Assembly (NCBI GenBank): GCA_029945665.1
Contig: JAQSCZ010000023.1
Location: forward strand, 1-41,712
Source of the DNA: a bacterium
GTDB taxonomy: Bacteria > Bacteroidota > Bacteroidia > NS11-12g > UBA955
Length of the DNA: 41,712 bases
Reading direction: 5' to 3'
Shown here: positions 1 through 41,712 of the stretch, piece after piece
Numbering within the stretch: the first letter of the stretch is position 1
How the letters are laid out: each line of letters begins with the position of its first letter
Position numbers and translations under genes: made by a program
Notes under the pieces: generated by a model
What the model was told of the DNA's origin: nothing
The model's database searches: none
What the model saw: the letters and a program-made list of their open reading frames with translations, nothing else

Positions 1-47
1 CCGCTAGTAAGCCGTGGTACCAGCCATATGTGCAACCTTCGTAACAG

Positions 48-518
48 TCATATATCATAATAAACATAAATACCTATAAATGGCTGGCTCGATTGCTTGT
101 TAATTTCTTCTCTGTTGTCATCAGTAATTTCTTCGGGAAATGGAACTCCCCAACAGGCCTCTGGTTGTGAATTAAAAAATATTCTATGGTTTGTTATTGC
201 TGATAAAAGATTAGTTAATCGGTTAAGTCTATTTGTTTGGTTTGAAGCAGATGACATTAAAGATTTGATTTCATTCCATTTATCAGGAACTTCTGGATTT
301 TCATTTTCGTCAACCCAATACTCTATTATTAGGGGAAAATCATTTATAAGATTTGACTTAGGTGCATTTTTAAAATCACAGGGATAAATTTGAAACTGGT
401 CATTGAACCTAAAGTTTGTCTTTAATGGAGTTTTGCTAAAAATAATATTTCTGTAAAATCGCTTCATTATTGGTTTTACTTTTACTTCTTCAGCGGGTTC
501 AACTGCTTTTTCCATCAT
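48..518 (-). CDS. Hypothetical protein, 156 aa, no recognised family
   Basis: I do not recognise this protein. It starts with two consecutive methionines (ATG at 518 or 515) and ends with a TGA at 48-50, so it is complete inside the window. The composition is soluble and rich in Asn, Pro and aromatic residues. There is no signal peptide or membrane segment, and no catalytic motif is obvious. A central Asn/Ser/Thr-rich stretch (around residues 85-110) looks helical. It lies at the window edge, oriented away from the tRNA and helicase, and no operon partner is visible. It could be an accessory gene brought in next to the tRNA, but nothing seen proves transfer. The open frame is long for such AT-rich DNA, which supports a real gene. 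Confidence 0.6.
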   Translation of the reverse strand: MMEKAVEPAEEVKVKPIMKRFYRNIIFSKTPLKTNFRFNDQFQIYPCDFKNAPKSNLINDFPLIIEYWVDENENPEVPDKWNEIKSLMSSASNQTNRLNRLTNLLSAITNHRIFFNSQPEACWGVPFPEEITDDNREEINKQSSQPFIGIYVYYDI

Positions 519-661
519 ATCTAAATTATTATACTTAATACAAACATATATAATTTATGGTCATCTGGGTTAGTAATTTAACCTTTTAGAAGTTGGGCTG
601 ACTTTATGAATATAAAAATCCACATGTGTGCAAATTGCGTGCAAATGAGAAAATAAAAAAG

Positions 662-681
662 GGTTTCAATTTCTTGAAACC
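662..681. terminator. Hairpin, possible terminator
   Basis: GGTTTCAA (662-669) pairs perfectly with TTGAAACC (674-681) around a 4-nt loop. An A-rich run precedes it (651-660) and T-rich sequence follows it, so it could end transcripts from either strand. No gene is immediately adjacent, which keeps the assignment tentative. Confidence 0.4.
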
Positions 682-752
682 TTTAGTATTATTGGTGTGG
701 AAGCAATACGCGAGATGTTGAACTTTTGGAATTTAGCTTTACTTGAAAATAC

Positions 753-800
753 TGTCCCGTGTTAGAGATTTTCGCTTCGCTCAAATCACAACACAGGACA
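753..800. repeat. Imperfect inverted repeat, 11-bp arms
   Basis: TGTCCCGTGTT (753-763) and AACACAGGACA (790-800) pair at 10 of 11 positions around a 26-nt loop containing TTCGCTTCGCTC. It looks like a dispersed intergenic palindrome rather than a terminator, because no T-tract follows. Confidence 0.4.
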
Positions 801-812
801 ACTAAAACAAAA

Positions 813-833
813 AATCCCGCTTTAGGCGGGATT
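813..833 (-). terminator. Terminator of the CAT tRNA
   Basis: AATCCCGC (813-820) pairs perfectly with GCGGGATT (826-833) around a 5-nt loop. Read on the minus strand, the stem is followed by TTTTTTGTTTT, a good intrinsic-terminator tail. It lies 13 nt beyond the 3' end of the minus-strand tRNA at 847-920. Confidence 0.75.
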
Positions 834-846
834 ATGTTTTAGTAAG

Positions 847-920
847 TGGGCCCTGCTGGAATCGAACCAGCCACCCTCTGATTATGAGTCAGACGCTCTA
901 ACCGAATGAGCTAAGGGCCC
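847..920 (-). tRNA. tRNA with CAT anticodon (Ile2 or elongator Met)
   Basis: The full cloverleaf folds: acceptor stem GGGCCCT, D-arm TAGCTCA, anticodon loop CTCATAA giving anticodon CAT, and T-arm GGTTCGATTCC. The discriminator is A and no CCA is encoded. A CAT anticodon fits elongator tRNA-Met or tRNA-Ile2, whose wobble C is changed to lysidine by TilS. The acceptor stem and the CTTAGCTCA start resemble tRNA-Ile2 more than tRNA-Met of other bacteria, so I lean towards Ile2 without certainty. A terminator follows at 813-833. Confidence 0.9.
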
Positions 921-1012
921 TAAAAGGATTGCAAATGTAGGAACTTCGTATTTATTTTCAAAACACCACTCACTAATTTTTTTCATTTTATGTATTTATC
1001 TTTTCCCTAGCC

Positions 1013-1020
1013 TACCTTTG
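1013..1020 (+). promoter_or_regulatory. Bacteroidota -7 element of the helicase gene
   Basis: TACCTTTG matches the phylum consensus TAnnTTTG exactly. It ends 18 bp before the ATG at 1039. No clean TTG is found 19-21 bp upstream. The element covers a TTG at 1018 that could be mistaken for the gene start, which shows that TTG lies at the promoter and is not the start codon. Confidence 0.7.
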
Positions 1021-1038
1021 CACTCCTATAATAGTACC

Positions 1039-2271
1039 ATGAAATTTGATAGATTTGAACTCACCAACGAAGTTAAAGACAATTTAAATAAACTTAAATT
1101 TTTTAGAACTACTGACATTCAATTCAAAGCCATACCACCCATTCTCAAAGGAGAAGATGTATTGGCAATTGCCCAAACAGGGACCGGTAAAACTGCCGCT
1201 TTCGCGATCCCGATTATAAATAAATTACAAAAAGAAAAATTGGGTCGGTCGAATGATTTTATAAAATGTTTGGTAATGGTGCCGACCCGTGAATTAGCTA
1301 TTCAAATAACAGAAGTATTCGAAAGTCTCTCAAAAGGAACTGGCGTTCGTTCCATTTGTATAACCGGTGGGGTCGATCAAGATCCGCAAATAGCTAAACT
1401 AAAAAAAGGAGTAGATATACTGATAGCGACTCCAGGGCGAATGTTCGATTTAATAAGTCAAGGGTATATCAATGTCAATTCTATCCGAATTCTGGTGCTA
1501 GACGAGGCCGACCACATGTTAAATCTTGGATTTATTAAGGACATAAAAGACATTGTTTCTAAATTACCTCAAAATCGACAAACCCTGTTTTTTTCTGCTA
1601 CCATTGATGATAGAATAAAAAAGACGGCCTATTTGATTGTTAGAAACGCCATAAGAATTCAGATATCGCCCGAAAATCCTGTCAATAAAAATATTCACCA
1701 TACGGTTGCCTCTATTGAAATGGATGATAAGCGCTTTTTCTTGGAGCGATTAATCAATGAACATGAAGGAAAAAAGATACTTGTTTTTGTTAGAACTAAA
1801 GTCAGAGCAGAGCGCGTTTTAAAAGCAATGGAGAGGGTAGGTATTGTTACCAAAACGATCCATGGCGACAAAGAACAAAACGACCGATTAACAGTGCTAA
1901 ATGAATTTAAAAAGGGACTGATAAGTATATTAATTGCCACTGATGTTTCTGCTCGTGGTATTGACATACCCAATGTTGATTATGTGGTTAATTACGATTT
2001 GCCCGATCAAGCCGAGAATTACGTGCATAGAGTGGGCCGCACAGGTAGAGCAGATAACAAAGGATTTGCAGTTTCATTTTGCAGCAATGAAGAGAAAACA
2101 TTGTTGAAGGATATTGAGGATTATATTGGACATACCATTGAAGTTTTAACAATCTTTAAAAAAGATTATGAAGAAACCATCGATTATTCAAGTGATGAAT
2201 CTGCGACCAATTGGCGTGATCTAATTGCCAACGATGACGAAAAACCTAAAAAGCGCGGGAAGCGCAAATAA
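1039..2271 (+). CDS. DEAD-box ATP-dependent RNA helicase
   Basis: This is an ATP-driven RNA-unwinding protein, likely acting in ribosome assembly or mRNA turnover. Ordered helicase motifs are visible in the 410-aa product: a Q motif near residues 21-37, motif I AQTGTGKT (45-52), Ia PTREL (82-86), TPGR (131-134), DEAD (155-158), SAT (186-188), then the C-terminal RecA domain with ARGIDIP and HRVGRTGRA. The tail is short and basic (KKRGKRK), as in RhlE-like helicases, and probably helps bind RNA. I chose the ATG at 1039 because the in-frame TTG at 1018 overlaps the -7 promoter element. The gene appears monocistronic. The RhlE-type subfamily is an inference; the family assignment is certain. Confidence 0.95.
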   Translation: MKFDRFELTNEVKDNLNKLKFFRTTDIQFKAIPPILKGEDVLAIAQTGTGKTAAFAIPIINKLQKEKLGRSNDFIKCLVMVPTRELAIQITEVFESLSKGTGVRSICITGGVDQDPQIAKLKKGVDILIATPGRMFDLISQGYINVNSIRILVLDEADHMLNLGFIKDIKDIVSKLPQNRQTLFFSATIDDRIKKTAYLIVRNAIRIQISPENPVNKNIHHTVASIEMDDKRFFLERLINEHEGKKILVFVRTKVRAERVLKAMERVGIVTKTIHGDKEQNDRLTVLNEFKKGLISILIATDVSARGIDIPNVDYVVNYDLPDQAENYVHRVGRTGRADNKGFAVSFCSNEEKTLLKDIEDYIGHTIEVLTIFKKDYEETIDYSSDESATNWRDLIANDDEKPKKRGKRK

Positions 2272-2595
2272 TTTCTTTGATAATTCAATTTTGAAAATAA
2301 TTCAACGCTTTTTTGGTATCATTTTTTTTGGTTTTCAAATTAAGTTTAAATAAAATAGATTTTTTTTTCTTGAATTTTGATTTTTTTTAATCCTGTGGAT
2401 TCCTTTTAAACTTATTATTACCAATGGTTTATGGATATTTGAATGTCGAAATAAAGTTTAAGAAAATACAGTACAACATAAATACAGTATTTTTTTTATA
2501 CAAAGGCTTTGTTTTCTCAATTCATTGGCCTACTTTTGCAGTCCTTTTGGAAGAAAATACTTGTTTTCTTATAAAAAAGATACGTTCTTTATCAT
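2272..2595. other. Intergenic region before the tRNA cluster
   Basis: Very AT-rich with long T-runs (2324-2332, 2362-2369). It contains the tRNA/tuf promoter (2508-2538). I see no coding capacity and no clear terminator for the helicase. An open frame running into the tRNA is not a gene. Confidence 0.6.
2508..2538 (+). promoter_or_regulatory. Strong promoter of the tRNA-tuf-rpo block
   Basis: TTTG (2508-2511), a 19-bp spacer and TACTTTTG (2531-2538) together match the full Bacteroidota sigma-A consensus TTTG-N19-21-TAnnTTTG. Transcription should begin near 2543-2546, about 50 nt before tRNA-Thr. No other complete match is seen between here and secE, so it probably drives the whole tRNA-tuf unit. 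Confidence 0.85.
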
Positions 2596-2668
2596 GCCAC
2601 TTTAGCTCAGCTGGTAGAGCAACTGATTTGTAATCAGTAGGTCGTTGGTTCGATCCCGACAAGTGGCT
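2596..2668 (+). tRNA. tRNA-Thr(TGT)
   Basis: Complete cloverleaf: acceptor GCCACTT/AAGTGGC, anticodon stem ACTGA/TCAGT with loop TTTGTAA giving TGT, T-arm GGTTCGATCC, discriminator T, no encoded CCA. It is the first gene of the tRNA cluster that precedes tuf, and matches the position of thrU in the Escherichia coli tufB operon. Confidence 0.95.
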
Positions 2669-2682
2669 CATCGCATTGCATT

Positions 2683-2763
2683 GGGGAGTTTCCAGAGTGG
2701 CTAAATGGGACAGACTGTAAATCTGTTACTTCGGTTTCGGTGGTTCGAATCCACCACTCCCCA
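2683..2763 (+). tRNA. tRNA-Tyr(GTA)
   Basis: Class II tRNA with a long variable arm. Acceptor GGGGAGT/ACTCCCC, anticodon stem ACAGA/TCTGT with loop CTGTAAA giving GTA, T-arm GGTTCGAATCC, discriminator A. It lies 14 nt after tRNA-Thr, so the two are surely co-transcribed. Confidence 0.95.
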
Positions 2764-2867
2764 CGCAACGAGATAGAAAAAGCCTCAAAACTTTTTCTAT
2801 TTTACGCATCGGTAGATTCTGCTGCTAATTCAGTCATTGCATACCAATGTAAAATGACTTTAACAGC

Positions 2868-2979
2868 GAGTAAAAGAAAATTGCGGGAGTAGCTCATCCC
2901 GATTGCTATCGGGAGGTAGGCGACAGCCGAGACTTATGATTGCAGTCAATGAGTAAAAGAAAATTGCGGGAGTAGCTCA
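2868..2979 (+). repeat. 29-bp direct repeat covering the 5' part of tRNA-Gly
   Basis: Positions 2868-2896 and 2951-2979 are identical over 29 bp, offset by 83 bp. The copies contain the upstream spacer (GAGTAAAAGAAAATT) and the first 14 nt of tRNA-Gly. This shows a local duplication that included the tRNA start. Confidence 0.9.
2883..2928 (+). pseudogene. Broken partial tRNA-Gly copy with inserted palindrome
   Basis: It begins with the first 14 nt of the intact tRNA-Gly at 2966. Then TCCCGATTGCTATCGGGA (2897-2914), a hairpin with 7-bp arms and a 4-nt loop, stands in place of the three bases GTT. The tRNA sequence resumes as GGTAG, loses one A, continues as GCGACAGCC (2920-2928) and stops before the anticodon. 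It cannot fold into a tRNA. The likely history is duplication of the tRNA start followed by insertion of, or rearrangement around, a small palindromic repeat. Confidence 0.75.
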
Positions 2980-3038
2980 GTTGGTAGAGCGACAGCCTTC
3001 CAAGCTGTAGGTCGCGGGTTCGAGCCTCGTCTCCCGCT
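2966..3038 (+). tRNA. tRNA-Gly(TCC)
   Basis: Intact cloverleaf: acceptor GCGGGAG/CTCCCGC, anticodon stem ACAGC/GCTGT with loop CTTCCAA giving TCC, T-arm GGTTCGAGCC, discriminator T. Its 5' half is duplicated in the broken copy at 2883-2928. Confidence 0.95.
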
Positions 3039-3183
3039 CGGAAAATTGAGGGAAGATAATCAAATAGTTTGCGGGGTTCGTCCCAATAATTATTGAAATT
3101 ATCTACCACTCTAGGAGTAGGTTAACATTGAGATTGCTGGTAACAATTTAAAATGTATGACTTATCCCAAAGCAGATAACCAA

Positions 3184-3255
3184 GCCGTTGTAGCTCAGGG
3201 GTAGAGCACTTCCTTGGTAAGGAAGAGGCCAAGGGTTCAAATCCCTTCAATGGCT
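3184..3255 (+). tRNA. tRNA-Thr(GGT)
   Basis: Intact cloverleaf: acceptor GCCGTTG/CAATGGC, anticodon stem CTTCC/GGAAG with loop TTGGTAA giving GGT, T-arm GGTTCAAATCC, discriminator T. It is the last tRNA before tuf, in the place of thrT in the E. coli tufB operon. Confidence 0.95.
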
Positions 3256-3359
3256 CAGTTGGTTAGATAAAAGTAAGAAATACTAACATCAAGTAATTGT
3301 TGTGCACTATATAGAAATTAAAATATAAATAAAAATAACAATTAAATTAAATTTAAATC

Positions 3360-4547
3360 ATGGCAAAAGAAACATTTGACCGCTCCAAAGCCCACGTTAA
3401 CATTGGTACTATCGGTCACGTTGACCACGGTAAAACCACTCTAACAGCAGCAATTACTAAAGTATTGTCTGATGCGGGTTTATCAGAAGCTCGTTCTTTC
3501 GAATCAATTGATTCGGCTCCGGAAGAAAAAGAACGCGGTATTACAATCAATACTGCACACGTTGAGTACTCAACAGCTACACGTCACTATGCACACGTAG
3601 ATTGCCCGGGTCACGCTGACTATGTTAAAAACATGGTTACTGGTGCTGCGCAAATGGACGGTGCTATTCTTGTTGTTGCTGCAACTGACGGACCAATGCC
3701 CCAAACCCGTGAGCACATTTTGTTAGCTCGTCAGGTTGGTGTACCTCGTCTTGTTGTATTTATGAACAAATGTGATAGTGTTGACGATCCAGAATTATTA
3801 GACTTAGTTGAAATGGAAGTTCGTGAATTATTGAGCTTCTATAATTTTGATGGTGACAATACACCAGTTATCCGTGGTTCTGCTTTAGGTGGATTGAACG
3901 GAGATCCTGCTTGGGTTGGAAAAATCATGGAATTAATGGATGCAGTTGATACCTGGATTCCAATTCCACCAAGATTGATCGATCAACCATTCTTGATGCC
4001 AGTTGAAGACGTGTTCTCTATCACAGGTCGTGGTACTGTTGCAACAGGTCGTATCGAAAGAGGTATAATTAACGTTGGTGATCCAGTAGAAATTATTGGT
4101 TTAGGTGATGTTAAAATGACTTCAACTATTACTGGTGTTGAAATGTTCCGTAAATTATTAGACAGAGGTGAAGCTGGTGATAACGCTGGTATGCTTTTGC
4201 GTGGTATCGATAAAGAACAAATCAAAAGAGGTATGGTTATTTGCAAGCCGGGTTCTGTAACTCCTCACACTAAATTCAAAGCTGAAGTATACGTATTAAG
4301 CAAAGAAGAAGGTGGAAGACATACGCCATTCTTTAACAAATACCGTCCACAGTTTTATTTCCGTACCACTGACATGACAGGTGAATGTAAATTACCAGAA
4401 GGTGTAGAAATGTGTATGCCTGGTGATAACATCACAATGACAGTTGAGTTGATACAACCAATTGCAATGGAAAAAACATTGCGTTTCGCTATCCGTGAGG
4501 GTGGTAGAACAATTGGTGCTGGTCAGGTTACTGAGATTTTAGACTAA
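3360..4547 (+). CDS. tuf: Elongation factor Tu
   Basis: EF-Tu is the cytoplasmic GTPase that delivers aminoacyl-tRNA to the ribosomal A site. The 395-aa length is normal. GTP-binding motifs are all present: G1 GHVDHGKT (19-26), the switch I region with RGITI (59-63), G3 DCPGH (81-85), G4 NKCD (136-139) and a GSAL G5 motif. Domains 2 and 3 follow, with the usual [13 protein letters not shown] stretch. The gene is downstream of four tRNAs and upstream of tRNA-Trp and secE, and is probably transcribed from the promoter at 2508-2538. Codons are strongly biased, as expected for a very highly expressed gene. Confidence 0.99.
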
Positions 4548-4564
4548 CTAAATTATTATACATA

Positions 4565-4596
4565 GCCATTGGTTATTGTCACCATTGACCAATGGC
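4565..4596. repeat. Hairpin between tuf and tRNA-Trp
   Basis: GCCATTGGT (4565-4573) pairs perfectly with ACCAATGGC (4588-4596) around a 14-nt loop, with further CCATTG units in and after the loop. No T-tract follows, so it is more likely a processing or stability element, or a small intergenic repeat, than a terminator. Confidence 0.6.
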
Positions 4597-4608
4597 CATT
4601 GTCTATAA

Positions 4609-4679
4609 ACGGGAATAGTTCAATGGTAGAATAGAGGTCTCCAAAACCTTTGATCAGGGTTCGAATCCTTGTTCCCGTG
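4609..4679 (+). tRNA. tRNA-Trp(CCA)
   Basis: Cloverleaf with acceptor ACGGGAA/TTCCCGT, anticodon loop CTCCAAA giving CCA, T-arm GGTTCGAATCC, and discriminator G as expected for tRNA-Trp. It sits between tuf and secE, an arrangement common in Bacteroidota. Confidence 0.95.
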
Positions 4680-4743
4680 CAAAAAAGAAAAACGAGCGAA
4701 GCCGCATTAATGCCAATTAAAAGCAAATAAAGAAATTAACAAA

Positions 4744-4938
4744 ATGGAAAAATTAAGGAATATGTGGAATCTTACAGTAGATGAATTACTTAACAAAGTA
4801 ACTTGGCCTACTTGGGACCAATTGCGTGAAAGTGCAATCATTGTACTTATCGCGTCGGTAATTTTTGCCGCCATTGTTTGGGTAATAGATTATCTGTTAG
4901 GAAATGGATTAACCTTTTTCTACAATTTCTTTAAATAA
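4744..4938 (+). CDS. secE: Preprotein translocase subunit SecE
   Basis: SecE is the small essential subunit that clamps SecY in the inner-membrane protein channel. The 64-aa product is the short single-helix form. It has an amphipathic N-terminal part with the diagnostic NKVTWPTWDQL (residues 18-28), then one membrane helix at about 33-53. The ATG at 4744 follows AAAGAAATTAACAAA with no Shine-Dalgarno sequence. nusG starts 5 bp after the stop, so the two genes are co-transcribed. Confidence 0.95.
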   Translation: MEKLRNMWNLTVDELLNKVTWPTWDQLRESAIIVLIASVIFAAIVWVIDYLLGNGLTFFYNFFK

Positions 4939-4943
4939 TTAAA

Positions 4944-5486
4944 ATGGAAGTTACAGATCTTCAATGGTACGTGGTGAGAGCCATCTCCGGTCAAGAAAAA
5001 AAGGTAAAAGCAAATCTTGAAAGTGAGCTTGAAAAAGCTAAACTTACAGATTATGTGCCTCAGATTCTTATCCCAATGGAGAAAGTATATACCATTAAAA
5101 ATGGCAAAAAAATTGCCAAAGACAAAAATTATTTCCCTGGATATATCTTAGTGCAAATGAAATTTTATGGTGAAGTTGAAGCAACCATAAAAGGTATCAA
5201 TGGGGTCGTAGGGTTTTTAGGTTCCAAAGAAGGACCTGTGCCGCTTAGACAGGCAGAAGTTAACAGAATTTTAGGTAATGCAGATGAAAATGGAGCAATC
5301 GATCCGGAAGGAACAGAACCATTCATCGTAGGAGAGCCAATCAAAGTAACCGATGGTCCATTCAGTGGATTCAGTGGTGTGATTGAGGAAGTAAATGACG
5401 AGAAGAAAAAGGTTAAGGTAATGGTGAAAATTTTCGGAAGAAGAACACCATTGGAACTTAACTACAACCAAATAGAAAAAGAATAA
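4944..5486 (+). CDS. nusG: Transcription elongation/antitermination factor NusG
   Basis: NusG binds RNA polymerase, supports elongation and links it to Rho or the ribosome. The 180-aa product has an N-terminal NGN domain starting WYVVRAISGQE and containing YFPGYILV near residue 65, which binds the clamp helices. The C-terminal KOW domain spans about 127-178 (VGEPIKVTDGPFSGFSG). The length is normal. It lies between secE and rplK (14-bp gap), the canonical order. Confidence 0.97.
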   Translation: MEVTDLQWYVVRAISGQEKKVKANLESELEKAKLTDYVPQILIPMEKVYTIKNGKKIAKDKNYFPGYILVQMKFYGEVEATIKGINGVVGFLGSKEGPVPLRQAEVNRILGNADENGAIDPEGTEPFIVGEPIKVTDGPFSGFSGVIEEVNDEKKKVKVMVKIFGRRTPLELNYNQIEKE

Positions 5487-5500
5487 ATAAATAGCATAAC

Positions 5501-5938
5501 ATGGCAAAAGAAGTATCAGGATTCGTAAGATTACAAGTAAAAGGCGGACAAGCAAATCCCGCACCTCCCATTGGACCTGCTCTGGGCTCAAAAGGTGTTA
5601 ACATCATGGAGTTTTGTAAACAATTTAATGCGCGTACCCAAGATAAAATGGGTAAGGTTCTACCGGTTTTATTGACAGTGTTCTCTGACAAATCGTTCGA
5701 GTTCATTATCAAGACCCCTCCAGTAGCAGTGCAAATTTTGGAGTACACTAAAGTAGCAAAAGGTTCAGCTGAACCAAATCGTAAAAAACTAGGTGAATTA
5801 ACTTGGGATCAAGTTAAAACAATCGCCGAAGAAAAAATGCCCGATTTAAATTGCTTCGAAGTAGAGTCTGCCATGAACATGGTAGCCGGAACCGCTAGAA
5901 GTATGGGTATCACAATCGCAGGAAATAAACCATTTTAA
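5501..5938 (+). CDS. rplK: Large ribosomal subunit protein uL11
   Basis: L11 forms the GTPase-associated centre of the 50S subunit with 23S rRNA and the L10/L12 stalk. The 145-aa length is standard. Diagnostic stretches include [15 protein letters not shown] near residues 14-28 and the C-terminal rRNA-binding domain ending GTARSMGI. rplA follows after 11 bp. Confidence 0.98.
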
Positions 5939-5949
5939 GAGAATAAACA

Positions 5950-6645
5950 ATGGCACTTACAAAAAATAGAAAAATCGTTGCAGCAAAAGTAGATAGCGCT
6001 AAAGTTTATTCTTTAGATGAAGCAACTAAAATATTGAAAGGTATAAGTTTCACAAAATTCGATTCATCAGTTGATATTGATGTTCGTCTTGGTGTTGATC
6101 CTAAACAAGCTTCACAAATGGTGAGAGGTGTTTCCACCTTGCCACATGGTACTGGTAAAACTATCAAAGTTTTAGTATTGTGTACACCTGATAAAGAAGC
6201 AGAAGCAAAAGCAGCTGGTGCTGATTATGTGGGTTTAGATGATTATATCGAAAAAATCAGCGGTGGCTGGTTAGACGTTGACATAATAATTACCATGCCT
6301 GCTGTAATGGCAAAGCTTGGTAAATTAGGAAAAATATTAGGGCCACGTAACTTAATGCCAAATCCAAAATCAGGAACTGTTACTCCTGACGTTGCTAAGG
6401 CGGTGACTGAAGTAAAAGCCGGTAAAATCGATTTCAAAGTTGATAAAACTGGTATCATTCATGCATCTATTGGTAAAGTTAGCTTTCAACCTAATCAAAT
6501 CGCGGAGAATGCAGTAGAAATAATGCAAACTCTTAGCAAACTAAAGCCCTCTTCTTCCAAGGGGACTTACTTTAAAAGCGTTTACTTAAGCTCTACCATG
6601 AGTCCAAGTTTATGCATTGATATCAAATCAATTCCAGGAATTTAA
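5950..6645 (+). CDS. rplA: Large ribosomal subunit protein uL1
   Basis: L1 builds the mobile stalk that helps release deacylated tRNA, and in many bacteria it represses its own operon. The 231-aa product shows the family signature around [10 protein letters not shown] (residues 136-145), followed by the [10 protein letters not shown] segment. The N-terminal part has the usual SLDEA start of domain I. It overlaps nothing and sits 2 bp before rplJ, so the two are translationally close. I did not find a clear L1-binding mimic in the short leader before rplK. Confidence 0.97.
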
Positions 6646-6647
6646 AA

Positions 6648-7169
6648 ATGAAAAGAGAAGACAAAAACGTAGCAATCGCTCAACTTACCGAGAAGCTTAA
6701 AGCTCATGACATTTTGTATTTTGCAGATACTTCAAGTATCTCTGCTAATAATACAAATAGTTTGAGAAGAGAACTTTTCAAAGGGGGCATTCAGATGCAG
6801 GTAGCAAAAAATACTTTGATATTTAAAGCTATGCAAAACTCCGGAAAAGATTTTGGTGATTTAGAGAACATTTTAAAAGGTACTACCGCAATTCTAGTAA
6901 GCGATAACGCAAAAGCTCCTGCTCAAGCAATATTGAAATTCAGAAAAAAAGGTACTAAACCCGAACTAAAAGGTGCTTATATTGATAGTGCAATTTACAT
7001 TGGCGACAATCAATTATTAGCATTGAGTACTCTAAAATCAAAAGAGGAAATGATCGGAGAGATAGTTGGATTATTACAATCTCCAGCTAAAAATGTAATT
7101 TCTGGCTTAAAGAGCGGTGGTAGCAAAATTGCTGGTATCGTGAAAACTTTGCAAGAAAGAGCAAATTAA
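6648..7169 (+). CDS. rplJ: Large ribosomal subunit protein uL10
   Basis: L10 anchors the L7/L12 dimers to the 50S stalk base. The 173-aa product has the N-terminal rRNA-binding domain (with the VAKNTL motif near residue 53) and a C-terminal helix that carries L12 dimers. The gene starts only 2 bp after rplA. There is therefore no room for the long L10-binding leader known from E. coli upstream of this gene, and any L10 autoregulation must use another site. Confidence 0.97.
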   Translation: MKREDKNVAIAQLTEKLKAHDILYFADTSSISANNTNSLRRELFKGGIQMQVAKNTLIFKAMQNSGKDFGDLENILKGTTAILVSDNAKAPAQAILKFRKKGTKPELKGAYIDSAIYIGDNQLLALSTLKSKEEMIGEIVGLLQSPAKNVISGLKSGGSKIAGIVKTLQERAN

Positions 7170-7205
7170 AAATTTATTAACAAACAAAAAAAACAATTAA
7201 AAAAA

Positions 7206-7583
7206 ATGTCAGATTTAAAAGCATTTGCTGAACAATTAGTTAATCTTACCGTTAAACAGGTAAACGAATTAGCTCAAATTTTGAAAGATGAGTATGGTAT
7301 CGAACCAGCTGCTGCCGCAGCTGTAGCTGCAGCCCCTGCTGCAGGTGGTGGCGCAGAAGCTGCTGCTGTTCAAACAGAATTTACTGTAATCCTTAAAGCT
7401 GCCGGTCCTAACAAATTAAACGTTGTTAAGGTAGTTAAAGATTTAACTGGTCTTGGCTTGAAAGAAGCTAAAGATTTAGTTGATGGCGCTCCAAAACCTG
7501 TAAAAGAGAACATTGCTAAAGACGAAGCTGAAGCATTGAAAGCTAAACTTACAGAAACTGGTGCAGAAGTTGAGATTAAGTAA
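7206..7583 (+). CDS. rplL: Large ribosomal subunit protein bL12 (L7/L12)
   Basis: This is the multi-copy stalk protein that recruits translational GTPases. The 125-aa product has an N-terminal dimerisation domain (1-30), an alanine/glycine-rich flexible hinge (about 35-55) and the C-terminal factor-binding domain with [14 protein letters not shown]. The hinge is longer in alanines than in E. coli but normal for the phylum. A strong hairpin follows before rpoB, which probably reduces polymerase synthesis relative to stalk protein. Confidence 0.98.
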
Positions 7584-7606
7584 TCTCATTTTACGCTAAA
7601 AATTTT

Positions 7607-7671
7607 ACCAATAGACCCAGGGAAACCGAGTGGGTCTATTGGTGTTTTATTTAAACAACCTCTCCACTCGG
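7607..7671 (+). terminator. Attenuator-like hairpin between rplL and rpoB, with alternative pairing
   Basis: ACCAATAGACCCA (7607-7619) pairs perfectly over 13 bp with TGGGTCTATTGGT (7631-7643); the loop is 11 nt and GTTTTATTT follows. The short T-tract suggests partial termination. In addition, CCGAGTGG (7626-7633), which spans the loop and the start of the 3' arm, is perfectly complementary to CCACTCGG (7664-7671), so the two helices exclude each other. In E. coli an attenuator also sits between rplL and rpoB; here the structural switch is my inference. Confidence 0.75.
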
Positions 7672-7700
7672 ACATAAAAAAATACTAATTTTTAATAAAA

Positions 7701-10700
7701 TTGGCAACAAAAGTTAAACAACCAAAAAGAATCAATTTCGCATCAATTGATAAGGTAATTGATTATCCTGATTTTCTTGACATTCAATTACAATCATTTA
7801 AAGAATTTTTTCAATTAGAAACACACGTAGACAAACGCACAGATGAAGGTTTGTTCAAGGTTTTTCAAGAAAATTTCCCAATTAATGATACCAGAAATAT
7901 TTTCAATCTTGAATTTTTAGACTATTTCGTGGATCCACCACGTTACTCAATTCAAGAATGCATAGAAAGAGGTCTCACCTACTCGGTGCCTCTGAAAGCA
8001 AAATTAAAACTTTCATGTAACGATCCTGAGCACGAAGATTTTGAAACCATCGTGCAAGATGTTTACTTAGGAACAATCCCATACATGACACCTAGCGGAA
8101 CTTTCGTTATTAATGGTGCTGAAAGGGTTATCGTTTCTCAGTTACACCGTTCACCAGGTGTATTCTTTGGTCAATCATACCATACCAATGGTACCAAATT
8201 GTACAGTGCTCGTGTAATCCCATTCAAGGGTTCATGGATAGAGTTTGCTACAGACGTTAATAATGTCATGTATGCTTACATCGATAGAAAAAAGAAATTC
8301 CCAGTAACCACTTTGCTACGTGCAATTGGTTTTGAATCAGATAAAGATATATTAAATATTTTCGGACTTGCTGAAGAAGTTAAAGTTTCTAAGTCAGGCT
8401 TGAAAAAATACATCGGTAGAAAATTATCCGCAAGGGTACTTCGCACCTGGATTGAAGATTTTGTGGATGAGGATACCGGCGAGGTTGTCTCAATTGAGCG
8501 TAATGAAGTTATCATTGAACGTGATACTTTGTTGGAAAATGATCACATCGATGAAATCGTAGAAGCTGGTGTTAAAACCATTATCTTAAATAAAGAGGAA
8601 GAAGGAAAAAATGATTTCACTATCATTTACAATACACTTCAAAAAGATACTTCGAATAACGGTAAAGAGGCTGTAGAACACATCTACCGTCAATTAAGGA
8701 ATACTGATCCACCAGATGAGGAAACAGCACGTGGTATCATTGAAAGATTATTCTTCTCTGATAAACGTTATGACCTTGGTGATGTTGGTCGTTATAGAAT
8801 TAATAAAAAACTGAATTTAAATACGCCTATGGAGACAAAGGTGTTAACCAATCAGGATATTATTAAAATCATTACTTACCTTATCGAATTAAGTAATAGC
8901 CGTTCTGAAGTGGATGATATTGACCATTTAAGTAACAGACGTGTTAGAACAGTTGGTGAGCAATTGTATGCTCAATTTGGTGTTGGTTTAGCACGTATGG
9001 CCAGAACCATTCGTGAAAAAATGAACATTAGAGATAATGAGGTGTTTACACCAACCGATTTGATCAATGCGCGTTCGTTGTCTTCAGTTATAAATTCATT
9101 CTTTGGTACTAACCAGTTATCTCAATTTATGGATCAAACCAATCCATTGGCTGAGATTACACACAAAAGAAGAATGTCTGCCCTTGGACCAGGTGGTCTT
9201 TCTAGAGAAAGAGCTGGTTTCGAAGTAAGAGACGTTCACTATACACACTATGGTCGTTTATGTACAATCGAAACGCCAGAAGGACCAAACATTGGTTTGA
9301 TTTCATCACTTTGTGTGCATGCTAAAATCAATGGTATGGGCTTTATTGAAACACCTTACAGACCAGTAGAAAATGGTAAAGTAAATGTTCAAAAAGGGGT
9401 AGTATACTTAAGTGCCGAGGAAGAAGATGGTAAAATTATTGCACAATCAAACTCACTAACCAACGAAAAAGGTGAATTCCTTTCTGACGAGGTAAAAGCA
9501 AGATTTGAAGGTGACTTTCCACTTGTTTCACCAGAGAAATTGAATTTCATGGACGTGGCTCCAAATCAAATTGTTTCTATTGCAGCGTCGTTAATTCCTT
9601 TCTTGGAGCATGATGATGCGAATAGAGCCTTGATGGGATCAAACATGCAACGTCAGGCAGTTCCATTGCTTCGTCCACAAGCTCCAATTGTTGGTACTGG
9701 ATTAGAAGAAAGAATTGCAAGAGACTCTAGAACATTAGTATGTGCAGAGAATAACGGTATTGTAGATTATGTTGATTCAACTGAAATCAGAATCCGTTAT
9801 GACTTTACAGAAGATGATGAATTGGTAAGTTTCGCAGGTAACATGAAAACTTATAAACTTACTAAATTCTTAAGAACCAACCAAAGTACTTGTGTGAATC
9901 TTCGTCCAATTGTTAAAAAAGGACAAAGAGTAGCTAAAAACGAAATACTTTGCGAAGGATACGCAACAGAAGGTGGCGAATTGGCCTTAGGTAGAAACTT
10001 AAAAGTGGCATTCATGCCATGGCAGGGTTATAACTTTGAGGATGCGATTGTTATTTCTGAAAAAGTAGTAAGCGACGATTGGTACACTTCACTTCACGTT
10101 GATGAATTTGAATTGGAAGTAAGAGATACCAAACGCGGTGAGGAAGAATTAACCAATGATATTCCAAATGTTAGCGAAGAAGCTACAAAAAACTTGGATG
10201 AAAATGGATTAATCAGAATCGGTGCTGAAATCAAAGAAGGAGATATTATCATAGGTAAAATTACACCAAAAGGTGAAACTGAACCTTCTCCGGAAGAAAA
10301 ATTATTAAGAGCTATATTTGGTGATAAAGCTGGTGATGTTAAAGATGCATCGCTTAAGGCACCACCATCAACTGAAGGTGTAGTTATTGATAAAAAATTA
10401 TTCAGCAGAACGAAAAAAGAAAAAGGTGCTAAAGCTGAAGAAAAAGCTAAACTTGCTAAAAGCGAAGTTGAATATGGTAAAAACATGGAGAAATTAAAAG
10501 AAATCCTTGTTCAAAAATTATTCAAAGTTTTAAATGGCAAAACATCTTCAGGTGTTCACAGTGTTTTTGGTGAGGAAATGATTCCTAAAGGAACTAAATT
10601 CTCTCTGAAAAATTTAGGTTCGGTAGATTATACCAATGTAAATTATGCTAGCTGGACTTCTGATGCTGAAAAAAACGCAACCGTTAATCAAATTCTTAAA

Positions 10701-11516
10701 AACTATAAATCAGCTTCGACTGAAATATATGCAACCCATAGAAGAGAGTATTATGCAATAACTGTAGGTGATGAATTACCAACGGGTATATTGAAAATGG
10801 CTAAAGTTTATGTGGCGCAAAAACGTAAGTTGAAAGTTGGAGATAAGATGGCTGGTCGTCACGGTAACAAAGGTATTGTAGCAAGAATCGTTCGTAAAGA
10901 AGATATGCCATTCTTGGAAGACGGAACACCAGTAGATATCGTATTGAATCCACTTGGGGTGCCTTCAAGGATGAACTTGGGTCAGATTTATGAAACTGTA
11001 TTAGGTTGGGCTGGTCTTGAATTAGGTTTGAAATTTGCAACGCCAATTTTTGATGGTGCATCTCCTGCTCAAATCGATGAGTATATAGAAGAAGCTAAAT
11101 TACCTAAAAATGGTCAAGTATATCTATACGACGGCTTATCTGGTGAGAGATTCCACCAACCAACTACTGTAGGTGTAATTTACATGCTTAAATTGGGTCA
11201 CATGGTTGATGATAAAATGCACGCGCGTTCTATTGGACCATACTCAATGATTACACAACAGCCATTGGGTGGTAAAGCTCAGTTCGGTGGTCAGCGTTTT
11301 GGTGAGATGGAGGTTTGGGCGTTAGAAGCATTCGGTGCTGCTAATATCTTAAGAGAAATCCTTACCATCAAATCGGATGATATCATGGGTAGAGCGAAAA
11401 CTTACGAAGCAATTGTTAAAGGTGACAATATCACACAAATCGGTATTCCTGAATCATTCAATGTATTGATTCACGAGTTAAGAGGTCTTGGTATTGAAAT
11501 GAGTTTCGAAGAATAA
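7701..11516 (+). CDS. rpoB: RNA polymerase beta subunit
   Basis: This is the catalytic-core beta subunit, 1271 aa, typical length for Bacteroidota. It shows the fork/rifampicin region ([19 protein letters not shown] and the [14 protein letters not shown] stretch near residue 500), [12 protein letters not shown] in the active-site region and the C-terminal clamp-binding end. The start codon is TTG at 7701. Upstream the frame has ATA, TTA and TTT and then a TAA stop at 7686, and no ATG lies near. The resulting start ([15 protein letters not shown]) matches related RpoB proteins. It is co-transcribed with rpoC after a 46-bp gap, and is preceded by the attenuator-like hairpin at 7607. Confidence 0.98.
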
Positions 11517-11562
11517 TTAAATAGGGAATTTAAAGTTTCACAAACAGTATTAAAAACATCAA

Positions 11563-14500
11563 ATGTCAACTATAAAAAAGAGTCAAAAAATTAAAAGCAA
11601 CTTTACCAAAATTCGTATTGGTTTAGCTTCGCCTGAAAATATTCTGCAAAAATCGTTTGGAGAGGTTACCAAACCGGAAACCATTAATTACAGAAGTTAT
11701 AAGCCTGAAATGGGTGGATTATTCTGTGAGCGTATTTTTGGACCAATCAAAGACTACGAATGCCATTGCGGAAAATACAAACGTATCCGTTACAAAGGAA
11801 TCGTATGCGACAGATGTGGTGTTGAAGTAACAGAAAAGAAAGTAAGACGTGAACGCATGGGCCACATTAAATTGGTGGTGCCTGTTGCCCATATCTGGTA
11901 TTTCCGTTCATTGCCAAATAAAATTGGTTATTTATTGGGATTAAGTACCAAAAAATTAGACATGGTTGTTTATTACGAACGCTATGTTGTTATTCAAAAA
12001 GGGGAGCACGAGACAGTTAATAATTTAGACCTATTAACAGAAGAAGAGTATTTGGATATCTTAGATAAATTACCAAAAGAAAATCAATACCTCGAAGATA
12101 CAGACCCTAAAAAGTTTGTAGCTAAAATGGGTGCTGAAGCTCTTTGGGAATTATTGAGCAGAACAGATTTGGATGGATTGAGCTATAGCTTAAGAAACCA
12201 AGCGGCTACTGAAACCTCTCAACAACGTAAAGCTGAAGCTTTAAAACGTTTGAAAGTAATTGAAAGTTTCCGTTCTGCAAACAGAGACAACCATATCAAT
12301 CGTCCAGAATGGATGATCTTGAAAATGTTACCAGTTATTCCACCAGAATTAAGACCATTGGTGCCTTTGGAAGGTGGAAGATTTGCAACTTCAGATTTGA
12401 ATGATTTATACAGAAGGGTTATTATTCGTAACAACCGTTTGAAAAGATTAATTGAAATTAAAGCACCAGAAGTAATTCTAAGAAACGAAAAAAGGATGTT
12501 GCAGGAATCTGTAGATTCCCTTTTAGATAATACTAGAAGAGCTAGTGCTGTAAAATCAGAAGGTAACCGTCCTTTAAAATCTCTAAGTGATATGCTTAAA
12601 GGTAAACAAGGTCGTTTCCGTTTAAACCTTTTGGGTAAAAGGGTGGATTATTCAGGACGTTCTGTAATTGTTGTTGGACCAAAACTTAAATTAAGTGAGT
12701 GCGGTTTACCAAAAGCAATGGCGGCTGAGTTATTCAAGCCGTTTGTTATTCGTAAATTAATCGAAAGAGGTATTGTTAAAACGGTTAAATCTGCAAAGAA
12801 AATCGTTGACAAAAAAGAACCTATCATTTGGGAAATATTAGAGAATATTTTAAAAGGACACCCAGTTCTTTTAAATAGAGCTCCAACGCTACACAGATTG
12901 GGTATACAAGCGTTCCAACCGAAATTAATTGAAGGAAAAGCAATTCAATTGCACCCCTTAACTTGTACTGGTTTTAACGCGGATTTTGACGGTGACCAAA
13001 TGGCTGTTCACGTTCCATTGGGCAATGCTGCCATTTTGGAAGCTCAGTTGTTAATGTTGGCACCACACAATATTCTTAACCCTGCTAACGGTTCTCCAAT
13101 CACCGTGCCTTCTCAGGATATGGTGCTTGGTTTATACTATATTACCAAAGGAAGAAAATCTACACCTGAACAACATGTTGCTGGTGAAGGTATCACTTTC
13201 TATTCTCCAGAAGAGGTAATCATTGCATTCAACGAAGGCAAAGCGAACCTTAATGCATTTATTAAATGTAGATTGAAGGATTTGGACGAGAATGGTAAAG
13301 AAGGTATTAAAATAATCGAAACCACTGTTGGTAGAGTTATTTTCAATCAAGTAGTGCCAGACGGTGTTGGTTATATCAATCAATTACTAACTAAAAAATC
13401 GTTAAGAGATATTATTTCTATTTTCGTAAAAGAAGTAGGGGTAGCACGTACATCTAAATTCTTAGATGATATCAAAGATTTAGGTTTCCACTATGCATTC
13501 AAAGGTGGTTTGTCATTTAACTTAAGTTATGTGGCGATTCCAGATGCTAAAGTGAAATTAATTGAGCAAGCTAGAAAAGAAGTTGACGAGATTAAATTTA
13601 ACTACGAAAATGGTTTCATTACCAACAACGAACGTTATAACCAAGTTATTGATATCTGGACCAGAATTAACTCACAAGTGGGTGAAATTCTATTGAAAGA
13701 ATTGGCTGAAAATAACCAAGGTTTCAATCCAGTATATATGATGTTGGATTCTGGCGCAAGGGGTTCTAAAGAGCAAATTCGTCAGTTAGGTGGTATGAGG
13801 GGATTGATGGCAAAACCACAAAAGAACATTGGTGGTGGTGTCGGTGAGATTATCGAGAACCCAATTTTATCTAACTTTAAAGAAGGTTTATCAGTATTAG
13901 AGTACTTTATCTCTACCCACGGTGCTCGTAAAGGTTTGGCGGATACAGCGTTAAAAACTGCCGATGCTGGTTACCTTACACGTAGGTTGCATGACGTTGC
14001 TCAAGATGTAATTATAACAGAATTTGATTGTGGTACTTTAAGAGGTTTGGCTTTAACAGCATTGAAAGACAATGACGATGTTGTGGAAAGTTTATACGAA
14101 CGTATCTTGGGTAGAACAGGTTTATATGATACTTACCATCCTGAAACCAATGCTTTAATAGTTGAAGCAGGTTCTGAAATTACTGAGGAATTGGCTAAAG
14201 AAATTGAAAAAAGTGGTATCGAAGAAATGGAAATTCGTTCTGTATTAACTTGCGAAACTAAAAGTGGTGTTTGTGCTAAATGTTATGGCAGAAACCTAGC
14301 AAATGGTCGCATGGTGCAGATGGGTGAGGCAGTAGGTGTTATTGCGGCTCAATCAATTGGTGAGCCAGGTACACAGTTGACATTGCGTACATTCCACGTG
14401 GGTGGTACTGCAAGTAGTATTGCTGCTGAATCTCAAATTATTTCTAGATTCGAAGGTATTGTTAGTTTCGATGAATTGAAAACAGTAACGATTGAAAAGG

Positions 14501-15888
14501 TAGATGAAGAATCAGGTGAAAAAGTAGCCGCAGAAATTAACTTAAGCAGAAGTGCTGAAGCAAGAATTCTAGAGCCTAAAACCAAGAATATTTTAGTTAC
14601 TTTCAATATTCCTTATGGATCATTCGTATACATTAAAGAAGGTGATAAAGTTAAAAAAGGCACGAGAATTTGTTCTTGGGATCCTTATAACGCGGTAATC
14701 CTTTCTGACTTAGCTGGTAAAATTAGCTATGAAAATATTATAGATGGTATCACTTTCAGAGAAGAAAATGATGAGGTAACTGGTTATGGTGAAAAAGTAA
14801 TTATCGAAACAAAAGATAAAACCAAATCTCCTTCAATCAAAATCATTGGTAAAGACAAAACAATTTTAAAAGAAATTAACTTACCAGTTGGTGCTCACAT
14901 CTCTGTTAACGATGGCGCGTCAATTAAAGCAGGTGACATTATTGCAAAAATACCGCGTTCTGCGCGTGGTACACGAGATATCACAGGTGGTTTGCCACGT
15001 GTAACTGAATTGTTCGAAGCGCGTAATCCATCGAATCCAGCGACAGTATCTGAAATTGATGGTGTTGTAACTTATGGTGGTATTAAACGTGGTAACAGAG
15101 AAGTAACCATTACAAGTAAAGATGGCGAGCAAAAGCATTATATGATTGCTTTATCTAAACATATTTTTGTTCAGGATAACGACTTTATTAAAGCTGGTTT
15201 GCCATTGTCTGATGGAGCAATTACTCCACAAGATATTTTGAGAATTCAAGGTCCTACTGCCGTACAACGTTATATCTTGAATGGTATTCAAGAAGTATAC
15301 CGTCTGCAAGGTGTTAAAATCAATGATAAACACATTGAGATTATTGTAAGACAAATGATGCAAAAAATGGAGGTTATCGAGCCAGGTGATACGCACTTCT
15401 TAGAAGGTGAAATCGTTGAGAAGTTTGAATTGTTCAAAGAAAATGATTGGGTATATGACCGTAAATTAGTGCTTGATGCTGGTGATTCTGAAAAATTAAA
15501 AATTGGACAAATTATTTCTCTAAGAGAATTGAGAGAAGAGAATAGTTCACTGAAACGTCAGGATAAAAAGCAAGTAATGGTTCGTGATGCTGTAACTGCA
15601 ACTGCAGATTCAGTATTGCAAGGTATTACAAGAGCATCATTAGCAACACGTAGTTTCATGAGTGCGGCTTCGTTCCAAGAAACAACCAAAGTGCTAAATG
15701 AAGCAGCTATTGCAGGTAAAGTAGATGAAATGCGTGGATTGAAAGAAAACGTTATTGTTGGTCACTTAATTCCTGCGGGTACTGGTATGCGTGCATACGA
15801 TGGTATCATTGTAGGTAGTCAAGAAGAATATGACCGTTTAATGGCATCCAAAGCAGAGGGCGAAGCAGCTAAATTAGCAGCGAACTAA
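11563..15888 (+). CDS. rpoC: RNA polymerase beta' subunit
   Basis: This is the beta' catalytic subunit, 1441 aa. The N-terminal zinc ribbon has C67, C69, C82 and C85 (CHCG and CDRCG). The Mg2+-binding active-site motif NADFDGD lies at 472-478 with D474, D476 and D478. The second zinc site is visible in the CETKSG/CAKCYGR stretch (near residue 905), followed by the bridge-helix and trigger-loop region ([18 protein letters not shown]). A bidirectional terminator shared with the convergent TonB-family gene follows. Confidence 0.99.
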
Positions 15889-15910
15889 TCGTCAAAAATT
15901 ATAATAAAAA

Positions 15911-15943
15911 AAACCTCCGAAATGTTTCGGAGGTTTTTTTTTT
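15911..15943. terminator. Bidirectional terminator after rpoC
   Basis: AAACCTCCGAAA (15911-15922) and TTTCGGAGGTTT (15925-15936) form a 12-bp stem with a minimal loop, followed on the plus strand by a run of T to 15943. Read on the minus strand it also ends in a T-run, so it can end both rpoC and the converging gene at 15961-16776. Confidence 0.9.
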
Positions 15944-15960
15944 GAAGAATCGTTTTTCTC

Positions 15961-16776
15961 TTAATTAATATTAAAGCTTAAAGGTATAATACACCATACC
16001 CTAACTTTCTGTCCATTCTGTTTGCCTGGGTTGAACCGTGGCATTTTTTTTACGAGTGCAATTGCTGCATCGTCTAATACTTTATAGTGGCTAGATTTCG
16101 AAACACTTATTTGCTCGAGCGAACCATCAGTGTTTACAACAAATCTGATTTCACAATCTCCTTCCAATTCATCGATTCGGGCTGCTTCAGGATAAATCAA
16201 ATGGTCTTCTATAAATCGGTCAAAGGCGTCTTGACCACCAAAATAGGATGGTAATTCTCCCTCGTATCCATAAGGATCCATTACGCCAGGGCCTTTTTCA
16301 GGTCCTGCAGGCTGCGAAGGTCCACTTCCGTTAGGATCTGAAACAATTGTTAGACTAAAAGGACCATTGTCAATTGGGGTAAAATTGGTGTTAGGGTTTG
16401 GTTTCAAAACTTCTGTTCTTGTAGTGTCAATTTCAGTAGACAATAAAGTTGAATTTGTAGGATGCGAAGCTGATTTGGGCGGATTGCGAACAGGTGTTTT
16501 TAATGTTTTTATTTCGTCTTTTAAGGGTTGAATTGGGGACATCGGTTGAGATATTATGACCGTCGGTTCCTTAATGGTTTCAATTATTAAGCCTAAACTT
16601 CTAAGAATGGCGGGCATAAAAAAGACAGAGATAAAGAAACCACTGCAAATAAATAAGGCCCTTAGTTGATTCTTTTCTGCGGTCTGTCGTAAGATGAAAG
16701 CACCGTAATTTTTGTTTCTGTTGTCAAATACAATTTCGTCCATTGAGAGGACGTGGTAATTAATTTTACTTTCCAT
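15961..16776 (-). CDS. TonB-family energy-transducing protein
   Basis: This is an inner-membrane protein likely to pass proton-motive force to outer-membrane receptors. The N-terminus has the phylum-typical segment with VFDNRNKNYGAFILRQ (residues 16-31), one membrane helix at about 40-60, then a periplasmic linker rich in Pro, Ser and Thr. The C-terminal TonB domain (about 180-271) includes YPEAARIDELEGDCEIRFVV and the final beta strand. The length (271 aa) is normal. It converges on rpoC. No ExbB or ExbD gene is nearby, so its partners must be encoded elsewhere. It is one of several TonB paralogues expected in such a genome. Confidence 0.9.
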   Translation of the reverse strand: MESKINYHVLSMDEIVFDNRNKNYGAFILRQTAEKNQLRALFICSGFFISVFFMPAILRSLGLIIETIKEPTVIISQPMSPIQPLKDEIKTLKTPVRNPPKSASHPTNSTLLSTEIDTTRTEVLKPNPNTNFTPIDNGPFSLTIVSDPNGSGPSQPAGPEKGPGVMDPYGYEGELPSYFGGQDAFDRFIEDHLIYPEAARIDELEGDCEIRFVVNTDGSLEQISVSKSSHYKVLDDAAIALVKKMPRFNPGKQNGQKVRVWCIIPLSFNIN

Positions 16777-16947
16777 AACATTTTTTGATTTTTATAATAC
16801 AATTGATTTAAAGTTGAATACAAGATTTGAGTAAAAAGTAAATTTAAATAATACATAATGTTTTGATTTATATTGACAACGTAAATGGTGGATTTTATAT
16901 TGTCATTATTTAGTCATATTCATAAAAGATATTTTAATTCAGAACTG

Positions 16948-16979
16948 TTGCCATACAATATTTTCTCAAATTAAATTTG
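16948..16979 (+). promoter_or_regulatory. Promoter of the ECF sigma factor gene
   Basis: TTG (16948-16950), a 21-bp spacer and TAAATTTG (16972-16979) match the Bacteroidota consensus. Transcription should start at about 16984-16986, leaving only about 8 nt before the predicted TTG start at 16993. Confidence 0.75.
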
Positions 16980-16992
16980 TAGCTTCGCATCC

Positions 16993-17547
16993 TTGAAGGA
17001 TAAAATTGAAATAACAGAAGAGCAATTGGTTTTTGCATTAAGAAGCAAAAGCACTGTTGCCTTCGAAATATTATACGATAGATATTCAGCTTTGATTTAT
17101 GGTATTATTAACAAGATAGTAAATAATACAGAATTTGCAGAGGATGCTACCCAAGAAACGTTTATAAAGATTTATAATAATATTGAAAAGTTTGACGCCA
17201 CTAAAGCAAGATTTGCTACTTGGTTAATCAATATCGCGCGTAATACAGCCCTTGATGTGATTAAATCTAAAAACTATAATCACTCGGCTAAAAACCAAAA
17301 TGTAGAAGATGTCGTAAATACTGTAGACAGACAAAAACAAACCCAAGTAGCAGTTGATACAATAGATGTAAAAAAACATGTTGGCTTATTAGAGCCTGAT
17401 TTACAATTATTGGTTGAATTGTTCTATTTCAAAGCCTATACCCAGCAGGATATAGCTGATGAACTGAATATGCCACTTGGAACTGTCAAAACTAAAATGA
17501 GAAAAGCACTGGAAGTATTACGTAAACATTACCTTGACAAGCCATGA
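16993..17547 (+). CDS. ECF RNA polymerase sigma factor
   Basis: This is a group IV sigma factor, 184 aa, that redirects RNA polymerase to a stress regulon. Region 2 lies at about residues 20-90, with AEDATQETFIKIY and FATWLINIARN. Region 4 lies at about 125-180, with the helix-turn-helix around TQQDIADELNMPLGTVKTKM. It starts with TTG at 16993; no ATG lies upstream in frame after the promoter. The anti-sigma gene overlaps by 4 bp (ATGA), which indicates translational coupling. The pairing with an RskA-like protein suggests a SigK-type signalling unit. Confidence 0.93.
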   Translation: MKDKIEITEEQLVFALRSKSTVAFEILYDRYSALIYGIINKIVNNTEFAEDATQETFIKIYNNIEKFDATKARFATWLINIARNTALDVIKSKNYNHSAKNQNVEDVVNTVDRQKQTQVAVDTIDVKKHVGLLEPDLQLLVELFYFKAYTQQDIADELNMPLGTVKTKMRKALEVLRKHYLDKP

Positions 17548-18332
17548 CACTAGAAGAATTAAAAAACGGGGACCAATTGAACCTTTATTTAATGGGGTTA
17601 TTGCCAGAGCAGGAAGCATTGGAAGTAGAAAATTTATTGATTAATAATCCTGAGTTATTAATTGAAAGCAAGGACACAGAAGATGCTCTTCTAGGTTACG
17701 CGAATGAATTTAGACAAACTCCTCCACCATCATTAAAATCTAAAATAATGGGAGAGATAGAGACGCTTAATCAAGCGAACATTGTAACTCAAAAAGCACC
17801 AATAGAAATAAAAAAGAGTTTTAATTGGTACAGTATTGCAGCGAGTGTTTTACTTTGTGTGAGTGTTGGCTTAGGTTATACATTGGTTCAGAAGAATGCA
17901 AGAATAGATGATTTGACTGCTAAAATAGTTGCTAATGATTTACAATTAGCCGAAAATAATTCAACAACAGCCTCTTATCGCGAAACACTCAATAGTTTGT
18001 ATCAGAACGACGTGCAACAGGTTAAGTTAAAAAGTACAGATACAGCTAAGAATGTATTCGCAACTTTCTTTTACAATAAATCAAAAAAACAACTGTTGAT
18101 ACACCAAGGTAATTTAGAGGAAAGAAGAGATGGTATGCAATATCAGGTTTGGGCGCTTATAGATGGCAAACCGATCAGTGCAGGGGTATTCGATGCTGCA
18201 TCAGATTCAGATTCTTTAAAAGTGATAAAAACTGATTTAAATGCCCAGTTGTTTGCAGTTAGTATTGAAAAGCGGGGAGGAGCAGAAACTCCAACACCTG
18301 AGCGTATCATATTGATCTCTGGGAGGATTTAA
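17544..18332 (+). CDS. RskA-like transmembrane anti-sigma factor
   Basis: Likely holds the preceding sigma factor inactive at the membrane until a signal triggers its proteolysis. The N-terminal 90 residues are the cytoplasmic sigma-binding part, with LYLMGLLPEQEALEVE at 14-29. One membrane helix spans about 95-115. The periplasmic RskA domain (about 120-262) carries the hallmark YQVWALIDGKPISAGVFD. No zinc-binding HxxxCxxC motif is seen, which fits the RskA type rather than ZAS proteins. It overlaps the sigma gene by 4 bp. The inducing signal is unknown. Confidence 0.9.
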   Translation: MTLEELKNGDQLNLYLMGLLPEQEALEVENLLINNPELLIESKDTEDALLGYANEFRQTPPPSLKSKIMGEIETLNQANIVTQKAPIEIKKSFNWYSIAASVLLCVSVGLGYTLVQKNARIDDLTAKIVANDLQLAENNSTTASYRETLNSLYQNDVQQVKLKSTDTAKNVFATFFYNKSKKQLLIHQGNLEERRDGMQYQVWALIDGKPISAGVFDAASDSDSLKVIKTDLNAQLFAVSIEKRGGAETPTPERIILISGRI

Positions 18333-18541
18333 ACTACGCTGTTGTCGTGATTATGAGCAACATTTTTAAATTGGTGCAATCTTTTTTAATTGAATTTGCG
18401 GATAAGATAAGCTAACAGAAACAAAGTTATTTCCGGAATTGTTTTCTAAATTATTCCTTTAGTTAGCTCCATAAAATTAATCCATTACAATCAATAATTA
18501 AGGCCCATTTTAATAAAAATATTGGTGCATTGATAGATAAA

Positions 18542-19027
18542 TTATTTGGATATAATTGGAATCCAAATATCCTCCTCCGAATTTGGGTCATTGTATTTGT
18601 ATAATTCACCAAGTATTTCGAAATGGGGACGTATATCTAAGTTATAGTTAGAAGCGGGCAACCATTCCATGAAAATGTAGTTGTAGATTTCTGATGCATT
18701 TGAGGCATCGCCAATGAAATGGAAAACAGCATATAATCCTTCAGGTATAACTAAGGTGGACATACCGCTTGGTACGTTCTCGAAATTTGGAACTTCGCGA
18801 CAAGCCCATTTTTCAAATGGATTATTCGGACTAAAATTTTTGAAAAAATCGATAGGATAAAGTTGCACTGAATATAATGTCGTGCCTATCGCGTTCTTAA
18901 TTTCATTGCGCAGTGGCATAAAATGGTTCCATAACGTATAAGTGGAATTGTCGTTGAAAGAAATTGTTCGGTAATGTCCAACCAGGTTTTTTGTAGCAAT
19001 GGTATGAAATGTTGGCTGTGTTTGCAT
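18542..19027 (-). CDS. GyrI-like/effector-binding domain protein
   Basis: The 161-aa product resembles stand-alone GyrI-like (AraC effector-binding, SOUL-fold) proteins. It has a two-repeat alpha/beta layout with the typical P-x-G-x-YAVF strand (VIPEGLYAVFHFIGD, residues 93-107), the conserved FMEWLPASNY turn and the end ILGELYKYNDPNSEEDIWIPI. Such domains bind small hydrophobic ligands or, in SbmC, inhibit gyrase. There is no DNA-binding domain here, so it is not a regulator by itself. It is alone, with a -7 element (19057-19064). Confidence 0.8.
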   Translation of the reverse strand: MQTQPTFHTIATKNLVGHYRTISFNDNSTYTLWNHFMPLRNEIKNAIGTTLYSVQLYPIDFFKNFSPNNPFEKWACREVPNFENVPSGMSTLVIPEGLYAVFHFIGDASNASEIYNYIFMEWLPASNYNLDIRPHFEILGELYKYNDPNSEEDIWIPIISK

Positions 19028-19056
19028 AACGGAAATTGAAATTTTAATTATTCCTG

Positions 19057-19064
19057 CAAAGATA
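19057..19064 (-). promoter_or_regulatory. -7 element of the GyrI-like gene
   Basis: Read on the minus strand this is TATCTTTG, an exact TAnnTTTG match 30 bp upstream of the start at 19027. No TTG is found at the right spacing upstream. Confidence 0.5.
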
Positions 19065-19203
19065 ATAAATTCTATATTGGATTTGTAATTATCTAAATAT
19101 TTAACAAACCTTCAATTCTTCTACTATTTGTCTATTAATGCTTTGTGCTCATGAAATTGATTCTCTTTTTCGGACCATTGTGATAGTATGTTGACTTATT
19201 AAT

Positions 19204-19211
19204 TATATTTG
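19204..19211 (+). promoter_or_regulatory. -7 element of the lipoprotein gene at 19242
   Basis: TATATTTG matches TAnnTTTG, 30 bp before the ATG. The nearest upstream TTG (19178-19180) is 23 bp away, slightly longer than the usual spacer. Confidence 0.5.
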
Positions 19212-19241
19212 TAAAAGTGTCTTTTTGATATCGTTGTATTC

Positions 19242-20102
19242 ATGTTTAAAAAATGGAATTTTATATTTGTTCTCTCCTTGATTGCTTGCAAGAGCGTAAA
19301 AATTGTAGATGTTACAGAGATTGTGCAGTTAAGATTAATTAACCATCATAACGATTCATGCTCAGAATTGTGTAGCCGCTTTGTTTTCTCTCATGTACCT
19401 TGCGATTCTCTGTTGATTAGAGATAAGTTTGGGAAACTACTTCCCTTATCGGAGCCAAAAAATATTTATGATTCTGCCTGCATTACATGCGACGCGTTTA
19501 ACAAAGGCGATGCTTTTATAACTTTAGTGACTTTTGCGGAAAAGCAATTTTCAATTACTATTGATGCCGCAGGAGGAGTCATTATTTCAAACAATGGTTG
19601 CACAAAACCAAAGCAATACCTATTGAAAAAATATAAAGACAGCGCACAATCTGTTGCATTCTGGAATAAATTAAATGCCAGCACTGGTCGATTGGTTTTT
19701 TATACAGCTATTGAGGCTTATAGTCCGCCCTATTTTTTAAGTAACACTTTAGATTCATTTGTATATGATTTGTCGGATTTTTGTTCCAGCAAAGAACAAG
19801 CGGAGGAACGACAGTTTATGCAAACCATTTATACAAAATATGTAAAGGCACAGATTTCACCGAATCCTTTTGAAGAACAATTTGAATTTACTTTGGCGGC
19901 AGGTAAAATTAGTGGAATGTTACAATCTGAAACATTTGTATTAACTTTTTTTGATGATATGGGCCATAATTTAAAGTCTAAAATAATCAATTTAGATACA
20001 CCACATGCGTTCTCATTTCCTTTGGTGCCTAGCGGTAAGACTATTTATTATAAAGTGGCTTGGGGTGACTATTCGATTGGTGGGCAAATAGCTAAAAGAT
20101 AG
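19242..20102 (+). CDS. Hypothetical lipoprotein, 286 aa
   Basis: I do not recognise a family. The N-terminus is a lipoprotein signal peptide (MFKKWNFIFVLSLIAC) with the lipobox Cys at residue 16, so it is probably anchored in a membrane. The mature part has several extra cysteines (SCSELCSR, ACITC). It ends in a compact beta-rich domain (about residues 203-286) that resembles a T9SS-type sorting domain start (ISPNPFEEQFEF, ending YKVAWGDYSIGGQIAKR), but a lipoprotein with a T9SS tail is unusual and the match is loose. It has its own -7 element and a bidirectional terminator at 20109. Confidence 0.7.
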   Translation: MFKKWNFIFVLSLIACKSVKIVDVTEIVQLRLINHHNDSCSELCSRFVFSHVPCDSLLIRDKFGKLLPLSEPKNIYDSACITCDAFNKGDAFITLVTFAEKQFSITIDAAGGVIISNNGCTKPKQYLLKKYKDSAQSVAFWNKLNASTGRLVFYTAIEAYSPPYFLSNTLDSFVYDLSDFCSSKEQAEERQFMQTIYTKYVKAQISPNPFEEQFEFTLAAGKISGMLQSETFVLTFFDDMGHNLKSKIINLDTPHAFSFPLVPSGKTIYYKVAWGDYSIGGQIAKR

Positions 20103-20108
20103 TTTAAA

Positions 20109-20134
20109 AAAAACATACCAATCGGTATGTTTTT
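20109..20134. terminator. Bidirectional terminator, copy 1 of the ACATACC palindrome
   Basis: AAAAACATACC (20109-20119) pairs with GGTATGTTTTT (20124-20134) over 11 bp around the loop AATC. It sits between two converging genes, 7 bp after the stop at 20102. The core ACATACC-N4-GGTATGT recurs at 23583 and 34663. Confidence 0.75.
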
Positions 20135-20183
20135 AAATTCGGATATAAATATGGCGTCTGGCCTTTGTAAAATTCATCAAACG

Positions 20184-21161
20184 TTAGTGTTGAAGTGGGC
20201 GTTTTTTTATCATGCCCCCTTTGGTGTCTTTTACACTGTTCATTACGACAAAAGCATTCGGGTCGCACTTCTCAATTTCGGTTTTTAGTTTGTTTAGTTC
20301 TAGCCGCGTGATTACAGTGTAAATAATGTCTATCTCGTGGGTTTCACCGCCTTTCCCATATCCGCGTTTGCCACTGTAAATCGTTGCACCACGTCCAAGT
20401 TTATTTACTATCATGTGTCTTATTGTATCGCTATGAGGAGATATGATAGTGACACCTATGTATTCGTCGATACCCTCTATTATAAAGTCGAGTGTTTTGG
20501 AAGCAGCCAAATAAGTAATCATGGAATACAACGCATTTTCTATGCCTAGCAAATAAGCTGCAGCAGAGAAAATAATGATATTAATTAATACAATAACATC
20601 GCCAATGGTGGTGCCAAATTTCCGACTCAAAAAAATGGCCAATACCTCGGTTCCATCAATTACAGCGCCACCTCTAACAGATAAGCCAATGCCTGCACCT
20701 AAGAAAAAGCCACCAAAAACGGCAACCAATAAACTATCGGACGTAACATTTGGAAAATTTACAGTTGCAATGCAAATTGCTAAACCTGTAATGGCTAAAG
20801 CTGTTTTTATAGCAAACTGCTTGCCCATTATTTTATAACCTAAAATGACAAAGGGAATATTAATGCCTATAATTAATATGTACAAAGGCCAATGAGTGAT
20901 TGCTGAAATTAAGAGCGAGATACCAGTGGCACCACCATCAATAAAATGATTGGTTAACAAGAATCCTTTAAATCCAAATGAGGCTGAAAAGATGCCTGCT
21001 AAAATGAGAATAAAATCTTTGACACGCCTTCTGAAATTAATAATGTACTCGCGATAACCTCTTGCAATTTCATATTTTGAGTACCGACCTTGTGTATCAT
21101 ATTTTTTGCGATTCGTTTGCAAGGTAGCACGCAGAACAAGTTTGGTCCAGTATGATTTCAT
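20184..21161 (-). CDS. YitT-family membrane protein with DUF2179 domain
   Basis: This is an integral membrane protein of unknown transport role. The first 40 residues are basic and cytoplasmic. About five to six membrane helices follow (roughly residues 48-215), with GGATGISLL and RGGAVIDGTEVLAI, both typical of the YitT core. The C-terminal cytoplasmic DUF2179 domain (about 240-318) contains RGATIYSGKRGYGK and the DIIYTVITR strand. The length of 325 aa is slightly above average because of the N-terminal extension. It is monocistronic, converges on the lipoprotein gene and has a -7 element at 21182-21189. Confidence 0.88.
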   Translation of the reverse strand: MKSYWTKLVLRATLQTNRKKYDTQGRYSKYEIARGYREYIINFRRRVKDFILILAGIFSASFGFKGFLLTNHFIDGGATGISLLISAITHWPLYILIIGINIPFVILGYKIMGKQFAIKTALAITGLAICIATVNFPNVTSDSLLVAVFGGFFLGAGIGLSVRGGAVIDGTEVLAIFLSRKFGTTIGDVIVLINIIIFSAAAYLLGIENALYSMITYLAASKTLDFIIEGIDEYIGVTIISPHSDTIRHMIVNKLGRGATIYSGKRGYGKGGETHEIDIIYTVITRLELNKLKTEIEKCDPNAFVVMNSVKDTKGGMIKKRPLQH

Positions 21162-21181
21162 AAAATAAATTTGATGAATGC

Positions 21182-21189
21182 CAAAGATA
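21182..21189 (-). promoter_or_regulatory. -7 element of the YitT gene
   Basis: Minus-strand TATCTTTG matches TAnnTTTG 20 bp upstream of the start at 21161. The upstream TTTG is only 15 bp away, so the -33 part is not convincing. Confidence 0.45.
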
Positions 21190-21252
21190 GGTAGTTCATG
21201 CTTTCAAATAATAGTTTTAGTTTTTAAACCAAAGTTATTAAATAAGTATCAA

Positions 21253-22044
21253 CTAGGAGGCTTGTGAATAGTATTTATTTTTAAGCACTTCATACACCCC
21301 ATCCCATAAGGCAAGGCGTTTTTGTAAGGATTGAATAGTGGCTTGTTCCACCTCCTGCCATATTTTTTCATCATCGCCACACAAGTTGGCTGTCATTTGT
21401 AGGGCTAGGTGACTGTGGTGGTCGCCATCTACTTCAATATGGCGTTCTAAATAATATTTGAAAATGGAAATTTCATTTGGAAAATTTTGGTGCATATCAT
21501 TCACCAAACTTAGAAACATCCCTGGAATTAAATCTTCTCTTCCAAATGTAAAAATAGCCGATTGTAGATACGCTTTTTTACTATTAATAATGTCGAAAGT
21601 ATAGTTTACAAATTGCTGAGCGGCTTCGGGTGTTTCAGATTTTTGATAAGCAGTTTCAAATTGATTAGAAACTTTTAATTGTCTAATAAAATTTTGGATG
21701 TGTGTGGTATCGGCTCCACACTGTTCCATGGCCGAAAGATACAGTTCGAAATGACTTTTACGCACACCGTTCATGTCGACATCGGCTTCTTCGCCTACAA
21801 CAATTTCATTGATTAAGAATCGGGTATCTGCATGGCCGACAGGAAACCAAGGCACTTGGGTACAGGTTAATTCGTTTTGTAAAGTTTTAAGTAATGACAT
21901 AAAATCCCATACGGCATAGACATGGAATTGCATAAATATTTTAAGGTCTTCAAGGTCTTTGATGTGGTTGTAAACCGGATGCTTTATAATTTGTTGGCGG
22001 AGGGGTTCAATGTTATTTTGAAGGCGGAGAATCGAATCGTTCAT
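21253..22044 (-). CDS. DUF3050 family, haem-oxygenase-like fold
   Basis: The product of 263 aa matches the DUF3050 family, predicted all-helical proteins related to TenA and haem oxygenase. Visible conserved stretches are HPVYNHI near residue 22, FMQFHVYAVWDFMSLLK near residue 38, a central GEEADVD, and the late YYLERHIEVDGDHHSHL, which supplies the histidine and acidic residues that probably bind metal. The catalytic activity is unknown. I preferred the ATG at 22044 over one at 22062, because homologues start close to this point and the extra six residues look unstructured. Confidence 0.82.
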   Translation of the reverse strand: MNDSILRLQNNIEPLRQQIIKHPVYNHIKDLEDLKIFMQFHVYAVWDFMSLLKTLQNELTCTQVPWFPVGHADTRFLINEIVVGEEADVDMNGVRKSHFELYLSAMEQCGADTTHIQNFIRQLKVSNQFETAYQKSETPEAAQQFVNYTFDIINSKKAYLQSAIFTFGREDLIPGMFLSLVNDMHQNFPNEISIFKYYLERHIEVDGDHHSHLALQMTANLCGDDEKIWQEVEQATIQSLQKRLALWDGVYEVLKNKYYSQAS

Positions 22045-22098
22045 GTATAAATGAATAAACATAGATTGTAAAAATATGTTTGCAATTACTTTGAAAAA

Positions 22099-22554
22099 TT
22101 ATTCTCCATATTTTATCGCCAACGCCATTTGACCTGCATGGTAGGCGGTATGCGATACAATGCGACCTAGTGCCTCAGCTTTGGTTTTCTCGCCAAATTC
22201 TTTGGTCGAAACAACGCTAGACCAATCAGTGTCTTTTTGCAGTTCAATAATGGTTTGTAAAGCTTTCGCAGCATATCTAACATAATCCTTTAATGCTTTT
22301 AAATCCGTCCATTCGCCAGAATCATGTTTGGCAATGACTGTTTGTGCGCTAACTTTAATGTCATTTGCACCAAACACATTCTTTGCAAATAGCAGTTCAA
22401 CATCGGCAATGTGCCGGATCAAAAAGCCAACAGAATTTGGCGACTTCCCTAGTTTTTTCTTTAAATCTGATTCGGCTATTGCTTCTATTTGGTTGGAGAA
22501 GCGAGTGCGGGCTTCAATCCATAAATTGATTAATGCAATGTTGATTTCTGACAT
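22099..22554 (-). CDS. DinB-family metal-binding protein
   Basis: A four-helix bundle protein of the DinB/YfiT superfamily, whose members include bacillithiol and mycothiol S-transferases. The histidines expected to bind metal are in HIADVE (His48 region) and in HTAYHAGQ near the C-terminus. The length of 151 aa is normal. It carries its own -7 element (22559-22566). The substrate is unknown; a thiol-transfer or detoxification role is an inference from the family. A second DinB-like gene lies at 24737. Confidence 0.85.
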   Translation of the reverse strand: MSEINIALINLWIEARTRFSNQIEAIAESDLKKKLGKSPNSVGFLIRHIADVELLFAKNVFGANDIKVSAQTVIAKHDSGEWTDLKALKDYVRYAAKALQTIIELQKDTDWSSVVSTKEFGEKTKAEALGRIVSHTAYHAGQMALAIKYGE

Positions 22555-22558
22555 AACA

Positions 22559-22566
22559 CAAAATTA
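22559..22566 (-). promoter_or_regulatory. -7 element of the DinB-family gene
   Basis: Minus-strand TAATTTTG matches TAnnTTTG and ends 4 bp from the start codon at 22554, so transcription would start at or next to the ATG, predicting a nearly leaderless mRNA. No TTG is found at proper spacing. Confidence 0.45.
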
Positions 22567-22693
22567 ATTGTAAATGTTTATTGAATATATGACGAAATGC
22601 AGTTTTAGGATGATTTGTTAAGATTCAATATTTTATTTTGGTTTTTTGAATTGTCAACTCACAAGTTTTTTGCCAAAGTAAAATGAGCAAGAT

Positions 22694-23089
22694 TTATATA
22701 AAATTGGTGAATTTTGATAGTAACATAATAGCAATATAAAATCCTACACCATATAGGGTCCATTTGCCAATTTCTCTGGCTTTGGTATTGTAGCCGTTGG
22801 CTTTAAAGTTAGCAGCAAAGCCTATTTGAATGCCGCCAGGTAATAAGAAACAAAGCACTTTCCAAATGTTGCCCAATGGTTCGTTGGCTTTTTCGTCTTT
22901 GTATTCCTGCTCAGCTTGTAAGGCTTGTGAAGCGCCTGCTAAGTAGGCTTTAGAAAGGTCGCGAGAATTAAGTTCGGCATTCGCAGCTTCAAGTGCTTCG
23001 GCTTGGTAATCGCCCCCGGGACTGTTAATGATTTTTAATAACTGCTCGTTGGTTTTCTTTTGCATCACCTTATTAAATTGATTTGGCAT
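22694..23089 (-). CDS. Hypothetical membrane protein, 131 aa
   Basis: I do not recognise the family. The N-terminal half is soluble and helical (KKTNEQLLKIINSPGGDY, then AEALEAANAELNSR), like short regulatory domains found ahead of small membrane anchors. The C-terminal half has two membrane segments (about residues 74-92 and 108-128) separated by a short basic loop. The next gene upstream, also a small membrane protein, ends 5 bp before this start, so the two form an operon and may act together. Confidence 0.7.
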   Translation of the reverse strand: MPNQFNKVMQKKTNEQLLKIINSPGGDYQAEALEAANAELNSRDLSKAYLAGASQALQAEQEYKDEKANEPLGNIWKVLCFLLPGGIQIGFAANFKANGYNTKAREIGKWTLYGVGFYIAIMLLSKFTNFI

Positions 23090-23094
23090 GGCCT

Positions 23095-23475
23095 TTATTT
23101 TTTTACGATTCTAATTAGTAAAAGGGAAGATATAAATGTAAGAGGTGTAAAAACAAATTTTTCGAAATTGGTTTTAGCAAATAAATTGCCAATTGTATTC
23201 AATGCAAATAGAAACACAAATAGCCAAAGCATAATGGTTATAAATCTTGGCGATAAGGGTAATTTTAAATAGTTAACCTTTATCAAGAGCAAAAGAATAA
23301 GCAACAGATTAATGAATAGCGAGACTCCTTCGAACTGGTACATGTCTTTTTCATTTTTAAGTTTCCCTGCCCATACAATCGTGTAAGGAATCATTTGTGT
23401 AATAATTAGTAGATGAAACAATATTACTAGGCCAAGTAATACCAGCATAGTTTTAGTTGCTTGTTGAGGTGTCAT
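23095..23475 (-). CDS. Small four-helix membrane protein, 126 aa
   Basis: No function can be assigned. Four hydrophobic segments are visible at about residues 9-28, 49-66, 78-97 and 105-122. Conserved-looking polar points are IPYTIVWAGKLKN (residues 29-41) and the NTIGNLFAKTNFEKF loop. It heads a two-gene operon with the membrane protein at 22694. Similar short membrane proteins are common and uncharacterised in Bacteroidota. Confidence 0.7.
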   Translation of the reverse strand: MTPQQATKTMLVLLGLVILFHLLIITQMIPYTIVWAGKLKNEKDMYQFEGVSLFINLLLILLLLIKVNYLKLPLSPRFITIMLWLFVFLFALNTIGNLFAKTNFEKFVFTPLTFISSLLLIRIVKK

Positions 23476-23580
23476 AAATGCTTAATTGAATGACAATTTT
23501 AAGGCTTTTTAGTTTAAAAATAAAATCCATAGAGTTTAAATTTAAAAATCAATTTTGTAAATGTATTGTAAACTAATAAT

Positions 23581-23600
23581 AACATACCACTTGGTATGTT
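23581..23600 (-). terminator. Palindrome copy 2, 3' of the DUF1801 gene
   Basis: AACATACC (23581-23588) and GGTATGTT (23593-23600) flank the loop ACTT. It directly abuts the TAA stop (23602-23604) of the minus-strand gene. It shares the core ACATACC-N4-GGTATGT with sites at 20113 and 34663. The stem is weak and its T-tail on the minus strand is poor, so an operator or repeat role is also possible. Confidence 0.5.
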
Positions 23601-23601
23601 T

Positions 23602-24006
23602 TTATGTTTTGTGCTTAAATGATAGTTGAATCATTTGTTTTAGTACAGCAGTATCGATGTCTTCTAATTGTTTAATATAAATGCAGCTTTTACCTGTTTT
23701 ATGTTTGCCGAATTTTGATAAAAGCCCATCGCGACCTTCGAAACCAGAACCCAAATACAATGAAATGGCATTGGCTCTTGCAGCCAATCCAATAAGAGGC
23801 GCACTTCCCGAATGACCGCTGTCGTAGGTGTAATCATAACTGCCAAAACCAACAATAGCGTTACCCCACATTTTGGGCGCTAGGCCGGTTTCTTGTTCCA
23901 TGAAAGATATAATTGTTTGCGTGTCTTTGCGTTTTTTTTCGTCGGCTATACCTTGTAGATAAACCTCAACACTATTTTCTGTTTCGGTCGTTTTGTTTTT
24001 TGCCAT
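23602..24006 (-). CDS. DUF1801 family protein
   Basis: The 134-aa protein belongs to the YdhG-like DUF1801 family, small alpha/beta proteins of unknown biochemical function related to frataxin-like folds. Family signs are KMWGNAIVGFGSYDY (residues 45-59), followed by ISLYLGSGF and the conserved KHKTGKSCIYIK strand. It is the last gene of a long run of minus-strand accessory genes and lies 66 bp after the FMN reductase gene. Confidence 0.85.
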   Translation of the reverse strand: MAKNKTTETENSVEVYLQGIADEKKRKDTQTIISFMEQETGLAPKMWGNAIVGFGSYDYTYDSGHSGSAPLIGLAARANAISLYLGSGFEGRDGLLSKFGKHKTGKSCIYIKQLEDIDTAVLKQMIQLSFKHKT

Positions 24007-24072
24007 GGAATGCTTGGATTAATTTGCTAAAATAATATATTTTAAAATGATGGACAACGCATATTTAAGGTT

Positions 24073-24603
24073 TTAAATCCCCACTAAGCTTTTAAAAGCC
24101 TCAATGAATTCTGTAAGCTCAATCTTGGTTATTTCATCAGTGATTTCTCCTACTGGACTAATTTTCCCTTTGATCCCTTGAATTAACAAACAGGTCTTAT
24201 TATTAAATCGTGCTTCAATGGTTTGCAAAATCATTTGTAATTCTTCGTGACCCTTACTGCCCTGAGCGGAAGCTGTAATTATGCCAAGTGGTTTATTGGA
24301 AAATACGGTAGTAGAAACGCACCATTCAATGATGTTTTTCAGTCCGCTAGGAATACTGAAAACATATTCGGGTGTGCAAATAATAACACCATCTGCCCTT
24401 TTAACTAATTCGCGAAATTCGAGTATTGAATCAGGCGTGTTTTGTAAACTTAAATCAGCATCAAAATGCGGTAAAGTTTTTAGGTCATTGTAGATGGTTA
24501 AGTTGAAGTTTGCAGCTGTTTGCAAGTTAATGTACTCCATCAATTTTAGATTTGAAGAAGCCTGACTGGCGCTGCCTACTATTGCTAGAATATTTTTTTT
24601 CAA
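24073..24603 (-). CDS. NADPH-dependent FMN reductase family protein
   Basis: A flavodoxin-like oxidoreductase of 176 aa, probably reducing quinones, chromate, azo dyes or free FMN with NAD(P)H. The FMN phosphate loop is GSASQASSNLKLM (residues 10-22). The second flavin contact is CTPEYVFSIPSGLKNIIEW (around 97-115), and the SAQGSKGHEELQ loop is also typical. The length is normal. It is flanked by DinB-like and DUF1801 genes, consistent with small-molecule detoxification. The exact substrate cannot be told. Confidence 0.88.
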   Translation of the reverse strand: MKKNILAIVGSASQASSNLKLMEYINLQTAANFNLTIYNDLKTLPHFDADLSLQNTPDSILEFRELVKRADGVIICTPEYVFSIPSGLKNIIEWCVSTTVFSNKPLGIITASAQGSKGHEELQMILQTIEARFNNKTCLLIQGIKGKISPVGEITDEITKIELTEFIEAFKSLVGI

Positions 24604-24640
24604 GAATTATAGTTGCTTTTGTTTTGTTTTGATTCCGTTT

Positions 24641-24721
24641 TTAAAATAGTTCATGGGATAAGGTTTGCCATGTTTATCATAAGTTAGTAAAACTCCATCT
24701 TTATTTGTGCCTTGGTTCATT
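24641..24721 (-). CDS. Possible 26-aa peptide or gene remnant
   Basis: An ATG at 24721 opens a 26-codon frame ending with TAA at 24641-24643 between the second DinB-like gene and the FMN reductase. The peptide contains GVLLTYDKHGKPL, which looks protein-like. Beyond the stop, another frame continues with a plausible lysine-rich tail, so this may be the frameshifted remnant of a slightly longer small protein. There is no promoter or second copy to support it. Confidence 0.2.
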
Positions 24722-24736
24722 GATTTTACTTAAATG

Positions 24737-25231
24737 TCAAAATTGGAAATCACATTCCGGAGTATATTGATTTTGAATTATTTTTTTGAGGATAACAATT
24801 TGACCTAAATGATAATGCATATGCTCGATAATGCCATGAAGATTCCGATAATAATTGCCGTATTTTTCTTCTGATAAATAGACCCATAGCTGATTTTCTG
24901 GTAATTGTTCAATGTAATTTGCAAACTGTTCGGCTTCTTGCCAACACCTGTTGAGCATTGCTTTCCAATCATTTTGATTGTGAATAGGAGGGTGGTTGAA
25001 ACTCAATTCATCTTTGGCGTTCAATGTTTCACCCGCAAATACTTTTAATACAGCACTTACATAATAGTTAGTATGGTAAACCAAGGTGGCAATGGTATTG
25101 AAATTTTGGATTTGCGTGGTTGCCTGCTGCCAAGTGATGTCATTGGTTACATCTTTCATATTCGTGCAAGTCCAATTACCTCCGCTTATAATTTCTCTAA
25201 AATGCTTAGCGATCTGTTGTGTCAATTGCAT
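24737..25231 (-). CDS. Second DinB-like protein (DUF1572-type)
   Basis: The 164-aa product has a DinB four-helix layout with candidate metal ligands in the HTNYYVSAVL helix (His53 region) and in EHMHYHLGQIVILKK near residue 140. The pattern is closer to DUF1572 than to the other DinB-like protein in this window. It starts 3 bp after the YjbR-like gene ends, so the two are co-transcribed. The function is unknown; metal-dependent thiol transfer is a family-based guess. Confidence 0.82.
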   Translation of the reverse strand: MQLTQQIAKHFREIISGGNWTCTNMKDVTNDITWQQATTQIQNFNTIATLVYHTNYYVSAVLKVFAGETLNAKDELSFNHPPIHNQNDWKAMLNRCWQEAEQFANYIEQLPENQLWVYLSEEKYGNYYRNLHGIIEHMHYHLGQIVILKKIIQNQYTPECDFQF

Positions 25232-25234
25232 ACG

Positions 25235-25576
25235 TTATTCTGGTCTTATTTGTAAAGCTAACGATGGAGGTGCAACATTGCAATAAGAGGTCGTAATGGC
25301 ATCTATAAATAATTCGTTTTGCACCATGTTTAGGTCGATATTTGTCCAACCTTGTAACCCCCATTTATTGGGTACTGGGAATATACTCCCTTTTGAAATT
25401 ATGGTAAATACATCTTGGTCGATTGTATTCAGTTTTACCGTAGCCCGATTTTGCTCAGGATTATAGGTAGCAAATATTTTTTTGTTAACCTTAAAGGCTA
25501 TGTTAACAAAGTGAGGTGCTTCAATTGTTTGAGGAAAGGAGAGGGCCAGTTTTTTAAATTCGTTGAAATCTATCAT
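25235..25576 (-). CDS. MmcQ/YjbR family protein
   Basis: The 113-aa protein fits the YjbR/MmcQ fold, a small domain resembling the CyaY and DNA-binding double-wing folds, with unknown biological role. Family features are ALSFPQTIEAPHF at the start, the FKVNKKIFATYN strand pair, the middle with KGSIFPVPNKWG, and WTNIDL. It is tightly coupled to the DinB-like gene downstream and lies 28 bp after the YdeI-type gene. Confidence 0.85.
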   Translation of the reverse strand: MIDFNEFKKLALSFPQTIEAPHFVNIAFKVNKKIFATYNPEQNRATVKLNTIDQDVFTIISKGSIFPVPNKWGLQGWTNIDLNMVQNELFIDAITTSYCNVAPPSLALQIRPE

Positions 25577-25604
25577 GCACTAAATGTAATTTTTGGTGTT
25601 TTTA

Positions 25605-26093
25605 TTAATCGTCCATTTTTTTGTATAAAGTTTTATTCATTAATACGCTTTCTATAGTGGCATTAATTCTATTTACTTTAGTTTCTTCGCGTTTCGCGGC
25701 ATATATCCAATTTACGAATTCTTTTTGATAGCGCAATTTCAAGGACATAAATTTTTGATGAGCCAAAGTATCCACCAATAAACAATCAATTAATTCTTGT
25801 GGAATTTCGAATATTGTATGGTCGGCATAAAGTATCAGACGGACGCTGTCTCCGGCTTGTTTTTTAATTTTTTTTCTGATGGTCGCATTAATTGGCATAA
25901 ACAATTTGCCATTGCCCATCGGTGCTAATCCGAAATTATTAATCTCAAAGCCATCGATAGTACCCTTCACTTTTACCCAACCGAATGGTTTGCTTTTGTC
26001 TTGTAATATTTCAGGAATAGCGGCATAGGTCCACCCACCTTTGCCAGGGTATTTTTCTAGTAAATAAGTGTGGTCGACTAATGGCTGCTCCAT
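25605..26093 (-). CDS. YdeI/OmpD-associated family protein (DUF1905 plus OmdA)
   Basis: The 162-aa protein has two parts. The first is a DUF1905 beta-barrel domain (about residues 5-97), with GGWTYAAIP and GWVKVKGTIDG. The second is an OmdA/YdeI-type helical tail (about 105-160), with FEIPQELIDCL and the WIYAAKREETKVNRI helix. Related proteins are linked to bacteriocin or antimicrobial tolerance in enterobacteria, but the molecular function is unknown. It lies in the same co-directional run as the YjbR- and DinB-like genes. Confidence 0.83.
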   Translation of the reverse strand: MEQPLVDHTYLLEKYPGKGGWTYAAIPEILQDKSKPFGWVKVKGTIDGFEINNFGLAPMGNGKLFMPINATIRKKIKKQAGDSVRLILYADHTIFEIPQELIDCLLVDTLAHQKFMSLKLRYQKEFVNWIYAAKREETKVNRINATIESVLMNKTLYKKMDD

Positions 26094-26160
26094 AATTTAA
26101 ATTTATAGTATTTAGTTATGCATTGCGAAGTTCAAATTTAAAATGAGCTATTTGAAAAAA

Positions 26161-26655
26161 CTAAAAGGATTGGGTTCTAATCCAATGACCCTTTCTTTTT
26201 TCATAAAAGTTTTTACCACCTTGACTGCCCATGTTGCAATTGCAATCTTCGCGAAATTCTACGATTACTTTTTTTCTATCCAGTGAAATTAAGGGGAATG
26301 AAATATGATAGACAATATCCTTGTCACATGCTGAATCAACAAAAGATGAATAGACAGAAGTACTCCTTCGTGGCGACCAGTGCAAAGCGTTCGGCAAAAC
26401 AGTTTTATCCTTGTACAATAATTTTTGGCGTTCAATAAATGCAATATCATCTGTATTGAATTTGCTTTTATAATCTGGAGTCCATTTGGTGTCGGTGAAT
26501 TTCCAACAAACGACATCTACATGTAAACTATCATCCGCAATTATTTCATTAAGGATGGTGTATAGTTCTTTTTCATTGATGTCTCCACTAGGTTGGCAGG
26601 CATTGAGCGCTATTATGGAAGAAATAATTATAATACAATATAAAGCTGGTTTCAT
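26161..26655 (-). CDS. Hypothetical lipoprotein, 164 aa
   Basis: No family is recognised. I chose the ATG at 26655 because it begins a clean lipoprotein signal (MKPALYCIIIISSIIALNAC, lipobox Cys at residue 20); an earlier in-frame ATG at 26757 would place the signal inside the protein and overlap the upstream gene. The mature part is acidic and has a conserved-looking WSPRRSTSVYSS segment and a late CNCNMGSQGGK motif. It starts 4 bp after the oxidoreductase gene ends, so it is co-transcribed with it. Confidence 0.7.
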   Translation of the reverse strand: MKPALYCIIIISSIIALNACQPSGDINEKELYTILNEIIADDSLHVDVVCWKFTDTKWTPDYKSKFNTDDIAFIERQKLLYKDKTVLPNALHWSPRRSTSVYSSFVDSACDKDIVYHISFPLISLDRKKVIVEFREDCNCNMGSQGGKNFYEKRKGHWIRTQSF

Positions 26656-26659
26656 GTTT

Positions 26660-27625
26660 TTAATCTGCAATTTTAATAATGACGTTTCCCGTTTTTTGTC
26701 CCGATTCAACATAACGGTAGGCATCTTGAATTTGTTCCAATTTATAGGTGCGATCAATCACCGGTTTAAATCCACCTTTTTCAATCATTTCTTTTAAATA
26801 AAGTGCATCTGCCTTAGTCATGGTTGGTATAGGGAAAAGTACTTTTTTCCCTCCCAACAAAGGAGTGAATAAAGCATACCATATATTCTCTGCGTTTTTC
26901 CCCAATTCTGTTGAAATGTAGCAGCCTTTATCTACCAATAATTTTTTGCAAATACCAAATGAACTTTTGCCAACAGCATCCAAAATAAAATCAAATTTTT
27001 TAGTTGTCTGTGTGAAATCTTGGGTTTGATAATCAATCACAGTATCGGCTCCTAAGGATTTTATTAATCCGACATTTTTTGTATTGCATACGGCGGTCAC
27101 TTCAACACCCATGTATTTTAAAAGTTGAACGGCCGCTGATCCAATTGCACCAGTGGCACCATATACCATAACTTGCTGTCCCTTTTGAATTTTACTGGCT
27201 CGAATTTGGTTGAGGGCATAGTGAGCGCCTTCTGTTATAGGCGCTGCTTCTTCAAAATTCAAGGCAGCAGGGATACTTGCAATTGCATCGGTCTCCGAAA
27301 TGCATAAATACTCTGCATGTCCTCCCATCCGTTTGTCGTTATATCCAAATATGCGATCACCAATTTTAAAAAGAGTCACGTCTTTCCCAATACCTGCAAT
27401 CACACCTGCAAATTCGCAACCTAAAATCGGATAAGTTGGCTTTAACAAGCCAGTCCAAAACCGTGAAATAAAATATTCAGCACTTCGAAACCCCGAATCG
27501 GTTCGATTCACGGTACTTGCCATGACCTTTACTAATACTTCGTTGTCTTTTGCAACAGGTATTTCTACTTCCATTAGTTGTGCAACTTCTGGCGGTCCGT
27601 ATTGTTTGTATATTGCTGCTCTCAT
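26660..27625 (-). CDS. MDR-family NAD(P)H-dependent quinone oxidoreductase
   Basis: A medium-chain reductase of 321 aa. The N-terminal GroES-like domain contains VMASTVNRTDSGFR and the GCEFAGVI turn. The cofactor-binding Rossmann domain has GATGAIG at 156-162 followed by AVQLLK. The residues that bind catalytic zinc in classic alcohol dehydrogenases are not seen, so it is a zinc-independent quinone/enone reductase type. The start overlaps the stop of the preceding gene by 4 bp, showing coupling with the unknown secreted protein at 27622. The substrate is unknown. Confidence 0.88.
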   Translation of the reverse strand: MRAAIYKQYGPPEVAQLMEVEIPVAKDNEVLVKVMASTVNRTDSGFRSAEYFISRFWTGLLKPTYPILGCEFAGVIAGIGKDVTLFKIGDRIFGYNDKRMGGHAEYLCISETDAIASIPAALNFEEAAPITEGAHYALNQIRASKIQKGQQVMVYGATGAIGSAAVQLLKYMGVEVTAVCNTKNVGLIKSLGADTVIDYQTQDFTQTTKKFDFILDAVGKSSFGICKKLLVDKGCYISTELGKNAENIWYALFTPLLGGKKVLFPIPTMTKADALYLKEMIEKGGFKPVIDRTYKLEQIQDAYRYVESGQKTGNVIIKIAD

Positions 27626-28389
27626 CTTATTGTATTCGCTGCCGTTGGTTTATTGAATTTTATTCTGTTGCCTTTCCAAGTACTATAATTGCCCGAAGCA
27701 TCCATAATTGAGAATTCAATTTCAAACGCTGTTCCTTTTCCAAAATCAAATGCACCCGAACACATGCCATGACCAATTTCTATGGATTTTTTATCTGCTT
27801 GAACATAATAGGTACTTTGTTTGTGCGTCAATAAATTTTTGACGGTGGCCTTTATTAAGTATTCTGAACTATCTAATACTGGACATGAAAACTTTACATT
27901 GATTTCTGGACCGCAACCATATTGAATAAAAGTCTTTTTTAGTTCCTTTGGTCGCACTTTGAAAATAGGTTTGATAGTATCTATACCAGCTATAACAGTA
28001 TAGGTAACTAACTCGTTTTGTTTTTCTTTTTCATTCCACCGATTTAGATACTCGTATTCTGGCAAGCTATCGATAGTGAGTGTATAGGTTTGTCCAACTA
28101 TTAAAGGTGATTCTGGAAATAATACAGCTTGCGTTAAACTAAATTGACCAACGCGTATTTCCTTCACGATCAATTTTATTTGAGAGGTATTGCTCTTAAG
28201 ACATACAGCATATTTTTTATTTATATTTTTTATGACCTCTTGACTTTCTCCGTAACCATCAATGACAAAAATTGAGTTAGTTTTAATAGTGTTTCCAATT
28301 GGAAAGGCACTTAATCTATTCCATGAACACATACATTGAATGCTATTTGTAAAAAATATAGTCAGGATAAAGATGCTAATTGTTTTCAT
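27622..28389 (-). CDS. Hypothetical secreted protein, 255 aa
   Basis: The family is not recognised. The first 19-20 residues are a signal peptide (MKTISIFILTIFFTNSIQ) followed by CMCSW, so it may be a lipoprotein or a periplasmic protein. The rest is beta-rich with two likely Ig-like halves (about 25-130 and 140-250) and several cysteines (YGCGPEINVKFSCPV, HGMCSGAFDFGKG) that could form disulfides. The gene overlaps the MDR oxidoreductase gene by 4 bp and follows the 135-aa conserved protein gene. Confidence 0.65.
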   Translation of the reverse strand: MKTISIFILTIFFTNSIQCMCSWNRLSAFPIGNTIKTNSIFVIDGYGESQEVIKNINKKYAVCLKSNTSQIKLIVKEIRVGQFSLTQAVLFPESPLIVGQTYTLTIDSLPEYEYLNRWNEKEKQNELVTYTVIAGIDTIKPIFKVRPKELKKTFIQYGCGPEINVKFSCPVLDSSEYLIKATVKNLLTHKQSTYYVQADKKSIEIGHGMCSGAFDFGKGTAFEIEFSIMDASGNYSTWKGNRIKFNKPTAANTIR

Positions 28390-28403
28390 CAGTTTGTGTT
28401 TAT

Positions 28404-28811
28404 TTATTGCGCACGCATTTTATTGCCTTTGGGTTCGTGTGTAACTTCTGCTAAACCCAAAGCTTCCATCAATGGAGGAATGTACATGCCAAAACGGCCG
28501 CGTAGTCCTTTTTTCATACCATACCAACCACCCACTGGGTTTTTTTCAGAACGACCCCATGCTTCAACGGTGCCTTCTTTAGCAGGCTTTTGTTCATCTG
28601 CACTTCCTAGTTCCATCCAGTCGCCATGTTGCTTTAGCATCTGGTGCAAGTCGTTTAAACAATCCAAGTTATAATGCAATACTGTTTTGCCAACTGTGCA
28701 AACTAAAATTTCTTTCCCATCTTTGGTGTCTACATGCATGGTGTAATCACTCGATAATGGCGGTGTTTTTAATGCCATTGGTTGTTCTTTGGTGCCAATT
28801 TTAAAACTCAT
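28404..28811 (-). CDS. Conserved uncharacterised protein, 135 aa
   Basis: A soluble protein of a small family seen mainly in Bacteroidota, without known function. Its middle and end are very regular: VGKTVLHYNLDCLNDLHQML, HGDWMELGSADEQKPAKEG, and VGGWYGMKKGLRGRFGMYIP. These look like strongly conserved motifs rather than random sequence. There is no signal peptide. It sits 25 bp downstream of the YdcZ-like transporter gene and may be co-transcribed with it. Confidence 0.75.
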   Translation of the reverse strand: MSFKIGTKEQPMALKTPPLSSDYTMHVDTKDGKEILVCTVGKTVLHYNLDCLNDLHQMLKQHGDWMELGSADEQKPAKEGTVEAWGRSEKNPVGGWYGMKKGLRGRFGMYIPPLMEALGLAEVTHEPKGNKMRAQ

Positions 28812-28836
28812 AATATTTATTTTTGATTCAATTGAT

Positions 28837-29283
28837 TTAATATTTTTTAATGATAATTACGCCAACAACAATAAGCATTAAGCCAAGAATTTTATAGGTA
28901 TTAATGGATGACTGTTGGGCAACTAATACATTGAAATGTTCGAGCAAGATGGAGATGAGCATTTGGCCTGCTACCACTAAGCCAAAGGTTAAGCCTGGTC
29001 CAAGCTGTGGAAAGGCTAGTACAATAACAGTAACATAAAATGCCCCTAATAAACCTCCTAGCCAAATATACATTGGAGTGGCTTTCAATCCTGAAATTGA
29101 AACATTTTGTTGGGTAATTAAGAGGTATAAAACTAAGCCAACTAAACCTATTACAAATGATATCATTGAGGCATGCACTGCACTACCTCCCGCTTTGCCA
29201 AGTTTGGTATTTAACCCAGCTTGTATAGGTAAAATAGCGCCTGCAGCAAATGCTAATAGTATCCATAATGTTTTATTCATCAT
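28837..29283 (-). CDS. DMT-superfamily transporter, YdcZ/DUF606 type
   Basis: The 148-aa product is a half-size drug/metabolite transporter with five hydrophobic segments (about residues 5-23, 37-58, 70-92, 98-117 and 126-146). Family signs are AGAILPIQAGLNTKLG near residue 15 and FPQLGPGLTFGLVVAGQM near residue 90. Such proteins probably act as homo- or heterodimers. The substrate is unknown. It starts 7 bp after the esterase gene ends, suggesting shared transcription. Confidence 0.87.
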   Translation of the reverse strand: MMNKTLWILLAFAAGAILPIQAGLNTKLGKAGGSAVHASMISFVIGLVGLVLYLLITQQNVSISGLKATPMYIWLGGLLGAFYVTVIVLAFPQLGPGLTFGLVVAGQMLISILLEHFNVLVAQQSSINTYKILGLMLIVVGVIIIKKY

Positions 29284-29290
29284 CTTTTTT

Positions 29291-30451
29291 TTAATTTGAT
29301 TTAATGATTTTAATCGTCTGATTGCTTATGCGTAAAAAATATAAACCCGTGCCTAGGTTTGACAGATCGATTGTCGGTGAAACTGCATTTATTTGACCAC
29401 TTGTCATAATCTGCCCAAGTGGTGATAAAACAACAAATTCACATATTTCATTTGGGTTTAAATTGATGGATATTATGCCGTTAGTTGGATTCGGTGAAGC
29501 ACGGTATAGCTTGCTAGAATTATAAATGGTGGAGGTACTTAAAGTGGCACACCCTATTTTGCCATGTATAGAATATTGAGAAACAAAATTCCATATTACC
29601 TCGCTTGCATTGATATCTCTGTTAGTGCCTATTCCCGAGCCATCATTCGCACCTGGCCATGTATGTTTGCCATTCACAATTTTGTAATGCATTACAGCAT
29701 TGCAAAAAAGCCCATGGTCGTAAAAGTGTGTTTCTACTGTGCAACCATCTGTTGTATTAATATTGGGCAGCAAATTAATACTTGCATTTGAATCGGTTTG
29801 GTTAAATCGCTTCCAATAAGCCAACGTACTATCAATAGGTAACGAATAGGTCTCACCAGTGTAACGAATAATAGGGTCGTTTGTACCGTGAATTTGTATG
29901 ATAGGCATTGGGTGGTTTGGATCGCAATGATTAAAAGTTTCGGGTGTCATAGAACCACAAACAGAGCCAATAGCAGCTATTTTTTCGCCCATTTGGCAAG
30001 CCAATTCAAAGCTAAAAAAACCGCCGTTGGAATAGCCTGTACTATAAATTCTTGTTGTGTCAATTTGATAGCTAGCGCTCAAGGTATCAATCATAGCCCT
30101 TGTAAATCCAATGTCGTTAGCAGTGCTACCAATGGTCCATCCACCAACATTCCAATGTGTCACATTATTCATTAAACTGCCTTGGGGATATACCAAAATA
30201 AAATGAGCGGTATCGGCTATTTTTCTAAAATCACCGTAATCCATTTGGTCAACTGCATCCATGTTGTAACCATGAAAACAAAAAAGCAGAGGAACCTTAA
30301 CATTGGTGTTATAAGAACTTGGGATGTAAAGGATGTAACTTCTTTTTATGCCGTTTACCTCCATGTTTTTTGTGATGGTTTGTTGCGCAGACACCATATT
30401 TAATAAGAATGTAAGACTGCAAAAGAGACCGATCAGTATGTTTTTTTTCAT
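29291..30451 (-). CDS. Secreted PHB-depolymerase-like esterase with T9SS sorting domain
   Basis: This is a predicted extracellular alpha/beta hydrolase of the LpqC/feruloyl esterase group, 386 aa. A signal peptide covers about 1-22. The catalytic triad can be placed at S141 (GYSNGG), D192 (HGTNDP) and H263 (GKHTWPG). CFHGYNM supplies the oxyanion region. The C-terminal 70 residues (from SPNPTNG at about 319) form a type A sorting domain for the type IX secretion system. The likely substrates are polysaccharide-linked esters or polyesters. A -7 element and an 11-bp palindrome precede it. Confidence 0.88.
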   Translation of the reverse strand: MKKNILIGLFCSLTFLLNMVSAQQTITKNMEVNGIKRSYILYIPSSYNTNVKVPLLFCFHGYNMDAVDQMDYGDFRKIADTAHFILVYPQGSLMNNVTHWNVGGWTIGSTANDIGFTRAMIDTLSASYQIDTTRIYSTGYSNGGFFSFELACQMGEKIAAIGSVCGSMTPETFNHCDPNHPMPIIQIHGTNDPIIRYTGETYSLPIDSTLAYWKRFNQTDSNASINLLPNINTTDGCTVETHFYDHGLFCNAVMHYKIVNGKHTWPGANDGSGIGTNRDINASEVIWNFVSQYSIHGKIGCATLSTSTIYNSSKLYRASPNPTNGIISINLNPNEICEFVVLSPLGQIMTSGQINAVSPTIDLSNLGTGLYFLRISNQTIKIIKSN

Positions 30452-30478
30452 GGCTAAATAGGTTAACTATAAGGATTC

Positions 30479-30486
30479 AAATGTAA
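30479..30486 (-). promoter_or_regulatory. -7 element of the esterase gene
   Basis: Minus-strand TACATTTG matches TAnnTTTG, 28 bp upstream of the start at 30451. The expected -33 area (30505-30515) has no TTG and is occupied by the palindrome at 30497-30524. Confidence 0.5.
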
Positions 30487-30496
30487 TCAATCTACT

Positions 30497-30524
30497 TACA
30501 ATATTTAGTTGCAAATATTGTAAT
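30497..30524. promoter_or_regulatory. Perfect 11-bp inverted repeat upstream of the esterase promoter
   Basis: TTACAATATTT (30497-30507) and AAATATTGTAA (30514-30524) flank AGTTGC. The palindrome is centred about 28 bp upstream of the -7 element centre, over the expected -33 region, a position typical of an activator or repressor site. A second hairpin, CTATTCT/AGAATAG (30530-30548), lies nearer the upstream gene and may be its terminator. Confidence 0.5.
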
Positions 30525-30595
30525 TGGTCTATTCTAATTTGAGAATAGTCGTTTTAATTGTGGTGGTTTTAAGTCAACTTTTTTTGCCCTATTAA

Positions 30596-31330
30596 TTACT
30601 TAAGTTTAAACTCAGCTCGCATTTCATAACGAATTTTTATTTTTTCGAAATTGGGCGATGCGGCTACTTCATTGTTGTCACTTTCCTTATAATAACTGGT
30701 GGAATTGCTTAATAAGGCATTCGAATTATACCCATAATCATTGCTTTCAATTTCTTGTATCAATAAAGCTTCACCCAATTCTTCTCCTATACTTTTGGCA
30801 AGATAGTCTGCTTTAGCTTTACTAGCGATAAGGGCTTTTGTTTTTACATCTTTACGCAATTGCTCCATATCGCTATGGCTGGTTTTGGTGATATTGAAAT
30901 AGTCCAATGCTTTATCATTTATTCCATTAACAAGTTGGTCTAATTTTTCTGAGACATTAACTTTTATGGTATAAGATATGGTGCCCATAAAGTCGGGTTC
31001 GCTCTTGCGTTTTTTATACCAATAGTAGTCCCAACGCTCGCTGCCAGAATATCCAGAAATGCTAATGTTACTGTCAACTATACCAACTGTTTTGCACAGT
31101 TTTAAAAATTCCGCCTTGATACTTTCAAGTTTTACTTTTTGCTTGTTCGCATCTAAATATTCTTTTAAATTGAAGGTCATATAAATTTGATTTGGCACAA
31201 CCTCCATTTCCGCACTACCTGTAACTTCAATTTTTTTAGGATTTTCTTTTTGGTTGCTATTACTGCTGCAAGCGTTTAGTACAAGGGCTGCACCGATGCA
31301 AATAAGGGCGAGGTTGAATGAATTTTTCAT
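30596..31330 (-). CDS. SIMPL-domain (DUF541) lipoprotein
   Basis: An envelope protein of 244 aa. The lipoprotein signal (residues 1-21, LVLNAC) is read from the ATG at 31330; an in-frame ATG at 31372 would bury it. The SIMPL domain (about 33-243) shows the characteristic start IEVTGSAEMEVVPNQIYMTF, a middle with SISGYSGSERWDYYW, and the DVKTKALIASKAKADYLAKS helix. Family members (for example BP26) form ring-shaped oligomers, but the role is not clear. It appears monocistronic. Confidence 0.85.
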   Translation of the reverse strand: MKNSFNLALICIGAALVLNACSSNSNQKENPKKIEVTGSAEMEVVPNQIYMTFNLKEYLDANKQKVKLESIKAEFLKLCKTVGIVDSNISISGYSGSERWDYYWYKKRKSEPDFMGTISYTIKVNVSEKLDQLVNGINDKALDYFNITKTSHSDMEQLRKDVKTKALIASKAKADYLAKSIGEELGEALLIQEIESNDYGYNSNALLSNSTSYYKESDNNEVAASPNFEKIKIRYEMRAEFKLK

Positions 31331-31449
31331 ATGGTTAAAATTTGATTTTATAAGATTGAATACGATGACCAAGTAAAAGGTAAATCATTTTATTTTTTAG
31401 GATAGGAATAAGGGTGTAAGCATAAACAATGGTATCCATTTCGAGTACT

Positions 31450-31809
31450 TTAAATTCTATCCAACACATGCTTGGTCTTTTCATTCTCTATGTCACCCGT
31501 ATTCAAAGTCGAAGTCGGTTCGAATAATAGCACACTCACTTCCTCTTCGGCAACAGGCCGGTGTTCAACCCCTGCAGGTACAATTAGAAATTCATTTTCA
31601 TTAATAGTGATGGTTCGGTCGCGGTATTCCATTTTGAGGGTGCCACTAATAACATAAAATAGTTCGTCTTCTATATCGTGCTTGTGCCAAACAAATTCAC
31701 CTTTTAATTTAGCGAGTTTTACCTGTTGACCATTGAGTTCCCCCACAATTTTTGGTGACCAATGGTCTGAGAATAAAGCGAGTTTTTGATTGATGTTTAC
31801 TTTTTCCAT
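31450..31809 (-). CDS. Small cupin-domain protein
   Basis: A single-domain cupin of 119 aa. The metal-binding motif 1 fits G37-x4-H42-x-H44-x4-E49-x6-G56, and motif 2 supplies H83 in PAGVEHRP. All ligands needed for a metal site are present. Such small cupins act as isomerases, dioxygenases or ligand sensors; the substrate is unknown. It appears to be a single gene, between the TPR protein and the SIMPL lipoprotein. Confidence 0.88.
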   Translation of the reverse strand: MEKVNINQKLALFSDHWSPKIVGELNGQQVKLAKLKGEFVWHKHDIEDELFYVISGTLKMEYRDRTITINENEFLIVPAGVEHRPVAEEEVSVLLFEPTSTLNTGDIENEKTKHVLDRI

Positions 31810-31874
31810 GGTATTTTAAAAACTAAATTATTTCATTTTTTCTTTACATGTATGGCCTGAATCGCTTGTCCCAA

Positions 31875-32798
31875 CTATTTACAATATTTCAAAATCAAAT
31901 CCTTTGGGTCATCAATATTGTATTCTTCTTTCCATTTTTTCTGATAAACATAACCTTTTTCAATGGCCTGTTTCCAATATTTACAAGCCTCGTCATCATC
32001 GCCCAAAGCTTTGTAGCAATTTCCTAAATTGTTATAGGAGTAAGCATCGGTTGAGTAGTTCTCCTTAAACGATTTATCCATTTTAATGCTGATCGCTTTT
32101 TTGTAATCAAGTATGGCCAACTCATAACGTTTTAAATAAAACTGGCATAAGCCGCGGTTATTGTAGGCAATCTTGTTTTCAGGATTGTATTTTATCACCA
32201 AATCAAAATCAGCAATGGCTTCTTCGTAAGATTTTAAAGCTAAATAAATAGTCCCTCTGTTTGAATAGGCATCCCCAAACCCTGGTGCTAATTTTATCAC
32301 TCGGTTGAATGCTTCTATGGCCATGGTATCTTTTCCCCATTTATGATAGAGCAGGCCAATATTGAAGTAAATTCCAGCAGGCGTTTCGGTGTAATCCAAT
32401 GCCTTTGAATAATAAGATTCGGCCCATTTAAAACTATCCATGTTCTCGTAGGTAATGGCAAGATTCATAAGCGCCAACTCATTTGAGCTATCCAATTCGA
32501 TTGCTTTTAAGTAATTGGTTATAGACATTTCTTTGTTTTTTAAATGGAAGTAACAAGTACCTCTAACACGGTAGTATTTTGATACTGTTGGATCGATTGC
32601 AATGGCTTTTTCTATTGTTAATAATGCCTCTTTGGCCATGGCTTGCGACAGGGCGTTTTCAGATGTGTTTTGGAGGATTTCCAAGGCCTTTTCATAATAT
32701 TTTTCGGCCTTTGGTATGAGCGGTTCGCTGTTTCGAAAGCTGCTAATAAAGCCAACTAAACAAAGTAAAAGGAGGGTAGGCGTTAAATTAATTTTCAT
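31875..32798 (-). CDS. Secreted TPR-repeat protein
   Basis: A 307-aa protein with a signal peptide (about 1-20) and roughly seven tetratricopeptide repeats (about 30-290). Repeats with clear consensus include YRVRGTCYFHLKNKEMS, AYSNRGTIYLALKSYEEAI and AYNNRGLCQFYLKRYELAI, and the last is YSYNNLGNCYKALGDDDEA. It is a protein-protein interaction scaffold in the periplasm; partners are unknown. A 409-bp gene-free stretch lies upstream. Confidence 0.88.
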   Translation of the reverse strand: MKINLTPTLLLLCLVGFISSFRNSEPLIPKAEKYYEKALEILQNTSENALSQAMAKEALLTIEKAIAIDPTVSKYYRVRGTCYFHLKNKEMSITNYLKAIELDSSNELALMNLAITYENMDSFKWAESYYSKALDYTETPAGIYFNIGLLYHKWGKDTMAIEAFNRVIKLAPGFGDAYSNRGTIYLALKSYEEAIADFDLVIKYNPENKIAYNNRGLCQFYLKRYELAILDYKKAISIKMDKSFKENYSTDAYSYNNLGNCYKALGDDDEACKYWKQAIEKGYVYQKKWKEEYNIDDPKDLILKYCK

Positions 32799-33207
32799 TT
32801 TTAGAAAAGGTTTTTAAGTTTGATTTCTTGTTCAATTTTAAGGATTAAAATCCAACTAGACAAAATGTTTTTTTTATTGCATTCTTTTTTGTGCAGCACT
32901 TAAGCGGTTTGTTTTTTCAAGTCTAGCTAATCGTGTTTTTTCTTGCTTAGCTTACATGATCCAATAATGCATAACTTTTTTATGTAAAATTTGGATTTGT
33001 TGTCTTTCATACCACTATGCCAAAATTGGCGACTGTTGCAATGCTATACCATAAGTCAACCATGGTACCATTGTCTCCAATTATTTTTTCGTTTTTTATA
33101 CACTGTTACGAATAAATGTAAATGTTTAGCCTTGATATTAAATTTAGTAAACTCATTTGTTTAATAAAATTTTGCAATGTTTTTAGAATTATTGCTGTTC
33201 TCGCATA
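32799..33207. other. Intergenic region, nothing recognised
   Basis: AT-rich non-coding sequence. Apart from T-runs (32869-32876) and a short ACCATGGT palindrome near 33060, I see no promoter match, hairpin or open frame worth naming. Confidence 0.5.
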
Positions 33208-33501
33208 TTACCACAACCAATAGCAAATCATTCCTATTAAAATAAGCATTGTTTCCATTAACCAAATGGTTAGAATATTTTTGGGCAATATGTCCTTTAA
33301 AATTAAATCAATAATTAATAAGGCTATAGCTATTGATAAAAGGGTTGGAATGGCTAACAAACTCCAGCCATCAGTTCTTTTAGAACCCCAAAACGCCCAT
33401 AGTATGACTACTGTGAAAAATATTTCAATACAGGCAAATGGAGAAAAAATCCTAATCCATTTATGAACCCTTGATGATTTTCTCAATGTGTCAAAACGCA
33501 T
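33208..33501 (-). CDS. Small membrane protein, 97 aa
   Basis: No family is recognised. It has a basic N-terminus (MRFDTLRKSSRVHKWIR) followed by three hydrophobic segments at about residues 21-38, 46-66 and 75-96. It lies 23 bp after the end of the gene at 33525 and may be co-transcribed with it. It is probably real because the reading frame gives a clean membrane topology, but there is no independent support. Confidence 0.55.
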   Translation of the reverse strand: MRFDTLRKSSRVHKWIRIFSPFACIEIFFTVVILWAFWGSKRTDGWSLLAIPTLLSIAIALLIIDLILKDILPKNILTIWLMETMLILIGMICYWLW

Positions 33502-33524
33502 TTGGAAAGTCTAATATTTATTTT

Positions 33525-34064
33525 TTAGCGCCAAGGTTTTACTAGCTGCTCCATGTTTTTAACCAGAGATACCACATCAGTGGTTGCGTTATTTATTCGC
33601 GCACGTAATTTACCATGATTCATTTGCAGGGTTGTCAAACCAAGGTCTATTATTTGTTTCGAAAATATTTTCATGTCCTCCACAGGAGGGGCATAATTGG
33701 TGCTTATAAAATAAGGGCGAGGTAAATACAACTGCCATTGCTTATTCGAAAACCAACGCTTGATGGACGAAGGGCCAATTTGTAGTTTATAATCTTTATT
33801 TAAGCCTCTAATTTTTATAATCGTATCCAATGCCAAATGAGAATTAACGGGAATAACAATTCCATTTTGCGTAGTTTGGTATTTGCGACATTCAATTGAA
33901 AATGTTAAATCTTCTTGCTGCCATGTGGCATTGATATCAAAACCATAACTGTTGCAAAACCCTTGACAAGTGGCTTTGAACTGCATCAATTGATCTGCAA
34001 TGCTATTGCAGTATGCCTGGTTAGCAGCATAATGTGGCGAGCTGTTGTTTTCGAATTGTATCAT
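33525..34064 (-). CDS. Hypothetical protein, 179 aa
   Basis: I do not recognise this protein. It is predicted to be soluble, with no signal peptide. Two cysteine-containing helices near the start (ATCQGFCNSYGF, residues 31-42) are followed by beta strands and an aromatic segment (KRWFSNKQWQLYLPRPYF). The last 45 residues look helical. A possible partner is the small membrane protein just downstream. A 620-bp gene-poor region lies upstream. Confidence 0.6.
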   Translation of the reverse strand: MIQFENNSSPHYAANQAYCNSIADQLMQFKATCQGFCNSYGFDINATWQQEDLTFSIECRKYQTTQNGIVIPVNSHLALDTIIKIRGLNKDYKLQIGPSSIKRWFSNKQWQLYLPRPYFISTNYAPPVEDMKIFSKQIIDLGLTTLQMNHGKLRARINNATTDVVSLVKNMEQLVKPWR

Positions 34065-34686
34065 ATTAAGTCTGATTTTTTTAATTCTGACCTCTCACAA
34101 TTCCAGTTTTCAATAACGAATATAGCAAATGTTCTTATAAAATCTAAATAAATCCGATGAAGTGAAACTAAAAAACTAGCGTAATTATGCGATTAAATGA
34201 TTTTGATATTAGCATTGGTTGCACTTCGTACCCATCGGTCACAAATTGGCTAATGTACAAAAACCAGTGTATTTAACATGGTAATGCAATTATAATCAAT
34301 ATTTTTATTTGTAAATCAGTTGTTAATAATTTTTCGCTTTGTAAAATTGAATGCAAGTTTTTTTTAGCAATTGTTTAATGATTGAATAGAATATCCAATA
34401 CATTCCATCGCGATTTCAGTTTTAAATCAATTATAAGTTCAGATACCAAAAATATGCTAAAGTCATTCTTTCAAAAAGCCTTGCATTTGAGCAAATAGAA
34501 AATCAAATAACGACCTTGTCAACTAGATTTTTTCCACTTAATCTGTTTTTTAATTAGGGCATGAATCACCAGAATGAAACTTATTTTGACCTAAGCGGTG
34601 TAAAAATTAATACCCAAGTGAGTGTTGAGATTTTAAAACAATGAAGGGTTACTGAAATAAAACATACCGAACGGTATGTTTTATTT
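34065..34686. other. Gene-poor region
   Basis: Mostly AT-rich non-coding DNA. At its right end is palindrome copy 3 (34655-34686). A 27-codon frame, ATG at 34561 to TGA at 34642-34644 on the plus strand, encodes a peptide containing ETYFDLSGVKINTQ and lies just before the palindrome; it may be a small protein or a remnant, with weak support. I see no clear promoter. Confidence 0.4.
34655..34686. terminator. 32-bp near-continuous palindrome, copy 3, at the end of the thiol operon
   Basis: AAATAAAACATACCG (34655-34669) and CGGTATGTTTTATTT (34672-34686) are perfectly complementary over 15 bp with only AA between. It abuts the stop codon of the thioredoxin gene at 34687. The T-rich arm on the minus strand (as AAATAAAA read in complement) makes it a plausible terminator. 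The core ACATACC-N4-GGTATGT also has the size and symmetry of a TetR-type operator. Confidence 0.65.
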
Positions 34687-34986
34687 CTAAATGTTAGAAG
34701 CAATAATTTGCTCCAATTGTTGCAAAGAAACTACACCAGATTGTCTCCATTTAATGACACCATCCTTAAATAAAATTAGGGTAGGGACACCTTGTATTTT
34801 ATACGCACCAGCTGCTTGTGGACTTTTGTCAACATCAATTTTTATAATGGTGGCCTTGTCGCCAATCCTAGTTTTTAATTGTTCAAGGACGGGTTTCATG
34901 GCTTTGCATGGACCGCACCATTCGGCATGAAAATCTACTAAAGTTGGTTTGCTCCCTTGGATTAATTCCGAAAATTTATTGGCCAT
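34687..34986 (-). CDS. Thioredoxin-family protein
   Basis: A cytoplasmic thioredoxin of 99 aa with the active site WCGPCK (C24, C27) and the cis-proline in GVPTLILF. It has no signal peptide. It is the last gene of a seven-gene operon and starts 1 bp after the OsmC-like gene, so it is not the housekeeping thioredoxin by position. It probably reduces disulfides or persulfides formed on the rhodaneses and the OsmC-like protein encoded just upstream; that is an inference from context. Confidence 0.92.
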
Positions 34987-34987
34987 T

Positions 34988-35422
34988 TTAGTTTAACTGA
35001 ATATTTGTAATTAAAGTAACTTTCGATTTAATTGAATTGGAGATTAAACAAGCAGCTTCTGATCGCTGTAAAATTCGCTCAGCTTTTTCTTTATCCGCTT
35101 CATTTTTTAGAACCAGCATTGGCTCAAGAATAATCTCGCTCATTAAAAATTTGCCATCAATTTGTTCTAACTTGCCTTTTGAATCGCAATTGAATGAAAC
35201 AAAATCTAAATGAGAGTTAGCCGCAATTGCTAAAAAAGTAGTCATGAAACAACTGTTTACAGCGGCTGTAAGTAAATGTTCTGGCGACCATATATTTTCG
35301 ATACCATTGGGGAATTGTGGTGGAGTTGCAATTTCTATATTGCTAGAGAGCTCGGGTGAACTAATCTCACCTTTTCTCGCTTCCATCCATTTTAAATTGA
35401 CATTGTAGTAATGTGGTTCCAT
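34988..35422 (-). CDS. OsmC/Ohr-family protein
   Basis: A 144-aa OsmC-fold protein. The two conserved redox cysteines are in [13 protein letters not shown] (residues 52-64) and EAACLISNS (near residue 124), so it should act as a thiol-dependent peroxidase or persulfide-handling protein. The [11 protein letters not shown] motif before the first Cys is typical. It directly abuts the upstream gene (0 bp gap) and the thioredoxin gene (1 bp gap), which suggests that thioredoxin is its reductant. Confidence 0.9.
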
Positions 35423-35671
35423 TTATTTGTTTTTAATTTCTTCGAATTCTACATCCTCAATACTGCCTTGGTTTGTATTGTTAGTTGGCGTTACACAGCC
35501 TGATGGGCCGCAACAACCAACATTGGTAGCAACTTGAAATAGTAAAATGATGGATAAGAAGCCCAGAAAATAATCATGGGCTTGAATAGCTTGCATTCCA
35601 ATCATTAAGCTCAAAAATAATCTGAGGAAACGCATGAAATGCCAACCAGTTAAGAGCGTTTTTAAATTCAT
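35423..35671 (-). CDS. Small membrane protein with CCGPSGC motif (YgaP-like/DUF2892)
   Basis: An 82-aa protein with two membrane helices (about residues 13-31 and 34-52), followed by a cysteine cluster C53-C54-G-P-S-G-C59 and an acidic tail. The layout resembles the C-terminal membrane part of YgaP, a membrane rhodanese, although the rhodanese domain is encoded separately by the next gene upstream, which overlaps by 4 bp. The cluster may bind a metal, or accept sulfane sulfur at the membrane. The exact function is unknown. Confidence 0.8.
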   Translation of the reverse strand: MNLKTLLTGWHFMRFLRLFLSLMIGMQAIQAHDYFLGFLSIILLFQVATNVGCCGPSGCVTPTNNTNQGSIEDVEFEEIKNK

Positions 35672-35982
35672 CTTAATTTACTTTGTAAACTGCTCCATCC
35701 ACCACCATTATATACTTGGTCGAAGCCATTGGCTTTTAAAATGGTTTTAGCTTGAGCACTTCGCATGCCCGATGCACAACAAGTAATAATTGCTTGGTCC
35801 TTTTTTAATTTTGAATAATGGTTCGATAGATTATTCAATGGTACATTGATAGAGTTTTTGACATGTCCTTGCTGATATTCTGCCTTGGTGCGAACATCTA
35901 AAATTACGGCGCCATCTTTAACCAATTGTTTATAGTCTGTTGAGGGACCAAATCCCAAAATTCTTTTAATTGCTTGTAGCAT
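35668..35982 (-). CDS. Rhodanese-like sulfurtransferase, 104 aa
   Basis: A single-domain rhodanese. The catalytic loop is CCASGMR, in which C69 is the active Cys (C-x4-R, R74), preceded by an unusual second cysteine C68. Other signs are VILDVRTKAEY with GHVKNSINVP near residues 26-48, and the NGGGW end. The first 15 residues are a hydrophobic-basic extension. It overlaps the small membrane protein gene by 4 bp and follows the second rhodanese gene by 2 bp. It probably carries persulfide sulfur. Confidence 0.92.
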   Translation of the reverse strand: MLQAIKRILGFGPSTDYKQLVKDGAVILDVRTKAEYQQGHVKNSINVPLNNLSNHYSKLKKDQAIITCCASGMRSAQAKTILKANGFDQVYNGGGWSSLQSKLR

Positions 35983-35984
35983 AT

Positions 35985-36269
35985 TTATTTTTGTAATGAT
36001 TTATAATAATTAACATCTGTCCATGCACCACCATTATAACACTCGATACCACTTTGCGAGAGGAATCCATGCGCCATGCCACTTCTGCCGCCTGAAGCGC
36101 AACATAAGATAAGCGGGGTTGCTAAAGCTTTCAATTCTTCTAAGTGCTGGGTTAGTTCTTGTACAGGAATGTTTATTGAGCCTACGACATGACCGCCTCT
36201 GAATTCATCGGGTGTGCGCACATCTACGATAGTGCCTTTGTTCTGTGAAATTATTTCTGATATGTTCAT
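35985..36269 (-). CDS. Rhodanese-like sulfurtransferase, 94 aa
   Basis: A minimal rhodanese domain. The catalytic loop CCASGGR gives active C57 (R62), again with a second cysteine just before it, as in the neighbouring rhodanese. IVDVRTPDEFRGGHVVGSIN (residues 14-33) and the final YNGGAW complete the family pattern. Having two different rhodaneses side by side suggests sequential sulfur transfer or partners with different locations. It follows the CNGC protein gene by 1 bp. Confidence 0.92.
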   Translation of the reverse strand: MNISEIISQNKGTIVDVRTPDEFRGGHVVGSINIPVQELTQHLEELKALATPLILCCASGGRSGMAHGFLSQSGIECYNGGAWTDVNYYKSLQK

Positions 36270-36270
36270 T

Positions 36271-36549
36271 TTATTTGGATTGTAAATTGTTTAGTTTTCC
36301 TATCATGCAGCTACCATAGCTTTTAAGTTGTAATAGTAAGCCGTTTTTTTCGGTGGCCTCTGGATAACCTAGATCTAATAATCTATTGATTATTAAATTG
36401 CGATCCGTAGTATATGATAATTGAATTGAATCGTTTTCTAAGTCGACTTCAATTGTGTTAACACATTCTATTGCTTGCAATTCTTTTTTAATGGTGCTGG
36501 CACAACCATTGCATTTAAGGTTGGCTATTTTAATTGTTTCAGTTGTCAT
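36271..36549 (-). CDS. Heavy-metal-associated domain protein
   Basis: A 92-aa HMA-fold protein with the metal/thiol motif CNGC (C13, C16) in LKCNGC and a beta-alpha-beta-beta-alpha-beta pattern over about residues 4-70. It lacks a transport ATPase, so it acts alone as a carrier or sensor. A C-terminal extension carries a further Cys in YGSCMIG. It overlaps the membrane protein gene upstream by 11 bp. It may bind Cu(I), or accept sulfur within this cysteine-rich operon; the ligand is unknown. Confidence 0.85.
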   Translation of the reverse strand: MTTETIKIANLKCNGCASTIKKELQAIECVNTIEVDLENDSIQLSYTTDRNLIINRLLDLGYPEATEKNGLLLQLKSYGSCMIGKLNNLQSK

Positions 36550-36754
36550 TTGTTGTTGTTTTTACTTTGGGTTTTTCAAATAAATTGAAGAACAAACCAC
36601 CCATCATTGCTCCATATAAGCTACTGTTTAATGGTTTCGAAGTGATAGCGCAAGTGCCACTTGAACAGCCGACAAAGTAATAGTAGGCATAGCCTAATAT
36701 ACTTCCTGTGACTGCTCCAATGATTGTTATTTTATAGGATTGAATAAACCGCAT
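36539..36754 (-). CDS. Small membrane protein with CSSGTC motif (DUF6132-like)
   Basis: A 71-aa protein and the first gene of the operon. A first membrane helix (about 9-28) ends in C30-S-S-G-T-C35, a second covers about 46-60, and the tail is basic. The cysteine pair is arranged like CCGPSGC in the fourth membrane-associated partner downstream. Related small proteins often accompany rhodaneses in Bacteroidota. The function is unknown; a membrane-side sulfur or electron acceptor is a possible reading. Confidence 0.75.
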   Translation of the reverse strand: MRFIQSYKITIIGAVTGSILGYAYYYFVGCSSGTCAITSKPLNSSLYGAMMGGLFFNLFEKPKVKTTTNDN

Positions 36755-36772
36755 ATTTGATATTTATGAGTA

Positions 36773-36780
36773 CAAAATTA
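36773..36780 (-). promoter_or_regulatory. -7 element of the thiol operon
   Basis: Minus-strand TAATTTTG matches TAnnTTTG, 19 bp upstream of the start at 36754. No TTG is at the right distance, which suggests an activator-dependent promoter. The direct repeat at 36803-36819 lies about 44 bp upstream of the expected start site. Confidence 0.55.
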
Positions 36781-36802
36781 CATCACTCAAAATGGATATT
36801 CA

Positions 36803-36819
36803 GTTACATTTGTTACATT
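36803..36819. promoter_or_regulatory. GTTACATT direct repeat, candidate activator site
   Basis: GTTACATT occurs at 36803-36810 and again at 36812-36819, a 9-bp period, on the plus strand. The spacing from the -7 element places it where a class II activator would bind. TGTTACA occurs also near 37621, upstream of the YgaP-like gene. Crp/Fnr binding is a guess; the sequence is a direct, not inverted, repeat. Confidence 0.35.
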
Positions 36820-37047
36820 ACAGTTATTTATTTAATTTATTAAACGAATGGCAGTGATTCCGAAAAATACATTTAGGCTAGGCATTGTTTTAAATGGGTT
36901 TTTTATGAGAATATTTAACGTGTGTTCGGGTTAAGGAAGTATATTCAAACTAAAATTAATTATGTTATTATTTTGCTACTATTTTGTGTAAATGATTTGA
37001 AAAGAGGTAATCGAAGTAAAGAAATTGTAAATAAAATTAGCATTTTA

Positions 37048-37200
37048 GGACGACACTGCGGGCTGGGTCCACGCATGCGTAAAAATTTCAATTGGTCAGG
37101 GATGAAGGGCGAGCCTGTGCGAGAAGACCAATAGGAATTTTCTATGCGTGGTGGGCTTTTTGTCTCCTTTTTGCCCACACAAACCACGAAGTCGCAGCGA
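37048..37200. ncRNA. Candidate structured RNA or hairpin element
   Basis: This stretch is visibly richer in G and C than its surroundings and folds into long nested helices. CCACGCAT (37069-37076) pairs with ATGCGTGG (37144-37151). AAAATTTC (37082-37089) pairs with GGAATTTT (37134-37141, one G-U). ATTGGTC (37091-37097) pairs with GACCAAT (37126-37132). A 28-nt apical loop rich in purines remains. A second hairpin, GTGGGC (37151-37156) with GCCCAC (37173-37178), follows, and CTGCG/CGCAG (37056-37060, 37194-37198) could close the whole. No promoter is seen. It could also be a miniature mobile element. Confidence 0.4.
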
Positions 37201-37292
37201 AGCTAAAGGAGAAGAAAATGAATATGATTAAAATACTTGAGGAATCATATTTAATTGATAAACTTGACCCGAACTCACGTTATTTAAATAAA

Positions 37293-37323
37293 CGAAATAC
37301 CCTAATTGTCTCAGGGTATTTCG
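37293..37323 (-). terminator. Terminator of the YgaP-like gene
   Basis: CGAAATACCCT (37293-37303) pairs perfectly with AGGGTATTTCG (37313-37323) around a 9-nt loop. On the minus strand it is followed by TTTATTTAAAT. It lies 33 bp after the stop of the gene at 37356, and separates that gene from the thiol operon. Confidence 0.75.
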
Positions 37324-37355
37324 TAGTAATTATTTTACATTCTTAATTAAAAGTA

Positions 37356-37562
37356 TTAATCTTTCTTCTTTACAGTTGAAATGCCAAAAGGTAGATAAAG
37401 TGGGCAAAAACTTATAAAGCTTGTAAGAATAAATACACCGGCTAAAACCAATAAAATGCTTGCAGTAACTCCTGAAATTGCACCTGTGAAATACATTATT
37501 GCAATGGCGACAGCAGCTAGTATCCTAACCACCTTGTCTGTAGTACCCATGTTTTTTTTCAT
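37356..37562 (-). CDS. YgaP-like small membrane protein (DUF2892)
   Basis: A 68-aa protein with two membrane helices (about residues 10-28 and 32-51), the N-terminal GTTDKVVRIL motif and CPLYLPFG at the C-terminal end of helix 2, all typical of DUF2892. This domain forms the membrane part of YgaP, which handles sulfur and nitrosothiols through its rhodanese part. Here it is alone, between the Crp/Fnr gene and the thiol operon. An 8-bp inverted repeat (37616-37641) lies upstream. I infer it works with the rhodaneses next door. Confidence 0.85.
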   Translation of the reverse strand: MKKNMGTTDKVVRILAAVAIAIMYFTGAISGVTASILLVLAGVFILTSFISFCPLYLPFGISTVKKKD

Positions 37563-37615
37563 ATTATGATATTAATAGATACAAATTTGATGTAATTAAT
37601 AGAAAGTGAATGCAA

Positions 37616-37641
37616 CCATTGTTACACAAACTGAACAATGG
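37616..37641. promoter_or_regulatory. 8-bp inverted repeat upstream of the YgaP-like gene
   Basis: CCATTGTT (37616-37623) and AACAATGG (37634-37641) flank 10 nt. It lies about 45-55 bp upstream of a near-consensus -7 element (CAAATTTG, 37582-37589), where an activator could bind. It is also between the stop of the Crp/Fnr gene and this promoter, so a terminator role is possible, though no T-run follows. Confidence 0.4.
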
Positions 37642-37682
37642 GTATGATTTGAAACAGACCGATCGCTGATAATAATCAGGTT

Positions 37683-38303
37683 TTAAATCAAGGTTATTTT
37701 ATTGCGCCCTAGTTTTACAAGTCCTTCATCTTCCATTTGTTTTAACAATCTGGATACCACCACGCGCGCAGTGCCGAGCTCGGCAGATAATGTTTCATGT
37801 GTGATTGAAAGCGTTTTTGTGTTAGAGAGTTCGCATTTTTTTTGAATAAAATTAAGAATACGCTCATCCATTTTTTTAAATGCTACAGCATTTACAACCT
37901 CTAATAATTCTTCGAATCTTTTGTGGTATAATTTAAAAATATAATCTAACCACTGGGGGTGTTCTCTAATTAAAAGACTCACTTTATCAATAGGAATGAA
38001 AAGTATTTCGGTATCCTCTTCGGCAATGGCTTTGACCTTACTGGTGTCGTGGTGTATTCCGCCTAAGAATGACATAATGCAACTTTCTCCTGCCTTGATA
38101 TAATATAAAAGAATTTCCCTGCCATCTTCATCTGGTCGCATAACCCGAATACTGCCGCTTATTACAATTGGTATCGCATTGATATAAGCATTTTCATTTA
38201 GTATAATTTCGCCTTCCTTGAATGATTTGGCAATACCAAAAGACAAAAGTTTTTCGTTGATTTCAGGTGTCGTTTTAAAATCTGCTAATTGGTCTAAATC
38301 CAT
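37683..38303 (-). CDS. Crp/Fnr-family transcriptional regulator
   Basis: A 206-aa regulator. The N-terminal cyclic-nucleotide-binding-like domain (about 18-125) includes FKEGEIILNENAY and GSIRVMRPDEDGRE. A winged helix-turn-helix (about 140-206) has TLSAELGTARVVVSRLLKQ. There are no N-terminal iron-sulfur cysteines, so it is not an FNR-type oxygen sensor. A lone Cys in AGESCIMSFLGG may be a redox-sensitive site. The gene is next to the thiol operon and divergent from a symporter. Its promoter (38308-38339) overlaps a 22-bp palindrome, which suggests autoregulation. The predicted transcript is nearly leaderless. Confidence 0.92.
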   Translation of the reverse strand: MDLDQLADFKTTPEINEKLLSFGIAKSFKEGEIILNENAYINAIPIVISGSIRVMRPDEDGREILLYYIKAGESCIMSFLGGIHHDTSKVKAIAEEDTEILFIPIDKVSLLIREHPQWLDYIFKLYHKRFEELLEVVNAVAFKKMDERILNFIQKKCELSNTKTLSITHETLSAELGTARVVVSRLLKQMEDEGLVKLGRNKITLI

Positions 38304-38307
38304 TGAG

Positions 38308-38339
38308 CAAAGTTAAACATAATTTAGTTGCCTAGACAA
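38308..38339 (-). promoter_or_regulatory. Promoter of the Crp/Fnr gene
   Basis: On the minus strand: TTG (38339-38337), a 21-bp spacer and TAACTTTG (38315-38308). The ATG begins only 4 nt after the -7 element, so transcription should start at or beside the start codon. The TTG lies within the left arm of the palindrome at 38333-38354. Confidence 0.75.
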
Positions 38340-38354
38340 TCAGGGGATTGTCTA
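38333..38354. promoter_or_regulatory. 22-bp perfect palindrome, candidate operator
   Basis: TAGACAATC (38333-38341) and GATTGTCTA (38346-38354) are perfectly complementary over 9 bp around AGGG. The site lies in the divergent region between the regulator and the symporter and covers the -33 element of the regulator promoter. It is not the FNR consensus TTGAT-N4-ATCAA. Autorepression by the Crp/Fnr protein, or control of both genes, is an inference. Confidence 0.6.
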
Positions 38355-38416
38355 CAATTTGTTCAAGGTTGAAATATAGAATGCCTTAATTTTACACTTT
38401 TCAATTTAAGTTTTAA

Positions 38417-39739
38417 ATGAATCATAAGCAGTCGCCTACAACCCAAATAAAAATGCCGTTCACAAGACCGTTGTATAAACGTCTTCTTGGCAATCTTACA
38501 TTTTGGGTCCTAGTTGCTATTTTGCTGGGAATTGCTTTGGGGCATTTTTTCCCTGACATGACTAAAATTCAAGTCATAAAAGAAGCGTACAAAACAAAAT
38601 TTATTGGCATAGAAATGAAATTCGGAAATACCATTACCGAATTTATTGCCGATTGCTTCATTAACAGTATTAAATTATTTATACTCCCAATTATTTTTCT
38701 TACCATTGTTTTGGGTATTAGTGGAATGGGTGATTTGAAAAAGGTAGGCAGAATTGGCTTAAAATCGCTCATCTATTTTGAAATCGTTACCACCTTTGCT
38801 TTGGCTTTGGGTATAATTACAGCACTGATAATAAAGCCTGGAAAAATAAATAAAGAAGGCTTACACATACAGGATCCCGCAAAGTACACGGGTGTCAAAG
38901 CATTTGATTGGGTGCAGTTTTTTATGACCAATACAACACTTCAAGTTTTGTTTCTAGCCATATTAGTAGGGGTTGTTTTGAATTTTTTCAAACAACGCGA
39001 ACGCATCGTCGCAGCATTAAATAAAATTTCTAAACTTGTTTTTAAAGGACTTAAATATGTCATGTACTTGGCGCCATTTGGGGCATTTGGAGGTATGGCA
39101 TATACCATTGGAAAATTTGGCTTACACACGTTAGTGCCTTTGGCTAAATTGATGACTACCATGTATATCACGATGTTTGTATTTATTTTTTTCGTTTTAG
39201 GTAGCATTCTGCGTTACTATAAGATTAATATTTTTAAGTTTTTAAAATACATTAAGCAAGAACTGCTTTTGGTTTTAGGTACTTCCTCTTCTGAAACTGC
39301 ACTTCCCACACTGATGATTAAATTGGAGCAAATGGGTTGCAGTAAGTCAGTGGTTGGTTTAGTGGTACCTACCGGTTATTCATTCAATCTCGATGGCACT
39401 TCTATCTACTTATCTATGGCCATTATATTTCTTGCACAATTGTATGGAATAAATTTAAGTATTTGGGAGCTTTTAAGTATCATTAGTATTTTAATGATTA
39501 CTTCAAAAGGCGCTGCAGGTGTTACAGGTAGTGGCTTTATCGTATTGGCTTCTACTTTAACTGCCATACATAAAATACCAATCGAAGGCTTGGCGTTTTT
39601 ATTGGGAGTTGATAAATTTATGAGTGAAGCAAGAGCCATCACAAATTTAATTGGCAATGGGGTAGCAACAATTGTTATTTCTAAAAGTGAAAATGAATAT
39701 TTGCAGGGACCAGAAGGTGACTTTCGAGACGGTAATTAA
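38417..39739 (+). CDS. Dicarboxylate/amino acid:cation symporter (DAACS family)
   Basis: An inner-membrane trimeric symporter of the GltP/DctA fold, 440 aa, using Na+ or H+ to import dicarboxylates or acidic amino acids. Family motifs are all present: SSSETALPT (about residues 290-298) in re-entrant hairpin 1, NLDGTSIYL (about 323-331) in helix 7, SKGAAGVTGSGF in hairpin 2, and DKFMSEARAITNLIGNG in helix 8. About eight membrane helices are seen. It is divergent from the Crp/Fnr gene, with the palindrome between them. A weak -7 match (TAATTTTA, 38387-38394) precedes it. The substrate cannot be fixed. Confidence 0.93.
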   Translation: MNHKQSPTTQIKMPFTRPLYKRLLGNLTFWVLVAILLGIALGHFFPDMTKIQVIKEAYKTKFIGIEMKFGNTITEFIADCFINSIKLFILPIIFLTIVLGISGMGDLKKVGRIGLKSLIYFEIVTTFALALGIITALIIKPGKINKEGLHIQDPAKYTGVKAFDWVQFFMTNTTLQVLFLAILVGVVLNFFKQRERIVAALNKISKLVFKGLKYVMYLAPFGAFGGMAYTIGKFGLHTLVPLAKLMTTMYITMFVFIFFVLGSILRYYKINIFKFLKYIKQELLLVLGTSSSETALPTLMIKLEQMGCSKSVVGLVVPTGYSFNLDGTSIYLSMAIIFLAQLYGINLSIWELLSIISILMITSKGAAGVTGSGFIVLASTLTAIHKIPIEGLAFLLGVDKFMSEARAITNLIGNGVATIVISKSENEYLQGPEGDFRDGN

Positions 39740-39779
39740 TATTTTTAGGCATTAGTAACAATTCGAAAATGATTTTTCA

Positions 39780-40325
39780 TTACAGGTGATTGTATTCAAA
39801 TTTCAACAAGGAGAAAATTAAAGAATCATGTATAATTTCATCCTTCACATAATGTTCACGCAATAAGCCTTCCTCCTTAAATTTAAATTTCTCTAGTAGT
39901 TTGATAGAGGCTTTGTTCTCTGGATTTGTGCAAGCTTCAATCCGATTTATATTGAGGCTGTTAAATCCATAGTCTAATACAAACTCTAGCGTTTCCTTCA
40001 TATAGCCTTTTCGTTTATCTTCTTCATTTAACAAATGATAGCCAAGTTCAGCACGGTTGTGTTCTGCCATCCAATTATGAAAACCACAGCCACCAATAAG
40101 TTGATTGTTTTCTTTTGAATATATTTGAAATAGCAACATTGAACGGTTATACATGGTGTATCCATTTTTGTATTTATTTTCTTCTTTAACAAAGTCCTCA
40201 TGTGACACTATACCTAATTCTTTTTTGATCTGATCTGGACTTAAGTGCTCAAACATATAGTTCAAATCTAGGGGTGTAATTTTGCGTAATTTTAGGCGTT
40301 CTGTTTCTGTGATTTCGTATTGCAT
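39780..40325 (-). CDS. GNAT-family N-acetyltransferase (RimJ/RimL type)
   Basis: A 181-aa acetyl-CoA-dependent acyltransferase. The N-terminal beta strand with ITETERLKLRKITPLDL is the standard RimJ/RimL start. Motif A is partly visible as YHLLNEEDKRKGYMKETL, and NINRIEACTNPENKASIKLL gives the usual helix before motif B. The target may be a protein amino group or a small molecule. It lies 11 bp after the end of the lipoprotein gene, so they are probably co-transcribed. Confidence 0.88.
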   Translation of the reverse strand: MQYEITETERLKLRKITPLDLNYMFEHLSPDQIKKELGIVSHEDFVKEENKYKNGYTMYNRSMLLFQIYSKENNQLIGGCGFHNWMAEHNRAELGYHLLNEEDKRKGYMKETLEFVLDYGFNSLNINRIEACTNPENKASIKLLEKFKFKEEGLLREHYVKDEIIHDSLIFSLLKFEYNHL

Positions 40326-40336
40326 GACTCAAAGAT

Positions 40337-41041
40337 TTATTGTTTTGCTTTTAATTTAATATAGGCTGTTTTTGTTTCAGTTGTCGAAGTGGAGTCAAAG
40401 ATACTTTGTTGAACCAATAATTCATTTGACTTAGTCCATTTTATTTTTTCTGGTCCCCAATTGTTGAGTGCTTTCGACGCTATTAATTTTAAATCATTCT
40501 TTTCAATCTTAAAAAGTTCAAATCCGTTAAAGGTAAATTGAGCAATTAAATCACAATTGCCTGCCATTAGCCATTGGTTGGTTGGTGACACAACTGGTGA
40601 GCCACAAGTGTATGTAATTTTCCCTGTCTCTCTATTTATTAGACAATAGTTATACCACTCGTAAAAGCCTGCATATACAACAAAGTAATCAATGTCATCT
40701 AAATACATTTGATAGGTGTAATTTGCAAATGAGTCATCGTCATCAAGAAAGCAATTGATTAATTGGACATAGTTGCCATCTGTTTTTTCTAGAAACAAAG
40801 TATCTCCATTTCTGTGTACAAAATTGGCATCAGGTTGAATGTTTTTTTTTTCGGAGGTATCGGCTTCATCCATTTTAATGGCATTAAAATCTTTTTCTGA
40901 AGTGGGTTCAATTGTATAGGTTTGTTGACCGATGGAAATTGTATCGGCAATGTCTAAATGACTCGTGTCTTGTAATTGATAGGTTTCATTACAAGCAGTA
41001 AGTAGACAAAAGATGCAAATAGATATTGTGAAGCTTTTCAT
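40337..41041 (-). CDS. Hypothetical lipoprotein, 234 aa
   Basis: No family is recognised. The first 16 residues are a lipoprotein signal (MKSFTISICIFCLLTAC, Cys17 as lipobox). The mature part is acidic and beta-rich, with NCFLDDDDSFANYTYQMYLD and AGFYEWYNYCLINRETGKIT, suggesting a small propeller or stacked-sheet domain. A -7 element (41053-41060) lies 12 bp upstream. It is followed by the acetyltransferase gene. Confidence 0.75.
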   Translation of the reverse strand: MKSFTISICIFCLLTACNETYQLQDTSHLDIADTISIGQQTYTIEPTSEKDFNAIKMDEADTSEKKNIQPDANFVHRNGDTLFLEKTDGNYVQLINCFLDDDDSFANYTYQMYLDDIDYFVVYAGFYEWYNYCLINRETGKITYTCGSPVVSPTNQWLMAGNCDLIAQFTFNGFELFKIEKNDLKLIASKALNNWGPEKIKWTKSNELLVQQSIFDSTSTTETKTAYIKLKAKQ

Positions 41042-41052
41042 TTATGAAGGAA

Positions 41053-41060
41053 CAAAGTTA
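41053..41060 (-). promoter_or_regulatory. -7 element of the lipoprotein gene at 40337
   Basis: Minus-strand TAACTTTG matches TAnnTTTG exactly. It ends 11 bp before the start codon at 41041. No TTG is found 19-21 bp upstream. Confidence 0.5.
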
Positions 41061-41322
41061 ACTGTTCAAAAAGATTATTTTTAGTGATAGTTTGAAACAT
41101 TTAATTATTAAGGTAAGTTTTGATAGGAAAATTAGCAATGGTCTTTTTTTCAGTTTGAGTTTCTTTTTCTCAAATTGAGAATATAGAAAACGAAATCAAT
41201 CGATTATTTTGAATTGTTAATAACGTAATTTATTGTTTTAAAGCAGATTAATTTAGATTAAAGATTTTAAATTGTTGTGGCATAAAAGATGAATAACTAT
41301 GTTCAATCAACCATTTTAAGTT

Positions 41323-41433
41323 ATGACAAGTAGTACAAGAATTCAGGACAACAACCACATTAAACCAGCAGTTATAATTGTGCAAGCCCTTATCGTTTTT
41401 TCGATGGTTTGTATTGCTTTTTTTATGGGATAA
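41323..41433 (+). CDS. Possible 36-aa single-pass membrane peptide
   Basis: An ATG at 41323 opens 36 codons to a TAA at 41431-41433. The peptide has a polar start (MTSSTRIQDNNHIK), then one hydrophobic helix (PAVIIVQALIVFSMVCIAF) and ends in MG. The clean signal of polar head plus one helix is suggestive, and a terminator follows 75 bp later on the same strand. A longer frame on the opposite strand covers the same DNA but reads like a shadow. No promoter match is seen. Confidence 0.3.
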   Translation: MTSSTRIQDNNHIKPAVIIVQALIVFSMVCIAFFMG

Positions 41434-41508
41434 AAAGAAATTGTGTGAAACATTGATTTCCATTTTTCAATGTTATCATTTTTTGGTTTTAGTTTAAGTT
41501 AAGAAAAG

Positions 41509-41540
41509 CGGAACACTTCAGAAAGGTGTTCCGTTTTTTT
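41509..41540 (+). terminator. Intrinsic terminator
   Basis: CGGAACAC (41509-41516) pairs with GTGTTCCG (41526-41533), followed by seven T (41534-41540). Strong plus-strand terminator. The only plus-strand candidate upstream is the small peptide frame at 41323. Confidence 0.8.
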
Positions 41541-41542
41541 AT

Positions 41543-41712
41543 GTGGCGCTTCGATAAACTCAGCCTGACATAGATTATGTAATTTATTTTTACATCTAAT
41601 GGTCATCCTGAGTTCATCGAAGGAGACAATTAGATTTGTAAGCCATACTTGTTTTGCTATGGGTGGCGCTTCGATAAACTCAGCCTGACATAGATTATGT
41701 AATTTATTTTAC
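41543..41712. repeat. Direct repeat of a palindromic intergenic unit
   Basis: About 48 bp starting at 41543 (GTGGCGCTTCGATAAACTCA and onward) recur identically from 41663, a 120-bp offset; the second copy runs off the window. Between them, 41602-41622 is an imperfect inverted copy of 41549-41569: GTTCATCGAAG against CTTCGATAAAC, with 18 of 21 positions complementary. ATCTAAT (41594-41600) and ATTAGAT (41629-41635) nest within. It is a dispersed palindromic repeat, not CRISPR. Confidence 0.8.

Follow-up and report, generated by a model that had tools for sequence, protein, structure and literature searches.

A seven-gene operon on the minus strand, at positions 34687 to 36754 of the window (the whole 41,712-nucleotide stretch of Bacteroidota DNA that was analyzed), is best explained as a Crp/Fnr-controlled operon for handling sulfane sulfur (persulfide) in Bacteroidota, a reading to which we give a probability of about 0.7. 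The seven ORFs are spaced, in transcription order, by -11, +1, +2, -4, 0, and +1 bp; the sequence-only reading had described tightly packed genes here, and its coordinates and spacing were reproduced. Pfam assigns the products, in operon order, to DUF6132, HMA, rhodanese, rhodanese, no family, OsmC, and thioredoxin:

36539 to 36754, minus strand: DUF6132 protein, small and membrane-type, motif GCxSGTCAITS (C30, C35); PF19628, 38.6 bits, cutoff 23.2
36271 to 36549, minus strand: HMA (CopZ-like) protein, CNGC motif plus C-terminal cysteine C81; PF00403, 45.5 bits
35985 to 36269, minus strand: Rhd1, single-domain rhodanese, loop CCASGGRS (C56-C57), third cysteine C77; Pfam and alignment
35668 to 35982, minus strand: Rhd2, single-domain rhodanese, loop CCASGMRS (C68-C69); Pfam and alignment
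35423 to 35671, minus strand: CCGP protein, two predicted helices with the cysteine motif (C53, C59) after them; Pfam and NCBIfam give nothing above the cutoff
34988 to 35422, minus strand: OsmC-family protein (C58, C125); PF02566, 55 bits, cutoff 27.5
34687 to 34986, minus strand: thioredoxin, WCGPCK; TIGR01068, 102.2 bits, cutoff 96.8
34654 to 34687, minus strand: perfect 15-bp inverted repeat with a 4-base loop, beginning within the thioredoxin stop codon; read from the sequence

The 15-bp hairpin after the thioredoxin gene likely marks the end of the operon; it is absent from the output of the terminator scan. The scan for sigma-70-type promoters performed at chance level (21 found versus 17.7 expected).

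The operon products are rich in cysteine, which makes up 2.8% of their residues (19/686) versus 1.1% (118/10749) across 39 further ORFs in the window (p = 0.0007, Fisher test). Named relatives retain most of these cysteines: C30 (76/77) and C35 (77/77) of DUF6132; C13 (15/16), C16 (15/15), and C81 (14/15) of the HMA protein; C58 and C125 of the OsmC protein (30/30 each); and the thioredoxin CxxC pair C24 and C27 (40/40). The earlier claim of a cysteine motif in every product stands for most cysteines but has to be narrowed for the CCGPSGC motif, in which only C53 (54/55) and C59 (54/54) are conserved, while C54 occurs in 23 of 55 relatives. The OsmC protein scores below the narrower SACOL1771 model (64.5 versus the required 166).

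Both rhodaneses exceed the Pfam cutoff of 22.2 (70.8 and 48.4 bits), and their catalytic loop cysteine is retained in 48 of 49 Rhd1 and 49 of 49 Rhd2 sequences. Alignment agrees with the assignment of C57 in Rhd1 and C69 in Rhd2 as catalytic, the extra cysteine being the residue immediately before. This doubled cysteine, singled out from the start as a shared feature, is diagnostic for the two families: it is present in 65/69 Rhd1 and 63/79 Rhd2 sequences, pooled counts that include some duplicates because the named loci partly overlap other genomes used (L041, L065, and L067 contain DNA that also occurs in the named set). Dioxygenase-rhodaneses depart from the loop pattern in 24 of 29 cases, and four examples have H preceding the cysteine. 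The predicted structure of Rhd1 (pLDDT 94.2) has as its nearest solved folds CoA-persulfide reductase/NADH-dependent persulfide reductase (CoADR-Rhd; 8a56, 3nta) and a PDO-rhodanese. C77 of Rhd1 was considered as part of the active site; in the model it opens strand 77-82, while the catalytic loop comes after strand 53-57, and C77 is therefore not placed there.

The CCGP protein invites comparison with YgaP of Escherichia coli, described as a membrane rhodanese that is transcribed together with YgaV, a repressor responsive to sulfide; in YgaP two membrane helices accompany the rhodanese, and C159 lies close to where the second helix ends (PMC4730233, PMC9774250). By BLASTP, Rhd2 matches the rhodanese domain of YgaP (E 4e-9). 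Eighteen of 33 CCGP members match PF11127 (YgaP-like_TM) at E values up to 1, the best being 4.5e-4, and the window protein gives no match. Profile comparison of CCGP yielded 26% against YgaP-like_TM and 2.3% against E. coli YgaP. When PDB sequences were searched, the CCGP profile and the YgaP-TM profile each brought up a single weak and irrelevant match, and a Foldseek search with the CCGP model (pLDDT 71.6, pTM 0.47) gave no match at E <=0.001. Rhd2 and CCGP together might represent a split YgaP, which we keep as a possibility; as an assignment it was set aside, given weak profile support, failed direct comparisons, and no fusion in 92 loci (L075-L166). Unlike YgaP, the window has the rhodanese and the two-helix protein as separate genes under a different regulator, and comparisons between CCGP and the YgaP membrane domain are weak.

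The operon families co-occur far above chance. The sequence-only reading had proposed co-occurrence elsewhere as a check, which its idea withstood: in 149 genomes of the class DUF6132 and CCGP are both present in 26 genomes, in 21 of which they lie within 5 kb of each other; CCGP and Rhd are both found in 33 genomes (close in 28), and DUF6132 and Rhd in 46 (close in 33). HMA was detected in 9/149 genomes and OsmC in 32/149 at the thresholds used. Finer comparison relied on 79 named loci, an uneven sample consisting of the best 80 of 576 matches minus L102, which has no DUF6132 ORF on the anchor strand. In these best-matching loci the core DUF6132-Rhd1-Rhd2-CCGP-Trx occurs 23 times, with median gaps of 1, 4, -1, and 4 bp, and the complete seven-gene set is rare (3/79). 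Two cultured relatives, Thermoflexibacter ruber (L126) and Flavobacterium bernardetii (L139), have part of the cluster.

Conserved cysteines in every product and a conserved core order among the best 80 of 576 matches would suit a strictly ordered relay, in which one sulfane sulfur is passed from the membrane protein via every product to thioredoxin. However, HMA is present in just 15/79 and OsmC in just 30/79 of these best-matching loci, and OsmC lies on either flank of CCGP (12 and 8 loci). Since HMA and OsmC are often missing and the position of OsmC varies, an obligatory chain through all seven proteins is unlikely, and we consider the relay improbable; HMA and OsmC are accessory members.

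The sulfane-sulfur reading draws support from what relatives add to the cluster. Among the same best 80 of 576 matches, a dioxygenase-rhodanese fusion is present in 27/79 named loci and a TauE exporter in 25/79, both identified by Pfam in examples; 52/79 have no labeled dioxygenase-rhodanese within 5.5 kb, some of these stretches being ended by contig ends. Counts for TauE, TPMT, and DUF983 come from single-sequence profiles and are probably low. The dioxygenase-rhodanese is a metallo-beta-lactamase-rhodanese of ETHE1-type architecture, and a further partner is a flavoprotein-rhodanese of the CoA-persulfide-reductase type. These two partners and TauE support sulfane-sulfur chemistry, and in that part the interpretation first drawn from the sequence is supported. 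The seven genes of the window operon include no dioxygenase, TauE, or CoADR gene; the same genome carries two dioxygenase-rhodanese genes and one TauE gene, all on other contigs, and no full-length CoADR-Rhd match.

The same neighborhoods bear on two other explanations. In a thiophilic-metal (copper) stress operon, the HMA and cysteine-rich membrane proteins would bind or move metal while the rhodaneses and thioredoxin repaired thiols. The HMA domain is CopZ-like, DUF6132 and HMA adjoin in 12 of the named loci (best 80 of 576), Riemerella plasmids carry an HMA-DUF6132 pair without a rhodanese, and single relatives have a multicopper oxidase (L130) or a heavy-metal-binding domain (L157) in the cluster. 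Yet HMA is limited to 15/79 of those loci and 9/149 genomes, dioxygenase-rhodanese and TauE are its more frequent rivals as partners there, and the catalytic loop of the rhodaneses is intact; we judge the metal reading unlikely. Very improbable is a general thiol-peroxide defense operon with the rhodaneses as side players: it would account for OsmC and thioredoxin, and for the AhpC and ferritin-like genes of single variants, but OsmC occurs in just 30/79 named loci, and few members of the cluster are commoner (best 80 of 576) than the rhodanese pair, which keeps its catalytic cysteine.

Upstream of the operon lie the following features:

37683 to 38303, minus strand: Crp/Fnr-family regulator with C75 (Pfam)
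37608 to 37629, minus strand: candidate Crp-type box, 45 bp upstream of the YgaP-TM start; 16.8 bits, second best in the window; also found by pattern search
37356 to 37562, minus strand: YgaP-like transmembrane protein (YgaP-TM) with C53 (36/36); PF11127, 73.8 bits
37292 to 37324: terminator-like hairpin between YgaP-TM and the operon (scan)
About 36916 to 37282: inserted multi-copy repeat between YgaP-TM and the operon
36799 to 36820, minus strand: candidate Crp-type box, 44 bp upstream of the DUF6132 start; 25.9 bits, best in the window; also found by pattern search

The crp and YgaP-TM genes form a unit separate from the seven-gene operon because the hairpin and the inserted repeat intervene. 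The motif matrix was built from relatives with the window sites left out, its seed pattern having been chosen from a listing that included them, and shuffled controls in the motif searches preserved base composition only, not dinucleotides. Its two top sites in the window precede the operon and the YgaP-TM gene, so the two units probably constitute one regulon. A search limited to exact palindromes revealed no arms that were clearly shared, and the box emerged only once mismatches were allowed. Among 34 loci that were not used for training there are 19 strong matches, of which 15 precede a labeled cluster gene, among them CoADR-Rhd (L038) and dioxygenase-rhodanese (L039, L040, L057). A wider regulon in this genome was considered and set aside: genome-wide, the derived pattern gave 5 matches and its backward control 9, and of the 5, two are the window sites and three lie inside ORFs. 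The genome's six scanned loci that contain rhodanese or TauE genes have sites above 8 bits at 10.8 (L076) and 13.4 (L078) only, neither of which immediately precedes the rhodanese or TauE gene in question, and the stretches scanned around the genome's own TauE and dioxygenase-rhodanese genes hold no box above 14 bits.

C75 is present in 45/45 cluster-linked Crp sequences and missing at the aligned place in four paralogues of the same genome. Control of the operon by the adjacent Crp/Fnr protein through the conserved candidate box is supported, not proven. The original suggestion that the upstream genes exert control is strengthened by the box at both units, but these genes are a separate unit.

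We propose that Rhd1 and Rhd2, with their active-site-loop cysteine pair, would accept sulfane sulfur and hand it on, and that DUF6132 and CCGP, as small cysteine-bearing membrane proteins, may tie the chemistry to the inner membrane or carry sulfur species across it. Thioredoxin would supply reducing power, and OsmC and the HMA protein would deal with by-products (peroxide and thiophilic metal, respectively). In relatives, the cluster adds what would be an oxidative exit, to sulfite by dioxygenase-rhodanese and out of the cell by TauE, or a reductive exit through CoADR-Rhd. Tentatively, the cysteine before the catalytic one could resolve the persulfide, so that sulfide is released and a disulfide left for thioredoxin. 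More speculative is a full, previously undescribed persulfide regulon, in which the Crp/Fnr protein, with its invariant C75, would sense sulfane sulfur and act through the TGTAACA-N3-GTNRC box to induce a membrane-tethered set, whose vicinal-cysteine rhodaneses would resolve their own persulfide to sulfide and a disulfide reduced by thioredoxin. If true, this would be a reductive sulfane-sulfur exit with no flavoenzyme beyond thioredoxin reductase, and DUF6132 and CCGP would be new membrane partners.

The TusA/DsrE-type relays of sulfur oxidizers pass sulfane sulfur among small cysteine proteins, an idea that the proposed mechanism shares; Pfam found no TusA or DsrE family member among the seven proteins or the scanned partners in relatives. 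The cst operon of Staphylococcus is a comparable sulfide-detoxification system with a CsoR-type regulator. The bigR/blh operon of Xylella and Agrobacterium (PMC5823870) comprises a sulfurtransferase, an ETHE1-type dioxygenase, TauE, and a local regulator, likewise found in relatives of the window cluster. The window operon appears by analogy to work like these operons, yet it is not classed with them because neither the dioxygenase nor TauE is encoded in it and the linked regulator belongs to the Crp/Fnr type, not to the BigR- or CsoR-type repressors; it adds DUF6132, CCGP, paired CC rhodaneses, OsmC, thioredoxin, and HMA. It differs from CoADR-Rhd, a fused relative of which occurs in some clusters, in that its rhodaneses stand alone, have the CC loop, and have no flavoprotein partner in the operon.

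A literature search, largely without subscription journals, found no description of the cluster or of DUF6132, the single match for which has a title concerning nucleotide-sugar transporters. Systems of this kind are known, but there appears to be no earlier description of this makeup, of the DNA switch, or of two of the protein families. The analysis gives DUF6132 and the CCGP membrane-protein family a function that can be tested, predicts a local Bacteroidota regulon with a defined DNA box, and puts forward the cysteine before the catalytic one as a diagnostic feature of two rhodanese families. The conserved gene set may serve as a marker of sulfane-sulfur handling in uncultured Bacteroidota.

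The analysis confirmed seven ORFs on the minus strand (34687-36754) encoding, in transcription order, a DUF6132 protein, an HMA protein, two single-domain rhodaneses (Rhd1 and Rhd2), a small cysteine protein with two predicted helices and no family assignment (CCGP), an OsmC protein and a thioredoxin, with a YgaP-like transmembrane protein gene (YgaP-TM) and a Crp/Fnr regulator gene (Crp) upstream. Their spacing of -11, 1, 2, -4, 0, and 1 bp bears out the tight packing described in the sequence-only reading. Three features probably mark the operon boundaries:

34654-34687, perfect 15-bp inverted repeat with a 4-base loop, read from the sequence, starting within the thioredoxin stop codon
about 36916-37282, multi-copy repeat that separates YgaP-TM from the operon and carries 20-bp inverted repeats at its termini
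37292-37324, terminator-like hairpin 3' of the YgaP-TM gene, from the hairpin scan

The automatic scan of the window did not report the 15-bp repeat at 34654-34687. Given the hairpin after YgaP-TM and the repeat between this gene and the operon, there are probably two predicted transcription units, one comprising Crp and YgaP-TM and the other the seven genes of the operon; short ORFs at 36922-37346, in the repeat region, are probably not genes. The repeat is dispersed and MITE-like (~370 bp), with 74 matches in the genome, four of them near full length. Another terminator-like hairpin (38333-38354, plus strand, 9-bp stem) lies in the gap between the divergent Crp and dicarboxylate transporter genes. 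Downstream of the operon, a 179-aa ORF (33525-34064) has no Pfam match; in locus L041, a relative (E value of 4e-40) lies at a distance of about 5.5 kb from the thioredoxin gene of the cluster.

Cysteines account for 19 of 686 residues in the operon (2.8%) versus 118 of 10749 (1.1%) in 39 other window ORFs, and all three CC dipeptides among these 46 ORFs are in the operon. A cysteine motif had been proposed for every product, and most of these cysteines are conserved in alignments of named relatives (from the best 80 of 576) plus the window: DUF6132 C30 (76/77) and C35 (77/77); HMA C13 (15/16), C16 (15/15), and C81 (14/15); Rhd1 C56 (49/49), C57 (48/49), and C77 (47/49); Rhd2 C68 (40/49) and C69 (49/49); CCGP C53 (54/55) and C59 (54/54); OsmC C58 and C125 (30/30 each) and C79 (20/30); and thioredoxin C24 and C27 (40/40). 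CCGP C54 is kept in only 23/55, and HMA C29 is absent from the shared columns of the same alignment. HMA C81 (14/15 aligned) lies in a conserved KSYxSCMIGK-like C-terminal tail of the protein (36271-36549), outside the HMA domain match.

The doubled cysteine said to be common to both rhodanese loops holds up, being present in 65/69 Rhd1 and 63/79 Rhd2 sequences by loop pattern; one more Rhd2 has CCATG and 12 have FC. Rhodanese-thioredoxin proteins from the same clusters carry YC (28/29), and dioxygenase-rhodaneses (metallo-beta-lactamase plus rhodanese) carry HC in the 5/29 that fit the loop pattern and in 4 others inspected. Alignment with other rhodaneses places the catalytic cysteine second in the pair (C57 in Rhd1, C69 in Rhd2), and we infer that the first may resolve the persulfide. 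A third cysteine precedes NGG in 64/69 Rhd1 and 1/79 Rhd2 sequences. The Rhd1 model is confident (pLDDT of 94.2), and its nearest solved folds include CoA-persulfide-reductase-type flavoproteins fused to rhodanese (CoADR-Rhd), NADH-dependent persulfide reductase, and dioxygenase-rhodanese fusions.

Whether the families co-occur elsewhere had been posed as a check, and they do so above chance. Among 149 genomes of the class, DUF6132 was found in 54 (E value up to 0.001), CCGP in 39 (0.01), OsmC in 32 (1e-10), Rhd-like proteins in 85 (1e-15), and HMA in 9 (1e-8). DUF6132 and CCGP share 26 genomes and lie within 5 kb of each other in 21 of them; the corresponding numbers are 33 and 28 for CCGP-Rhd, 46 and 33 for DUF6132-Rhd, 24 and 12 for OsmC-Rhd, and 9 and 7 for HMA-Rhd, where we calculate that chance in 3- to 4-Mb genomes would give <1 case within 5 kb per comparison. 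A DUF6132 alignment scan of named genomes gave 80 loci (the best 80 of 576 relatives), 75 with a Bacteroidota taxon in the title by our reading. The 79 with an anchor contain DUF6132 (77), CCGP (54), Rhd2 (50), Rhd1 (49), Crp (45), thioredoxin (41), YgaP-TM (35), OsmC (30), and HMA (15), along with rhodanese-thioredoxin (29), dioxygenase-rhodanese (27), and TauE (25). The five-gene core (DUF6132, Rhd1, Rhd2, CCGP, and thioredoxin) is found in 23 of these loci and the full set of seven in 3 (L088, L119, and L165). Their commonest neighbors are DUF6132-Rhd1 (35; median gap of 1 bp), Rhd1-Rhd2 (34; 4 bp), Rhd2-CCGP (29; -1 bp), and CCGP-thioredoxin (28; 4 bp). Loci titled Candidatus Kuenenia (L108), Actinomyces (L114), and Azovibrio (L144) contain a Bacteroidota-type cluster, and their bins are probably mislabeled.

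Pfam partners of a sulfur type in relatives are metallo-beta-lactamase plus rhodanese, pyridine-nucleotide-disulfide oxidoreductase plus rhodanese, and TauE; others are TPMT and further methyltransferases, DUF983, and rhodanese plus thioredoxin. The domain layout of the first matches that of ETHE1-type persulfide dioxygenase fusions, a function that we read from it. On other contigs, the window's genome encodes two metallo-beta-lactamase-rhodaneses and a rhodanese-thioredoxin; it has one TauE, and CoADR-Rhd gave no full match. Some observations speak against an exclusively sulfur-based reading: single variants carry a multicopper oxidase in L130, a heavy-metal-binding domain in L157, a ferritin-like protein in L097, DUF302 in L110, and AhpC in L142, and a Riemerella plasmid has HMA-DUF6132 with no rhodanese within the 14 kb shown. 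On this plasmid (NZ_CP081938, Riemerella anatipestifer; L191, 6711-7186) the two genes adjoin, and all 4 plasmid records with DUF6132 matches are from Riemerella. Two clusters include, adjoining DUF6132 or HMA, a protein whose only Pfam domain is a Por secretion tail (sorting domain); the two are similar and measure 536 aa (L098, 8481-10091) and 538 aa (L112, 8207-9823).

The Crp/YgaP-TM unit and the operon have a candidate regulatory box in common. A 22-base matrix was built from upstream regions of 41 named clusters, leaving out the window; sites of >8 bits occur in 29 of these 41, whereas 200 mononucleotide shuffles gave 0.145 on average and 2 at most. These 29 are the matrix's own training set. 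On both strands of the 41.7-kb window, the best site (25.9 bits) lies 44 bp before DUF6132 and the second (16.8 bits) 45 bp before YgaP-TM; the third scores 8.1 bits. Across 1.02 Mb of named loci, training loci included, 68 of 83 matches of >14 bits lie ≤400 bp upstream of a labeled cluster gene on the same strand. Outside the training set (34 loci, 0.48 Mb; L043 shares one 40-mer), 13 loci have 19 matches, 15 of them within 450 bp before a labeled cluster gene, including CoADR-Rhd (L038) and dioxygenase-rhodaneses (L039, L040, and L057). The other 21 of 34 have no match, including, by our count, 4 of 12 with a linked Crp. A derived pattern has five exact matches in the window's genome versus nine for a backward control, and only the two window sites fall outside ORFs. 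Crp C75 is kept in all 45 cluster-linked sequences (named relatives among the best 80 of 576), and the aligned position lacks cysteine in the four paralogues of the window's genome.

The operon probably works like the cst operon and like the bigR/blh operon. The latter comprises a sulfurtransferase-dioxygenase, TauE, and a repressor (PMC5823870). In CPR bacteria, a dioxygenase gene is reported to adjoin a rhodanese gene, an arrangement other than the window cluster (PMC10811913). The nearest known rhodanese-membrane pairing is YgaP of Escherichia coli (PMC4730233, PMC9774250). Homology of CCGP to the YgaP membrane domain is unproven. Since the operon lacks both dioxygenase and TauE and its regulator belongs to another family, we do not class it with bigR/blh or cst.

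As families, rhodaneses are carriers of sulfane sulfur, thioredoxin is a reductant of disulfides and persulfides, OsmC proteins act as reductants of peroxides, and HMA domains bind thiophilic metal. DUF6132 and CCGP would sit in the membrane, holding or moving sulfur species, and sulfane sulfur would be transferred and disposed of under Crp control when sulfide or polysulfide is present. A strict relay through the operon products is unproven. The cluster is real and conserved, with a common candidate regulatory box, and likely handles sulfane sulfur; the function of the operon is most likely the transfer and disposal of sulfane sulfur under Crp control.
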